Source of the DNA: Guyanagaster necrorhizus
Lineage: Eukaryota; Basidiomycota; Agaricomycetes; Agaricales; Physalacriaceae
Reading direction: 5' to 3'
Assembly: GCF_019112545.1 (NCBI RefSeq)
Contig: NW_025064886.1
Location: forward strand, 994,490-1,058,489
Length of the DNA stretch: 64,000 nucleotides
This document shows positions 1 through 64,000 of this stretch, piece after piece. The translations under genes and the position numbers were made by a program. The notes below the pieces were generated by a model that was not told the origin of the DNA, ran no database searches, and worked only from the letters and a program-made list of their open reading frames with translations. Position 1 is the stretch's first letter. Each line of letters begins with the position of its first letter.

Positions 1-661
1 TGGCAATGTGTAGACGTTATATGCTCTCAGTTTGTGCAACGATGTATGTTCGAGGGGGGCGGATAGGCTAAGATTGTACGCATGATCGTTGAGAGATACC
101 TGTTGCAAGTTGGGGGTCTTGCATAAAATATTGATGTCATCTTGAGAGGATCCGCAGAAAAGATCAGTATCGGTCAGTTGGGACGAAGGGAGAATTGAGG
201 GAGGATGGGGATTGGAAGCCGATGACGTGGATATTGTGCAGACAGGGAGCTGTAGCAAGCGCGTCCAAGACGCCCTCATTGAACTCAAACAGGCTGGCAC
301 TAATACCGGAATGATGGAAACTGGGGGAAAGATGGAATCGCTCCAGCAAAGGAGGAGCGTGTCTCTGTGGCTTTGGCGGACGACAAGTCAAGTCCGCTTC
401 AGTAAGATAGATATCAATGGTCCCCCAGCGATTGCAATGATCCAAGAGCGCATCCCACAGATGCGCATTAGGATCGTCAGTGTCCGTGTGCTGGATACGA
501 GACAGCACAATTTCTCTCCATTGTTGACAGACTTGGGAGAGAACCCAGAGAGTGTCATAGCAGTGAAACAGCTCGTTGGCGATGCAGATCCAAGGAAAGA
601 TATATGTCAATATCTCGGGCATCACTCGTAAGATGGGCGGGTCATATCGAGCTGACGACAT
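1..661 (-). CDS. F-box-like protein, partial, runs off the window start
   Basis: The start is the ATG at 661. The N-terminal 55 residues have F-box character: a proline and MPEIL...IF followed by a WVLSQVCQQWREIVLS helix, the pattern by which fungal F-box proteins bind Skp1 in SCF ubiquitin ligases. The open frame stops at 164. A second minus-strand frame from about 200 down to 30 carries a leucine-rich stretch (LQQVSLNDHAYNLSL) of the kind expected in the substrate-recognition part. Either an intron near 150-200 joins the two or the gene has a frameshift; I could not choose a splice pair that keeps the frame. The 3' end lies outside the window. The substrate is unknown. Family call is good, gene integrity uncertain. 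Confidence 0.6.
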
Positions 662-1149
662 ATCCGAGTCGTTGGAAAATCAATTTGTCAATTCCATACT
701 TATAACTGACATCAAGAACGGTCATACAGTGTTTCTTTGGCGAAAACACGACCGCTTACCTACAGTAATCTTTGATCTGATGTATACGTCGCAAACAACC
801 AAGAGAAATAAGAATCCTGTGCTAGCTACGTGTCAGTTTGGGTTTACTATGACGCGTTCCGATCATCTGATGCGCAGATCGCCGCCCTCGCGCACGGACC
901 TCCCGACGGGTATAAAATGGGGCCATCCCAGGTTCCCTCTTTTCTTTCCTTCGCCCGCCATCTTTACCTAGGCTCATCGCGCTAAGCAAAAAAGCCCTCC
1001 CGTCACCAAGACCCTAGCTGTTGTCACGGTTATATATGCCCCCTTTACACTCAGGCCCAACGTAATTTCCACACCAAGAAATACAATCCAAGAGTACAAA
1101 ATACGGCTAGCAATGGCAAGACCCTCTGCTCGTACCATTGTCAATGTGA
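662..1149. other. intergenic, no gene seen
   Basis: This stretch separates two minus-strand F-box genes. It contains TATA-like strings on the plus strand near 911 and 1030, but no plus-strand gene follows them. Nothing coding was recognised. Confidence 0.5.
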
Positions 1150-2727
1150 TTATTGACCACTTCCAACCAAGAATTCTTCTGACCCCGACGTTCCCATAGT
1201 AGATATGACAACATCCATTCCTTCATCCCTTAGAATGCGTAACCGCCTATACACTTCACCTAGCGTACCTGCATTTCTGTAACCCGCGGCCCCCAATCTC
1301 AACCTCCGCAGCCTCACTGCCCCGCTCCAAGACCTCCATCTCCACTCTGCCATATGCACAAGCGGCTCATCCAGATAGCTCACCTCGAACATATTACGCA
1401 TCTCCAGCTCCTCCAAACGTCCCACAAATCCTATGTCCAAGATCCCCACCAGCATCGCTACACCTGCCTCCATCTTTGCTGACCAAGAGTCCGCGAAGAA
1501 CAACACAAGGCGGGCCAGGTTGGGAAGAGATACGAGCATGTCTACGAGCACCTGGTCGGGGATGACGTACTCGAGCACGAGACGCGTTATTCCGTGAAAG
1601 CAGTGCGAGCGGCGCAACATGTCGTCAAGGGCAGGGAGTAAGGGTGTGCTGTACCGATGTCCGGGGGTGGCGCGCCCGTACTCTGGAGGCCCGAGATGAA
1701 TGTCGTGGAGGGCGGGAAGAACCACATTGTTCAAGATGGTGGGGTTGAAAGTCCGTAGGGTGTCCACAAGGGGGAATGTGATAGGCTCGCCAATAGAGAG
1801 GCAGTACTCGCGGCGGTACAGGGAGGAGAAAGACAGTGTCTGGAGGACGGCGGGCTCGAGCGACGTGAGGTATCGAAGGGCATAGTCCTGGGAGAATGTC
1901 GGCTGGTTATCGTACAGCTGGACAGACATGTGTGAGAGCGAATTACAGAGGGTCACGCTTGTCGGTGGGACCCCGAGAAGGCTGAGCGAGGTTAGGCGGG
2001 GACACCAGAGGCTGATATCCGGCCCATCGTATGCTTGTGTTGCCCAGCGCTGTTTTGTCTGGAGGCAGAGGGAAACAAGGGCAGGCAGGGCGGGATGCGG
2101 GTCGAGCAGATCCTCCACCGCCCCCGACGGGATCGATAAACTGGCTCTGAGCCATCGGTGAGATTCGTTGAAGAGCGTCGTGATGGCGCCCCTTTGCATG
2201 TCCGTGAGAGCATCTTCCTCACTGATACCATCGCTATGCGACAACTCGAGTACAAACGAAACATCGAGCAGCCTGTTCCCAGAACGCTCAAGCACTGTTT
2301 GCAACAAGACCGGCAGTTTGTCGCTTTTTTTGATATTATAGTCTGCAATTCGTACGGAGATGGTAGTCCACAGTTCTCTACACGCCAGGGCTGTGGCTCG
2401 CCAACTACGGCAGACATGGCTGAGCGTCCAGGCTGCTTCCTTCACCACGCCTCTCTTCACCTCCGAGTCGCGAGCGACATTCTTGAAAATCTCCATCACG
2501 ATCTCATCTGGCATGATGCGTACAGGTGAAAGAAGCGTCCGAAAGGTTCTCTCCATCGACGTGATCTCGTCTTTGTTTTTCTGGACGGCGTCGAGCAGCC
2601 CATGTAGGTAATCGATTTCCTTGTCGAGCTGACACGCGTCAGCATGCAACTCTGGGAGGATATTAGAGCGAATGAGGGCCTTGGTAGAGGGAGAGGGGTT
2701 ATCATTTGTCAAACAGAGCTCTGACAA
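1150..2727 (-). CDS. F-box protein with N-terminal coiled coil
   Basis: A 525-residue open frame with typical Agaricomycete F-box architecture: a short coiled coil (about residues 28-58), an F-box from about 68 (PVRIMPDEIVMEIFKNVA) through the VCRSWRATALACRELWTTI helix ending near 120, then a long leucine-rich region to the C-terminus. By family it should be a substrate receptor of an SCF E3 ligase; the substrate is unknown. The start is not resolved. The frame opens with TTG at 2727 and has no in-frame ATG upstream before a stop, while a good acceptor (cttgtcag) ends at 2721, so a short 5' exon is likely. The first internal ATG, at 2556, would cut off the coiled coil and is a poor candidate. 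Confidence 0.75.
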   Translation of the reverse strand: MSELCLTNDNPSPSTKALIRSNILPELHADACQLDKEIDYLHGLLDAVQKNKDEITSMERTFRTLLSPVRIMPDEIVMEIFKNVARDSEVKRGVVKEAAWTLSHVCRSWRATALACRELWTTISVRIADYNIKKSDKLPVLLQTVLERSGNRLLDVSFVLELSHSDGISEEDALTDMQRGAITTLFNESHRWLRASLSIPSGAVEDLLDPHPALPALVSLCLQTKQRWATQAYDGPDISLWCPRLTSLSLLGVPPTSVTLCNSLSHMSVQLYDNQPTFSQDYALRYLTSLEPAVLQTLSFSSLYRREYCLSIGEPITFPLVDTLRTFNPTILNNVVLPALHDIHLGPPEYGRATPGHRYSTPLLPALDDMLRRSHCFHGITRLVLEYVIPDQVLVDMLVSLPNLARLVLFFADSWSAKMEAGVAMLVGILDIGFVGRLEELEMRNMFEVSYLDEPLVHMAEWRWRSWSGAVRLRRLRLGAAGYRNAGTLGEVYRRLRILRDEGMDVVISTMGTSGSEEFLVGSGQ

Positions 2728-3077
2728 GAGAGAAAAGTAGCGAGAATGATGGTCACTGAGACTTTTGTACGGCAGCCCTTCACAGATAGTCCTAATAAAA
2801 GGCGTAAGGCGTAGCAGTTAAAGGCGCTGGAATACTGACATTGCTGCTGGAGTCAATTCCAGAGCCAAATTACGCGACCGCGACGCGCTGCGTGGTGGTG
2901 GTTGGACTTTTCAGGGTCACGACGCGACATACAATTTGGGGTGTGGGAATTTCGGACCGATTCCCTGGATTCAGCGAACTGTAAGATTACAAGTGGTGGT
3001 ATGTAAGTATCTGTCAGAGAGTCTAGGTATCTCTAAAAACACACGACGCATGATGGACAGTAGAAAATAAACAACTA
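2728..3077. other. intergenic / unresolved 5' exon region
   Basis: It lies between the F-box gene and the 3' end of the DUF1275 gene. It probably holds the missing first exon or 5' leader of the F-box gene. No other coding signal was seen. Confidence 0.4.
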
Positions 3078-4104
3078 CTAGCGTCTGGCCTTCTTCCCTG
3101 GCACAAATATCCAAGACAAAGTAATCAGCACACGAATGCCCGTGCCAATTCCCAGAGCTGCAGCAGAACCAATAGAACCCAAGATAGCCCGCCCGGCGAA
3201 TGCACCAATGAGCAATGACGCCGCCGCAATCAGCTTGTGGTCGCGCGACTTTACCATTTTCCGGAAATTGAACAGCTGGGGGTCCGTCACCAGTTCCACC
3301 CACACCGTCGTTAGTACAACTGCAAAAGAGTCAGTATTGAGAAATAATCCAAATGGGCATAAGAACGCACTCGTCGTAGTAAACTGCGTATTCAGCCGTT
3401 TACCCAAGATGCCCTGCACGCCGAGACTGGCGCTCATGAACGCTAGACACGCAAAGGCGAGGACGTTCGTCCACGATGGGTCGTCACGCTCATCCGCGAT
3501 GCTACGCATGTGGCTCTTGTATATCGTCACCGACGCCGCCATGGTAAGCAGCGCCTGGAGGAAGGTCCCAAATATGAGCCATATCCGCTTGTGAGGTCCT
3601 ATCCGATCGCCCAGCCTCCCGACGAAAGCACCGAGGTTGAAGGCAATGAGAGAGGTGAGAGCCTGCTTGTCAGGCATGTGGAATGAGGTATCGTGGCCGC
3701 CCTCTGGCCTGTTTTCGAACAGACGAGCTAGGGCGATAGCAAGCTGGAAAAAAATGATATCGGAGGAAAAGAGACCCTTCCTTTTTGAATAACGCGTACC
3801 TGGGCAAAATTTCCCGTTTGGAATCCACACCACACAAAGATCGCAGAGAAAGATATCACGTCGCTGCAAGGCAAATCAGCCACGGCATCCACGTCGCCAG
3901 GTATCATAGCACGCACATGTAGCCGGTCATGAAACAAAACGCTGCCAAGGGACCCGTTGCCTGGCTAGGATCCACCTCTTCGTTCAGATGCATCCAGAAA
4001 TTACTGGCACTGGCCTTGGACAGTGATATCCCGCCCTCTGCGTCGATGACGGTCGAGAAGGTCCCGGCCTTGTGCATGGGGGGGCCAGTGTCTTGAGAAG
4101 CCAT
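3078..4104 (-). CDS. DUF1275 (YoaK-like) multipass membrane protein
   Basis: Four exons are supported, with introns at 3864-3916, 3744-3799 and 3320-3370. Splicing the first intron restores GYIDVISFS, and the second exon ends GNFAQ before LAIALARLF. This matches the DUF1275 pattern of a membrane segment with an Asp, an aromatic FxxxxTGN-type loop and a second helix. Further hydrophobic segments follow (AFNLGAFVGRLGDRIG, IFGTFLQALLTMAASV, a GVQGILGKR loop, and paired C-terminal helices ending in the basic tail GKKARR). DUF1275 proteins are small membrane proteins common in bacteria and fungi whose substrate is unsettled, so no transport reaction is assigned. The ATG at 4104 gives the expected soluble N-terminus; an upstream TTG-led extension of the frame was not used. 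Confidence 0.8.
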
Positions 4105-4654
4105 GTCTAAGAAAATGAGGGACTGCAGGTAAGAAAGCAAGACAGATGGGTAAGGGCAGAGTGACAAACCCGTTGGCAGCTTTTCAAGTGGAATGCAACC
4201 ATCTTGGCGTCAAACATTTTTGGGTCGGATTTCCGCTCACTCATTACGGCCGAAATCGGAAAGACCGGGGTCCAGTCTTGGCATAATCACAATTCTTCTC
4301 CACAAAGTATTCGCTTTTCTTTTCCTTGCCTCGAGGAATCCTTGGTATACCATTTTCTCTGCAGAAATAACCTCATGATGAGGCATTCTTACCACTACTG
4401 GACCGCAAATTCCTTGGGTGGTGCATGTGCCCAAGCCGGTTACCCCCGCACTAACCACGCTCTCATACTTGGGCATGACAGACCACATGCACCTACCTTG
4501 GCCCTCAAGGAAAGGAAATGCTCAAGGGCGCCCAAGGAACCAGCTGCTTTGCAAACTCGTCCTATATATCCGTCCTCTACGGATAACAATGGCCAGAATA
4601 AAAATTAATTTCTGTATTGGACAAACAAATAAACCATCCACCGGGCTAAGTATA
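4105..4654. other. intergenic between DUF1275 gene and alpha-COP 3' end
   Basis: Promoter side of the DUF1275 gene and 3' flank of alpha-COP. Several open frames on both strands have no family resemblance or splice support. No gene is called. Confidence 0.5.
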
Positions 4655-7600
4655 TTACCAAGGAGCAGGCAATCCAGAAGCAGCCGCCCCAATCTCCGTG
4701 AGTTGCGTAAGAGGATCCAGCTTTCCCTTAAACTGCGGTACGTACGCTGCATCCGTGTACGGGCACCGAACCGACGGTGATCCTTTATATATGGGCGTGT
4801 ACGTCGCAGCACAAATCTCGAACGGTGTGAATTCATCATAGCTAATATCCACCGCATTTCGAGGATTCCGGTCCCCAGCAGCAATGCGTTGTCGAGCCTG
4901 GGAGATATCAGTACCACGGAACAAAGAGGAGCCACAAGGGAAAAAAAAACATGTACGTACCTGAGCAACTATCTTGGGGTCAGGTTTCAGTTCCAACAAA
5001 CGCTTCGCAAACCGGGCCGCCGCGGCTTGATTGTTAGCCTTAGAGAACACTCCAATGGCGCTCCGCAACGCAATTTGCAGATGGGGAGGTTGGAGCTGGC
5101 ATTGCGTAAAATAGGCTGCCAATTCTAGGTTTCGCCGCAGATTTCCCGGATCCTCTTCTGCGATACGACGTCGCTCGAGCTCGATAGAAACAGCAAGGAG
5201 GTATTCACGGGCCGCCGTTACGGTCTCTCTCCACTAGAAAACCAGGCCATTAGATATATATGGGAAGAACAGACACGGAAACGTACAAGTTTAGCCTCGT
5301 TATCAGAAGTAAGGGCAATCAATAGAAGTGACCGAAGGACAGAACGGAAAGCAGTCTGAGCTTCCGCAAGCTTGTTCCCAGACACAAATCGGTATCCTTC
5401 AGAGAGTTCCGTGTGAACCAATTTCAAGGAAAGGACTGCAACAGGCAGTACACGTCCAGGCGATGTCTCCGTGGGATTCCGTCGGATATGTAGCTGTAGA
5501 GGCGGTAATGACGCAACCGGTGAAAGGTACGTATGAGATGAACGGTAGATAGAGAGGAACAGCGACTTGAGCTGGACAAAATTGACTATACCAAGCTGAC
5601 GGTTGAGCAACTACAATGGGCGTCAAATTAGCTTTAGAATTCTGGATGCTGCGCGATCAACGTACCTGCATAGCAGTCTCAAATGATCCTGCCGCAACGT
5701 GGTCAGCAGCCAACGGTGAGTTTCGTACCCACAGTTCAGTCTCATCGACTCCTGGGTTGGCACCAGCCCCAAGGTCATCATCTTCGGGCACCTCAACGTC
5801 ACCATTAATGTCTGCGGATGGCTCTTCCTCAGCGTCCGCGTCGAGCTCCCATCCGTCCTCTTCGGGATTGATGTCGGCTTCTGCTTCTTCTTGGGCCCAA
5901 GCATCCAAAGCTGAGGAGCTGCCTGTAGCTGCATCTCCATTGGTGAACGAAGACTCGATTCCTTCCAGGCTTCCACTGGCAAGGGCACGATCGAAGAAGT
6001 TTTCTCCAGTAGAGACAACGGGCCAAACAAGGTCGGTTGTCTGTGAGACAATAGGTGGAGGTTTCAGAGTCGAAGGCCCAAACGCAGGTACGTCATCTAC
6101 ATCCTCAGCAGTGAGTCCGGCCGCCTCAAGAATTTCTTCTGCAAGCTCCTCTAGGCCATTGGTTTTAGCCGTGAGGTATGCCAATGGATCTGTAACACAA
6201 TGAATGACAGTTCTTGTTACAGGATAAGCAACAGCTCACGCATTCCAACGTCCCGAAGAACAGCTATTCGGCCCGCAACGTCTCCCGCGTACAGAGCATT
6301 ATGGAATCGCGACATGGGATCCCCTCTCGCGTCAGCGATTTTTTGCATTTTCGACAGCTTGTCGGTGCTTCCAGTTGCCAGATATAAGAACGACAATTTG
6401 TCAAAGTTTTTCGTTTGTTGATACGCTTTCTCGACAATCTACATAGTACCGTCAGCCAGAAACTCAAACAATGGCCAAGCTGCACACCTTGTGGTTACCC
6501 TGCTTTAAAGCTTGTTGTGCTAGACGTTCCCAACATTCAGGTCGATCAATCGTCCTAGCAGTTTCCATTGCCACCTCAAGATTTCCGCACTCAATGGCTA
6601 ACTCGAATCTGGTATTCGTATCCTGCACGAAATGAAGCGCGATCTGTACGACAATCAATATCTGCTCCTGCATATGAAAAGCTTTGCGTCATACCTCGGG
6701 GAATCCTTTTTGTTGTAGATATCCGATAATGCTCTGCCCTATCAACGTCGACGTCTTGATGATGTACAACATCTCCTCATAATTATTCTTAAGTAAAGCA
6801 AGCTTGAATCGGTACTCTGTAGGATCGAATGTAATCGTGCGAGGACGGGCTGAACGATCGAGACAATGTACGGTCTTTCCCTTGACCCGAGTAAGATATA
6901 CAGGATTATCCAGAGTGCATATAACGCCATGGTCGCTGGTGAAGATCAGTTTTTCACCTAGCTATTCACAACACGATGGACATACCCTTGGTATAGACAG
7001 TACTTGACGTGGTTGAGAGTAGAATAGATAAAGACACCAGAGTCATCCCAAGCACCAGACTTGATACGAATAGTCTCGTGGATGAGACTACTCTGTGTAA
7101 AAGTCCGATTGGCGATGGTGATCGCTACAATCAAATCAATAAAAAAGATTAACAAGACAATCTGAATAGGGCATACTATGCTTGCTCATCAGAGCAACCA
7201 TTGAACTGTCTGCACTCCAGGAGACATATTTGACAGGAGGGCTATTGATCTCAGCTATCGTTTTCTGCTGTTGAAGGTCGAAGAGAACAACAGATGCTGT
7301 GGAACTAAGGATAATACTGGATGTTCCTCCATAGAAGATCTCATTCGTCTGGACTGGTGGCTTGACAGTTTTCACTACGGTGTTCGATAAGTCCCGGACT
7401 TCAATGATCTTGCGAACAAACATAAGCCACGAAGCGTTCCTCATATGAACAGACCTACCTGTGACGCCTTGTTTAATACCGCAAATCTGTTGCGAGCGAC
7501 AAAGATTGCACTTTGTCCAGAACCCCTCTTGCCATCCACGCTGGAATCTTTGACCTCGGCCTGCGACTGCTGAGGTAGCGATGTGAGCTCAAATATTCCG

Positions 7601-8949
7601 TTGTCGGACGATATTGTCGTAATAACGGCCTTCTCTGAAGGATTGAAGCTCAAGGTTCTCGGGGGTACGTAGGGGCTGCCGAACTTCCGCACGCTCAGGA
7701 GGCCAATATCCGAACCAGTATTGAAGTCATACGAACGGACATATTTATCACGGACGTAGTAGAGTGTGTCACCATTCACAGCAAATGCAGGTCGCTCACG
7801 TTCCAGTTTGAAGACGATGAGACCGCTATCATGTCCAGCTGCAAACAGATTGAGGTTTGGGTGAGAGGCGAGGACCCAGAATCGATCGTGTTCCCGTCTG
7901 AACGTCTGTATTGCAGTTCTCTTCGCCAAGTCCCAGACACGTACAGTTTTGTCCTCACCGCATGAGACGATGAGTTCGTACTTGAGGTGGAATAGAGCGC
8001 TCGAGACGTTGTTGAAGTGCCCACGACATGAGTCAACCTCCCATGCTTTGGTTTCACTCATTCTCCATATTTTGATAGTACGGTCATCAGCGGCGGACAG
8101 GATTAAGGGTAGTGTGGGATGGAAAACGGCGTAGTTGACTCCGCGGTCGTGCCCTTCGAGAACGTATTTGACAGTAGAAAATGTGTCAAACGTCTCGAAG
8201 TTCCCCGGACCAGTGTTCGGAGAGCCCTTTCTAAGGCCAGAGATGTCCCAGACGCGCACCGTCTGGTCCATGGACGCGGACACAACAAGGTCATCTTTGG
8301 GGTGAAAGAAGGCGGACATGACATAATGAGAATGACCGGTGAGGACAGCGATGCAGTTGCGAGATGTACTATTCCATATGCGTATCGTTTGGTCATCGGA
8401 AGTCGAGATCTGGAGAAGAAAATCTTGGATACCACAGCAACCCAAATGTACGAGGACTCACGATCCAGGGCATTTCATGGTGGAATTGTACTGTTCGGAC
8501 ATAGTCGAGATGTCCAATTAGAGTGAAAAGACATCGCCTGTTTTGCGGCCGAATGTCTGTATATGCCACAATTAAGGCCGTGGAATGGACGATGAGGAAA
8601 AGTCGACGCACCCCAGACTTTGATTTTGTAGTCGTCTCCTCCTGTCACTAACAGCGCTCGGCTCAGATGAAAATCGACGCCTCGAACAGGTCCTGTATAT
8701 GGATCAGCATACGGAGCGAAATGGTAGTAAACGACGAGCCTTCATGCTCCTCGAATCTGTCCACCAGCACCCCCATTCTGTAGTTCCAGAGCTGTACGCT
8801 CCCATTATGAAGGGCTGCCGCGAGAAGAGGTTGCGTAGGATGGAATGCAAGCCCTGTTCAAAATGAGCTACCGCACGGTATTCGCGAAAGATTTTGATAC
8901 CTTTGACGCGGTTGCTTTTGGACTCGAACTTGGTGAGCATAACAGACAT
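4655..8949 (-). CDS. COPA: Coatomer subunit alpha (alpha-COP)
   Basis: Alpha-COP is a cage subunit of the COPI coat that carries cargo from Golgi to ER and binds dilysine (KKxx) retrieval signals through its WD40 propellers. The N-terminus reads [14 protein letters not shown], followed by WD repeats including [38 protein letters not shown] and [14 protein letters not shown]. The coatomer WD-associated middle region follows. The C-terminus ([30 protein letters not shown] ... [21 protein letters not shown] in outline) is the epsilon-COP-binding domain. The gene is broken by about ten short introns; one example leaves HHEMPWI before the DDQTIRIW repeat. The genomic length agrees with a protein near 1,200 residues. 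The start could be the ATG at 8949 or the one nine bases inside it. It is divergent from the GH47 gene, about 840 bp away. Confidence 0.95.
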
Positions 8950-9787
8950 GCTCGATACCGTCTACGACCACCGAATTATCAGAGAAAACAAAGGACGAGG
9001 CAGCAAGAAATGAAATAAGGACACCGCGGTGTGGTGAACTCTGAAATTAAGACGTGGCCCTGTACGTCGTGACTGCGATTTTGTGTGACTGTTACTTTGT
9101 CACCATGGCACAGCCACATATTTAAGTTTTAACGTCAATGGCATTATTGTGAACTTGCTTACAAGTACTCACTATGCTTTTGCTTACATCTGACTCACGG
9201 CATAGATGCATAGATGAGACCATGAATCACTGTATGCCTTTATTCGCTCTATCGCCTCAATGCATAAAACTATATCTTTTCTCTGATGAAAGTTTTCTGT
9301 TCGAATCAGAGATGAAATTCTAAGGGAGGAACAATCTGTTATGACCACGGGAATTTATCGGTTCCATTTTTTCCCTACTATTTCCTTCGCCACGTCACTG
9401 CCTGTCTTTTCCAGTACTAGTCTTCTAGATCTTCGCAATCAGGCCAAAAAACTTCCGGGTATATATCACGAGACGGCGGCCCATGCGCGTATGGGAAAAC
9501 TCCCCTTTTAATCTCTTTGTCGAGGGGCGGGCTGTTCTTCTGTCCACGTACCACGCGGCGCCTCTTCTGCCAAAGTGCCCGGCTGTCCATCTGTATATGC
9601 CATATTTAATATGGATCTCACTGTATTTTATCTGCATCAACCGAAATCGCCGACTCAAGGTCATGTAGCAAACTATCCTTGACTCCGCCACAACGCGCAA
9701 GCGAAGCTTTCTGAGTCTTCTATTTAATAATACGTCGCCCCTTATATATCAATGTTTACAGCGTACTGACTTTCAGTCCTCTCCAGG
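8950..9787. promoter_or_regulatory. divergent intergenic region, alpha-COP / GH47 mannosidase
   Basis: The 838-bp spacer holds both promoters: alpha-COP reads left and the GH47 gene reads right. Both genes act in the early secretory pathway. A 92-codon frame on the minus strand near 9425-9700 looks like chance. Confidence 0.5.
9742..9750 (+). promoter_or_regulatory. TATA-like box of the GH47 gene
   Basis: TTATATAT lies about 40 bp upstream of the ATG at 9788, inside the divergent spacer. Supported by position and sequence only. Confidence 0.4.
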
Positions 9788-12178
9788 ATGATCTCCCACT
9801 GGCTACCAAAGTGGTTAATCCCAGTACTAGTGTGTACCGCGGCTATCGCAGGCCCTGTACAGAAAGCGGGTTTGACGCTTCCTGAAGACGCGTGTACTCA
9901 TCGTGATGCTGTCCAGGAAATTTTCGAGGAGAGTTATGCTGCATATAAGTACGACATTCAATGACATATTTCATATTCTTGTTTCTAACAAACTGTCTGC
10001 AGGAAATACGCGTTTGGTCATGACGATCTATCTCCCGTGAGCGAAAGCTTTTCAGATGGCCTCGGTGGATGGGGTGCATCAATTGTCGACGCAATGGATA
10101 CCATGGTACGCTGTCACAATCAAAACCTATCACGATGGAACTCGCCCATGTCCTTGTACAGAAAATCATGGGTTTAGATGTACGCTGAGATTCTGTACTG
10201 TTATCACGTCTGAGGCTAATAATAATCCTAGGATTTGTTCTCCGAGGCGGTTGATTTTGTTGGAACTATCGATTTCAATAGTACGAAGACCGGCGACACA
10301 GTGAGCGTATTTGAAACAACGATACGATACGTCGGTGGTCTTCTAAGTGCATACGAACTTAACGGTAAGAAAGATGCGGTACTAGTTGCAAAGGCCAAAC
10401 AAGTCGCGGATAAACTGTCATTCGGATGGCTTCTCGAGGTTAGTGCGACAAATCTTCGGTGCTACGTAGGGGCTAAACTGTCATTAGAACCAGATCATAC
10501 CGTATGGTTACATTAATTTTACAGATAATTCGCCCGTCATAGCTACCGTACGTACACGTTATGAGACAGTGCCTACCTTGTGGCTGACCTTCAAGTTATT
10601 CATAGTCCAATATTGCTGAGGCTGGGACGGTAAGGTTATCACCCGCGTTGCCTTTCACTTTACTGACAGCCATTGTAGTTGGATCTAGAATGGTCGAGGT
10701 TGAGCGAGTACACCGGAAATAATACATACGCCCAATTGACTGAGGGTGCCGTCCGTCATATCGCGAATCTTGTAGGTTCCCATCATTGGAATTTTGTACC
10801 TGCTCATTATCAATCTCCAGCCAGCTCCTCTTCCAGGTATTTTACCTGTTCATAATTTTCGTGTCTCGTACTAACTTAAGATCGACCAGGTTTAGCAGCT
10901 CAGGGCATCGACCCCACGGCAGGAGATTTCGTAGGGGGATACATTGTAAGTGTCCCACTGCCTTTTGGTTGTCATTCGAGTTCCCATAAATGTCAATAGA
11001 CATGGGGCGGCGGGTCTGACAGTTACTTTGAATACTTGATCAAATATGCTCGACTATCTAATACAGACGACCCACTTTTCGTCGATACGTGGTTTACCGC
11101 CGTCTCTTCATCAATTCAATATCTCCTCAGGGTATGTCATTCTGCATCTGTGGCTAGTCTTTTCGTTCAAGTTTGCGCAATGCAGACATCGACTGTCGGA
11201 AATCATGCTTATCTGGCTGATTTCGACTCTTCGGGGACTATTCGTCATGTTGGCTCTCACCTGGCATGCTTTTATGGCGGTAATTGGCTGTTGGGTATGC
11301 TTATTTTTTTATCTATATTTGTGTTCGAACACCACAACTGAATTGGTCAATGAACAGGTGGCAAGCTATTGAATAACCAAACCATTGTGGACATCGCATT
11401 GCAGCTCGTCGACGCATGCTGGAACACGTACGCCAGTACTGCGTGAGTTGGTTTCCATGCCAACTACTAATAAACTCTGTCTGACCATTCCTAGGACTGG
11501 TATTGGTCCTGAAACATTTGCTTTTATCTCAAGTGATGGAAATTTCACTGGCGGATCTGCCATCGACGCAGATCAGCTGTCTTTCTACCAAGAGCATGGG
11601 TTCTACATCACAGGCTCTGATTACATCCAAAGACCGGAGGTCTTAGAATCAAATTTCTATGCCTGGCGTGCCACTGGCGATACAAAGTACCTAGATCGCG
11701 CAGCAAGTGCTATCAACAGCTTTCAGACCTTCCTTCCGGCTACAGTTGCGTTCGCAGGCATAAATGATGTCAACAACAGAAATTCCACGAAGATAGATGA
11801 TATGGAAAGCTTTTGGTTGGCAGAGGTGCTCAAATACTTGTAAGCCTCATTCATCTCTAGCATTTGGAGAGTCTTATTCGACGTCCTGATAGGTATTTGA
11901 CCTTCGACGACCCGAATCATATCAGTCTCGACGAATGTAGGCCCATTCTTTCCGTTCTTTGAGTACTGTTGCAGATCTCACGACCTCGTGCAGACGTTTT
12001 TAATACAGAGGCACATCCATTTGAGGCACCTAAGGCCAAGGATGTGTATGGAAACGGTGGATTGAAGGCGGCTACAGAGTCGGAACCGTTCGTACTTAAT
12101 GAGGGTCCGCCATTACCTCAGATTAGCCCAAACGCATATCTCCCAGTCCCGCTGAAGAGTCTTATTAACCCAGAGTAG
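9788..12178 (+). CDS. GH47 class I alpha-1,2-mannosidase, secreted/Golgi type
   Basis: GH47 enzymes trim alpha-1,2-linked mannose from N-glycans, using calcium and an inverting mechanism. The protein opens with a hydrophobic signal or anchor segment ([14 protein letters not shown]). It then shows the family landmarks in order: [108 protein letters not shown], and finally [12 protein letters not shown], in which the Thr after Asn is the calcium ligand. The last motif is rebuilt by an intron of about 60 bp ending near 11995. About ten short introns are present. No C-terminal retention signal is evident (ends SLINPE), so it may act in the Golgi or be secreted. The start at 9788 gives the signal segment. 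Confidence 0.93.
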
Positions 12179-12384
12179 TCTGTAACTTGGGTTACTCGTT
12201 CTGCAGATTATCTTAATTCTTTTTTGACGAGTTAGTAAGCTTATTTCCAATTCCTGGAGTGTATGTGGGTAGTTCGGCTTTTGCCGATTCTCCCTCGTGC
12301 CGTGCCGCGTTCAGCTAATCCGCTTCGACAATTCTCAACAATCTTCGTCACAAATAAACTGCAAGGGTCAGTGGTATCTTACAA

Positions 12385-13756
12385 ATGCGCTTGCTGGCTC
12401 AGTCTCCCTCGGCGCAGGAATTTATGGCCATTCCTCAAGAACTGATGGATGTGATCATTGACTTCAATCACGACGACAATCAGGCATTGCGAGCATGCGC
12501 ACTTGCATCTCGCGCCTTTGTTGCATCCAGTCAATTGCATCTTTTCTCTCGAATCAAGCTTATTCTTTCGGATTCTGCCGTCCGCGAGACTACACTTTGG
12601 AAGCTATCCGGTCATACATTCCAGAGATTCCACACCATGATCTTCGTATCACCTCACATTGCTCCTCTCGTAACTACGTTGGAGATATATTTCGACATCA
12701 CCTACTGTCAACGCCCGACAGTCGATACGTCGATTTTCACTGCTGTCTTAACATCCCTTACGTCCTTGAAACGATATGTGTTATCAGCCGGCCTCGACTC
12801 CATAGATTTTAGAGGCTGCAGTGACGAGCCTCTTACTAGAGCGATTTTCAATGACGTTCCTGCCGCTGGCCTTGTAGAATTATGCCTTGACGGCGTAGAG
12901 TCCATTCCCTACGCTGACATTTTTTCAACGTCAGGGAAGTGGCCTTCGCTCAAAAGTCTTTCCATGCTATGGTCAAGCTTTCAGCAACAAGACGTTGTAT
13001 GGGATCTTGCATCGTTAGAGTCCTTGAAGGTCGGGGGCCTTAACTCTTTCCTCTACTTCGAAGACTGGTTGTCGAAGAATAACTTCTGTTCAAAACTACG
13101 ATGGAAGAAATTTGTAGCCGTCATAACGAGCCCTGATGACGTTCCTGTTGTCAGGACAGCGTTGAGTATTCCGACACCTTACCTTGAAGAAGTGGTCATT
13201 GATCATTCATTTCCAAGTAAATACGTCCTCTATTCCCAGAATTATCCCTGGTAACCAAACATCTTCAGTGGAGTCCACTGATCCCTCCATTGACCTTCGC
13301 ACAGTTGCAAACCTGAGGTCTGTTCGGTTTATTTGTGGCGAATTTGGCAATGACGTGCCATGTCCATTGATGGGTCCCTCTGTTCAGAACATAATCATAG
13401 AGATTTGCCCGGAAAGCCGTGCAGTGGTTGATTTGTTCACGGGAGGGACGTTAAGTCATATCGACGTTTTCATTGAGGCACAGGATTTGCCCCTACTATC
13501 TCGTGTCGTGGTTGCGATTCATCTGTCGTCGACTCATTGTTCTCCCGCCGGTTGTCACTGTAGTAATCGGGATGAAGACTCTTCCTCTGATTCAAATGAC
13601 CTTCTCACACTCAGAGGAAACATGCCCTTGTTGTCTAGAAAAGGCGTCCTGAATATCGTTGGAAAATCAAGTGAGTGTCGTTATCGTATCGCTTTGTTTT
13701 CACTGAGGAAAGCACAGAGCGTACTATATGGGGTGGAATGCTGCCTTAGAAAGTAG
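12385..13756 (+). CDS. F-box-like / leucine-rich protein
   Basis: The N-terminus (AIPQELMDVIIDF, then CALASRAFVASSQLHLFSRI, about residues 14-55) is the short divergent F-box common in Agaricomycetes. It is followed by a leucine-rich region with no named domain. An intron at 13217-13268 (gtaaat...cttcag) joins exon 1 to the frame beginning MESTDPSIDLRTVANLRSVRF. The C-terminal frame ends at 13756; a further intron may lie near 13672, so the last 25 residues are uncertain. If the F-box call is right, it is an SCF substrate receptor with unknown target. It is the third such gene in the first 14 kb. Confidence 0.62.
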
Positions 13757-14138
13757 ACCATCTGATGAAGTTCTTATACCTATGCGCAGTTTTCCCTTCT
13801 GTGCTATCATGTTTTATTTTGGGGCTTCGGAAATCTTCCTCTGCAAGGACGCGTTGGGAAGAGCAGTGATTGATATATAGTGTAGACATTCAGGCTGGCA
13901 GCTCTGCTGGCGACAAGTGATGTTCGCAATTATACATTTAGTGCATAATGATGTACAGCAGACTCTATAAACGCCTGCCCGATTCAAGGGTCCTTTTTAC
14001 TCTTGCGCTTGTCACTTGAACTCCGTACGTGCTAGTACCTGGGTGTATTACGTAACGCAACTCAGACCCAAACAGAAAGAAATACGAAGTTCCATTTCTC
14101 ACGTCGTTAAATAATTGACTCTCTCTTTCACCTCTACT
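13757..14138. other. intergenic
   Basis: 3' flank of the F-box-like gene and promoter of the next gene. No coding signal was recognised. Confidence 0.5.
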
Positions 14139-17100
14139 ATGCACCGTGGTGCAGGTTCCCGCAGCTCTCCCATATTCATTTCGGATGATGAATTCGACAA
14201 TGAAAGCCCTCAAAGTGCACCTGGCTCTGTGCTCCTGGTGCAAGACCAGGCAAATGCATACTCGGAGAAATCATGGACTGCTGATAACCACGCTGGCAAT
14301 TCGCAGCAGAGCAGTAATTCTCAGCCGGCAGGTATGCAGCCTACCCGTTCTATCATACCGCTTGCCTTGCTGACAGTGGGTACAGGACGCCCTGCGAGAA
14401 AACACAAAGCCAGGGCCGACCCCCCAACGCCCATGCCAGTTGCTGGACCGAACAAAATGGGGAATTCCAGTGGCGCGCAGCAATCCGAGTCCAAAAAGCG
14501 AAAACGAGAGCAGCGAACTGCTAGGAGGCGTCAAGAGCATACAGAGAAGAAGGCCCGTGTCGACGGATCGGCTCAGCTCATGGCACAAGCTATGGCTACT
14601 TGCCCACCCTCGTTTCCGCCTTTCCCCCCTACAACTGATATTCCACATCCGTTTTTTATGCATCCAGAGCCTTATGTCTACCCGCCTTTCTCTTATCAAG
14701 GTTTTTCGATGGGTCAACCCCTCAATGTCTCTACATCTGATTGGGTTAATTCTATGGCAAGCGTTGCGGAACCTCCCCCAGGCTCAATTGCTCCGATATG
14801 GAATATATACTCAGACATCTCACAGTGGCCTCAAATTTCACCACCGTCCGGAACACAACCTAGACCTACGCCGGCCCCTGCAGAACCACCACCACCGCCG
14901 CCATTACTCCCACCCGCACCCTCTTCATCGCTTCCAGATAAACCAAGGCTGCCCTCAAAGCCAAATACGAAGGTCAAACCCGCCCCCACAATGATTGGCA
15001 TGCAGTCCGATCGTGATCCGGAGGGGAAACGGCGCACTTTCAGAGTCAAGCCCACCACTCACATGGATGCTGATTCAACCATCCGGTTCCCTTATAAACC
15101 AGACCCATCGTGCACGCTCGTCATGGATCAAATTCCAAAGATACATAGGAATATCAATTACATCCGAGCCTGGTGCAAGAGTGTGTCCGACTGTTCTCCG
15201 ATCTTCGTTGCTGTAGAAGCCAGTAACGCCAATGCTATCATTGAGTTTCCTTCGGTCGAACTTGCTCGGAAGGCATGGGTCAGCCCCAGACTGGGCCCAC
15301 CCAACACATCTGGTGCGACCATTAAGGGGGCGCCGAGGGAAGATCTCATTCGAGTGTGGTGGTATCTTGTCTCAGAACCTGCGTTGGAATTTACGATGAA
15401 AGAGTTAGAAGATGGTGAAATCGAAGACGTCGCCGCTATGAAGGAGGCAGCTAAGAAAGAGGCAGCTAAGGAAGCCCAGTTCCAAAGCCGGCGCGAGAAG
15501 AAGAGAGTGAAGAAGGCGATGAAGGAGGTGGAGGAAAAGCTAGTGCTAGAAAAAGCTAGCAAGACTTATGTTGATGTTTCCGAAGTCCATTCGCCTGCTT
15601 CTGCTCCTGTCCATGCTGCAGTGCTTACTTCATCTGTGACCACCCCTTCCGCATTTACGCCGTTCTCTCCCACGGTTCATCATCCTGCTCCTTCATTGCC
15701 ACCGATACCTCAATTTTCTGCCACCGAGATTTTTCAGCAGAAGAACCCTCTTCCTCCTCAATCCGAACTCGCTTCGAATTGGCAGGCAGCGCCTATCGAT
15801 ACCGCTAAGATTTCCCCCCTGGACAGTGATCCTGGATCATCGCTGATGACGGCCAGCCCCGTCGGCACAAACGACATGGGACCACCTTCAGTACTCCACA
15901 GTTCGCTATCTTCCCAATCTGCAAGTCAATCAGAAGATATGGACGTCGATATTGATATGGAAGTCGAAACACCATCTAGCTATAATAATCCATCTCCTCC
16001 GTTGAGTTATGGACGTAGCTCAGTTCTTCACGCATCTAACGAAGACACCGCCACTATTCCCTCTTCTTCAGTGGCATCTTCGACTGTCTCATCCACCCCC
16101 CAAACGGCCTCATCGGTCACTACTCATTTGTCAGAGTCCAGCCACAATTTTTCCACACTCACACCTACATCTAACCTTGGATCACCTGCTGCGTCCGCTT
16201 CACCCACTCCTCCCCCTTCGGAGCCACGAGCCATGAAAAACGTGCCGAAAGGGCCTTCCTTCGTCTTCCGATCCATGGCTGTCAAACAAAAGGAACTGGA
16301 GGAACGAATCGCAAGGGAGCGAAATTCCATCGGTGGCGGGAAGATGGACATCGACGCACCTACACTAGTAACTCCTCCCGACTCGTCGACAAAACAGCTC
16401 ATCGACAATATGGCAATGGAGGAGAAGTTACGCCAGTTAGTTTTAGCAAGTCAAAGAAGGAAGCAGAAGTCAACACTCATACCTACTCCCGTTGACGTTT
16501 CGATCTCTTCTGTCGTGCCTCGACCATTAGAAGATTTTGTGTCTGTGGGACCAGCCGTGGCGTTTATACCACCGCCTACAGTGCTGAATCCGGTGCCCAA
16601 GAAATCTGAAGCATCATCGCCCTCGGACAGTGCCCTCGACGACCTCGCCATTTCTTTCATTACTGAAACCATACAAACCCTCAAAACGCCGCACGAACGG
16701 CCTGCAGCGACACCGCCATTTTCCGCCGTTGGTTTCAAGCAGTCCTCAACCCAAGCTAGCGCCACTAAGCAAGAACTTGCTGCAAAACAGCGCCGTTTGG
16801 AGCAGCAAATAGCGGAAAGTAGGACTCTTATGGCGAAGCTAAGTTTAGCACATACAAAACAAGAGAAGGATGCCATCATGAGGTTGCTCAGGGAGACAAA
16901 CCGGTGCGTTTGCGTTTCTTCGCGGGGTTGCTGGCAACTCGGCAATTCTGGCGTTGGCTGAGGGTTTATTTGTTTTGCTTGTTGCTGCAACTTTAGGGCC
17001 GCCGAAGAAGATTGTAACAAGTCAGCAAAACCGTTTGGCGTTCCCCCAAGACCCATAAAGAGTCCATGGCCTGAAGCTTCTTGGAATGGAATTCTCATTG

Positions 17101-17280
17101 TTAGCGACGACGAGGACGACGCCGATAGCGACGATGAAGGTTTGCTATGATGCGTTTTTCTTCATTTTCCACATTTTTGTTTCTGTTGTCTTGATTTATT
17201 TTTTCTTCTCTCTTCACCCCGTCTTTGGCGATCTTCGAGTGATGACTTGGATATGTTGGGCATGCGTCCAAGGAAGTTGA
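14139..17280 (+). CDS. Large disordered protein with RRM-like segment and terminal SUMO-interacting-type motifs
   Basis: The ATG at 14139 starts MHRGAGSRSSPIFISDDEFD. A basic patch (KKRKREQRTARRRQ, about residues 115-135) looks like a nuclear localisation signal. A proline-rich tract follows. About residues 325-415 form an RRM-like segment: CTLVMDQIPKIHRNINYIRAWC, then AIIEFPSVELARKAW, then IRVWWYLV. After an E/K-rich coiled coil come long Ser/Thr/Pro-rich regions and a second coiled coil (KQELAAKQRRLEQQIAESR). An intron at 16904-16996 joins to an exon encoding GVPPRPIKSPWPEASWNGILIVSDDEDDADSDDE in outline. IFISDDE and ILIVSDDEDD both have the hydrophobic-core-plus-acid pattern of SUMO-interacting motifs. 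The 3' end is unresolved: one splice gives a stop at 17280, others could use exons at 17331-17366 and 17415-17462. Probable nuclear, RNA-linked protein; function unknown. Confidence 0.65.
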
Positions 17281-18804
<1,524 letters not shown>

Positions 18805-20059
18805 CCGAGAGGCAATTTACATAACGGTTGTACTGTAGATTGGTCTCTTGTACATGTATACATATCAATTTGGTTTCTATTTTTCATCGCTCGTCGTTGT
18901 TATAGCACCCCTTCATCATTTCTTGCGACAATCAACAATTCATGCCTTTAACTGGTTACTTCTACCCCGCTACATCGTCCGAAACATTAGAGGCGAGTCA
19001 AACAAAAACTGAATTGTGTGCACGTTGTGCTTGGTGGGCGGTTTCTGTGGGAAAGCGCCCGTCGGGAGCACGACCCTGCATCGGCTGTGCGTCACTATCT
19101 CACTACTTTATGCCTAAACTGATTGGGATATCAAGAACTATGATTCACTCTAGATGCATGGCATTTATGTCGCCGTCTTGGGAAATCTGGTGCTCATCTG
19201 GACGACCTCTGTTGGCCTATCTGCTCGGGCTTATCTTCCATATCCATATCCATCAAGAGCGCTCTGCGATGTCGGCATTGTACAACGAATCATTAGACTT
19301 CACTTGCCTTGCCTCGAACCTCTCAGTCTCAGTCTTACCCCCTTTGAATTGGCACCACACAAACAATCTTTACACTCTATCCGGTCCAGAATCAAGCCGT
19401 CGGTATCTCTCCGTTGCTATGCTATGCACAAATTGATTTTCTGCTCAGCACAATTCTTTTGATTATCAGTTTGATACTTCACTTTATATACGGCGGATCT
19501 CTTCTCGTCTTCGATTCGAATCGTATTTTTATTTTGCTTCTTGATCTGCGTAGACTTCGAAAGTCCCGAACGCCACTCTCTGATACTATTATAGCAAACG
19601 CACACCGAGCTTAAATGAAACAGTAGTAAGCATCGCATTTAACAACTCGTCAACAAGCGAGCTATCACGAGTGGCTTTCTTGCTCGGGTTTTCGACTCAT
19701 CTTTTTAGGTACCGGGATTTCTAGATTGGAAATCCCTCTTCTGTCTGGTTCTAACCGGGCCTGAATGAACATGACTTGAGTCATTTACTGTTTGGAAGCG
19801 GCCTTTGAAACTTATCGTTTCTGAACCATCTGGGTGGGCTCTGTTGGCTTGATATGCAGATTAGCAAGCCCATGCACAGAACTATAAAGGGCGCGTTTTT
19901 ACTCCCGCATCACCATTCATCGGGTCATATCTTCGAGTATTCCGTTCGACAGTCCTTTCTAGGCTTCCTGTCGTCGGTATTTAAACCCCCTCATTCTTCC
20001 AGCATTGCCATCTCTTTGTCTTGCCCTCTCCATCGTCTTTAGAGTCTAATTCTCCCTCG
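18805..20059. other. long intergenic region upstream of DUF6593 gene
   Basis: About 1.25 kb without a supported gene. Frames near 18942-19462 on the plus strand overlap each other in different phases and show no domain. The right end holds the promoter of the DUF6593 gene. Confidence 0.45.
19882..19890 (+). promoter_or_regulatory. TATA-like box upstream of DUF6593 gene
   Basis: CTATAAAGG lies about 170 bp before the ATG at 20060. It is the best TATA match in the upstream region; a second AT-rich site (TATTTAAA) lies near 19978. Confidence 0.35.
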
Positions 20060-20744
20060 ATGTCTTTTAACGATATTTATGGCGGGTGGGGGCAAGGGCC
20101 TGCACCTTCAATGTTCGGTGCTCTTCCTTACCCAACCCCTCCCGGCCCCGCCAATTACGTGACCTTTTACCTCACGTCGTTCAACCCTTCGGTACTGAAT
20201 TGCACCGTCATTGGACCCCAACAACGTCCCTTCTTTGCCTTTATCACGGACTCCAATATGCCTACCTACACCGTGCTTAAAGACGCGAAGGACAGGAACA
20301 TCGCCCTTGTCGAGTGGCAACCGCATCCACTGGTTGAGCTACGTGGAGTCATATCCAAGCAAAAAGTCAAAGACTGGTTGCGACTGTCTCAGGACAAGGC
20401 GTACGTATCCGTTCCCAACTTCTCTTGCCAAAGACAGAATACTCACTGTTGACCTCATGCGTAGTTCCAGGACGATGGATGTCTGCGGGACGCGTTATCT
20501 GTGGATTCCGCGAGAGCAATACATTAATGTCGTTTCTTTGGCTATTAGCGCCGGAAAACCGTGTACTGATGTCATGTCTGCGCAGCTTTATTCGAGCGGG
20601 TCGTCTTCCCGTCTGCTCGCGAGGATCTGCCGTGGTCATGGAACAATCACCCTTGACATAGCCGCAGAAGCTATGCAACTGGGACTACTTGATGCAACTA
20701 TTATTGCCACCATGCTCCTACAGTGTGGGCAGAATATTGATTGA
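20060..20744 (+). CDS. DUF6593 domain protein
   Basis: Three exons (20060-20400, 20465-20528, 20586-20744) give a 187-residue protein. The features are those of the DUF6593 family, which is abundant in Agaricomycetes: PTYTVLKDAKDRNIALVEW, HPLVELRGVISKQKVKDWL, YLWIPREQYI, then LYSSGSSSRLLARI and a C-terminal TLDIAAEAMQLGLLD...LLQCGQNID helix. The second intron is needed to bring LYSSGS directly after REQYIN. No signal peptide or membrane segment is present. The fold resembles scramblase/tubby-like beta-barrels by general shape only; the biochemical role is unknown. Confidence 0.85.
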
Positions 20745-22323
20745 CTTGGAGTATTTCATTTCTCGGAGAAGGGAACAGTATGCCTTCTTTTATTTTCTGG
20801 TCTGACCAAATGAGAGTCGGGATCTAGCTTTATCACCTGTTATCCATCTGAAACACTAGAGGAACTTATCAACAAACCTTCACTTCTTATATACCACCAC
20901 TTGGGGTATTTGTTCCATAGTCTTCTTTTTTTTTTGAACTGTTGTTATTCCAAATGGGACCCTGATGTTCGATGCCTGTGCTCCAGAGATTTCATCAGAG
21001 ATCCGAGTACAAAGTTTTCCCGTTCCGACCACGGATTCCGGACTCAGTTTCTGTCAGTATGTTATTCAAAAGTAAAGCTCGCTTGGAACATTAAAACGCC
21101 ATGTCTTCAATCTAATGGCATATCGAGCTGTCCTTATTTTGCACATGCCAGTGGCTTAGATGCAGCATCCGAGAACTGTTTGAAGTTGATAGAAAATCAA
21201 GCGACCTATCCCTTCGAAACGAAATACTAAAGGAGATGCAAAGCCAACGAGAATTAATTTCTGAGTTGTTGAGTTTGTGATGTCACAAGACCGCGTCCGG
21301 ATCTGATTTCTCACGCCACAAGAGCTGGCACCTCTGTTTCCTACATTCACCAGATGGTAGACTTTTTTTGTCCTTCTCCATCGCAGCTTCATCACTGACA
21401 GAATCTTATCAACTTCTCGCTAGGCAGAATGGTATCCGCTATGGGATGGTCTGTTAAGGATATCCGCGGTCCGAACAGGGTAACCGGAATACTGAAGGAC
21501 TTCCTCTAGAAGGTGCGTATAGGGCAAGCTCGCGTGTTTTTCTATTCTAATACTCTAAATCTTCCCAAATGATGTGCCTGTCTGTTGTATGAAGCAGTCG
21601 GTAGTATTTGACTCCACCAGTTCGTTGGCTACCGCATCTTCACATGCCTTTCGTTGACTCCCAAGTCATATGGATGGAGCCCCTCAACGTGTGGCTTGCT
21701 GATTCCTATCGAGCCTTTTCTTGTGCCCTAGTTATCATATGCTCACCGAAGTATCACCGCCTGGGTCAAGTATTAACAGCGAAATACTGCGCCGTTGACG
21801 CGGGTAGTTTGAGACCATCACATACATCACGTGAAGATGACTGGATTACAGGCGTAGGCAGTCTAATAATGGATAGACCGCTGCGAGTCAATTACCGGTA
21901 ACGTCCCTATGCAACCAAGGATTAAATACTATTTGGTTTACATTCATCTTAGTGACACTGTTTTTATGCCTGTACCTTTCCTACGTGGTCCCGTTTCTCG
22001 TAAGATCATGGGTAATAATATCGAAAGCCTTACCTTTCATACTTTTTTGCTGGTCAAAGCATTAGATGCATTTTTTCGGTTCTTGACTGTGCTATCACAA
22101 GCTTGTTTGTTCGAAACGATCATCAGCTGAACGACGCGCCTTGTGGTTTGAGGACCTCAAACTATATGCGTTTCCCTTAGGGTTTTTCACTGGTGACTTT
22201 GGTAACCTCGTTTGGGTCAATTGAAAACATGTTTGGCTGGTCAGGTAATTGCGATGCATAAAAGGTGTCCTACCCGTTCTCAGCTACCTGGAAACCAGTC
22301 CAATCTCTTCTTCATACGGTCTC
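20745..22323. other. 1.6-kb intergenic region, nothing recognised
   Basis: Frames of 60-110 codons occur on both strands (for example near 20901-21230 and 21608-21901) but none has a domain, signal peptide or splice support. AT-rich in part. It may hold a degraded gene or an unrecognised non-coding RNA; I cannot show either. Confidence 0.4.
22257..22265 (+). promoter_or_regulatory. TATA-like box of the GH16 gene
   Basis: CATAAAAGG lies about 60 bp upstream of the ATG at 22324. Confidence 0.45.
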
Positions 22324-23887
22324 ATGCCTTCCCTCACTAGCAGCGTCTTAGTCGCCCTCTTTTCTTCACTTGCCTCCCCAGTGGCTAGTGTAAGTTACTC
22401 CCAGACCGATAGCTTTGTAGGGTCCCAGTTCAACAGTGGCTTCACATATGAAGCCATTGCTGACCCAACCAACGGCTGTGTGTATGTCCTTTGGACCCAA
22501 TAGTTTTATATACTCGTCTCTGACCCTTCCTGTAATCTAGAAATTATGTCAACGCTGCCACTGCAGCCAGCCAGAATCTGACCTACGCGTCTGATGATAC
22601 TTTCATTTTGCGCTCGGACTTCACGACTGTGTTATCAGCCACTGGTCCTGGACGTAACTCCGTTAGACTGCAATCGAACGAACAATATGGAAGCAACACG
22701 GTGATGGTGTAAGTATACTTACAACGCGGTTTCGTGATCTTCAGGAGTTCATTTATTTTTTAAGTTTCAACATTCGTCATATGCCGCAAGGCTGCGGGTG
22801 GATATCTTTGCGCTTCGAACTAGTACATAACTTCTTATGTGTTTCAATATAGTACTTGGCCTGCAGTATGGACTTTTGCTGATCCGTGGCCAACGATGGT
22901 AAGCTCTGGGCGGCAGGCTTCGACAACTGTATTCACCAGTTTCTAAAAGGGAGAGATCGATATTCTGGAAGGGGTTAATGATCAGACATATAATCAGGCA
23001 ACTTTGCACACCTCTCCAGGTGTGTTCATATTCTCTTCGAAATTTCATTCGCGTCTTACAGCGCTGCATAAGGTTGTACAATGCCAACTTCTCGGAACGA
23101 AACTGGTAATGATTAGTTTTTGATCTGATCTAATCTTCTCACGATCTGATAGGAGTTGCTCTCACCTATGATTGTGACACTGCAGTCAATGGAAACTCCG
23201 GCTGCGGTGTTCAAATTCAGAACGCGCTTAGCTACGGACCACCCTTTAATGACAATGGTGGAGGATGGCGAGTTAATTTCTCTTCGAATTGCGTTATCTT
23301 GGGCGAGAACATCTTTTATTTAGGTACGCTGTCGAACGGACTGATACTTTCATCAAGATTTGGTTTTGGGCTCGAAACAATAACAACGTCCCAGCCGATG
23401 TCCAAGATGGAAACCCCAGTGTTGATACCGATGCCTGGGTATGTGTTGGTACTAGCAACACGTCCTAGCAATCTTTGAACCTCGGGCAGGGCATTCCTTT
23501 TGCATACTTCCCGGACACCTCATGCTCGATAAGCGACCACTTCGGTGCTCACAACATCATCATCAACTGTGAGCAGTTACCCGGCTGGTGATTATGATTA
23601 TGCTCTGATAGGATGATCTTTTCATGTAGTGACGTTCTGTGAGTGAAAGCGGTGGATGTTCTCTAAGAGGCTATCTTTCTTACACTAGCTTGTACGTGAC
23701 TGAATAGGTGGTGATTGGGCAGGATCTGTATACTCGGACTCCAGCTGCCCATCAACCTGCGTTGGTAAGCCGTCTTTGCTCTCGTGTTCTGATGTCATCT
23801 GATCGCTTACTAGACTATGTCGACAACAATCCCGCAGCCTTCATTGATGCCTATTTCGATTTTGCATGGGTCAAAGTGTACGGGTAG
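22324..23887 (+). CDS. GH16 endo-beta-1,3(4)-glucanase, secreted
   Basis: A signal peptide (LVALFSSLASPVASV) precedes the mature start YSQTDSFVGSQF. Spliced motifs follow the fungal laminarinase-like GH16 order: TYEAIADPTNGCVNYVN, NIRHMPQGCGTWPAVWTF, then GEIDILEGVNDQT (exon starting 22950), which contains the E-x-D-x-x-E catalytic pair, and QATLHTSPG. Next come CTMPTSRNETG, SGCGVQIQNALSYGPPFN, FIKIWFWARNN, PFAYFPDTSCSISDHFG, IIINLTFCGDWAG and the terminal FDFAWVKVYG. About ten short introns interrupt the gene. The enzyme should cut beta-1,3- or mixed beta-glucans, either in remodelling the fungus's own wall or in digestion. The upstream in-frame ATG at 22249 was rejected because it would bury the signal peptide. 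Confidence 0.92.
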
Positions 23888-24247
23888 ACAACTTCTTTGC
23901 ACTCGTTCACGACCGATATCAATGAATGTATAGTATAATGCAAGATTGCGTCCGGCTTCGCATAGTTTCCCTTTCATGAAACATTCGACTGGCGGAGGCG
24001 ATATCGTGGGCTCAGAGTTACTGTTACGGCGTTATTTTCTTGGCCTCAACGATATACATCTTGGCACTGGCGTTGCGAAGCACGGAGGCTGTGTTGATTT
24101 TTCACTATGGGTGGCGTTAATGCGGGATTGACAAGTGAAAGCCTCAGTAGTACTCAAGACTCGGTGCCGTTGGCAGTCCCTCGAAGCTTGTGTGCCCTCT
24201 TGATCTAGTTCGGAACAAATTTTCCTTCACAGCACCCACGCAAAGAC
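23888..24247. other. intergenic
   Basis: Between the GH16 gene and the membrane-protein gene on the same strand. No coding signal with splice support was seen. Confidence 0.45.
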
Positions 24248-26755
24248 ATGGTCAATTCCCGTACCGTTCTCGTCGATGACAATCTCTTGAAGTACAATCC
24301 CTCCATCGGCTCCTCCCAATGGGGCACAGGGGAGGGCCATACCAGTCAGTTTATCAATGACAGTACACATGACGCGGCGCGCAGCGGGCTCTCTTTTGCC
24401 TACTCGTTCTATGGTATGTTTTATGTCTATCAGACTTGCATTTTTCAACGCAAGTCGCTTTCAGGAACATCTCTTGCGTGGAGCGGCGTTCTTTGGGAAA
24501 CGGAAGATGTGTCCTTCTCTATCTCTGTTGATAACGAAAACGCGACGACGTGTAACGCCAGTGGCGGTGATGAAGAGTCGAACATATACAAACAACTTTG
24601 CCAAGCCAGTGGTCTAAGCAACAGCGCCCATACGGTCAACGTTACATGCAGAGGCATCGACTCGGAATCGCCTGTATCCATCGACTATGTCACGTATACT
24701 GTCGATACAGACTCTGACTCTGATGTCCCACCGGGACTTTCTCCCGGCGTGTTCATACTCATCGATGATAGCGATTCCTTGATCAGCTACAACGGCTCGT
24801 GGTCACAGAACTCGGATGATACCTTCAAGACGAACGGTTCAGGTGATTCAATCATTTTCACTCCCTACGGAGGCGGTGTACATAGGAGCAACTCCGCCGG
24901 CAGCAGATTTACTTTTCGATTCTCTGGTACGTCTCTCACGCGAACACATTTTGCCCGTTCTCTCAACTCTTGTTTTGCTTATAGGTAGCGCTGTATCAGT
25001 ATATGGTGTTCAGCAATCGGCGAGTGGGAGTCTTGCCGTATCTTTTGAGATCGACGGTTCATCTCAAGATGGGTTTAATGTCACTGGAAGTGGCGACAAC
25101 GATATCGCATTGGCAAATCTTCCTTTGCTCAGTGCGGCAGGTCTCTCCTCGGGAGACCATGAGGTGGCTGTTAATCTGACCGAGATCTCCGGGGATCAGG
25201 TATTCGAGTTGGATTACATTCTTTACGAGCCAATATATGGGAAAAGTGAAGATATTGGCACTTCTTCCATTGGATCAGGATCGTCTACATCAGAACCAAT
25301 CCCAACAGGAACAACAAGATCGTCAGATGACGGGGGCCCTAAGAACAACACCGGTACCATCGTCGGCGCTGTTTTGGCATCTCTCGTTGCGTTGGCTGTA
25401 CTATCGAGTCTTCTTTATTGGTGCTGGAAGCGAAGACACTGTGCAGGCAGTGATTTCCAGATCGATGGAACGAACGAAGCGTTTCAATACAAAGTCGGTG
25501 CGTTTGTTATTCCATTTCATCTTCAATCTGGTGGTGTTCAAATTTACATACTAGTCTCGACGGCTGAGTCATCGGAAGGAGGTATGGCAGGGGTGACTAT
25601 CCCACCGCCTGCTCTGATTGCGCCTTCTACAAGTCCGGAATCATCTTCCCGGGACGTTCCATTCTTTGACGACCCAAATGGTCCTAGCCACGATCAACCA
25701 CGCGCGTACGATACAAACAGCACTGACGCACGCTTATTGTCTGCATCCAGCAGTCCATATACACAAATGACTGGCACGCCAATAGTCCGTGCTTTCAATA
25801 GCGTTGCCTATAGCCCACCCACACTATCAAGAGATATTTCATTTGCACAAGGACAAATCCTACCGACCCACCATCTCAACACGACGTTATCCAATACACA
25901 GATAGATCCAGAAGAGGACGTCTATACGATCAGAATGCCGGGTACAAGTGGCCGAAGAATTTTATCGCATAGGATTGATGATGATTCACCTCCTGTTCCA
26001 ACAAAAGCCATAACAGGGACTACGCGCTGTAGGTTGTTCCGTATGGTTCTTTTGGTCCTATCTTAATGGCCGCAGTGTCTCTTCCCCCGGATAGGGATGT
26101 CATCGCCTCCCAATTAGCAACTTTCGAAAAGATCAAACCACCCTCCCCAGAACGTAGCACTTCGCATGCCCCCAGCGCATTCCCTTCAACCGACTTCAAC
26201 CCTGTTCCTTCTCAGATCACGAAGTTGGATGAAGTCTACGCCAACAGAAGACGTAGCTTGGACGATCCAAGCCTTGGTGCAACATCAACGGGGCCTTGTC
26301 AGGGAATTCACTCGGAGAGCAACGGTGGAACAGGGAAAGGGGCAGTATCGGCCGCAGACGAAGTCCTCCCTTCGCAAGCTGCGAAGCTAGAAGAAATACA
26401 GAACAATTTACAACAAAACATCCGAAACATGAGTCCCGTCGGCACCTTGTCGCCCACACCGTCAGCTTCCCTGCTATCGTCTTTCAGCTCTGCAGTTGCC
26501 TCCCAAGTGGCTATCCTTACCAAAAGGCGAGAGGTGATGCAGCCTTCTGTAGGGCCGTTCTCTGGCTCTGAGTCTAGTCACAGTGCTACGACACCTGCAT
26601 CTGATGCACATGATCAGGGTGGCGAGACGCAGGACCTGGAGGAAGAGGAACCGGTTGCCGAGCTTCGGCGAAGAAATGAGATGTTGGTGAGGGAGATTGC
26701 GAGATTGTCCGACCTTCCGCCACCTGCGTATACTGACTCTTCTTCTCCATGACAC
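24248..26755 (+). CDS. Single-pass membrane protein with twin beta-rich ectodomains, SQ repeats and PPxY tail
   Basis: Two related extracellular modules of about 135 residues each start VLVDDNLLKYNPS...W and ILIDDSDSLISYNGSWSQ. Each ends with an IDYV/LDYI motif and is rich in N-glycosylation sites, as in galactose-binding-like ectodomains seen in many Agaricomycete membrane proteins. A Ser/Thr-rich stalk leads to one transmembrane helix (TIVGAVLASLVALAVLSSLLYW) with basic WKRR on the cytosolic side. Introns begin after FYG (24414), FRFSG (24928) and KV (25498), and a fourth at about 26030-26076 joins the two tail frames. The tail holds four spaced SQ motifs and ends with PPPAYTDSSSP, a PPxY site for WW domains. 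No classical signal peptide is seen after the ATG at 24248, so an upstream exon is possible. Likely a surface sensor or adhesion protein. Confidence 0.72.
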
Positions 26756-27199
26756 TGTGCTTGCACTTGGACTATTTACGTTCGTTCTCTGCTAATATTT
26801 ATGGACAGATGGGGACCCTGGTAAACCATGATGCTTAATATATCTTTGTGCTGCGTACCGTTGCCAGGTACAGTCACGACCTAGTACGACGATGGGTACT
26901 ATAGTCTGCCTGCAAATAGCATGGCTTCCAATTGTTCCCCATTTTATTTTATTTTTTTGCAACAGGTCAAAGGCGGCGTGGCATGTTGAATTTGCCAGCA
27001 GGACTAGAACGAGTATATATATGATCGACGTGGGGTGGTATCTCACGGTCCTTTTCTGACGGTCTTCTATTATTTGATGGCTCCTTCGTTGGAAATTAGC
27101 TCCCGAAATAAAAGTCGAGACGTCAGAATGCGGTTATAAAGCGCCGTTCTCTTTTTCTTATATTCCTTTGCCTTCATTTTCACCATCCCACTCGCACCA
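26756..27199. other. intergenic, promoter of the small secreted protein gene
   Basis: About 440 bp between two plus-strand genes. It contains a TATA-like box near 27134 and no coding signal. Confidence 0.5.
27134..27141 (+). promoter_or_regulatory. TATA-like box of the secreted-protein gene
   Basis: TTATAAAG lies about 60 bp upstream of the ATG at 27200. Confidence 0.45.
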
Positions 27200-28400
27200 A
27201 TGATGACCAACATATTTACTTTCCTTTCTGTTTTCGCCGCTTTCCAAACTATCCTTTCACTACCTCTCAATGAGCCTGATACTCTATACATGAACGAACT
27301 GCAGTATCCGTTTAGATTGCGCGGCGCGCAGCCGTCAACGGACACGAACCTCAGAGAGCCACTGCCAAAGTCGGAAACTCATTCATTCCTCCCGCTTCTG
27401 CATGAGGCTCCGAGAAGAATGAGAAAAACGACATGTGCGTCTGCTATCCCCCCTTTGAATTGATGCCATTAAGTAACATGTATTTCCATCTGCAGTCGTC
27501 TCTTCAGTACCGACATGGTAAAGAATGTCTTGATGCAACCATTGATGAATGTTGAATAACTTGCCTCACAGGTCCTCGACTGGTTATATCGCCATCTACG
27601 AAAGACACGGCCTTCAGCGACTAGTAGGTTATGTTGATGGCCACAAGGTCATACATACGAAAGAAGCTGCTCCACGGTACACCTACACCGCGTATGGGTA
27701 CGGAGGAGAAGTCTATGATCCGGTACGCTTGGTGCCCTTTCTCACGAGCCACGAATTCAACTGATAATTCTCCTAGAACAAGGATGAAAAGATGTGCATC
27801 ACTGCAGGTTTTTTCGGTCAATCTCTCAGACCTGGATTGAAGAAGTAGGTGGCATTAAATTTCTAGGAAGACCGCGCCAACATTAAACTTTCGCTAGTTT
27901 TCATCTAGCTCGGACCACGCAAGTGACCGGTTCGTCCCTTTGCTATCTTTCGGCTGGGTGTAGGCACTGGCTAACTTTGGGCCATAGCATACCCAGGGAA
28001 CACGCTAACTTTTGATACGAATACAGGGACGTATATTGAGACAAATGTCGTTAGTACCTTTCTCAGTGTTGTCAATTTTGTTAATTAAAGGATCGTTCCA
28101 GTTCTTCCTGGACCCTTCGACGTATGAACTGTCTGCCGAGTGGACAAATTCCGATGGCAGTACGTGCTGTCTTTGAAAATGCCAAAATATTATGCTCCAT
28201 GCTCAACTTTGATTGCAGGTCACCCTACGACGTATATTTTTGTCCATGACGAACGAATTTACTATACAGGTGATGTCCACGCTGTCCAACAATCCTTGTA
28301 TATAGATATGACACGAGCGGTACGACCATTGTCATCCTGCTGCCATCTGTTTGATCAGTTTTGTTTTTAGGTCTTCAAATGGATAGAAACTGGTTCATAG
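27200..28400 (+). CDS. Secreted protein of unknown family
   Basis: The N-terminus is a clear signal peptide (NIFTFLSVFAAFQTILSLP). A basic pro-like stretch follows (EAPRRMRKTT). Several short exons then join into SSTGYIAIYERHGLQRLVGYV, YTYTAYGYGGEVYDP and NKDEKMCITAGFFGQSLRPG. The remainder is AYPGNTLTFDTNTGTYIETNV, FFLDPSTYELSAEW and IFVHDERIYYTGDVHA, ending VFKWIETGS with a stop at 28398-28400. Exon 2 (27496-27517) is only 22 nt. The protein is aromatic-rich, apparently beta-rich and about 230 residues long. I do not recognise a family. The consistent phases at every junction argue that it is a real, expressed gene rather than decay. Two in-frame ATGs (27200, 27203) are equally good starts. 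Confidence 0.65.
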
Positions 28401-28660
28401 AAATAAATCGCTGCCTCCCATTGTTATTCATCCACTCACATATCCTTACATCGGACTATTTACTTACTGGGACAGTACAACGTGTATCAAGCATTTAATC
28501 ATGTATTTTTACAACATTGCGGCATACTAACGACAATTCAGTGGTAATAAGGGGATACATTAGCAGTCCACTCTACGCCACCATTACAAGTGTCCGTAGA
28601 AATACATCAATTATACATACTATAGGCGCCCTACAAGTATCCACCAAAGAATGCTAGGGA
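28401..28660. other. intergenic between convergent genes
   Basis: 3' ends of the small secreted protein gene (plus) and the DUF3455 gene (minus) face each other here. No coding signal was seen. Confidence 0.5.
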
Positions 28661-29454
28661 TTATATCTGAGGAACGAACATCGGGAAAAATGGATGACAC
28701 TCACAGTACTTCGCGGAGTACTTCACCGTGATAGGTTCTGATCCTGGGGTACACTGCGGAACACTTTATGAGCAATCAACACGTAGTATGGAAGAGAACG
28801 CCTACTGAAGCAGGTGGCTGCCCGGCTCTCGTATCGGTCCGGTACACCTCATCCGCAAGTTTTCCCAAGATCCTATCCAGGGACAACCAGTCGACATCCT
28901 GGCTCCCAGTAGGCGCAGGGCTCATTGCTGTCACCTTAGCCACCACGAACGCCTCTGGATTACCGGTCGAAGCAGTAAAATCCCACTTTGGACTGATCCC
29001 GGTCCCAGTTATGGGATTGATGATAAATAAATGCTCGCCCAAAAGAGTGAGTCCGTGTGGAATGTCACGGGCAGAAGTCGAGTTTGACTTGTCCCAAGCG
29101 GCCAGAAGGATGTCCTGGATGCTGTCGAAGAGAGATGTGCCGTAAAGACAGGAGATGTCGAAAATGGATGCCACGGCGCCGACGTTTCTGCGGGTTTATG
29201 AGTTCGTGTCAGAAATAGTAATAATACATACTGGAAACTAACGTATAAGTGCCCTCTTCCGAGCAGGTATAGTTCTGCGTCCCCACACCGACAGTGAGGT
29301 GAGTAGGAGGTTCGCTTGGTGGCGGAAGCTTCACCCCTGGAGGCAGGACGAGTTTGGCTTCAGAGATATCACAGCTGCTTCCTGGTTGGTGGTGATATGG
29401 AGCACCCAGAGCAGGGAAACCGAGAAATAGACCAACCAGGATAGACCTGAACAT
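28661..29454 (-). CDS. DUF3455 secreted protein, copy 1
   Basis: A signal peptide (ILVGLFLGFPALGAP) is followed by the family core: AKLVLPPGVKLPPP, LTVGVGTQNYTCSEEGTY, an intron, NVGAVASIFDISCLYG, HLFIINPITGTGISPKWDF, then DVDWLSLDRILGKLADEVYRTDTRAGQPPAS. A final intron leads to a short exon with CTPGSEPITVKYSAKYCEC and an extension of about ten residues ending in a stop at 28661. DUF3455 proteins are small secreted fungal and bacterial proteins of unknown activity; four or more conserved cysteines suggest disulfides. A paralogue with the same exon layout lies at 56607-57390. The two differ mainly in the C-terminal extension, present only here. Confidence 0.87.
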
Positions 29455-30145
29455 TATTTGAAGGCAAGAAATAGAGGGTCCATGGAGAGACGAGTCTTGA
29501 CTTATAAACTATCCACTGAGATTCGCCAAGACTGAAGATCGGAGGGTGCGATGCTCAATGCACTGCAGAGCTCCGACCTCCCCGGGACTCTTAGGCAAAG
29601 AAAACGAGTGGACAAGTTTTGCAATGCCGATTCCAATAGTAAGAGCACCAAGTATAGGCCGAAACTGCAAAGATAACGGCAATAGCCTGTTTGATAATCG
29701 CCTAGTTGAATCCCCACTGAAGAGCCACGAACATCTCCTAGCACGTAGTAAGTAACGTAGAACAAGCGAAGAATATTTGGAAAGCCTGACAACCAGCACA
29801 CACGACCTTGAAGAGAGGCCTCATCTATTTCACCCCCCCCACACCAAAATCCGCTGCATCGAAGGTGAAACCTGTACCAGGATCTGGAGGAGTTTGGCGG
29901 TTCTGAAACACGAGACGGTGTCTATTTCTGAGCTTCGGCATTTCGAACTAGCCATTTCTGTGCAGGAAAAAGAAAACAATAGTTCTAGTAAACCATGATG
30001 GCATTGCGGACGTAAGGTGTACACTGTGTTAATATACAACGAAACTTCTATGCGTGTAAAATGTAGATATCAAAGATTAAGCAAGCGATAGTAAAATTCC
30101 TAGATTTATTTATTTAAATAATCAGTCCAATAAGCGTGGAGCCAT
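29455..30145. other. intergenic
   Basis: Promoter side of DUF3455 copy 1 (a TTATAA string lies near 29502) and 3' flank of the ABC transporter gene. Two overlapping minus-strand frames of about 97 codons look like chance; no domain is evident. Confidence 0.45.
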
Positions 30146-33100
30146 CTATCGACGACGAGCAATTCTCTTTTTAAACGAAGCTAGCAGACTTTCTGTGCGC
30201 ACGCGGAATAAGTATGTACAGACATAAATTGCCCAAATCTATCAAGTTGGTATGAGTAACAGCACTACGTCTTCAGGAAGACAAAAGACTCACATTGAAT
30301 CCAATGAAAACACAAAGAAACCCGACATTCCTCCATCTGTGACTGTAAAAGATGTTGAAGTTTCTACCCAGGAACTGGTCCGTTGTGGCGGTTGAGCAGA
30401 ATGAACAGGCGCTGGTAGCTTCGGCGTTCGTCAGGTAACCGCCGTTGGCAGCAATGTACGGGTTGAGATATTCGCCACACGTTTGCCCAGATGGAGGATT
30501 GACAGATACAAGTTCAACAGACGAACATGTTATCTGCTGTCTGCCAAGAGCTATAGAGAGTAGAAATCAGAATTCATTCTTAACTCAAGAATGCTTCCTT
30601 ACCTTGTCCAAGTAGACCTTCAATGAGGTAGGTGTAAGGGGACACGCGGTACATCCATTGCCACCATCCGAGTTGACTGAAAGGCTGCAAAACTCCATTG
30701 CTAAAAGTATTGTTAGGCCAGATTATTAATCCGTAAATGATGCAAAAGCACTCACAAGGTCATGACGAAAGAGAACAAGAAACTGAACAAGATCGCGGCA
30801 AGTTCAGCATTGGGCACCATAGATGCAACTGCCTGACCGAGGGATGTGTAGTAAAGGGGAAAGATGACACCCATCACAAGGAACGTGTAGCCAGCACGAG
30901 ACGATGGATAGCCTACGGTCCAGAACCAGCATAAAAAGTATACGCCCGATCCAAGGATGTTCCACGGAATTTCAGCGAGGAACTGGGATGTAAGCAAGGC
31001 AGACCAATGGTACATGCGACTGGGACGCTCGCGAATCTCGTAGACATTGCGCATTTTGATGAACGGAACCTGGAGCTGGTTAGAAAGAGGAGCTGCGAGA
31101 ATTGTTCCCAAGAAGATAGACTATGCGAATTTTAGGTTAAAAGGTTTACTGGTATTATGAGTTAATTGCACTTACGAATAGTTTGTTTTGAGTCGCCTGC
31201 TGACTATCCTTCGCCTGGAAGAAGGTAAACTATATGATGAAAACGATTAGACACCCGTCGGAAGCAATGAGTACGAAGCATACCCCGATGAATAAGCCCG
31301 ACATTATGTTGAGAGCAAACTTGGCGATTAGATAGGTTGGGTCTCTCCAGCGGAACATAAGATCACGTTTCACCAACACGGATAACTGATGGAACCAAGA
31401 CGTGGCGAATTCGGAATGTACAGTGGCTTCGACTGCGCCCTGCTTCCTTCCTACCGCATGCAAACTTTCAAGCTCAGATTGGAGATTAGCGCACTCCGGT
31501 GAATTCTTCCAGATTGCGTGCCTGCAACAAATTCAATACGGGTGGCATCAATTGAAAGCAATGGTAACGTACCAATCCTGAGTAGCATGAGCGGTCGCCC
31601 CAGCACCAATGACGTCCAACATAAACTCAGCGCTATGACGTTACCCGTCAGATTGAGGAGATAATTTGTAACCAAAACTTACGGATTCTCTTCTGCAGCA
31701 CAAACCCTTGATTTGTTCCTCTCGAAGTATTGAATGAGCGTCGTGGAGTTGTGACCAAGATCTCCGAAGTATACGGTCTGTCCACCCTTCTTGAGAAGAA
31801 GAAGCCGGTCGAAAACCTGGAAGAGTTCGGCAGAAGGTTGGTGAATTCTACAGAATTGCTTCAACTTCCATCGTCGAGTGCATTGACATAATACATACGT
31901 GCAAAGAATGGCTTGTCCGTTACCAGCAAGACTCCTTAAGAAAGCCATGATAGCCCATGCACTCTGCGAATCTAGTCCAGACGTGGGTTCGTCAAGGAAC
32001 AACAAAAGTTTAGGCTAAAAAAAAAACAGTTAAATCAAGACTCAAAGCAGACAAAGCAGAATACCCACTTTCGCCGCTAGTTCTACAGCGATCGTTGTAC
32101 GCTTGCGATGCTCGATGCCAAGTGAACCGACAACGGCGTCAGCATAAGCCTCGAGACCGCACATCTTGATGCACTTTTCAACACTAAACAGGCGAAGGGA
32201 TTCAGCGAACATAACTGGAGGGCACACGATCAGCACTCACTATGCCTCTTTCTCAGCCAATGGAACTGATGCTGGCTGACGCAAGGTCGCCGAAACAAGT
32301 AAAGCCTCACGAACAGTATCGGTGTTCACATGTGTGTCCATCTGTTGACAGTAACCGCTAGAATCTGTGTATTAGTATCATAGATAATGGATTATTCAAA
32401 CCAGCCTACGTTTGCGCTTGAAAATCGCTGGGAGGAGCGAGTCCATTGACGAAACGATTTCCGAGAACGACACCAGTGCTAACCCGTTGAGCCAGGACGT
32501 TGAGCAGCGTAGTCTAGACAGACTATCAGTCTTTCATTCCAATCAACGTAACATTACAACCGACCTTGCCCGCACCCGACTCACCCATCAGAGCCGTCAA
32601 TTTCCCAGGTGCAACATATCCAGAGACATCGTCAAGTAAACGCCGCTGTCCTTCAGCCACGGGAACCGTGTATTGCAGATGTTGCCAACTGAATAGGTCC
32701 GTCATCGGAGGATGTTCAGCCAAAGCTTTCTCCGCGTCCACAGCAGCTGTAGTAGGGTCTTGGATTGTGTCCCGGCTAGACCGCACGGAAGCACCCTCCT
32801 CATCCTTCTTCTCCCGCTCCAAAACGGGTTGCTTCGTCCCGCGCTTGAATAGCACCATTGCAGATTCACCAGCAACACTCGTGTTGAACTCGGAGTACGT
32901 AAACAGAATGGTTAAGAACGCCACCATGAAAGCGATGAGAATTCCGAAATTCTATTGTTGTCGAATTAGTGTCGGAATGATATAAAAATGGAATCTGTCA
33001 ACGCACCCTCCAAGTATTGCTGTATGAGTACCCGTACGAAAGCGAGATAAATGTGTTGCCGTTTACGTAGGCTTGACCGGCGACAGATCCAACTGTGTCA

Positions 33101-35815
33101 CAGGCCTGGTTGTTAAGGCTGACATTTTCGTATCCAGCTCCTTGAGGAACAAATACCGCGCAGGATGCATTGAGTGTGTGGAATTCGTTAGCCATGACGC
33201 TTTCAAAGCCGTAACGAAGAGGCTAACAGGACGTCAGTTCCCAAGTCACTCTTGGCCATAAAAGAGGACATACGTTGATGTATGATATCCATTTGAGAGC
33301 ACCGATCATGGATGGTTTCGGGATCGTAAATCCGCTACAATACTGTCAGAAAACTAGACAAATACGGAGTAATTAGAGATACGCACGTATATACTACCAA
33401 AGCGAGAAGCATGATGCCTACCAAACGGTGAGGAATGCCGAAGGAAATGGAGGGGCAGACTTACCGGCTAGCGTCTGCGCTTCCGACTCAGCCTTGAAAG
33501 CGGCAGCGACCGCACGGAACCATGCTTTCATCGTTAATGCCATTGTGACCAGGAACAAAAGGAAAAGACTGCGAGATATTCAGCAAACGAGGATCCCAAA
33601 AGGGTAGAAGAGAAAAAAAAAAAACAAACAAGAATTGCCCGGCTGTCCGTTGTAAACCGACGATGAAATAGATGAGGATGCCAAAAACCGTAGTAGTCAA
33701 GAACGTGATAGGAATGTCAACCAAGGTAAGAGCGACAGCTTCGATGAAGGGATGGTACAATGCAGCTCTCTTGTGTCGAGCAACAATGGGGCGTTGGTTA
33801 AATAGAGCAGGAATCTCTGCCATACTTGATAGGGCAGAAAACAAAAGCGCGCTGCAAAGGTTCTAGTTAGACATAGTTTAAAAAATGGGGGAAAAGGCTT
33901 ACAAGAAGAGAACACCACTTCGACTGAAGAATGCCGAGGTCGAGTCCGGAGCGTTGACGAAAACCGTGCCGACGATCACACCCTGGAGAATGAACGATCT
34001 AGACACAAAACAAGTCAAGCTCGTACGATCATGAATTTGAGGGGGAAAAGCGTACGCTAGATTCATGATAGTCGCCTGTTTGCTTCCCCAAAGGATTTGA
34101 GCTCGCCTCAGCATCACAGCGCGGATTTGCATAGGGATGGAGATAACATAGGGTCTGTGAGAAACATGAGCAGTTTCCTGTTAATAAGAGCGAGATGCTT
34201 ACGAGCTTCGCCTCGTATTCTTCGAATGCTCTGCGCGAGCGCTCTCCCGATAGTAATGGGCTCTGTCGGGTAACCCTACATAGGCTTCCTTGTACAAAGC
34301 AATGTCTTCGCGATTCTGATGACCGAAAGGCGACTTGTGGAAACACTCGGCGAATTCAGCCGCGGTGCGAGGTCGGTTCGGAACGTCAGGATTCAGGATG
34401 CGACCGTTTGGGTCTGTGACGGCAACAAGGAAATCGGGTGTTGTCTGTCTGTTGGCCGGAAGGTATCCCAGATCAATGAAGTACTGTTTTGCTAGGTCGG
34501 CGGGCCCAAAATAGGCCATCCTTCCTTCGTATATGACGCAAACCTTGTCAAACAGTTGGTAGAGCGTCTCGCCTGCCTGGTAGATTGAAACGATGGTGCT
34601 GAGATTGTCGATGTCGGTGGATATTCTCAGCGCACGTCCGAATTCAAGGGCAGTGGACGCATCGAGACCGCGAGTAGAACTAGATTTTGTTGTTAGATTT
34701 ATATATTCAAAAGACGAGAGAGATGCAAACGTACTTGTCCCATGAGTTCAGTTTACTTCGAGTAGCCATGGCTTCGGCGATAGACACCCGCTTCTTTTCA
34801 CCTCCGGAAACACCGCGGATAGCAGCATCGCCAACCATTGTACTCTTGGCGTGTCGCAGACCAAAAATGGTGGTAAGGACCTCGACCATCATGTCGACGT
34901 ACTCTGCTCTCGAATGGCCAACACGCTCTTGAGGAGCGCGTGTCTTGGCTGCAAATCTGAGGGTTTGTTCGACAGTCAAGGTCGGAAAATGGACATCGTC
35001 TTCGGGGCAATATTGAACATCCCCACGATAATGGTCCCTAAGCTCCTCAGAAGAAAGAGAGTCGTAATGGACTTCACCCTCAACCGAGTGGTACTCTTCC
35101 CGTTGATTCGCAAGCGTCTTTAGGAATGTACTGCAGCCAGAACCAGGACGCCCCAAGACAACTGTAAATGTAATGATGCATCAGCGCCAGAGAGGATTTA
35201 AAAGTGGGAAAAAGCACGAACGTATCATCTCGCCAGGTCGAACGACACCCTCAAATCCGGTAAGAATATCTCGGAGAGGAGGATGGCGCGCGGTCCGAAT
35301 CTTCTCGACGATATTCAATGGATTAAGCGTCGATCCGAGGGTCTCCTGGTGGGACGCTGTCGCCCCAAGACCGATGACTCGGAGGTTCTCAAACACAACA
35401 CCCAATTGGCGATCCTTGATGTTCGCCTCTTCGCGTCTAATGCGGACATTGTAAGCGTGATACAATCAGCGAGCGACAAGTTTGAAACATACCTCTTCAC
35501 GACAGCGCGCATGGCTTTCTCCAGATCAAATGAACCATCAGCAGGAATTGATAGAGTGACGTCGGAATCGTTGGTGGGGCGTACGTTGTCGTGGGTGCGA
35601 GTCGAGATGTGACTGAGGCGCCTCTCCAGTCCCGCAGCACCAGTAGGGTCAAAGAAATCATAGTCCACAGATGCACTTCGCCGTCTCCTCTTTGCTGGAT
35701 CAGCGTGGTAGGGTGAATGATGAGAATGGTCAGGCGAATGAGGGTGCGCGTTGTCGACTTCGTCCTTGCCGTCCTCGCGAATCTTCTGGAGAGGAATGTG
35801 GTCGATGGTGTCCAT
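30146..35815 (-). CDS. PDR-type ABC transporter (ABCG full-size, multidrug class)
   Basis: Layout is the reversed one of fungal pleiotropic drug resistance pumps: NBD1-TMD1-NBD2-TMD2, about 1,450 residues in some 20 exons. The N-terminus (from the ATG at 35815) is His/Pro-rich, then basic (KRRRRS). NBD1 has the degenerate Walker [10 protein letters not shown] near 35130-35156, with Cys in place of Lys, and an intact [14 protein letters not shown] signature near 34800. NBD2 has a normal Walker A (GESGAGK near 32570), a degenerate signature region ([18 protein letters not shown]) and [17 protein letters not shown]. This asymmetry is normal for the family. The C-terminus ends in a basic tail ([10 protein letters not shown]). 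It should sit in the plasma membrane and export hydrophobic compounds; the substrate cannot be told from sequence. Confidence 0.93.
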
Positions 35816-36914
35816 GATATTAAGGAGGACGGGGGAGAAAGTAGGAGACCAAGAAATCGACGAATCTGCCGCTTTTGTAGGTGGTGTATCTAAACGCGGT
35901 TACATAACGCGGGGCCCCTTGCTGACACAAAAATCGGTACGAAGACAGGAAGCCGGAATAGATAAGAGCACCATTCGAGGGTAATCTTACTCGAAACAGT
36001 CTCAAATGCATAATTGATGACCGGAGTTGCGACCCGCCCACGTTATACGAAATAGTAATGACACAATAGTGGCACCGGGACGAGTTTGCCCTTGTTTCTT
36101 TTCCAGGCTGTTGCCCATCCCCGCCGTTGTCAACATTTTCTCTTGATTTTCACTCTGAATACTCATCGGCGCTCTACAAAAAAAAAAAAAAAAAAGTCGG
36201 TTCAACGATTCAACCATACTCAAGAAGTCACCGAAGTCGCAGTCAACCTCTCAAATTTTTCACTCTGCACCGTGAGTATCGGATATGAGTTGATCGATTC
36301 AACTAAATTACAACCGCCCGTTACCGCCTTCCGCTTGCCTCCTTCCTGCACTTGGTGGTGGTTCCTGTATGGTGATTCTTCCTTGTGGAACGGACTATTC
36401 GGCTATTCCAAGTAACATTACTCGGGGTACGAACTGCTGCCCAGAGCTTGAACACGGAAAAACAGTTGCATTTTCACTTGTGCCTGCGCAGTCATGCAAT
36501 ATATAATATATAATGTCGGTCTCTGTTGTCAAGACACCTTTTTTAGACCCTCAAGTATCTCACAAGTAGAGTCTAAATAGTAGTTGTATTTTTCTGTGTA
36601 GAGGTAGATAATTAAGTCGTACAAAGTCATGGAATGGGATACGTATCGAAATCAAACTATACACCTCCAAGCAGTCCTTGTCAGGAACAATCTCCAAGCC
36701 ACTCCTACAAACACACTCTACCTTTTGGGGATATCCGATGTCATGTACTAGCATTGCAACCATGTAATGTTTAAAAAATAATGCGCGTGGAGGATCTAAT
36801 AGTACGTGAATGAGAGACAATAAAGTAAATGACACCAGTTCCGCTAAGATAACGAAGAACGAGCGAACAAATCGAGATAATCGTCTCCAGACTCTTCACA
36901 CAAACTTCTCTCAA
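35816..36914. promoter_or_regulatory. intergenic, ABC transporter promoter side
   Basis: About 1.1 kb between the ABC transporter start and the 3' end of the H+-ATPase gene; both genes read left. It contains a 16-bp poly-A run at about 36179-36195 and no convincing gene. The small frames on both strands show no domain. Confidence 0.5.
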
Positions 36915-39900
36915 TTAAGCGGCAGTGCGTGACGGGTTACGAGCCAAAGTCGCACCGACACGCTGTGCTTGGATGCTGCTGAAACGCTGCAACTCTTCCG
37001 GTTTCATCGAAATTCTGCCACCAAACCCAACCTTCCGTGCAGCCCTCTTAATGAAAGATACACGATTGGAATACAAGGACTCGTTGATAGAGGCAACGCG
37101 CGATTGGGTACGAGTGATGGGAATACCCTCCGCATCGTGAGGTGCAGCAGCGACTTGGCGTGCGCGACGCTCGCGGAGGTACTTGATAACCGTGGCCTTC
37201 ATACCGAACTTGATGTAGTCAAGAGGGAAGAACCAGACGATGTTCTACATGCATTGGTTAGAAAGAAAGGAAAAAAAAAAAACAGGATATTGATCAATTC
37301 TAAACGCACCCAGACCCAAACAATACCGATCCATCCACCAGAGATAGAGTGTATCTTGGTGAAGCCCCAGTCGCCGTAGGCTGCGATGATCGAAGACACG
37401 AGCTGTGCTAGACAGAAAGCAAAGAAGAGAGCAGCGGAAGGACGCTCCATGAAGAAGAATCCGTGCGACCGAGTAACGAAGATCAGAGCCTGAGAAATAA
37501 TGGCGACTTGAAGGTAGACAACCATGTGGAGTTGACGGTCATTGGCCTGGACAGGGTACTCCTCAAGCGTGACACCAAATTTGTTATGGAAGAAGTTGGT
37601 CTCCATGATGATGATGACCAAGGAAATCCTATATTAGAACGTTAGCTGTTGACAAAAATGCTCACAAAAAAAAAAAAAAAGGGAACTCACGTTGACATGG
37701 TCAGGTACAAACCATACGCAACAGCGAAGGCAAAGATCTCGGCCAGATCCCAACTATCTGGAGTGTTGGAGGGTAGCACTCGGTCAACGGAGAGAGTCAT
37801 GATGGTACCGTCGTTCAACAACGCGATAATAAGAACCATGAATGGCGGGAAGTCAAACTGGTACGCGAAAGCCAATACAGCGAAACAGACAACGATACGA
37901 ATAGTGACGGCACAGGCGTAGATTGAGTAGTTCCTCATACGCTGGAAAATGATACGAGAGCCACGAATAGCATGGACGATGGTGGAAAGACCGGGCTCCG
38001 TCAAGACGATATCGGCAGCACCGCGGGCGGCATCAGTCGCACCTTCAACGGCAATACCGACGTTGGCACGGGACAAAGCAGGTGCATCATTGGCACCGTC
38101 ACCAGTCATGGCACACAAGTGGCCCAAACCCTGCAGACGCTTGACGATCTCGTACTTGTGCTCTGGGAAAACTCCAGCAAAACCATCGGCATCCATAATC
38201 ATCTCATCCAAAGAACCATGTTTGCTGCCGGGGGCGGGCCCGTCCTTGAGCACCTTGGCAGGGTACATGTGGTCACCTAAACCAAGACGACGACCGGTTT
38301 CCTTTGCAATAGCTAACTGATCACCAGTAACCATCTTCACCTTGACACCGAGGGCAATGGCATCATCAATAGTCTGCTTGGTGTCATCACGGGGAGGGTC
38401 GAAGATGGCAAGAAGACCAATGAGCTCAAATCCATTGCCCTCTGCCTCGAAGTCATCACCATCAACCTCTTCGAACGCGACCGCAAGGGCGCGGAGACCA
38501 CGAGCAGCATACTCCTCAACATCGGCCTCCAACCTGTTCTCGAGCTCCTCAGTCTTGTTACGAGTGCAAAGCTCGATGATGATACCGGTCATACCCTTGG
38601 TGACGCGCTTCAGCTTGCCCGTAGACTCCTCACGGTAGGTGATCTCGGTACGCTTGTCGACGGGGTTGAAGGGTTTGAAGTCGAGGAGCTTGATGCCAGC
38701 ACGGGCCTTGGCTGTGTCGCCGATGGCCTGGACGACAGATGAGTCAATGGCGTCCTGGTTCTCGGTACGAGAAGCATAGGCAGCGAGGAGGATGACGTCA
38801 TCGGCAGAGAACGGACCGTATGTACGTATGGTGTCCTTGTCGATAGTAAGCTTGTTAGTGGTGAGGGTACCGGTCTTGTCGGAACACAAAATGGTAACAC
38901 CAGCCAGTTCCTCGATAGCGGTGATACGGGTAACAATAGCCTTGTGCTTGGCAAGTTGCTGGGCGCCAACTGCAAGAGTGACGGACAAGACAGTGGGCAT
39001 GGCAATAGGAATACCACCGATCAAGAGGACAAGGATATTGTCCAGACCGCGACGATAAGTGTAATGGAAGCGAGGGTACAAGATGACAATTTCGAGGAGG
39101 ACGAAAATACCGATAGCGACCAAGCAGAAAGATCCGATTTGGGCCAAAATCTTCTGCAAATGACCGGTGGTGTCATCGTCCTGGCCAACGAGGGAGGCGG
39201 CGCGACCGAAGAAGGTGTTGGCGCCAGTTGAAATGACAACGCCCTCAGCTTCACCTTGCTTGCAAGTGGAACCACTAAATGCAAGAAGACAAGATCAGAA
39301 ACAGAACACTATCACGGGCGCAGAAATAACACACGAGAAACATTGGTCACCATTCTTCTTAGACTGAGGCAGTGATTCACCGGTAAGAGCAGCCTGGTCA
39401 ATGGAGACGTTGATGGCTTCGGTGAGACGGCAGTCGGCAGGAACAATATCACCGATCTTGAAAGACACCATGTCACCGGGTACGAGGTCCGCAGACTCGA
39501 TTTCTGACCAAGAACCCGCCCGCTTGACCTTGGCCTTGGGGGCGAGGGAATCCATAAGAGCCTTGACAGCGTTTCCAGCATTACGTTCTTCGTAGAAACC
39601 GATGGAGGAGTTGATGAACAGGAGCAGGATGATACCGACGAAATCTTGCCAATCGGGAGCACGGCCCTCACCATTGGAGAGAGCAATAGCGACGAGAGCA
39701 GCAGCTTCCATGACCCACGAGAGCGGGTTCCACATGAAACTGAGGAACTAGAGGAAAGGTATGAATGCTTGGCAAACTTGGCGGACAAGAATACGAAGAA
39801 AGATACCTGGAGAATGGGGTTTTGCTCCTCAGATTCAAGCTTGTTGGGACCGAATAGCTCCAGACGACGTGCGGCTTCTTCAGGAGAAAGACCGTTGTCA

Positions 39901-40263
39901 TCGCATTGGAGGAGCTTGAAAACATCGTCAATGATGATGGTTTCCAAATCCACTTTTTCCTTGTCGTAAAGGTCCTCTGCCTTCAACTCGATCTGCAAAG
40001 GCGGTGTCAGAGTAATTTAAAAGGGGGGGGGGGGGGGTTGAAGTGATAAGAGTCGCTTACGGTCGACATATCCACATTGGCGTCTAGATCAAAGACAGGT
40101 CAAAGGAGGGCAACGGACGGTGTGAGAGATAAGAAAACGTACGCGTAACTTTTTCCTCATCATGGCCAAAGTCCTTGTACTCTCTCTTCTTCTTTTCAGC
40201 TTCGGGCGGGGTGCCAGCCTCAGGCTGGACGTCACCCGGTTCCTTTTCGACGGTGGGGGACAT
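36915..40263 (-). CDS. PMA1: Plasma membrane H+-ATPase, P-type (P3A)
   Basis: It pumps protons out of the cell with ATP and sets up the gradient used by nutrient symporters. The start at 40263 gives an acidic N-terminus ([17 protein letters not shown]). In order are seen [48 protein letters not shown], the actuator motif [25 protein letters not shown], the phosphorylation site [33 protein letters not shown], and the hinge motif [11 protein letters not shown]. The C-terminal tail (YLRERRARQ...[22 protein letters not shown] in outline) is the regulatory domain, with Ser residues that could be phosphorylated. About eight introns are present; several carry long homopolymer runs, including poly-G near 40024-40037. 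Protein length is near 1,000 residues, normal for the family. Confidence 0.97.
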
Positions 40264-42685
40264 TGTGTTATCGATAAGCGGGAGTAGGGGAGAAGAGAGA
40301 CGGCGGGAAAGGTCCCTTGACGGACAGCGCAGTGACTAGAGAGAAAAAGGCGACAGAGGACGACGATGGTGGGAAGGGGAAGAAAGTGCTGTCGGGGGGG
40401 TTGATATGTTGGGTTTTATTTCAGGGCTTCGGATCGGATGTCGGAGATCGGGTAAAAATGTAAACCTGAAACAGTGCCGCCACCTGGACTGAATTTTACC
40501 TCTAAAATAAATAGTTTAGTTTAATAGTTTCTTATATGTATTGCATTTTCCGCGACCTTCCCTTGTTATCCCCCCTCCATGCCTGGATGCCTTCTCCTCT
40601 GATAGGATTGGGTTCGTCTACGGGTTCTTACGATGCTTCCTGCTGCTTTCTGATGTCGCACTAAGACCGAGCCTGCAGATTGTACGCCGAGCTGTACCGG
40701 GACGGCAGCACTAGAAATATTCCAGAAAGTGATAAACAAGGCCGAATATCCGTTTCTTGGTTTATTCAAGTCCGTTTTGTCCGCGGGCATTTACTACGCC
40801 GATTGTCGTCATGGATCATTTCACAGGGTGCATCAATGGAAGGAAACTCGTCCCGCTACTCGTCTCAGGCATCTGGTATTACCCTGCGTAACTCAATAAT
40901 TACGATTTGATGAAAATAAAGTATATGAGTATCCCAAGCGTGGCGTTGTTCTTCCCGCCTTCGACTTCTTTTCTTGGCTGAAGCTTGGCCAGGAAACAAG
41001 GCCAGCGAGCATGACAGTGTCCCTGCCGTATACCCGTGTGGCTTATCGGTCACCACACGATGGTCGGAAGGACTCGCGCCTCTTTTCCCCGCCAAAGATC
41101 CGATTTCAGTGTCGGTTTGCATCCACTCGCCAATATCCCTCACCCCCTGGAGGCTGCGAGAATATCGTACCCATTGAATCATCACGCTGACATCCGAACA
41201 TCCGGCGTCGGCTGGGGAGTAACCTTAGCACCTTCAATAATAATAAGCAATTGGCCATGCATGACATCATGATGAACCGCCTTCCCCTCATTGGGTCGGG
41301 TCATGTTTGCAGCAGCCAAAATTTACGCGCCTCGCATTTTGGAAGATGGAAAAAAGAGGGGTCCGTGCTATATTTACTGTTCCTGGCTATTTTTGGCCAT
41401 GGCTGCGTGGCGGCAAACATATCATCCCAAAACATACTTGTACCGGCGGCAGTCAACATGTTCCAATGTTCGGTGTCCTGTAGGCTTCATCCTGAAACTG
41501 CGACGATACAGCAGGATGCAGCCCCGCAGACGCCCCCCCCACCCCCCTCCAGATCTCCCCCCGTCGATCTCCGTAATACGAAATGGAGACAGGTAACAAG
41601 ACACTAATTATAGGCGCCAGTAAACCGTGCTCAGATGATTCGGCCTCATCGCTTGACTCTTTTCAATGCGTCATATCTGTAAAATAGCCGGGTCCCAGGT
41701 GCTTACTTACTTACCATGGTACCCCGAACAGCCGCTCACGGCAATCAGACGGAGAACAGGACGACGTCGCCGTTGGGCATCTACGCACAGTATAGCATGA
41801 AGATATCGGCGCTATACGGTCCGCGCAGTTACTCTTGTAAGTCTCCATTCATTCATCCTGTCTTCCAATCACAATACGTACGTACGTTACTGTTGTCTCG
41901 TGGGTGCCTCGTTACTGCGGCGGTGGGAATCATTGATTTACGATGTACTACTGCTCTTGTCGTCAGTACAGTAAAAGAGCGACGACCATCAGCGTGGATC
42001 ACGGGTGGAACGCAAGGCGGCCATTGGGCCTGGACGTTCTTGATGCAAAGCATGCATGATACATCATCACATGACGTGAATCAGGCGCGTTGACGGTCTA
42101 TATTCACGACTTGACAATTCGACAATTCGAGCATATCTGAACCTAACATAAGGCCCTGGTCATTTGATTAGAGATAAGCAGACACGTCGTATTCAAAATC
42201 TGCCAAACGTTAAGCGGCACGCGGGGTAGGGAATTCAAGATGTATACACAAATTGGCTAACCGGTATGGTTTGCGGTCATTATCCGTTAGTGCTCCTTCC
42301 GTTGTTGCTCAATGAATTTGTTTCGCCGTACTCTTCCGACACTCGTCGATAGTGATAACAGCCCATCTTTGTCAACACATCCACGTTCACATTTCAACCA
42401 AGTCTGGATCTTCTGCTGTCCCGAAGATGTCCTCTTTTCTGTCTAATGAATCCTCTCGCAGCCCCTACAAAAGTTCTGGACTTCCACGAAACGAACATCG
42501 ACATGAAAATGATTTCGACACCATGGACCTAGCTCTAAGCACTTTACCTTCATAAGGATACCTACTCTGGATACCGTGCCTTGACCCGCCATGACGCGCT
42601 ACAACGATAATCAAATTTCATTTCAAATGATAGTGACCCGCCGCAAATTCTCAGTCTCGACATGTCAACAAATCGATGAAATCGT
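40264..42685. promoter_or_regulatory. 2.4-kb intergenic region upstream of PMA1
   Basis: The longest clean gap in the window. It separates PMA1 (reading left from 40263) from the 3' end of NMD3, also minus. It contains a C-rich run near 41528-41545 and many short frames, none with a domain or splice support. A long upstream region fits a highly expressed gene such as PMA1, but no specific element could be proved. Confidence 0.45.
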
Positions 42686-44592
42686 CTACTCGTGGTGGTC
42701 AGCCAATGTCATCTCGTCAAAGTCCTCCAACAAGTCCTCCAGCCTGACCTCCGGGAAATCGGCCTCTTCCTGTTCGTCGTCAGTTTCAACGGCAGGCGTT
42801 TCGTCCACATCCATCGCATATTGATTATTCCGCTTCCCTCTAGCCCTCTCTTTGTCTGATTTCATCTGCACGTCCCCGGCCTTGTATAGATTCACCGCCC
42901 CTCTAATCTCTTCGTCTTCCTCGATATCCCGAAGGAACAACTCGTAATCTTCCTCGACCTTCTTTTGATCTCTACCTCCCATCCGTCCCACCACCCCTCG
43001 TCCACTCCCAGTCTCTCCCTCCTCTCCAGCCTCTTTGCCAATACTCCTCAACTTCCAATTTCTGGCCTTGTTCTTCTTGCGTCTGTTCGGATAAGTCTTC
43101 TTCACCAATATTATGTCTGGTATCCGATCAGAGGAAAGCTCTGCGAAATCATCCGAGTTCAAGTTCGCGTTCGTCAGGTGGTATCCTAGGACGGTATCCC
43201 CTGCCTGAAGGATCGCCCCAAGATGCGTCCGTGTATGGAATATCTGATTTGTAAAGCCACTGCTCTCGTAGTCCATCATGCCGTCGTCATCGGTGTTCAT
43301 ACCTCCGGATCGGAAGGCACCAGCGAGGGCCACTTGGGCGTCAGCGAGGACGTACTTTCCCCGAGACCGGCCATCGGGCTCAATGTCGAGAACAGTAAAT
43401 TCCACGAGATCGGACACAGTCGCAAGGGAATCGAAGGGTGTGCGCCAATACGTGGGTGCCGTGATTTCGCAGGCTTGAAGAGTAGATGGATCGAGAAGCT
43501 GAAGCGAGTTCCCGACGCGGGTACAGAGCGTCAGGGGATTTATATTGGCCAGTTGTCGTGCTTGCTTGAGCGGGATACAGACGAGATCATCTTTACATAC
43601 GGGAACAATCTCAACGGAATACGTATACTTGAAGTTGGCGGTGTTACTGTGAGTATCAGACGACAACAGTTGTTCCGATGCTTTTTGACTATAAAAGACG
43701 TAAGAATGAGTTGCAGCGCTAGTTAAAAAAAAACTTCTCAGACCGGATAGGCACGACTCCACCTAGGAATTCAACCATCTTAAGGGCATGACTACGCTGG
43801 CTGTAGAAGAAATCAAGACCATCCCGAACTTCCTTGACAGAGATTGTGTCCTTCTGAGTACCGTGCTTCAGAATGAGCTGCTCTAGGAACAAAAATGTCC
43901 GTTTGTGTGTAACTTTCTGTCGCACTTGAACAAGTGCTTTCCAAGTGTTTTTGGCGGCAAGTTTTGCGCAATCGGGACATTGTCCATGCTGCACCAGGTA
44001 CTCTACCTCGAACGTCTGCTCTAATATGGTGTTTGTGAGGACCTGAGCATACGTCAATACTAAGACGAATCCATCAGAGAAAATGCGATTGCACCTCCTT
44101 TTGAATAGTCAATGACACACGCAGCCGTTTGGAATGCGGCTCGGTCCATATGAAGTGTGCCTCTGTCAGCCGCACCTTACTCAGACCTTTCAGCTTTTTT
44201 AGGCAGATAGCGAGCAACTCGGAGGATTCTGGTCTAGCAAGCATCCATGACTGAGGCGGCGCGAGGAATCGTTCACAGTTTCGACAGAATGATACGGATG
44301 CTAACAGGAAGAATTAACTTTCCAAGATATTAGTTGGTACTGAAATATAATGCACCTTGCTTGGGGATGCCTTCGGTGATATCTTGCCTGATAAAATTAG
44401 ATAGCGGGCACAGAAGTTTGAGAAGACACGCACGTATTCCGTAGGCACGCTACACATAGATTGGCAGAATTAGGGACGATGGGCGTTCCTACAAGAGTTT
44501 AGTTCATCCTGTTTTCTATTCGTGCAAAAGTGGTTCTCACCACAGTCCGCACATAGGACTCTATGCACTGGTGGTGCAGCGACAAATTCCAT
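42686..44592 (-). CDS. NMD3: 60S ribosomal subunit export adaptor Nmd3
   Basis: Nmd3 binds pre-60S subunits and carries a nuclear export signal recognised by Crm1. The start at 44592 gives MEFVAAPPVHRVLCADCG, then spliced exons supply CVACLRNTQDITEGIPKQ and SVSFCRNCERFLAPPQSW, the N-terminal Cys4-type zinc clusters. Following are QCPDCAKLAAKNTWKALVQVRQ, then KYTYSVEIVPVCKDDLVCIP and DLVEFTVLDIEPDGRS. The C-terminus is acidic and leucine-rich (VRLEDLLEDFDEMTLADHHE), as expected of the export-signal region. An intron around 43690-43745 restores PIRQKASEQLLSSDTHSNT. There are at least five introns. The promoter side of this gene is directly bordered by the CpG-free transposon relic. Confidence 0.96.
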
Positions 44593-44673
44593 CCGATTTG
44601 CCTTGAAAATGCTAGTAATCTATAATCAATGTTAAGAGAGGTGGACCACTTGCTTAGTAAACGGAAAAATGCG

Positions 44674-45664
44674 GCCATTTCCATGCCATGGCCCATTGTG
44701 ACTGAGTTTGAAAATATCAATGCACTGCCACCCACCCTTTATGCCACCTTCAAGAGACCTGCATTGCTATGGGTTTGCTGGAGGTATGATCACTTTTTGT
44801 GATGCTTCTTCTCTTCTGTCAGCCAGAAAAGCCAGATTTGCTGTGAGAACAGCTCAAAGAAAACATATGTGATGATCTGGCATACAAGCTTCACCAGCAT
44901 GATATTTCCAATCTGACAGAAGTTCAGCTCTATGATTTTGACCTTCATCTCACCAACAAGCTTCTTCAATCTCATGGCTGACATCTTTCTGAATGGACTC
45001 AGATGCCTGTCTCTACTATAGACTGGGCTGCCTATGAGGACAACTCTCTTTTGGCAGCATAGCTGATATATGACATTCCATCTCTGCAGTGATTGGTCAC
45101 TGATAATCTTCAAACCTTCATTGTGGAGTGCATGAGGCTTACAATATTGTGATTGAGTCAGTTGCTCACCAACAAGAGAGATCAGTATTTCTTCATAGTG
45201 CTGGAGATGGTGGAAAGACATTTGTCTGCAATACTATTGCTGCTGCAGTCCATGCTCAATGACAGATTGTGTTGACATGTGCTTCCTCCAGTATATCTGC
45301 AGTTCTCTTAGCTGGAGAATATACAAGCCATAGCACCTTCAATTCTATCATTTAATGATACAACATGCAGTATTTGCAGAGGGTCTCACTTGGCTGAACT
45401 TCTTTATTGGACTGTGCTCATCATTTGGGATGAGGTTCCTATGCAGAATCAACATGACATTGAGACTAGATTGTACTCTTCATGATATTTGCAATAATGA
45501 GGCACTTTTTGGTGGAATCACTGTCTTATTTGGTGGTATGTTTTACCTGCCTCCAGTCTGGCATTTGGATGTTTAGTCATTCTCTATGAAGTACACTGCT
45601 CTATGATTGAATAGAAAGAAGCATCACCTTCACCTATGTCAGTATAGCAACCTGGATCCTGAAG
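44674..45664 (+). mobile_element. Helitron helicase relic, CpG-free
   Basis: Plus-strand translation in broken frames matches the Helitron Rep/helicase C-terminal (Pif1-like) part. First comes NLTEVQLYDFDLHLTNKLLQ (from about 44910), then a Walker A block SAGDGGKTFVCNTIAAAV (from 45197), then LIIWDEVPMQN (45417-45449), and LFGGITVLFGG after a frameshift near 45450-45500. Stop codons interrupt several frames, for example TGA at 45260. No Rep nuclease domain or element ends were identified, so this is a 5'-truncated dead copy. Reading 44674-45664 base by base finds no CG dinucleotide at all, while TG and CA are abundant. The flanks regain CpG at once (44672 and 45665). Confidence 0.85.
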
Positions 45665-45669
45665 CGCAT

Positions 45670-46700
45670 GACATCAAATGGGTCTATGTAGTACCTGGTT
45701 TGAATACATTGGAAAACTGAATTCTTGTCCAGTGTTCAGTGACAAGACGACAATGGCACAGAAAATGTCGGTACAGGAAAAGGAAACCCTGGTATATGGA
45801 TCTTCGTGGCTTCTTATGTCCAGCGGAATCTTGTGTCTGGAAACTTTGAGATGTCCAGCGACTTTGGTATCATGATTCATGATGTGGCCGACCTCATGAC
45901 CATCTTAACGGTCATATCAAAGGACGCTATGACCCCTTCCTCCCCTCTGACCTCTGGACTGTCAGTATTCACGGCTTCTCTATCATTCACAACGAAATCA
46001 AGGGTGCAGGTATCCCCATAGCGAATGTCGCCGCTCGAAGGTTACACTTTGGGGGTCAAAGTCTTGCTGGTGGTCAGTTGCCGCTGATAACGACGCCATC
46101 CACTTTTGACTGGTGGAGTGCGGAAACGACAGTTCCTGCTGTACGTTTTGTGTACGACGGTCGTATCGCATTGCTCCCATAATGATGTTCTTCATGTCAA
46201 TAGTATGAAGTAATATCAAGGGGTCTTAAAACGACAATAAGGATGTCTCATTCAACTTGGATTGAAATGCGCTGAATAAATGTCAGACGTCGAAATCAAA
46301 GAACGAAGTCCAAGACAGAAAAACAAGGACGCGTATTATCATGCACCGTGAGATGATTCCTTTCGATCCCTTGAGGCGCACTGAAGGGAATACTAGGCGT
46401 CTTTCCCTGACTTCACTAGCATGGTTCGAGAGTTCAAACTCCTGCGTCTCGGGGCTTCAACTTCCTCGTCGATCGTGCCACCACCATCACATCAAGTTCT
46501 ACGACGGTCGCTCATGGAGAATCAACTCAGTTGGAACTTGCAATTGAACGCATCACTTCTTTCACTCATCTCCGTGCATCCGAAGCCTACCACAGAGCAA
46601 TATAACCCCTCATCCTCTGTGAGAGCTATTCAGAGCATTTACCCCGATCAAAACTAAGGATCCGAACAAAAAGTTCTTGCCAGCGCAATCAGTCCATATT
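45670..46700 (+). pseudogene. coding-like fragments of unknown origin beside the Helitron relic
   Basis: From about 45880 to 46182 one plus-strand frame stays open for about 95 codons (with WTVSIHGFSIIHNEIKG, then ANVAARRLHFGGQSL and VPAVRFVYDGRIALLP) and reads like the C-terminal part of a protein, but it lacks a start in frame. A second coding-like piece lies at about 46440-46600 (LELAIERITSFTHLRASEAY). I do not recognise either. They could be gene fragments captured by a Helitron or remains of a host gene broken by insertion. Confidence 0.3.
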
Positions 46701-47273
46701 ATGGCCACATCCCTCAAGGTCGACACCGAGCAGCCATATGCTACCGCCGCCCCTCTGGCGACATGATGACCTTGGCATGCAGATATTGCGGCCGTCCAGG
46801 TTTGCGTCACTGCCTTGACCCAAATGTTCTCGGCGGGTAACAATTTGGTGTACTGAGCACGGGAATTCACCGGTTTTGTGGCTTTTGACTTCGATCATGA
46901 TCATCATCTTCAACCAGTACCGGAGTCTTAAGTTTTCCCCGGACTTGTTAGCCACTATTGCCGCTGTCGGAATACGGTAGATCCTGCGAAGAAGGGCTGT
47001 ACAATACGCACATGTAAAAGTTTGAGCTGGGCTTAGCATTTGGTGTCAATTTTAGTCAGCGCAAGTTACGTTCTCTCTGTTTCCGCTGAAGCTTGCCTCA
47101 ACCGACCCGAGGAACGCAATTCCGCACCAAGTTGTTTTAGGAATATAAATGGCGTATGTATGAATATTATCCTTTTATCCAATTTGCAAGATGCATGTTG
47201 GCACTGGTCGTTCGTTCCTGCGAGGATGTGTTCGCCGTATCTCCACAACAAGTATGTAAATCTAAGCTTAATC
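46701..47273. other. intergenic, 3' flank of UGGT
   Basis: No supported gene. Overlapping minus-strand frames of 80-115 codons at 46610-47039 lack any domain. Confidence 0.4.
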
Positions 47274-50200
47274 CTATAGTTCGTCTCTGAAACCATCTGC
47301 GGAATCATCTCCACTGTTGTCCGTCGGGTCAGTGGTAGAACCAGGACTACTGCTGGGAGCACTTCCAGCACCAGCTAGCACATTGGTATCAGCAGTCGCA
47401 ATGCGGGATCTTATAAGGCCCTCTTCATCAAGCTTGCGAGTAAACTGAGAGATCTCTGTGTCGTATACTTCCCACTCAGGTATCTTTCGTGCTCTGGCTA
47501 ATTTGGGCTCTTTCTGCATTCATGGCGTGATTAGGGCACACCAGGATCACTTCACTGCCGGTACTTACCGTTTGCGGGTTCTGACAAAGGTCGATGGTCT
47601 TGGCCCTATGCAGCCGGTCCTTGCTACCTGAAGAACGATGAATAATACAAGCAAAGAGTTCGCTGTATGCTTACACCAAGTTTCACACTGGAATCGCGGA
47701 TATGTTTGTCAGATGGATGAAACTTGGAATAGCAGACTTACCCAAAGCCAGTCTTCGTGCAATGAGAACTAGCGAAAGCATCATCATTACATAAATATAC
47801 TAAATATACTCTACCCCAAAAACACTCACTATCGGGACCTCGCGTTGCAGGTTGTTTGGCAAGTCTGCATGCGTGAAATTTTGGCTGATAGAATAGAGAT
47901 AATAAACATTTGGTCACACCTTGGTCCAAGTTCGCCAACGAGTTCGGATCGGCTGATAACTGCTGGTATTGGCCACGCAATATGTCCTGTTCAGGTTGAG
48001 CATCTCAATGTTTTTTATCGTTGCGGGCGTAAGTCCACGTACACCAGCAGCGAACTACTACGGATCAGCAAAGTTGGATAGCCATATAAGGTAGAGAGAC
48101 TTACTTGACGGAACCGAACGAGATCAACAACATACAGTGCACTAGAAGATTTGATGAGCAAAACGCGATGGGTGAAGCAACAGCGGCATCCTACCTGATA
48201 TGATACGGGCGTCCTTTCAGGAAATCCTTCCAGTATCCGGTCTTCCAGAAGCGGAAGCCTTCCATGTCGGTGTTATCATCACCCATGGGCGTGTAACCAT
48301 AAGGTGCACCGTGAAGATCTAAGTCCACCAGTTCCTGAAGATCAGCTCTGACTATCTGATCCGCGTCTACAAAGATAACTTTCTTGAGGTCCATAGGGAA
48401 GAGGACGTCTAAGAAAAGTATTTTGTACGCCCATATGATTCTTTGTTTCTCCTTTTGAGCACGTAACCACGACGGCCACTTATAAGTCACCAGCTCGTAT
48501 TGGAATCCGTAAGCCTTGGCAAGATGAGGAATAAATTCCTACGAGATAAATTAGACGACCATCAGCGAATGTCCGCAATGTTTACGAACCAGAAAAGAGG
48601 GCGAAAGGAAGTTTTCGATGAACCAGAACTTGACAGTGCTCTTGGTATTGCGCATCACGCTAAGAATCATAATCGAGGCGAATCTCTGCATAACATATTC
48701 AGACATCGTCATCGCAAGCCAACGGGTCACCACATACCTCATAGAGCAATCCTGAGGCGACAGTAAAAATGTTGATATCGGCTTGTTTGTTAACAGCAGC
48801 TATGGAGGAATCGGTAGAACCGAAGACAGATCTGAATCTGAGAGGATGTCAAAAGTGTCAAAAGATGACAAAATACTGGTCCTACATTGAAGTTATGCCA
48901 CCCAACAACCCCTCGGAATCGTCGGCTTTCTTGTATCGCGGGTCAAGCACGTCAACCGTCTCCATCCCAGGCTCCCTATTAAACCGTGGGTACAAAGTCA
49001 AGCCTTCGAAGCTCGTAACCGTCATCTCGTTCCCTACGACATCTACGCTTGGACTATTCCATCCTTCATTACCGACACTATCAATAGTGAAAATATCTCG
49101 TCCGCGTCCTTCTCGAATTTCCAGTTTGAACACCCCAGGTTTAGTCTTGAATTGGAAGTAGCCCAAGTTTGCTGTAATAAGGGTGTCATCAACCGCCGGA
49201 TTGTCGCCGCTACGCAACTCTAATTGGACACCACGAGGAGGGGCTCCGGTTACGGTTTCACGAGCGTGGCCTTCCACGACGATGTAGTCCAGATCAAACA
49301 CAGCGTCGACACTGCTATCTTCCGGTGATATGCTACCCAGTTGAATATTATCCAGATCATATAGGGCCTCTCTCGGTCGGACAAGCCAGGAGGAAGGTAC
49401 ATCCATAGCAAGCGTATAAATAGGATCAACGGGCAGGTCTTCGAAGATGGTTTGGGCAGGAAGCTCTTGTCTGCATTCGGGTCAACTTCTATAAATCAGA
49501 CGCTACTGCACCACGTACCCATCTTCATCAAAAGACAGCGATGGAATCAAATTGTACCGGAAGAAACGTTTCAGTGGAATCTAAAGGACCATCAGAAACC
49601 CGTACTAAGATTCAGTTGACGAAGACGAACTTCACTATGTGGTCCGGGATTCAAATGTATCTCAATGTAGGTGTCCGGAAAAGTAGATATCCACTATATC
49701 GACATTTTACTCTGATGGAAAATCAGTCTGAAGACCGTTGACATACCTGTAATAGACTTGACCAACGCTGAGCAAGTTCGCCTATAGGGTCAATAATGGC
49801 GGAAATTTGATATAACGCCGTGGTATTATCACCATATTCGAAACCGCTGATGGTTCAAATGAGAAAAGCAAGTCAGTAAATGCCCTCAGAACGCACGTAT
49901 ATTCGCTCTCGAGGACCCTGTAGTTTCTTTGACGAGGTCTCGGTGCTGTATCGAAAAGACCAACCTCACTTGGATCAGGCAAACTTATCGATGATATAAC
50001 CGACGAAGCCAGTGAGACCAGGTTGGCCAACGACGCACTAACTGTTCTGTAAGTTGGATGTGTGTCCGAAGGAGATTTTACTTGCCGATCGAGCTCGCCA
50101 GCAGAGGGTAAGATGTCATGTAACGCAGATACCACAGAATCGACACGCCTATGCAGCTCATACGTTTCTAACGCCTGGAAGTCTACAGAAGTAAACTCTT

Positions 50201-53200
50201 TAGTTTCCAATGGTCCAATAACCTATGTTCATTTCTGGTCATAAGAAAGGTCAATGTGATAGTCTTTCGCTTACTCTTCCATTTACAAGGATACCCTGGG
50301 AACCTGCAGGTAGCTGTATGTCCCGCACCAGTAAACGGCTACTCTTTATGAGCTGTGACATTTTTTTGGGATCCACTTTCGATTGTCCTGCGAGTGCCTG
50401 AAAGGTGCCTTCTTGAGACAAGGGTAACTGTGAGCTTCCTCCATCCGTTGACAAAGTGGCTTCCAGTCCCAAAGCTGTCATCAATTGAGCTGGTGACGAC
50501 TTCGACAGGAGTCCCTTAGATATGAGATGCATTAACAACCACGCGACGAGCGTTTGCTGCGCTGTAATATCCAACTTTGGATCACTTGGATTGTGAATGA
50601 ACGACAGTCGAGTTTCAGATCCTTCGTCCTATAGTACCAAGACCTTAAGAGTTCCATAGTAACGGAATTGATGACGAACTTACAATCGACATCAATGCCG
50701 ACTTTAGAAGTTCGAGCCCATCCTCGGTGTTAAAATCAGCGATGAGGAAGAGCGTAATGGGTGTTTCCCCCTCGGCTGCAGCACAGCCCGTAAGTGTATA
50801 GTTGAAAGGAGCAGAGCGTCACTTACGAGGATATACGAAAGCACCAGGGCCGGCGTCGAAGCCTGTGCGAACAAACAGTTCTGGGAGGTTATATATGCGC
50901 ACGCCTCCGATCGCATTTGAAGGAATGATGAACCGGTTCCTCGTTTTCTGAGTCGTGGGAAGGTCGTAAAAGTACGTCGACACGGAACCGCCATTATCAT
51001 CTACTAGTTTTCCCTCGTATAACTGCACGCATTGTGAGCTACAGAGGCACCACTGCCAAGAATAACATTACCTCCTCTTGAAGATGTTGTACCTGTCTAT
51101 TCACTTCTATTTGCATGCTGCGAAGGAAGGTCTAAAATGAATTTAGTAGATGATATTGTCGCAAGACACCATATCCTTTTACCTCGCTCATGTCAAAGTG
51201 TTTCCCATTGACAAAACAATGCCCTTCTGGACTGGAAGACATAGAGGCACCTACACGCTTGGAGTATACATCGATCTTTTTAAAAGACTTAGAGGCCTCT
51301 ACTTGTCCCTTAAGAATGCTATCAAAGATCGCGTCTTCGAGTTCCGAGTCCTCCGCATCCAACAGATCTTCAAACTCTGAACGGACTAGGTCCCATTGAA
51401 CATGCGTTTTCCTATGATGCGGCGGCATACCGACCGGCGATAACTATGATGAACAGTTAATATCGTTATTTTGAGAGGGGACGATGCAATGACCTTCTTC
51501 AAGTACCCCATCGTTTTCTTTCTGCCAAAATTATCCACAAGGAAGTAGAATAACCGGGCCATCTTGAGACCTGACATTTTAATTGAAGTCACCTCATTGA
51601 ACATGGATGTAAGGGAATTTACACACCATCTTCACTTTCGATGTTAGGTACTATGCCAAAGCGGAAAGGAAAGCTTCTTTCGATGATGTTAGAAACTGCG
51701 CCGCCAATGAAAGTCAATGCATTGGTCTGAGATAAGTCTAGTACCAGAACGATGTTGAATATGTTCAGTTTGATGTTATGGAACTGTCCTGGATGCAAAG
51801 GCCGGAGGAGCTGGTAGAGATCAACCATGGGACCAAGTACGACGCGCCGAGAATACGTACCATAGAAAGAGCTGGATTCCAACGTTGATATCTGCGAACA
51901 TGATCAGCCGCACCAGCAGTGGTTGAGTGCGTGCAATGTACCTGCTATCCTTTTCCAAGTCGTTCCACCAAGTGATGACCTCACCTCCTTCAGGTCGATC
52001 GCTAGCATCAACCAAGTCATCAAACCCAGTCTTGTCACCTTGACCAGCTGCAATGATGGGATGCGTGAGCAGTTCCATCGCCTGAGCCCTTGAAAGACCC
52101 AAACAAGTCAACGACGACATTATTCCACGCTCCTTACGAAACACCCTCAGCAATCCATACGGCGTGACATCCTTCTCTGCGAGTGGTACTCCGTTGAGCC
52201 AGAAAGCATGTCCACCGGCTTGTACTCTGAGTTGATTGGTGTGTAATTCTTGAGCGATACTCTCATTTGCTCCAACGCGTCTTCCGAGCGAAGTTGCATA
52301 TCTGGGAAAGTCTTGCGAAATGATTCTAAGTGTATCCAGAGGCTCGGAAGATTCGGCAATGATTTGAGATGCCTTCAAACTCAGCACTGTGGAAAGTGTC
52401 AGTGTCGACTTGTACCCACGGTTGCGGCATTACCAACCTAAGATTTCCTCATCTGTCAGCGGGACTGTGGCTTCCGGTGCGGTGGTATTCTCCGGATGCG
52501 CTTCTATCAAAGATGCCACAGCGTCAATTCGTTTCCCAACCTCCGAGGTATCGTCTGCGGCTCCAGCTACGTTTCATTACGTTAGCACGGGAGGACGAGA
52601 GGACGGGCAGGGAAAATGACGGACCTACGCCATTCATGTTTCGATCATCCACTGCCAAGTAATCCATCTTCTTGAGGTCCAACGCAGCACCGTAGCCAGA
52701 CAAGAAACTTTTCGGAGCATTGTCGGTTTGCTTGGGGGGAATATGTCGCAAGACGTATTCAATGCTGTTCGAAGAAGCATGGGATAACAGATACGAATGT
52801 AGCTCGCGGAAATTTTCCGAGTCTAAAGACGCGTATAGAATGGCCGTGCGAGGCGGAATGTCCAAGGTCAGGCTGGGAGAAGGGTTGATGTGATCAAAGG
52901 ACAGGATCTTGGGCCGGCTGAAAGGAGTACTGACAACGGGTAAAATGAGAACGAGTGCGAAGTGACAGGACAACTCACGGTAAGTCTTGCTTCGAATCAA
53001 TGGTCTCCCTGCCCGCAAGCTGGACCAGAGTCTCTACGTCACATACAACTGTGCCATACCAGTCAACCCAGGAGCCGCAATCAACTTCCGAATTCAGGTC
53101 AGAGTAGTACTGATAAAAAGCCTCAATCTTCGGTGTCGCAGAGTGCATTGCTAGGTTCATTTCTACCGCGGTCAGAGCCCCCGGTTCCGAAAGGAACCCG

Positions 53201-53516
53201 CTTGTTGCAGCTGCTTGCAGTGCAAGCTGATGCACGGCTTCGGGACTAAGGTCTTTTGCGAGCGCATGTGTTTCGGGATTCGTTATACTGTCGACGAATG
53301 GGAAAAAAGCATCTGGATTCTCCAGCGCGACCGTCTCACTATCGACACGTCAATGTGAAGCTCGTCATGGAACCAAGACAGGCAAACACACATTATTTCG
53401 ACCAGGACTGGTGGTGCACGCCATGACGACCTCAGCGAAACTTTAACAGGTGGACCGGCTGAACAAATTACGAAAACGCTGCCAGTGAACAGCACCCATA
53501 CAGCAGACGTCCACAT
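47274..53516 (-). CDS. UGGT: UDP-glucose:glycoprotein glucosyltransferase (UGGT)
   Basis: This ER-luminal folding sensor puts one glucose back on N-glycans of misfolded glycoproteins so they rebind calnexin. It starts at 53516 with a signal peptide ([19 protein letters not shown]). The large N-terminal sensor region of thioredoxin-like repeats follows, split over many exons. The C-terminal GT24 catalytic domain is clear: [46 protein letters not shown] (with the DAD metal/UDP-binding motif), [26 protein letters not shown] and PYHIR, then the [13 protein letters not shown] stretch. The protein ends GFRDEL, a KDEL-type ER retention signal in the unusual RDEL form. Gene length (6.2 kb) fits a protein of about 1,600 residues. 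SPC2, another ER protein, lies just upstream on the same strand. Confidence 0.95.
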
Positions 53517-53854
53517 ATTGGGGAAGGCGGTGACCCGTTGTCTGGTAAATCTTGTAATGACCTTTCTGGATTTTTCAAGGAAATGGGACGGGGGCGGTGA
53601 AGTACGAAATCAAGCAAGTGTGCATTGGAGGGGTCGTGGCGGACACGAAATCTAATCACTGCCACGTGGACTTTGCTGGAACCAAACCCCTGACTACTTC
53701 GTCTCTCATCCAGGTGACTCGAAATATATCGCATGATGTATATATATATATGCAGGTACAAAGTTTGGCTACTAAACTGCAAATTGGGGCACATGAGAAA
53801 TATAACAGAATAGACGCAGCAACCAATGTTACAAACGAAACAAAATCCACATTT
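53517..53854. promoter_or_regulatory. UGGT promoter region
   Basis: 338 bp between the SPC2 stop and the UGGT start, same strand. It includes a short TA repeat near 53739-53750. No coding signal was seen. Confidence 0.45.
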
Positions 53855-54716
53855 TTACGTTGCTTTTCCTTCCATGGCCTGCTCAACAAGCTCGCCGACA
53901 TATTGTTCAAACCGTTCTTGGTTCATTACGCCATTCTCGTCGAAGAATGAGTTGTACTCCTTCTTGCTCCGCGTCTTGCCTTTGGCAAGGAGTGATTTCC
54001 CATTACTCGTCGAACGAACGTAGGATACAGTGAGTTCGTATGAAGGGGGCTTGCCTTGCTTGACGGGCTCCGTTCGTGAAGCGAGAGTTATCCGTTCGGT
54101 GACAATCTGGCAATATGATGAGTAGGGTGGCAGGCGGCAGGCGGCTGGATACGTACTCGCTTGGAGAAAGTTTTCCTCTTTCCTACAAACACAGTGTCCC
54201 CCTCAATAAAATAAGCATAAAGGGTCTGAATGAGGGTCAGGAAAATATATCTGTGCATATCAGTCCAATGTATCGCAAATTCAGTGCTTGACTCACAGGC
54301 TGAGCCCTACCCACACGACTGGCTTCGAGATCTCAAATTCGACCTTGTAGCCATAGAACGCTGTTCCTGCGGCCACGAGCACACTTGACCATCCAAGCGC
54401 CAATCGCACATCTGTGTGCAGATATATCTGTTTGAATAACTCTGGTCTGGAGAGATACTGCCCGACGATGGGCGTCAGTTTCACTCTTTTCCGTCAAGAA
54501 GAAAGGACAACATACGCGTTTCACCGCATCGTCGCAAGCATTCTTGAGATCTGTCAAATTGGAATTATTTATCTTGACCACCTCGCGATCTTCGTGGGGT
54601 ATGACGATACTGAGCGGTCCTGTGGGTATGTCTGGCGACGGTGGCAACGATGGAGAGCGGGTAGGACTCGAAGATGATGCTTCCTGGCCGTTTGCTACTT
54701 TCCTTGAGCGTGCCAT
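53855..54716 (-). CDS. SPC2: Signal peptidase complex subunit 2
   Basis: Spc2/SPCS2 is a non-catalytic membrane subunit of the ER signal peptidase complex. Exons join as DAVKRYLSRPELFKQIYLHTDVRLALGW, then a first hydrophobic helix (SSVLVAAGTAFYGYKV) and a second (PVVWVGLSLYIFLTLIQTLYAYFI). The cytosolic part follows (GDTVFVGKRKTFSKRI, ERITLASRTEPVKQGKPPSYELTVSY) and ends ENGVMNQERFEQYVGELVEQAMEG, the usual family close. The two-helix hairpin with both ends in the cytosol is typical. The start is the ATG at 54716; the frame extends a few codons upstream only through TTG. It diverges from HEM14 with a 133-bp gap. Confidence 0.93.
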
Positions 54717-54849
54717 TGAGGACGTCAATGTCGTATTGGCCGGCGACGAGAAAGCAGTGGAAGGTGGTAATGAACCGTGTACAAAGCCAGTACTGCCACG
54801 TGTTGGTTCTTGCTTTATCCGTGCTTGACGTTGCCACCGTTGATTTTGA
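54717..54849. promoter_or_regulatory. 133-bp bidirectional promoter, SPC2 / HEM14
   Basis: The start codons of SPC2 (minus, 54716) and HEM14 (plus, 54850) are only 133 bp apart, so both genes must share this stretch as promoter and leaders. No TATA box is obvious. Confidence 0.7.
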
Positions 54850-56384
54850 ATGTCCTTAAACCGTCACATTGCAGTCATTGGTGGCGGTCTTACTGGTCTT
54901 TCATCTGCATTTCATCTCTCTCGACGATTTCCGGATATTTTCATCACGCTCTTCGAGAAACAACATCGTCTTGGTGGATGGGTACAAAGCGAATGCGTCG
55001 ACGTCAGTCCGTCACAGCAGATGGTCCTTGAGGCCGGCCCTCGTACGATAAGGCCCAATGCAAAATCCATTTTGGAGTTGGTGGGCAGAACCCCGTTGGA
55101 AAATATCGTGTCTCCATTGAAGAACAGGCTAGGTCCATCTTCTGGGGCTCAAGGATTCCTTGATAACAGTCCCAAGGACTGCAGCAGCAGCACGAAACCG
55201 ATTTCTTTGTATTCCTGAGCACGAACAAATTCAATCTCTCCCTGCGTCTCTTTCGTCTCTTGTGGTGTCCCCATTTCGATCCATATTACTACCGGCGATT
55301 CTTCGTGAACCATTCAGACAAGCCAACAGAGCCCATGGATCGCAGGATGAAAGCTTTGATAGTTTTATGACCCGTCGGTTCGGCAAGGATTTGGCTCGTA
55401 CGTTGGGCAGCGCCTTGGTCCATGGCATATATGCAGCGGATTCCAGGAAGCTCAGTGTGCGAGCTGCATTTCCTTTGCTCTGGGAGGCTGAGGAGAGAGG
55501 GTGGGGAAGTGTCATCCTTGGGCTTTTGCGCTCAAGTCAGGAGGAGGACCTCGCCGACTACGAGATGGGAGATATACCTCGTAACATGAATGGTGTATCT
55601 GTCTTTTCTTTTCGGAACGGGATGTCTACCCTAACGGACGCCTTGAAAAACTACCTTGTGCAGCAACCTAATGTAAAAATCTTGTCCGATACCCCAGTCA
55701 CCTCGCTGGATGTGAGTGAAACAAAAATACAGGTAACGTTCCCCACCATCGAAAACTAGCCCTCTTCTAACTCATCTGCAGATTAATCAAGGCATGCTAA
55801 AGCCTACGCACGTCGTGTCTACCATTCCGCTACTGGCTCTTAAGTCACTTTTACCCTCCCTGCCTCATTTGACTGCCAATCCATCCTCCTCTGTAACGCT
55901 TATCAACCTCGTGTTTTCCGTCCCGCCAAATACTTTTCATCCACCAGGGTTTGGCTACCTTATCCCTCGTCCCCAAGATGACTATTCGCTTTCCATGCCG
56001 GGTATTTTGGGTGTCATCTTCGACTCTTGTTCCCTCTCCTCTCAGGATACTCCTACCACCAACAACTCTTTTACGAAAATTACCGTTATGCTTGGTGGCC
56101 CGCATCCTTTAACGGAGGATCACACCAGGATCCCTGTAGTGATTTCCCATCTTGAGAAGCACCTCGGAGCGAAGTTACCAGATCCTGTACTAACGAGAAC
56201 TCACCACCATGACAAGTGCATACCAACCTTGACGCTAGGGCATGTGGATCGTATCTCTGAGCTGAAGGAGGTGTTAAGACGTGGCGTGTGGAGAGGAAGA
56301 CTAGAGATCATTGGAGCTGGTGTAGGTGGTGTTAGCGTTGCAGACTGTGTTGATGCGGGGAAAAGGGTAGGGTCTTTATGGTAG
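54850..56384 (+). CDS. HEM14: Protoporphyrinogen oxidase
   Basis: This mitochondrial FAD enzyme oxidises protoporphyrinogen IX to protoporphyrin IX, the next-to-last step of haem synthesis. Three exons (54850-55080, 55133-55732, 55782-56384) keep phase 0 and give 477 residues. The FAD-binding motif HIAVIGGGLTGLSSAFHLS sits at residues 6-24, followed by FEKQHRLGGWVQSE and LEAGPRTIRPN. Middle landmarks include SFDSFMTRRFGKDLA, ALVHGIYAADSRKLSVRAAFP and FSFRNGMSTLTDAL. The C-terminus has FGYLIPRPQDDYSLSMPGILGVIFDS and the glycine-rich RLEIIGAGVGGVSVADCVDAGKR, as usual for the family. Removing the 52-bp first intron restores ILELVHLLGLKDSL. A classical cleavable mitochondrial presequence is not apparent. 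Confidence 0.94.
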
Positions 56385-56606
56385 ATGATTTCATGTTCAA
56401 CAGCATATATACTAAATATGTATACTACAGACTATTGTCGCTCCGCCAATAACTGGGTTAATGAATAACGAATTCTCATCTTAACATTGGACCGTGAACT
56501 CGAAAAGGTACAATAATTTCGTCAGTGAGGCGGGTGCTGCTCTTCTTTACAGCAAACTCCCAAAGTACCCTGAGGACGTGGCATAAGCTTCGCCTCCAAT
56601 AATTTA

Positions 56607-57390
56607 CTAGCACTCACAATATTTTGCCGTATATTTCACGGTGATAGGCGCAGATCCCGAGGTACACTGAATACATACGTCGGTGACTAAAATATACAAT
56701 GAATCTGGAGAACGTACCTTTGCAGGAGGCTGTCCACCCCTTGTATCAACGCGGTAGACTTGAGTCGCGAGCGACCCAAGGACTCGGTCAAGAACCAACC
56801 AATCGATATCTGAGCTTCCAGTCGGTGCAGGCATGGATCCACTTTTCGCCGCAACAACAAAGGCCTCAGAGTCATGCAACGAAGCGGTGAAATCCCACTT
56901 TGGACTGATGCCTGAGCCTGTGACGGGGTTTGTAATGAAGAAATGGTCTCCAAGCACACGAATTCCCAGACAGAGCTTCGATGGCACGCTCTCGGCGTTT
57001 TGGGCATGTTGCCATGCAGCAATAGCTAGGTCTTGTATATGGTCGAAGAGAAGCGTTCCGAGGAGGCAGGAGATGTCGAATATTTTAGCGACGGCGCCAA
57101 TGTTTCTGGAAGTGAGTGATCAATATAGGTGTATTGGTTCCTAGGTCGTGAACTTACGAATAAACACCATCAGTTGTACAGGTGTAATTTTGTGCACCTA
57201 TACCAAGACCAATGAATGAAGGAGCGCCGGAAGGGGATGCAATCGCCGAGCCATCTGGGAAGACAAGTCGAGCTCCTGAAAGGTCACAACTGCAGCTGCT
57301 TGAACGTTGGGGAGAATTATGCAAATTGGGCGAAGGCATTGCTAATGCATAGACAACGGACGGCAGCGCGAGTAAACTAAAGCCCAGCAT
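56607..57390 (-). CDS. DUF3455 secreted protein, copy 2
   Basis: Same family and exon plan as the gene at 28661-29454. Signal peptide (LLALPSVVYALA), then ARLVFPDGSAIASPSG, IGLGIGAQNYTCTTDGVYS, an intron, NIGAVAKIFDISCLLG, HFFITNPVTGSGISPKWDF, DIDWLVLDRVLGSLATQVY and DTRGGQPPAK. A 51-bp intron leads to CTSGSAPITVKYTAKYCEC and an immediate stop at 56607. This last intron is a multiple of three without a stop, so retaining it would insert 17 residues and still give a full-length protein. Function unknown. It lacks the short C-terminal extension of copy 1. Confidence 0.87.
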
Positions 57391-58363
57391 TTCAAGGCGA
57401 GAATTAAGGACACGAAGGCAAGGTCAATATACGAGAGCCCTAGGTATGTTGAACAAAGAGAAATGGTAAGTTTTATGCCTATCTGGTACAGATCAAGGAA
57501 GGTCGCGAATCGCGGCCAAAGGATGAAAATGGAATATAAACCTCCTTGGAAACGGGTAGACTGCTGACATTTCACGGATAGGGCAAAGAAAACGACAAGA
57601 AAATCAGTCTATGAGATTCGGGCTGTTCCTTGATCGGGATTCAACGTTAAGGGAAAAAGATCTCTCTTGCGGGTGCTCAAAGATGTATACCATAGTTATT
57701 TGCAGCATTAACAGGACAAACAGAGTCGAAATTGCGCTACACAGCAATTGAAAGGACCCATCAACTCTGCGACAGATGTCACTTAAAAGGTCCGTTTTTA
57801 ACATGAGTACGATTTTTATCATAGAGGCGATGCTTAAGAAATTAAGCATGCAAAAATCCCTTGTGATAGGAAAGAATCCCAGTAAGTGCTCTGCATCTGG
57901 CACGAGGCCTTGATTTGCGAGGTGTATGCCCAAAGGATAATGGCTAGCGCGACAGTCTAAATCGCATACATCTGTACCGATGTTAGGCTGGGATTAGACG
58001 AGGACCACTGGAAGCAGTATTTTCACAAAGTGATTCAATTTCTACCAGATTCGATATAACCATAGGAAGATTGATAATAGAGAACTCGCATGCACAAAGT
58101 CCATTAGTACTCGAAGTCCGTGATTGTGGTAAGTAAAGGCCAACCAAGCTCATGCCTCGGTCCGTGCCGGCCCGTAAAAAGATCGCCGCATCCTTATCAA
58201 CGTTCATCCATCAATTCAACTTGTTGAAAGCCACCAGCAGCCACCGACTGTGTCGTCTGGATATAAAGTCCTAACGTTACTATGAACTTTTTCTCTTTCC
58301 CATAACGCGTCTATTTCTTCCCTAGCTCACTTCGTCGTCAGGTCAAATCCGAGTCCCCTTGCG
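57391..58363. other. intergenic with a possible degraded membrane-protein frame
   Basis: About 970 bp. On the minus strand, 57604-57980 is open and includes a hydrophobic stretch (LLCSAISTLFVLLMLQITMVYIF). No start codon, splice partner or family was found, so it is noted only as a possible gene remnant. The right end is the promoter of the AlkB-like gene. Confidence 0.3.
58261..58268 (+). promoter_or_regulatory. TATA-like box of the AlkB-like gene
   Basis: ATATAAAG lies about 95 bp upstream of the ATG at 58364. Confidence 0.4.
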
Positions 58364-61300
58364 ATGATTCCTGTCCCAGGCTCCATCTACGACGTGGCTC
58401 CCGCAGAGAACGGAGCTCTTGCAAAGTTCTTCCATCAGCTACAGGCATTGCTGCTAGTCAAAAGAAGGACGAGACACCAAGAGGTCGTAGCGGACGAGTT
58501 ACTTGCAGATCACGTGGAGAGGCTCATCGAGAATGACCAACATGTGTGTTCTTTGCTTGCTTTTCTACTTCTCAGCTCAACGGGGAATGCTAGAATAAGG
58601 CTGCGAGAGCTTGGCTGTCTTACGCATTATCTCAACCAGATCTAAAGGCCGTCAGCCTAAACTTGAACAAAGATTGCATCATTTTTGTCAAGTTTTATTG
58701 GCTCCTCTATAACAGCAAGCCTGACTGGGACTTTACTTCGGCATTCAAATATCTCAATGGAGAGAGGAAGAAGAGATCCGATTATATTATCATCCTTGAT
58801 AAAGCAGAAGACAGACATTTGGTTTCGGACGCGAAACGCATTACCACCGATTCTCCTTACCAGGGTCAAGCTTGGCTCCCGCAAGAGGAGAAACGTCAAC
58901 ATACGGATACTGAGACACGGACACTAGGGCCTTGCATGCCTTCTGCTGCGGCTGGAGGTTTGAGTCAGCCAGTCCCAGGTCGAGCTAGGAAGAAGAAATT
59001 TATGCAGGTTAACTGTGCGCCAAGGCCTGGTGTTCGTGTTGCAGTATCAGACGCACTCAGTTTGACCTCAACCCCAAATCTGTCGGGTTACACTCCCCTG
59101 AAGGACGAACAAGTTGTAGCCTCGCGATGTCAACACGAGGAGCCGCGTAAACACGCGCCCTCGAACCACAAAAAAACTCAGAAGGCACCACAGGCTACAT
59201 CTTCCAGGGAGACAAGGGTCGTTACTGCTGGATCAGAGCCTTCCACGGCCGATTCTGCGTTAGACACGCATCAGGAATTTGCAAGAGCAAATTGTGACGT
59301 TTTAACCTTGGGAACTGTTTCCTCTGGAAAATCCAATCATCGCAACAAACGTGCAAGAGAAGCTGCCCAACAACAGCAGAAATGTGGAGAGGAAGATGAA
59401 GCCTGTGCACCTGGAAGATCGCACATGTCTTCGCCAGTGTCATTGGCAGTTCAGACCATGGTGACTCGCACGGAATGCTCCTCCTCACAACGAGCGCCTA
59501 CCTCAAAGATTAGGGCCAGAAAACGTTCTCGCACTGATGTGGATGACCGATCGTTTCAAATGGACATCTCAATCACATCTCCTTCGATGGCCGAAATCAG
59601 AGCTTCGAGTGCTAATCTGAGAGGCACTCCCACTGATGTAGCAGCTGTACGACCCTATGGGATGAGGATTCCACCTAAACCTTCCGTAGGGCAAAGGAAG
59701 CGTCCTAATCATGAAAGTGACTCGCCCCAGGTGACGGCTTCTTACACTGCGTCGCAAGACGTGGGTCCTCCTAAGAAGAAGCCAAAGCATTTTCCCACTA
59801 TCAGTTCTTCTCAACTGATCAAACTCGAGGACCAGGTTGGCCATTCTACATTGCGAAACTGGTTATCCGATGATTCCCACGTCGTTGATCTGAAGGAGTT
59901 GTCACATGATGCAATGTACACGGATGCAGTCATGCGTCTATCGGCGGATTCAGAGCCTTCTATAGGATGCAGGCAACCTTTACCGATGTATCCACCCATT
60001 TGGGCAAAAGTAAGTACGTGGTCACTTCAGTACAGATTATCGAACTAATATTTTCTCTGATCCCTCAGTCTCGTCAAGAGGTGTGCGAAACATGGGACTG
60101 GTTCAGAAGCTATCAAGGAGGGGTTTACTTCAATCAGAACGAAGCCAAGGGATATTTACTAAGTGCTTTCTCATCGAAGTTGGGCCTTCCCTTCATATCT
60201 CTATGCTGCCTTTCACTGATGTCGATGACAGACGCGATGGCTGGTTTCACGACGGAAAATTGATCATTTCCCATGGGTACTTGATCTTTGATTTTTATTC
60301 ATTGATCTTACGACGTTTTTAACAGTGGAGGAAAAGCGGAAAGCATCCATCATGCCAAAGGTTGTCACGAGACGCTAGCAGCTTCGGACCAGAACGCGGA
60401 AGACTTTTCCGTTCGAGCTCTACTGAAAAATTTCCACAAAGATATTCCTGTCGCCCTTCTGATTGACGACAAATACGTGCATTTCCCTTTCAGCCTGGAC
60501 GCTCGGGATGTCACATATGCTGTGCTCGGGTTTTACAAGATTACTCACGTTTGGTGTGGGTTTTTCTTCGTTTGTACATGAGCGATGATTGATCTATCTC
60601 ATTGAAGCGGAATTACAACCTGCAAATAATGATCGGGGACGTGTTGTTCGGTATAAATTCGCATTTCAGTGGTACGAATCTCAGGTAGGGTTGTTTCGGG
60701 GTTTGATTACTGCAAAGCAGTTTGAGATGCCAACTCTAGGGTCAACCATGGTGGTTAACGTCGAAAGACCTTCCAGCCATGGGTAAGCTGAAATGTCAGA
60801 TATTTACCCTTGCGCTGACGAGAACCACGTTCAGATGCGGATGTGCCTACGTCGGTCAATTCTGTGAATCTTCCTTCCTCGGCGCCTCGCCGGACCAGGA
60901 AATCGCCAGGTAACAGTTTTATGAAGATTAGATGGTTAACAAATCTAACGTGTACGTTCCTAGTCAAAAAGGAGGCAATTGAAAAGAAGCTGTATACGTA
61001 GGTTCTTGAGCTTATATCAAAGATTGTTCGTGCTTGATCGAGCTTTTGTCATTACCAGTCCGAACCAGTTCTTTGGCTCGGTGTACAGGGAATGCTGTGA
61101 CTGCGAACTTATGTCTCCCCAAGTCTATGAAATTGGGTGGATGTGCCTTCAGCCTCAATGTCGACGTTTCTGGGTGATAGGTGCAAATAATTCCGTTCTG
61201 CCTGAGCGGCTGAAGTACAATCTCGGCTTCTTGAAGCTCATTCCCAACCTCACTTTACCTGACACTTTGCATATTTTCCCACTTCCACCACCTCAGATCT

Positions 61301-62824
61301 CCCAAGATACAATTACCACAACTGAATTGTTTGCCAAAGGCTGGCACTGTACGAAATGTGGCCGCCTGTCTTGCAGGTGAGTAGAAACTCTGCATAAGCT
61401 CTTCAGTGGCTGCGCTGATCCATATCCTAAGGTATAAGTGGCAATTCTGGGAGTGTGCTCACTGTAAGGTAGGGCCTTTGCTCATCCATCGTCCGTGCGC
61501 ATTTTCATAACGTGGAGCAGAATTCCCTCCCTGTTCAAGGGGCGATTCAGCATGCTCGTGATTTGCAGTCGATACCTCTTAGCTTCAAATCGAAGAACAG
61601 CTCAGGAGATAACCTCATTCCTTCTGATTCATGTTGGTATTACTGCTACCTTTAAGATGTGACACACTCACAGCCATCTTAGGTGTTAAGAGGACAAAGC
61701 AAAAAATCTTCCGTGATGGCGATAGATGCGGAACTCTTGAAACATTCGTATTTCCCGACAACGCGTATGTTTTTCCCACGAAAGATAACACGATCTCACG
61801 TTTTCAACAGAGGTTTTGTTCATCGCATCAAAGGCTGTGGTGTTGGCATGAATCAGGAAGCAAATAAAATCTTCATCAAATATCAAGAACAGGCGATGGA
61901 TGGCAAGCTCTTATTTAGGCGTTCGCCTCTGCAAGCCGTGAGTCCCATGATTCGTGACTAGTTGGAATATGACACCTGACAGGCTTTAGCACCAATGTGC
62001 GTTTTCGCAGTCTGCTTGGGTTCTCATACTTCATATCTCCACTCTGATAGGTCGAGGTGAATTATTGACTCACTACTTCTCTCAAAACAGTGAGTGCACA
62101 TTTTCAGGGAGTCTGACTGTCTAACCGAGTTCACAAGGTGGAGAGCCTTACCATTATGTCGGTGGAACTGAGAACACTGTTACATGGGATCAGGCTCCGT
62201 CGGCAGTGACCGAAGCCAGGGCGCTGATGCAGCGTCGCATTAAATTGGCTCTTGATGACACATGCGAATCCGAATTTAATGAGGTTCTGAGGTAACGTCA
62301 GTCCTTATTGGCTACGACTTCTACTGAGTGAGAAAATCCATCAGCGCTGCCTACATGCAAAAGCAGAAAATGGCGGTACGTCATCTTTGCCCTTGCTGAC
62401 TATTGTCTGCTGATATCATCATTAATTCCAGTTCCACAGTGACAGCGAGCGTGGCTTAGGACCCACGGTCGCTGGTCTATCGTTGGGATCTCCAGCTCTC
62501 ATGCATTTCCGCAGGCTAAGGCAGAAGTATCGCAAAGATGTTCCTGAGAACGAAGAGAAGACAGATAAAATTGTCTTTTCGTTAGTGTTGAGACATGTGA
62601 GTTATTCGAAGCCTTGGTGTATGATCTTGTCACTATATAGCACTTAGGGCGACATCCTGGTTATGCAGGGTGCAGATATCCAGAAATATTACGAGTACAT
62701 TTCAATATTCTTTGCTCTGCTCATCAACAACTCATGCCGTCTTTCTCCCAGACATACTGTTTTACCATCTAACTTCCGCATTGCAGCGACGGCCAGGTAT
62801 ATTGCGCCTAATTCCCTTGTCTAG
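58364..62824 (+). CDS. Composite protein: disordered basic region, zinc clusters and C-terminal AlkB-like 2-oxoglutarate/Fe(II) dioxygenase
   Basis: Exon 1 (58364-58543) and a long exon 2 (58594 to about 60012) encode a charged helical start and a long disordered region with basic patches (KIRARKRSRTD). Later exons give WFHDGKLIISHGGGKAES, FAFQWYESQGQPWW, then two cysteine clusters: ECCDCELMSPQ...GWMCLQPQC and GWHCTKCGRLSC...FWECAHCK. The C-terminal domain is AlkB-like: RGELLTHYFSQNSGEPYHYVG, FHSDSERGLGPTVAGLSLGS (HxD iron ligands), LRHGDILVMQGADIQKYYEHTVLPSNFRIAATARY (third His ligand, and RxxxxxR for 2-oxoglutarate). The last motif is formed across the final intron; stop at 62822-62824. AlkB enzymes demethylate nucleic acid bases or proteins; the substrate here is unknown. 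More than twelve introns; each junction used keeps phase. Probably nuclear. Confidence 0.78.
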
Positions 62825-63040
62825 AGCTTGCGCTTGTGGTAGATCTGCGTACGCTGGGTGTGTAGAAGTAGGCTGTATGTTATGTAAATTATCGACTTTT
62901 CCCTATGTCAATGATGCCGAGGGTCTGGAAACCTACGTATTCCAATGCATGTAGATCGTCGAGGACTTCTCAACATTTTCAGAACGGTGTGGTAATTAGA
63001 GTACATTATAGTCAGTATATCTCACGTATAACAAGTGTAA
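62825..63040. other. intergenic between convergent genes
   Basis: 216 bp between the 3' ends of the AlkB-like gene (plus) and CCT8 (minus). No coding signal was seen. Confidence 0.5.
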
Positions 63041-64000
63041 TCAGTCATCCTCATCCCAGTTGCCGGCCTGCTGAGGAATTTTAGGTCCTCCTGCCGGTTT
63101 ACTCATGATGATACTGTCGACGCTCAGTACAGAGACGGCGGCTTCTGTTGCCAAACGAATGGCCCATGTCTTAGCGCCCAGAGAATCATAGATCTTGTAT
63201 GCGGTCGATTGCAAGGTGCCGTCGGTTTCGGCCTAGATGATAAATTATAATAATTTAACGATCGCCAAAAAAGATGACAGACCTCAACATCCACACCCCA
63301 AGCCGCGCCGCCGTCCTCCTCATGCTTCGCCCACAGACGGCTGAGCACCTCGTTGCCTTCAGCTCCACCAAGGGCATTCTCTGCTAGGGTCCGGGGTATC
63401 ACCTCGAGCGCAGTAGCATACCGTTTAACTGCATGTTGTGCGAGGCCCTTCAAAGAACTGCCGTATATTTCTACCCTCTTCGCAAGCTCCAGTTCGGATG
63501 CCCCAGCGCCCGGTACCAACCGAGCGTCTTTCATCAGACTCTTAATCACATTCACGCCATCATCAACCGCCCGTTCGAGGTCATCAAGATGGTTAGAGGT
63601 GGCTCCCCGAAGCACGATTGTCGCTGTGCGTGACCGACCTCCCGGCGAGCGAGAGTCGAAACTTGCATCTTCCTCAGATAATTGACGAAGTACAGTTACA
63701 CGATCACCGCCTATTTCAATGGTCTCGAAGATATCGACATAACCTGCTTCTTCGGGAGTAGGCGCGCCCATGCGAGCTAGAGGGGTAGCATTAACTACGC
63801 GACAGACGCGTCGGAGATCAAACTTGGACAGGACTTTGAGAACAGCGATATTGAAACGATTAAGGTAGTGGAGTGCAAGTTCTCCAACGCTTGAACCAGC
63901 GATGATGATCTGGACACCCGAATCGGCAATCTCTTTGAAAATCTGGCCGTAGATGAGTAAATTTTGAGGCGGCCAACATTAAAAAACAGACCTTCTCGAG
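63041..64000 (-). CDS. CCT8: T-complex protein 1 subunit theta (CCT8), C-terminal part
   Basis: A subunit of the eight-membered cytosolic TRiC/CCT chaperonin that folds actin, tubulin and WD40 proteins. Visible parts from the N-terminal side: IFKEIADSGVQIIIAGSSVGEL, LHYLNRFNIAVLKVLSKFDLRR, LARMGAPTPEEAGYVD, RTATIVLRGATSNHLDDLERAVDDG, LVPGAGASELELAKRV and ALEVIPRTLAENALG, the classic chaperonin ATPase-domain close. Introns lie at about 63234-63281 and near 63945-63990. The C-terminus reads SIIMSKPAGGPKIPQQAGNWDEDD, typical of the theta subunit. The gene starts beyond the right edge of the window. Confidence 0.95.

Follow-up and report, generated by a model that had tools for sequence, protein, structure and literature searches.

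CpG-biased C-to-T change linked to methylation has been described in transposons of Microbotryum, Melampsora and Puccinia (PMC4352252), and Gypsy elements of Microbotryum are reported to have recently expanded despite RIP-like hypermutation at TpCpG (PMC5381629). CpG methylation in Agaricus bisporus was found to match annotated repeats nearly perfectly (PMC7473861), repeats of Marasmius oreades were described as far more methylated than the remaining DNA (PMC9674265), and Armillaria bulbosa has been tabulated at 4.34% 5mC (PMC7862722). DNMT5, two DNMT1 and DNMT2 are given as the usual Agaricomycete set of methyltransferases (PMC13297926, PMC7862722).

CpG loss is thus known in kind for basidiomycetes; in the genome described here it is unusually complete and fast. 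We analyzed a window of 64 kb from Guyanagaster necrorhizus (C7:994490-1058489 of a 53.3-Mb assembly in 109 contigs) that holds a single CpG-free block. The seven best relatives of a 932-aa protein encoded in the window, at 68-73% identity, belong to Armillaria and Desarmillaria, which places the host among the armillarioid agarics. Our best explanation, to which we assign a probability of roughly 0.8, is that the block represents part of a dead Helitron helicase, lying in a genome that hypermutates the CpGs of its transposons by a process coupled to methylation.

A CpG-free block and the dead helicase within it

A direct count found no CG in positions 44674-45664 (991 bp, no strand assigned). 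The bordering CpGs start at 44672 and 45665, leaving a gap of 993; no other CpG gap in the window exceeds 152 bp. The window as a whole contains 3,502 CpGs (observed/expected ratio, o/e, 0.95), a rate at which about 54 would be expected in the block (Poisson probability of none ~3e-24), and 2,000 shuffles of the block's own bases averaged 43.3 CpGs and never fell below 26. TG and CA were in excess, at o/e 1.64 and 1.60. An earlier, sequence-only reading had noticed the missing CpGs, those just outside and the abundance of TG and CA, and the counts bear it out on each point. It had also called both borders sharp. This holds on the left, where CpGs at 44580, 44594, 44662 and 44672 run up to the edge; the right edge is softer, with a lone CpG at 45665 and the next only at 45748. 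Likelihood borders (3 log units) were 44673-44732 for the left edge and 45608-45744 for the right, and a two-state segmentation assigned 44673-45747 (again unstranded), with the one CpG at 45665, to the CpG-free state.

Protein homology identifies the block as a piece of a dead PIF1-type helicase. Of seven protein relatives found, six (P0043-P0048) aligned by tblastn, and the homology spans 44712-45543 on the plus strand; it is interrupted by frame shifts, by a gap of about 20 codons and by six stops in frame, five of which are TGA. The part upstream of the ATPase (44712-45119) lacks its ~20 codons near 44785 and carries TGA at 44787, 44844, 44979 and 45090 and TAG at 45060. It is followed in a shifted frame by 45137-45340, with TGA at 45260, and by 45342-45540, with a frame shift near 45466; we take these to be the Walker A region and the Walker B region and beyond. 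A profile search matched PF05970 at 45134-45352 (E 1.9e-11) and at 45357-45464 (E 7.9e-4, alone below the Pfam cut-off). Two relatives are named from Armillaria ostoyae, one as an ATP-dependent DNA helicase, and Pfam recognized PF05970 in P0043 and P0044 and no family in P0045, P0046 and P0048.

The fragment very probably derives from a Helitron, because it joins a PIF1 domain to an upstream region that we take to be Helitron-type. The sequence-only reading had equated the whole block with a Helitron relic; the dead PIF1 helicase supports this, but the homology is narrower than the block, the CpG-free stretch running ~39 bp beyond it at the left end and ~121 bp at the right. Helitrons start with TC, end with CTRR and a hairpin, and insert between A and T; only a helicase fragment has been recognized in the window relic. 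Among the matches listed for the HUH Rep domain (PF14214), none lies in the window. Because the fragment is truncated, this absence bears on its completeness and not on its origin. The sole Rep-domain match listed genome-wide, C55:89-598 (L013, L014), has two stops and belongs to another CpG-free stretch, which runs to 2212. PF05970 matches on C24, C4 and C16 (L005, L006, L008; CpG o/e 1.01-1.05) were set aside as probable host helicases.

The genome gave one other DNA-level match, at C55:47416-48285, which is 75% identical over its main part and is likewise a broken, CpG-free PIF1 helicase. Since a limited first look at the genome found no intact copy of the window Helitron at DNA level, comparison with intact Helitrons was replaced by comparison with Armillaria helicase proteins and with LTR elements. 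Where the protein relatives have arginine, the window reads CAN/TGN in 7 of 10 columns, AGA in 2 and TAT in 1, and the C55 copy reads CAN/TGN in 18 of 31, AGR in 11 and AAG in 2; neither has a CGN codon. Some of the columns counted stem from alignments that overlap in another frame.

The window and C55 copies differ by 8.0% transversions and show 13 reciprocal TG/CA sites, against 5.8 expected given that both lack CpG (P 0.003), while a control on RY steps gave 5 against 5.7 expected. A raw test of independence (13 against 3.4) was dropped in favor of this conditional one because the absence of CpG itself links the columns. Part of the CpG loss therefore postdates the split of the two copies. 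The C55 copy is richer in TA (32 against 13 sites), a sign of further non-CpG change there.

Extent, spectrum and speed of CpG loss

The block has counterparts across the genome and is an ordinary member of its class. Among 20 systematic 1-kb samples, 5 had CpG o/e of 0.00-0.12 and 15 of 0.74-1.17, with none between, which does not support the earlier view that this element only had been treated. One of five arbitrary 10-kb samples was nearly CpG-free (C2:500001-510000, 11 CpGs), and along C55 1-120 kb 113 of 238 tiles of 500 bp stood at or below 0.3 and none between 0.3 and 0.6. The C55 helicase copy sits in a 42.7-kb stretch (6764-49457) with 92 CpGs (o/e 0.05); three large stretches of this kind had o/e 0.04, 0.05 and 0.11. 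GC content was 0.34-0.44 in CpG-free stretches and 0.47-0.52 in CpG-normal segments. A repeat search with three of the five CpG-free 1-kb samples placed those from C1 and C3 at no fewer than 40 sites each and that from C2 at 5 (query included). Genes appear spared, the window standing at o/e 0.95, although the CpG-free DNA is only partly annotated and could hold genes. What is striking is the completeness and speed of this class and not the single block, so that a one-kilobase oddity becomes a measured state shared by many genomic regions. A 4.5-kb CpG-normal island, perhaps a gene or a young insertion, separates two CpG-free stretches at C55:2213-6763 (L014). An apparent AT-rich dip in L018 was dropped, as Ns beside an assembly gap had been counted in the tile length.

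The mutation spectrum was read from reverse transcriptase (RT) copies, presumably Gypsy, of which 20 were fetched from 150 scored of 1918 candidates, a non-random choice by reading-frame state. Ten open copies held 26-33 CpGs in 486 bp (o/e 1.01-1.21) and ten copies with stops held 7-26 (o/e 0.29-1.06). At sites invariant among the ten open copies, the broken copies showed C-to-T at 48 of 240 CpG sites and at 37 of 590 other C (CpA 12/220, CpC 9/230, CpT 16/140), with T-to-C at 18 of 1870; leave-one-out among the open copies gave 1 of 246 at CpG. The fate of 120 CpG cells was balanced between strands: 59 remained CG, 25 became TG, 23 CA, 12 AG and 1 GG. TCG (14/60) showed no clear preference over other contexts (9/40). 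Stops occurred in 48 of the 150 scored matches as 49 TGA, 6 TAG and no TAA, the dominance of TGA being expected from CGA to TGA. The raw CpG/non-CpG ratio of C-to-T was ~3 in broken RT copies, where it includes non-CpG changes from subfamily divergence before death, and 22 in LTR pairs. The C-to-T change directed at CpG that the sequence-only reading had proposed is thus what RT copies and LTR pairs both display, and open copies, albeit of another family, are CpG-normal. In these comparisons neither of the two outcomes that it had named as refuting came about.

To this spectrum four LTR retrotransposons on C55 add a clock: their LTR pairs are flanked by 5-bp target-site duplications (one, by eye, with a C/T difference), and LTR differences date from insertion because LTRs start identical. 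The pooled pairs (1,590 aligned bp) showed 6 transversions, 52 non-CpG transitions and, at CpG sites, 22 reciprocal TG/CA, 6 CG against TG/CA and 3 shared CG. Assuming that hidden concordant losses equal reciprocal ones, that is, independent losses with equal TG and CA outcomes, we estimated ~53 original CpGs, with 11% left per copy at 0.2% transversions per copy. Long-term targeting, which the earlier reading had deduced from the total loss, is accordingly not needed, since ~89% of CpGs went within so short a transversion distance. The ratio of CpG C-to-T to transversions was 577 in the LTR pairs (265-1573, a range from the transversion count alone), 993 (643-1626) in 4,787 bp of three pairs formed by two copies of one element, which overlap the LTR set by ~0.4 kb of a single copy, and 4 (3-5) in a CpG-normal duplicate of 2,064 bp, a reference consisting of a single pair. 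In the LTR pairs non-CpG transitions, too, were some tenfold in excess of transversions' pace (26.7 against 2.8). For the CpG-free elements of C55 (L014-L024), CpG methylation alone fails to explain this excess.

For the Helitron pair, we simulated 8.0% transversions split evenly between the copies under assumed background rates (60 runs per setting). Zero CpG first appeared when CpG changed at 30 times the rate of other C-to-T (3% of runs) and reached 33% of runs at 80 times; an uneven split of transversions would lower the excess required.

Edges were examined at one LTR element on C55 (element A). On its left, CpGs are dense to 92835 (92786-92835), the LTR begins at ~92854, its first 70 bp hold three CpGs, and none follows 92922. 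On its right, the few hundred bp past the LTR are CpG-poor (105858, 105997) and then dense. At this element, as at the window block, loss stops ~0-300 bp from the element end. Taken together, the loss is CpG-biased, falls on both strands, respects the element's limits at the edges inspected and occurred independently between copies at many sites; retrotransposon copies show it in degrees, and it far outpaces transversions.

Methyltransferases and competing explanations

A genome profile search for DNA_methylase gave six matches in five loci: one DNMT5-like, two DNMT1-RFD, one DNMT2-like (C4:1.73 Mb) and one unclassified C5-methyltransferase. At the C16 locus the domain is flanked by two pieces, both matching a single chain of 2,348 residues, PDB 7r76 (E 3e-42 and 1e-84), which its depositors name DNA repair protein Rad8 and which we take to be Cryptococcus Dnmt5. 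On C8 and C2, catalytic and replication-focus domains ~2.4 kb apart indicate two DNMT1-RFD genes. CpG o/e was 0.93-0.96 at four of the loci. The fifth gene of the family, at C4 ~2.21 Mb (L037 1170-2362), has the lowest value of the five, 0.75. Among length-limited candidates its best relatives come from Desarmillaria (75%) and Armillaria (40%); five more are weak and lie mostly on short contigs. It is possibly a lineage-specific methyltransferase or a transfer. RID/Masc1 was not identified among the five loci, of which this one is unclassified, and TET/JBP demethylases gave no match here, although the control genomes gave none either. The earlier statement that some basidiomycetes methylate transposon CpGs is well founded, being documented in A. 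bisporus and M. oreades, and CpG methyltransferases are encoded here.

We therefore favor, as the best explanation, methylation-coupled hypermutation of transposon CpGs. Transposon DNA would be CpG-methylated and maintained so by DNMT1-RFD and DNMT5, with gene DNA largely unmethylated; on both strands, C-to-T change at methylated sites would by far outpace the mutation of genes, and it would end close to element ends. It would run until almost no CpG was left, so that the maintenance enzymes lose their substrate. The intermediate would presumably be 5mC, and the speed could come from weak repair of T:G after its deamination or from enzyme-driven conversion. Methylation of transposons would thereby account for the specificity, symmetry and borders of the loss, and the window block likely lost its CpGs in place. 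Some observations sit badly with this explanation: the excess of non-CpG transitions in the LTR pairs, the raw ratio of only ~3 in broken RT copies, and one LTR pair whose 7 reciprocal sites all point the same way, as random loss on two strands would rarely produce. That pair is C55 27143-27606 and 46458-46921 (L016, L018); the other pairs differ.

Vertebrates mutate methylated CpG at a roughly tenfold excess, and ordinary slow deamination of methylated CpG at such a rate over a long time would fit the spectrum and strand balance, the age of the Helitron copies (75% identical, 8.0% transversions), the gradation among RT copies and their raw ratio of ~3. We consider it unlikely, since a tenfold excess, simulated to 0.04 transversions per site in each lineage, leaves ~16 CpGs per 991 bp, the near-equilibrium o/e would be ~0.24 and not the 0.04, 0.05 and 0.11 of the large stretches, and the LTR pairs show CpG/transversion ratios in the hundreds; human CpG depletion itself is given as about five-fold (PMC13297926). 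Strict RIP, premeiotic, sensing duplication and mutating in bursts, has on its side the speed relative to transversions and the raised non-CpG transitions, which resemble a hypermutator, the repetition of the CpG-free samples, and the LTR pair with 7 of 7 sites in one orientation. It is nonetheless improbable. RIP is described as acting on duplicated DNA above ~80% identity, but the CpG-normal 2,064-bp duplicate, at 87.6% identity, retains 139 CpGs per copy, and the open RT copies, which include two at 99% identity to each other, hold CpG o/e of at least 1.0. Among the nine pairs in the orientation test (one of them the 7/7 pair, for which no z exists, and one with too few sites), the 7 with a computable z showed no clustering (-0.70 to 1.40). 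No RID gene was identified, though one C5-methyltransferase is unclassified, and RID-dependent RIP is described in PMC4352252 as reported only from Ascomycota. The earlier reading had offered methylation with deamination or a CpG-directed RIP-like process: its CpG-directed loss stands, and duplication-sensing RIP lacks support. A one-strand mutator was also set aside, given the lack of strand runs in 7 pairs, though one LTR pair lies wholly in one orientation.

Alternatively, the fragment might have been emptied in a CpG-free compartment and then moved here, its sharp borders being insertion joints. Large compartments of this kind exist (C55 6764-49457), and the fragment is truncated and isolated amid CpG-normal DNA. 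This too seems rather improbable: the 13 reciprocal sites mean that it is no late copy of the C55 one, and on the left of element A, whose target site is duplicated, the border is about equally sharp. Chance is ruled out by the expected count and the shuffles, and an assembly or sequencing artefact is rejected as well, because the changes fall on arginine codons of a protein family known in other genomes, differ between copies, and coexist with CpG-normal transposon copies in the same assembly; with no point found in their favor, we regard either origin as next to impossible.

Methylation-coupled hypermutation of transposon CpGs thus remains our preferred explanation. In a stronger form, which we advance only tentatively and would not bet on as a whole, it would be a CpG-directed hypermutator of marked transposons, distinct from ascomycete RIP, blind to duplication as such and ending near element borders, that outruns the transversion clock by a factor of hundreds and leaves relics hardly methylatable by DNMT1-RFD or DNMT5. 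The unclassified C4 methyltransferase would be a candidate part of it. If this stronger form is true, silencing of the relics would have to rest on something other than 5mC. The near-total loss itself raises the question of how relics stay silent once almost no CpG remains to methylate.

Comparison with known systems

Neurospora crassa RIP is, like the process seen here, a C-to-T hypermutation of repeats, but it targets CpA and senses duplication (PMC5381629), neither of which we see. The Microbotryum Gypsy elements also have a CpG-containing target hypermutated in transposons; there, the target is a trinucleotide and 1.7 of 35 sites are affected per copy (PMC5381629), whereas here old copies lose nearly all CpGs. 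Rhizoctonia solani AG8 shares the CpG-to-TpG bias in an Agaricomycete, with TGA as the expected stop product (PMC4014442). In that case genes and repeats are described as similarly affected between nuclei, unlike the separate CpG-normal and CpG-free DNA found here.

As in A. bisporus (PMC7473861) and M. oreades (PMC9674265), methylation bound to repeats would explain an element-bounded loss. In those two species methylation was measured, and what we have here is only its likely mutational shadow. The A. bisporus repeat clusters are described as having no rise in AT (PMC7473861), in contrast to the lower GC of CpG-free DNA in this genome. With the fungi of PMC4352252 this genome shares a CpG signature in transposons and a Masc2/DNMT1-type enzyme; in neither was a RID gene identified, one C5-methyltransferase here being unclassified, and methylation followed by deamination was proposed there, as it is here. 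The bias reported for them touches part of the copies (40% in M. violaceum, 10% in the rusts; PMC4352252), whereas in this genome stretches of 1-43 kb are nearly CpG-free and the distribution is bimodal.
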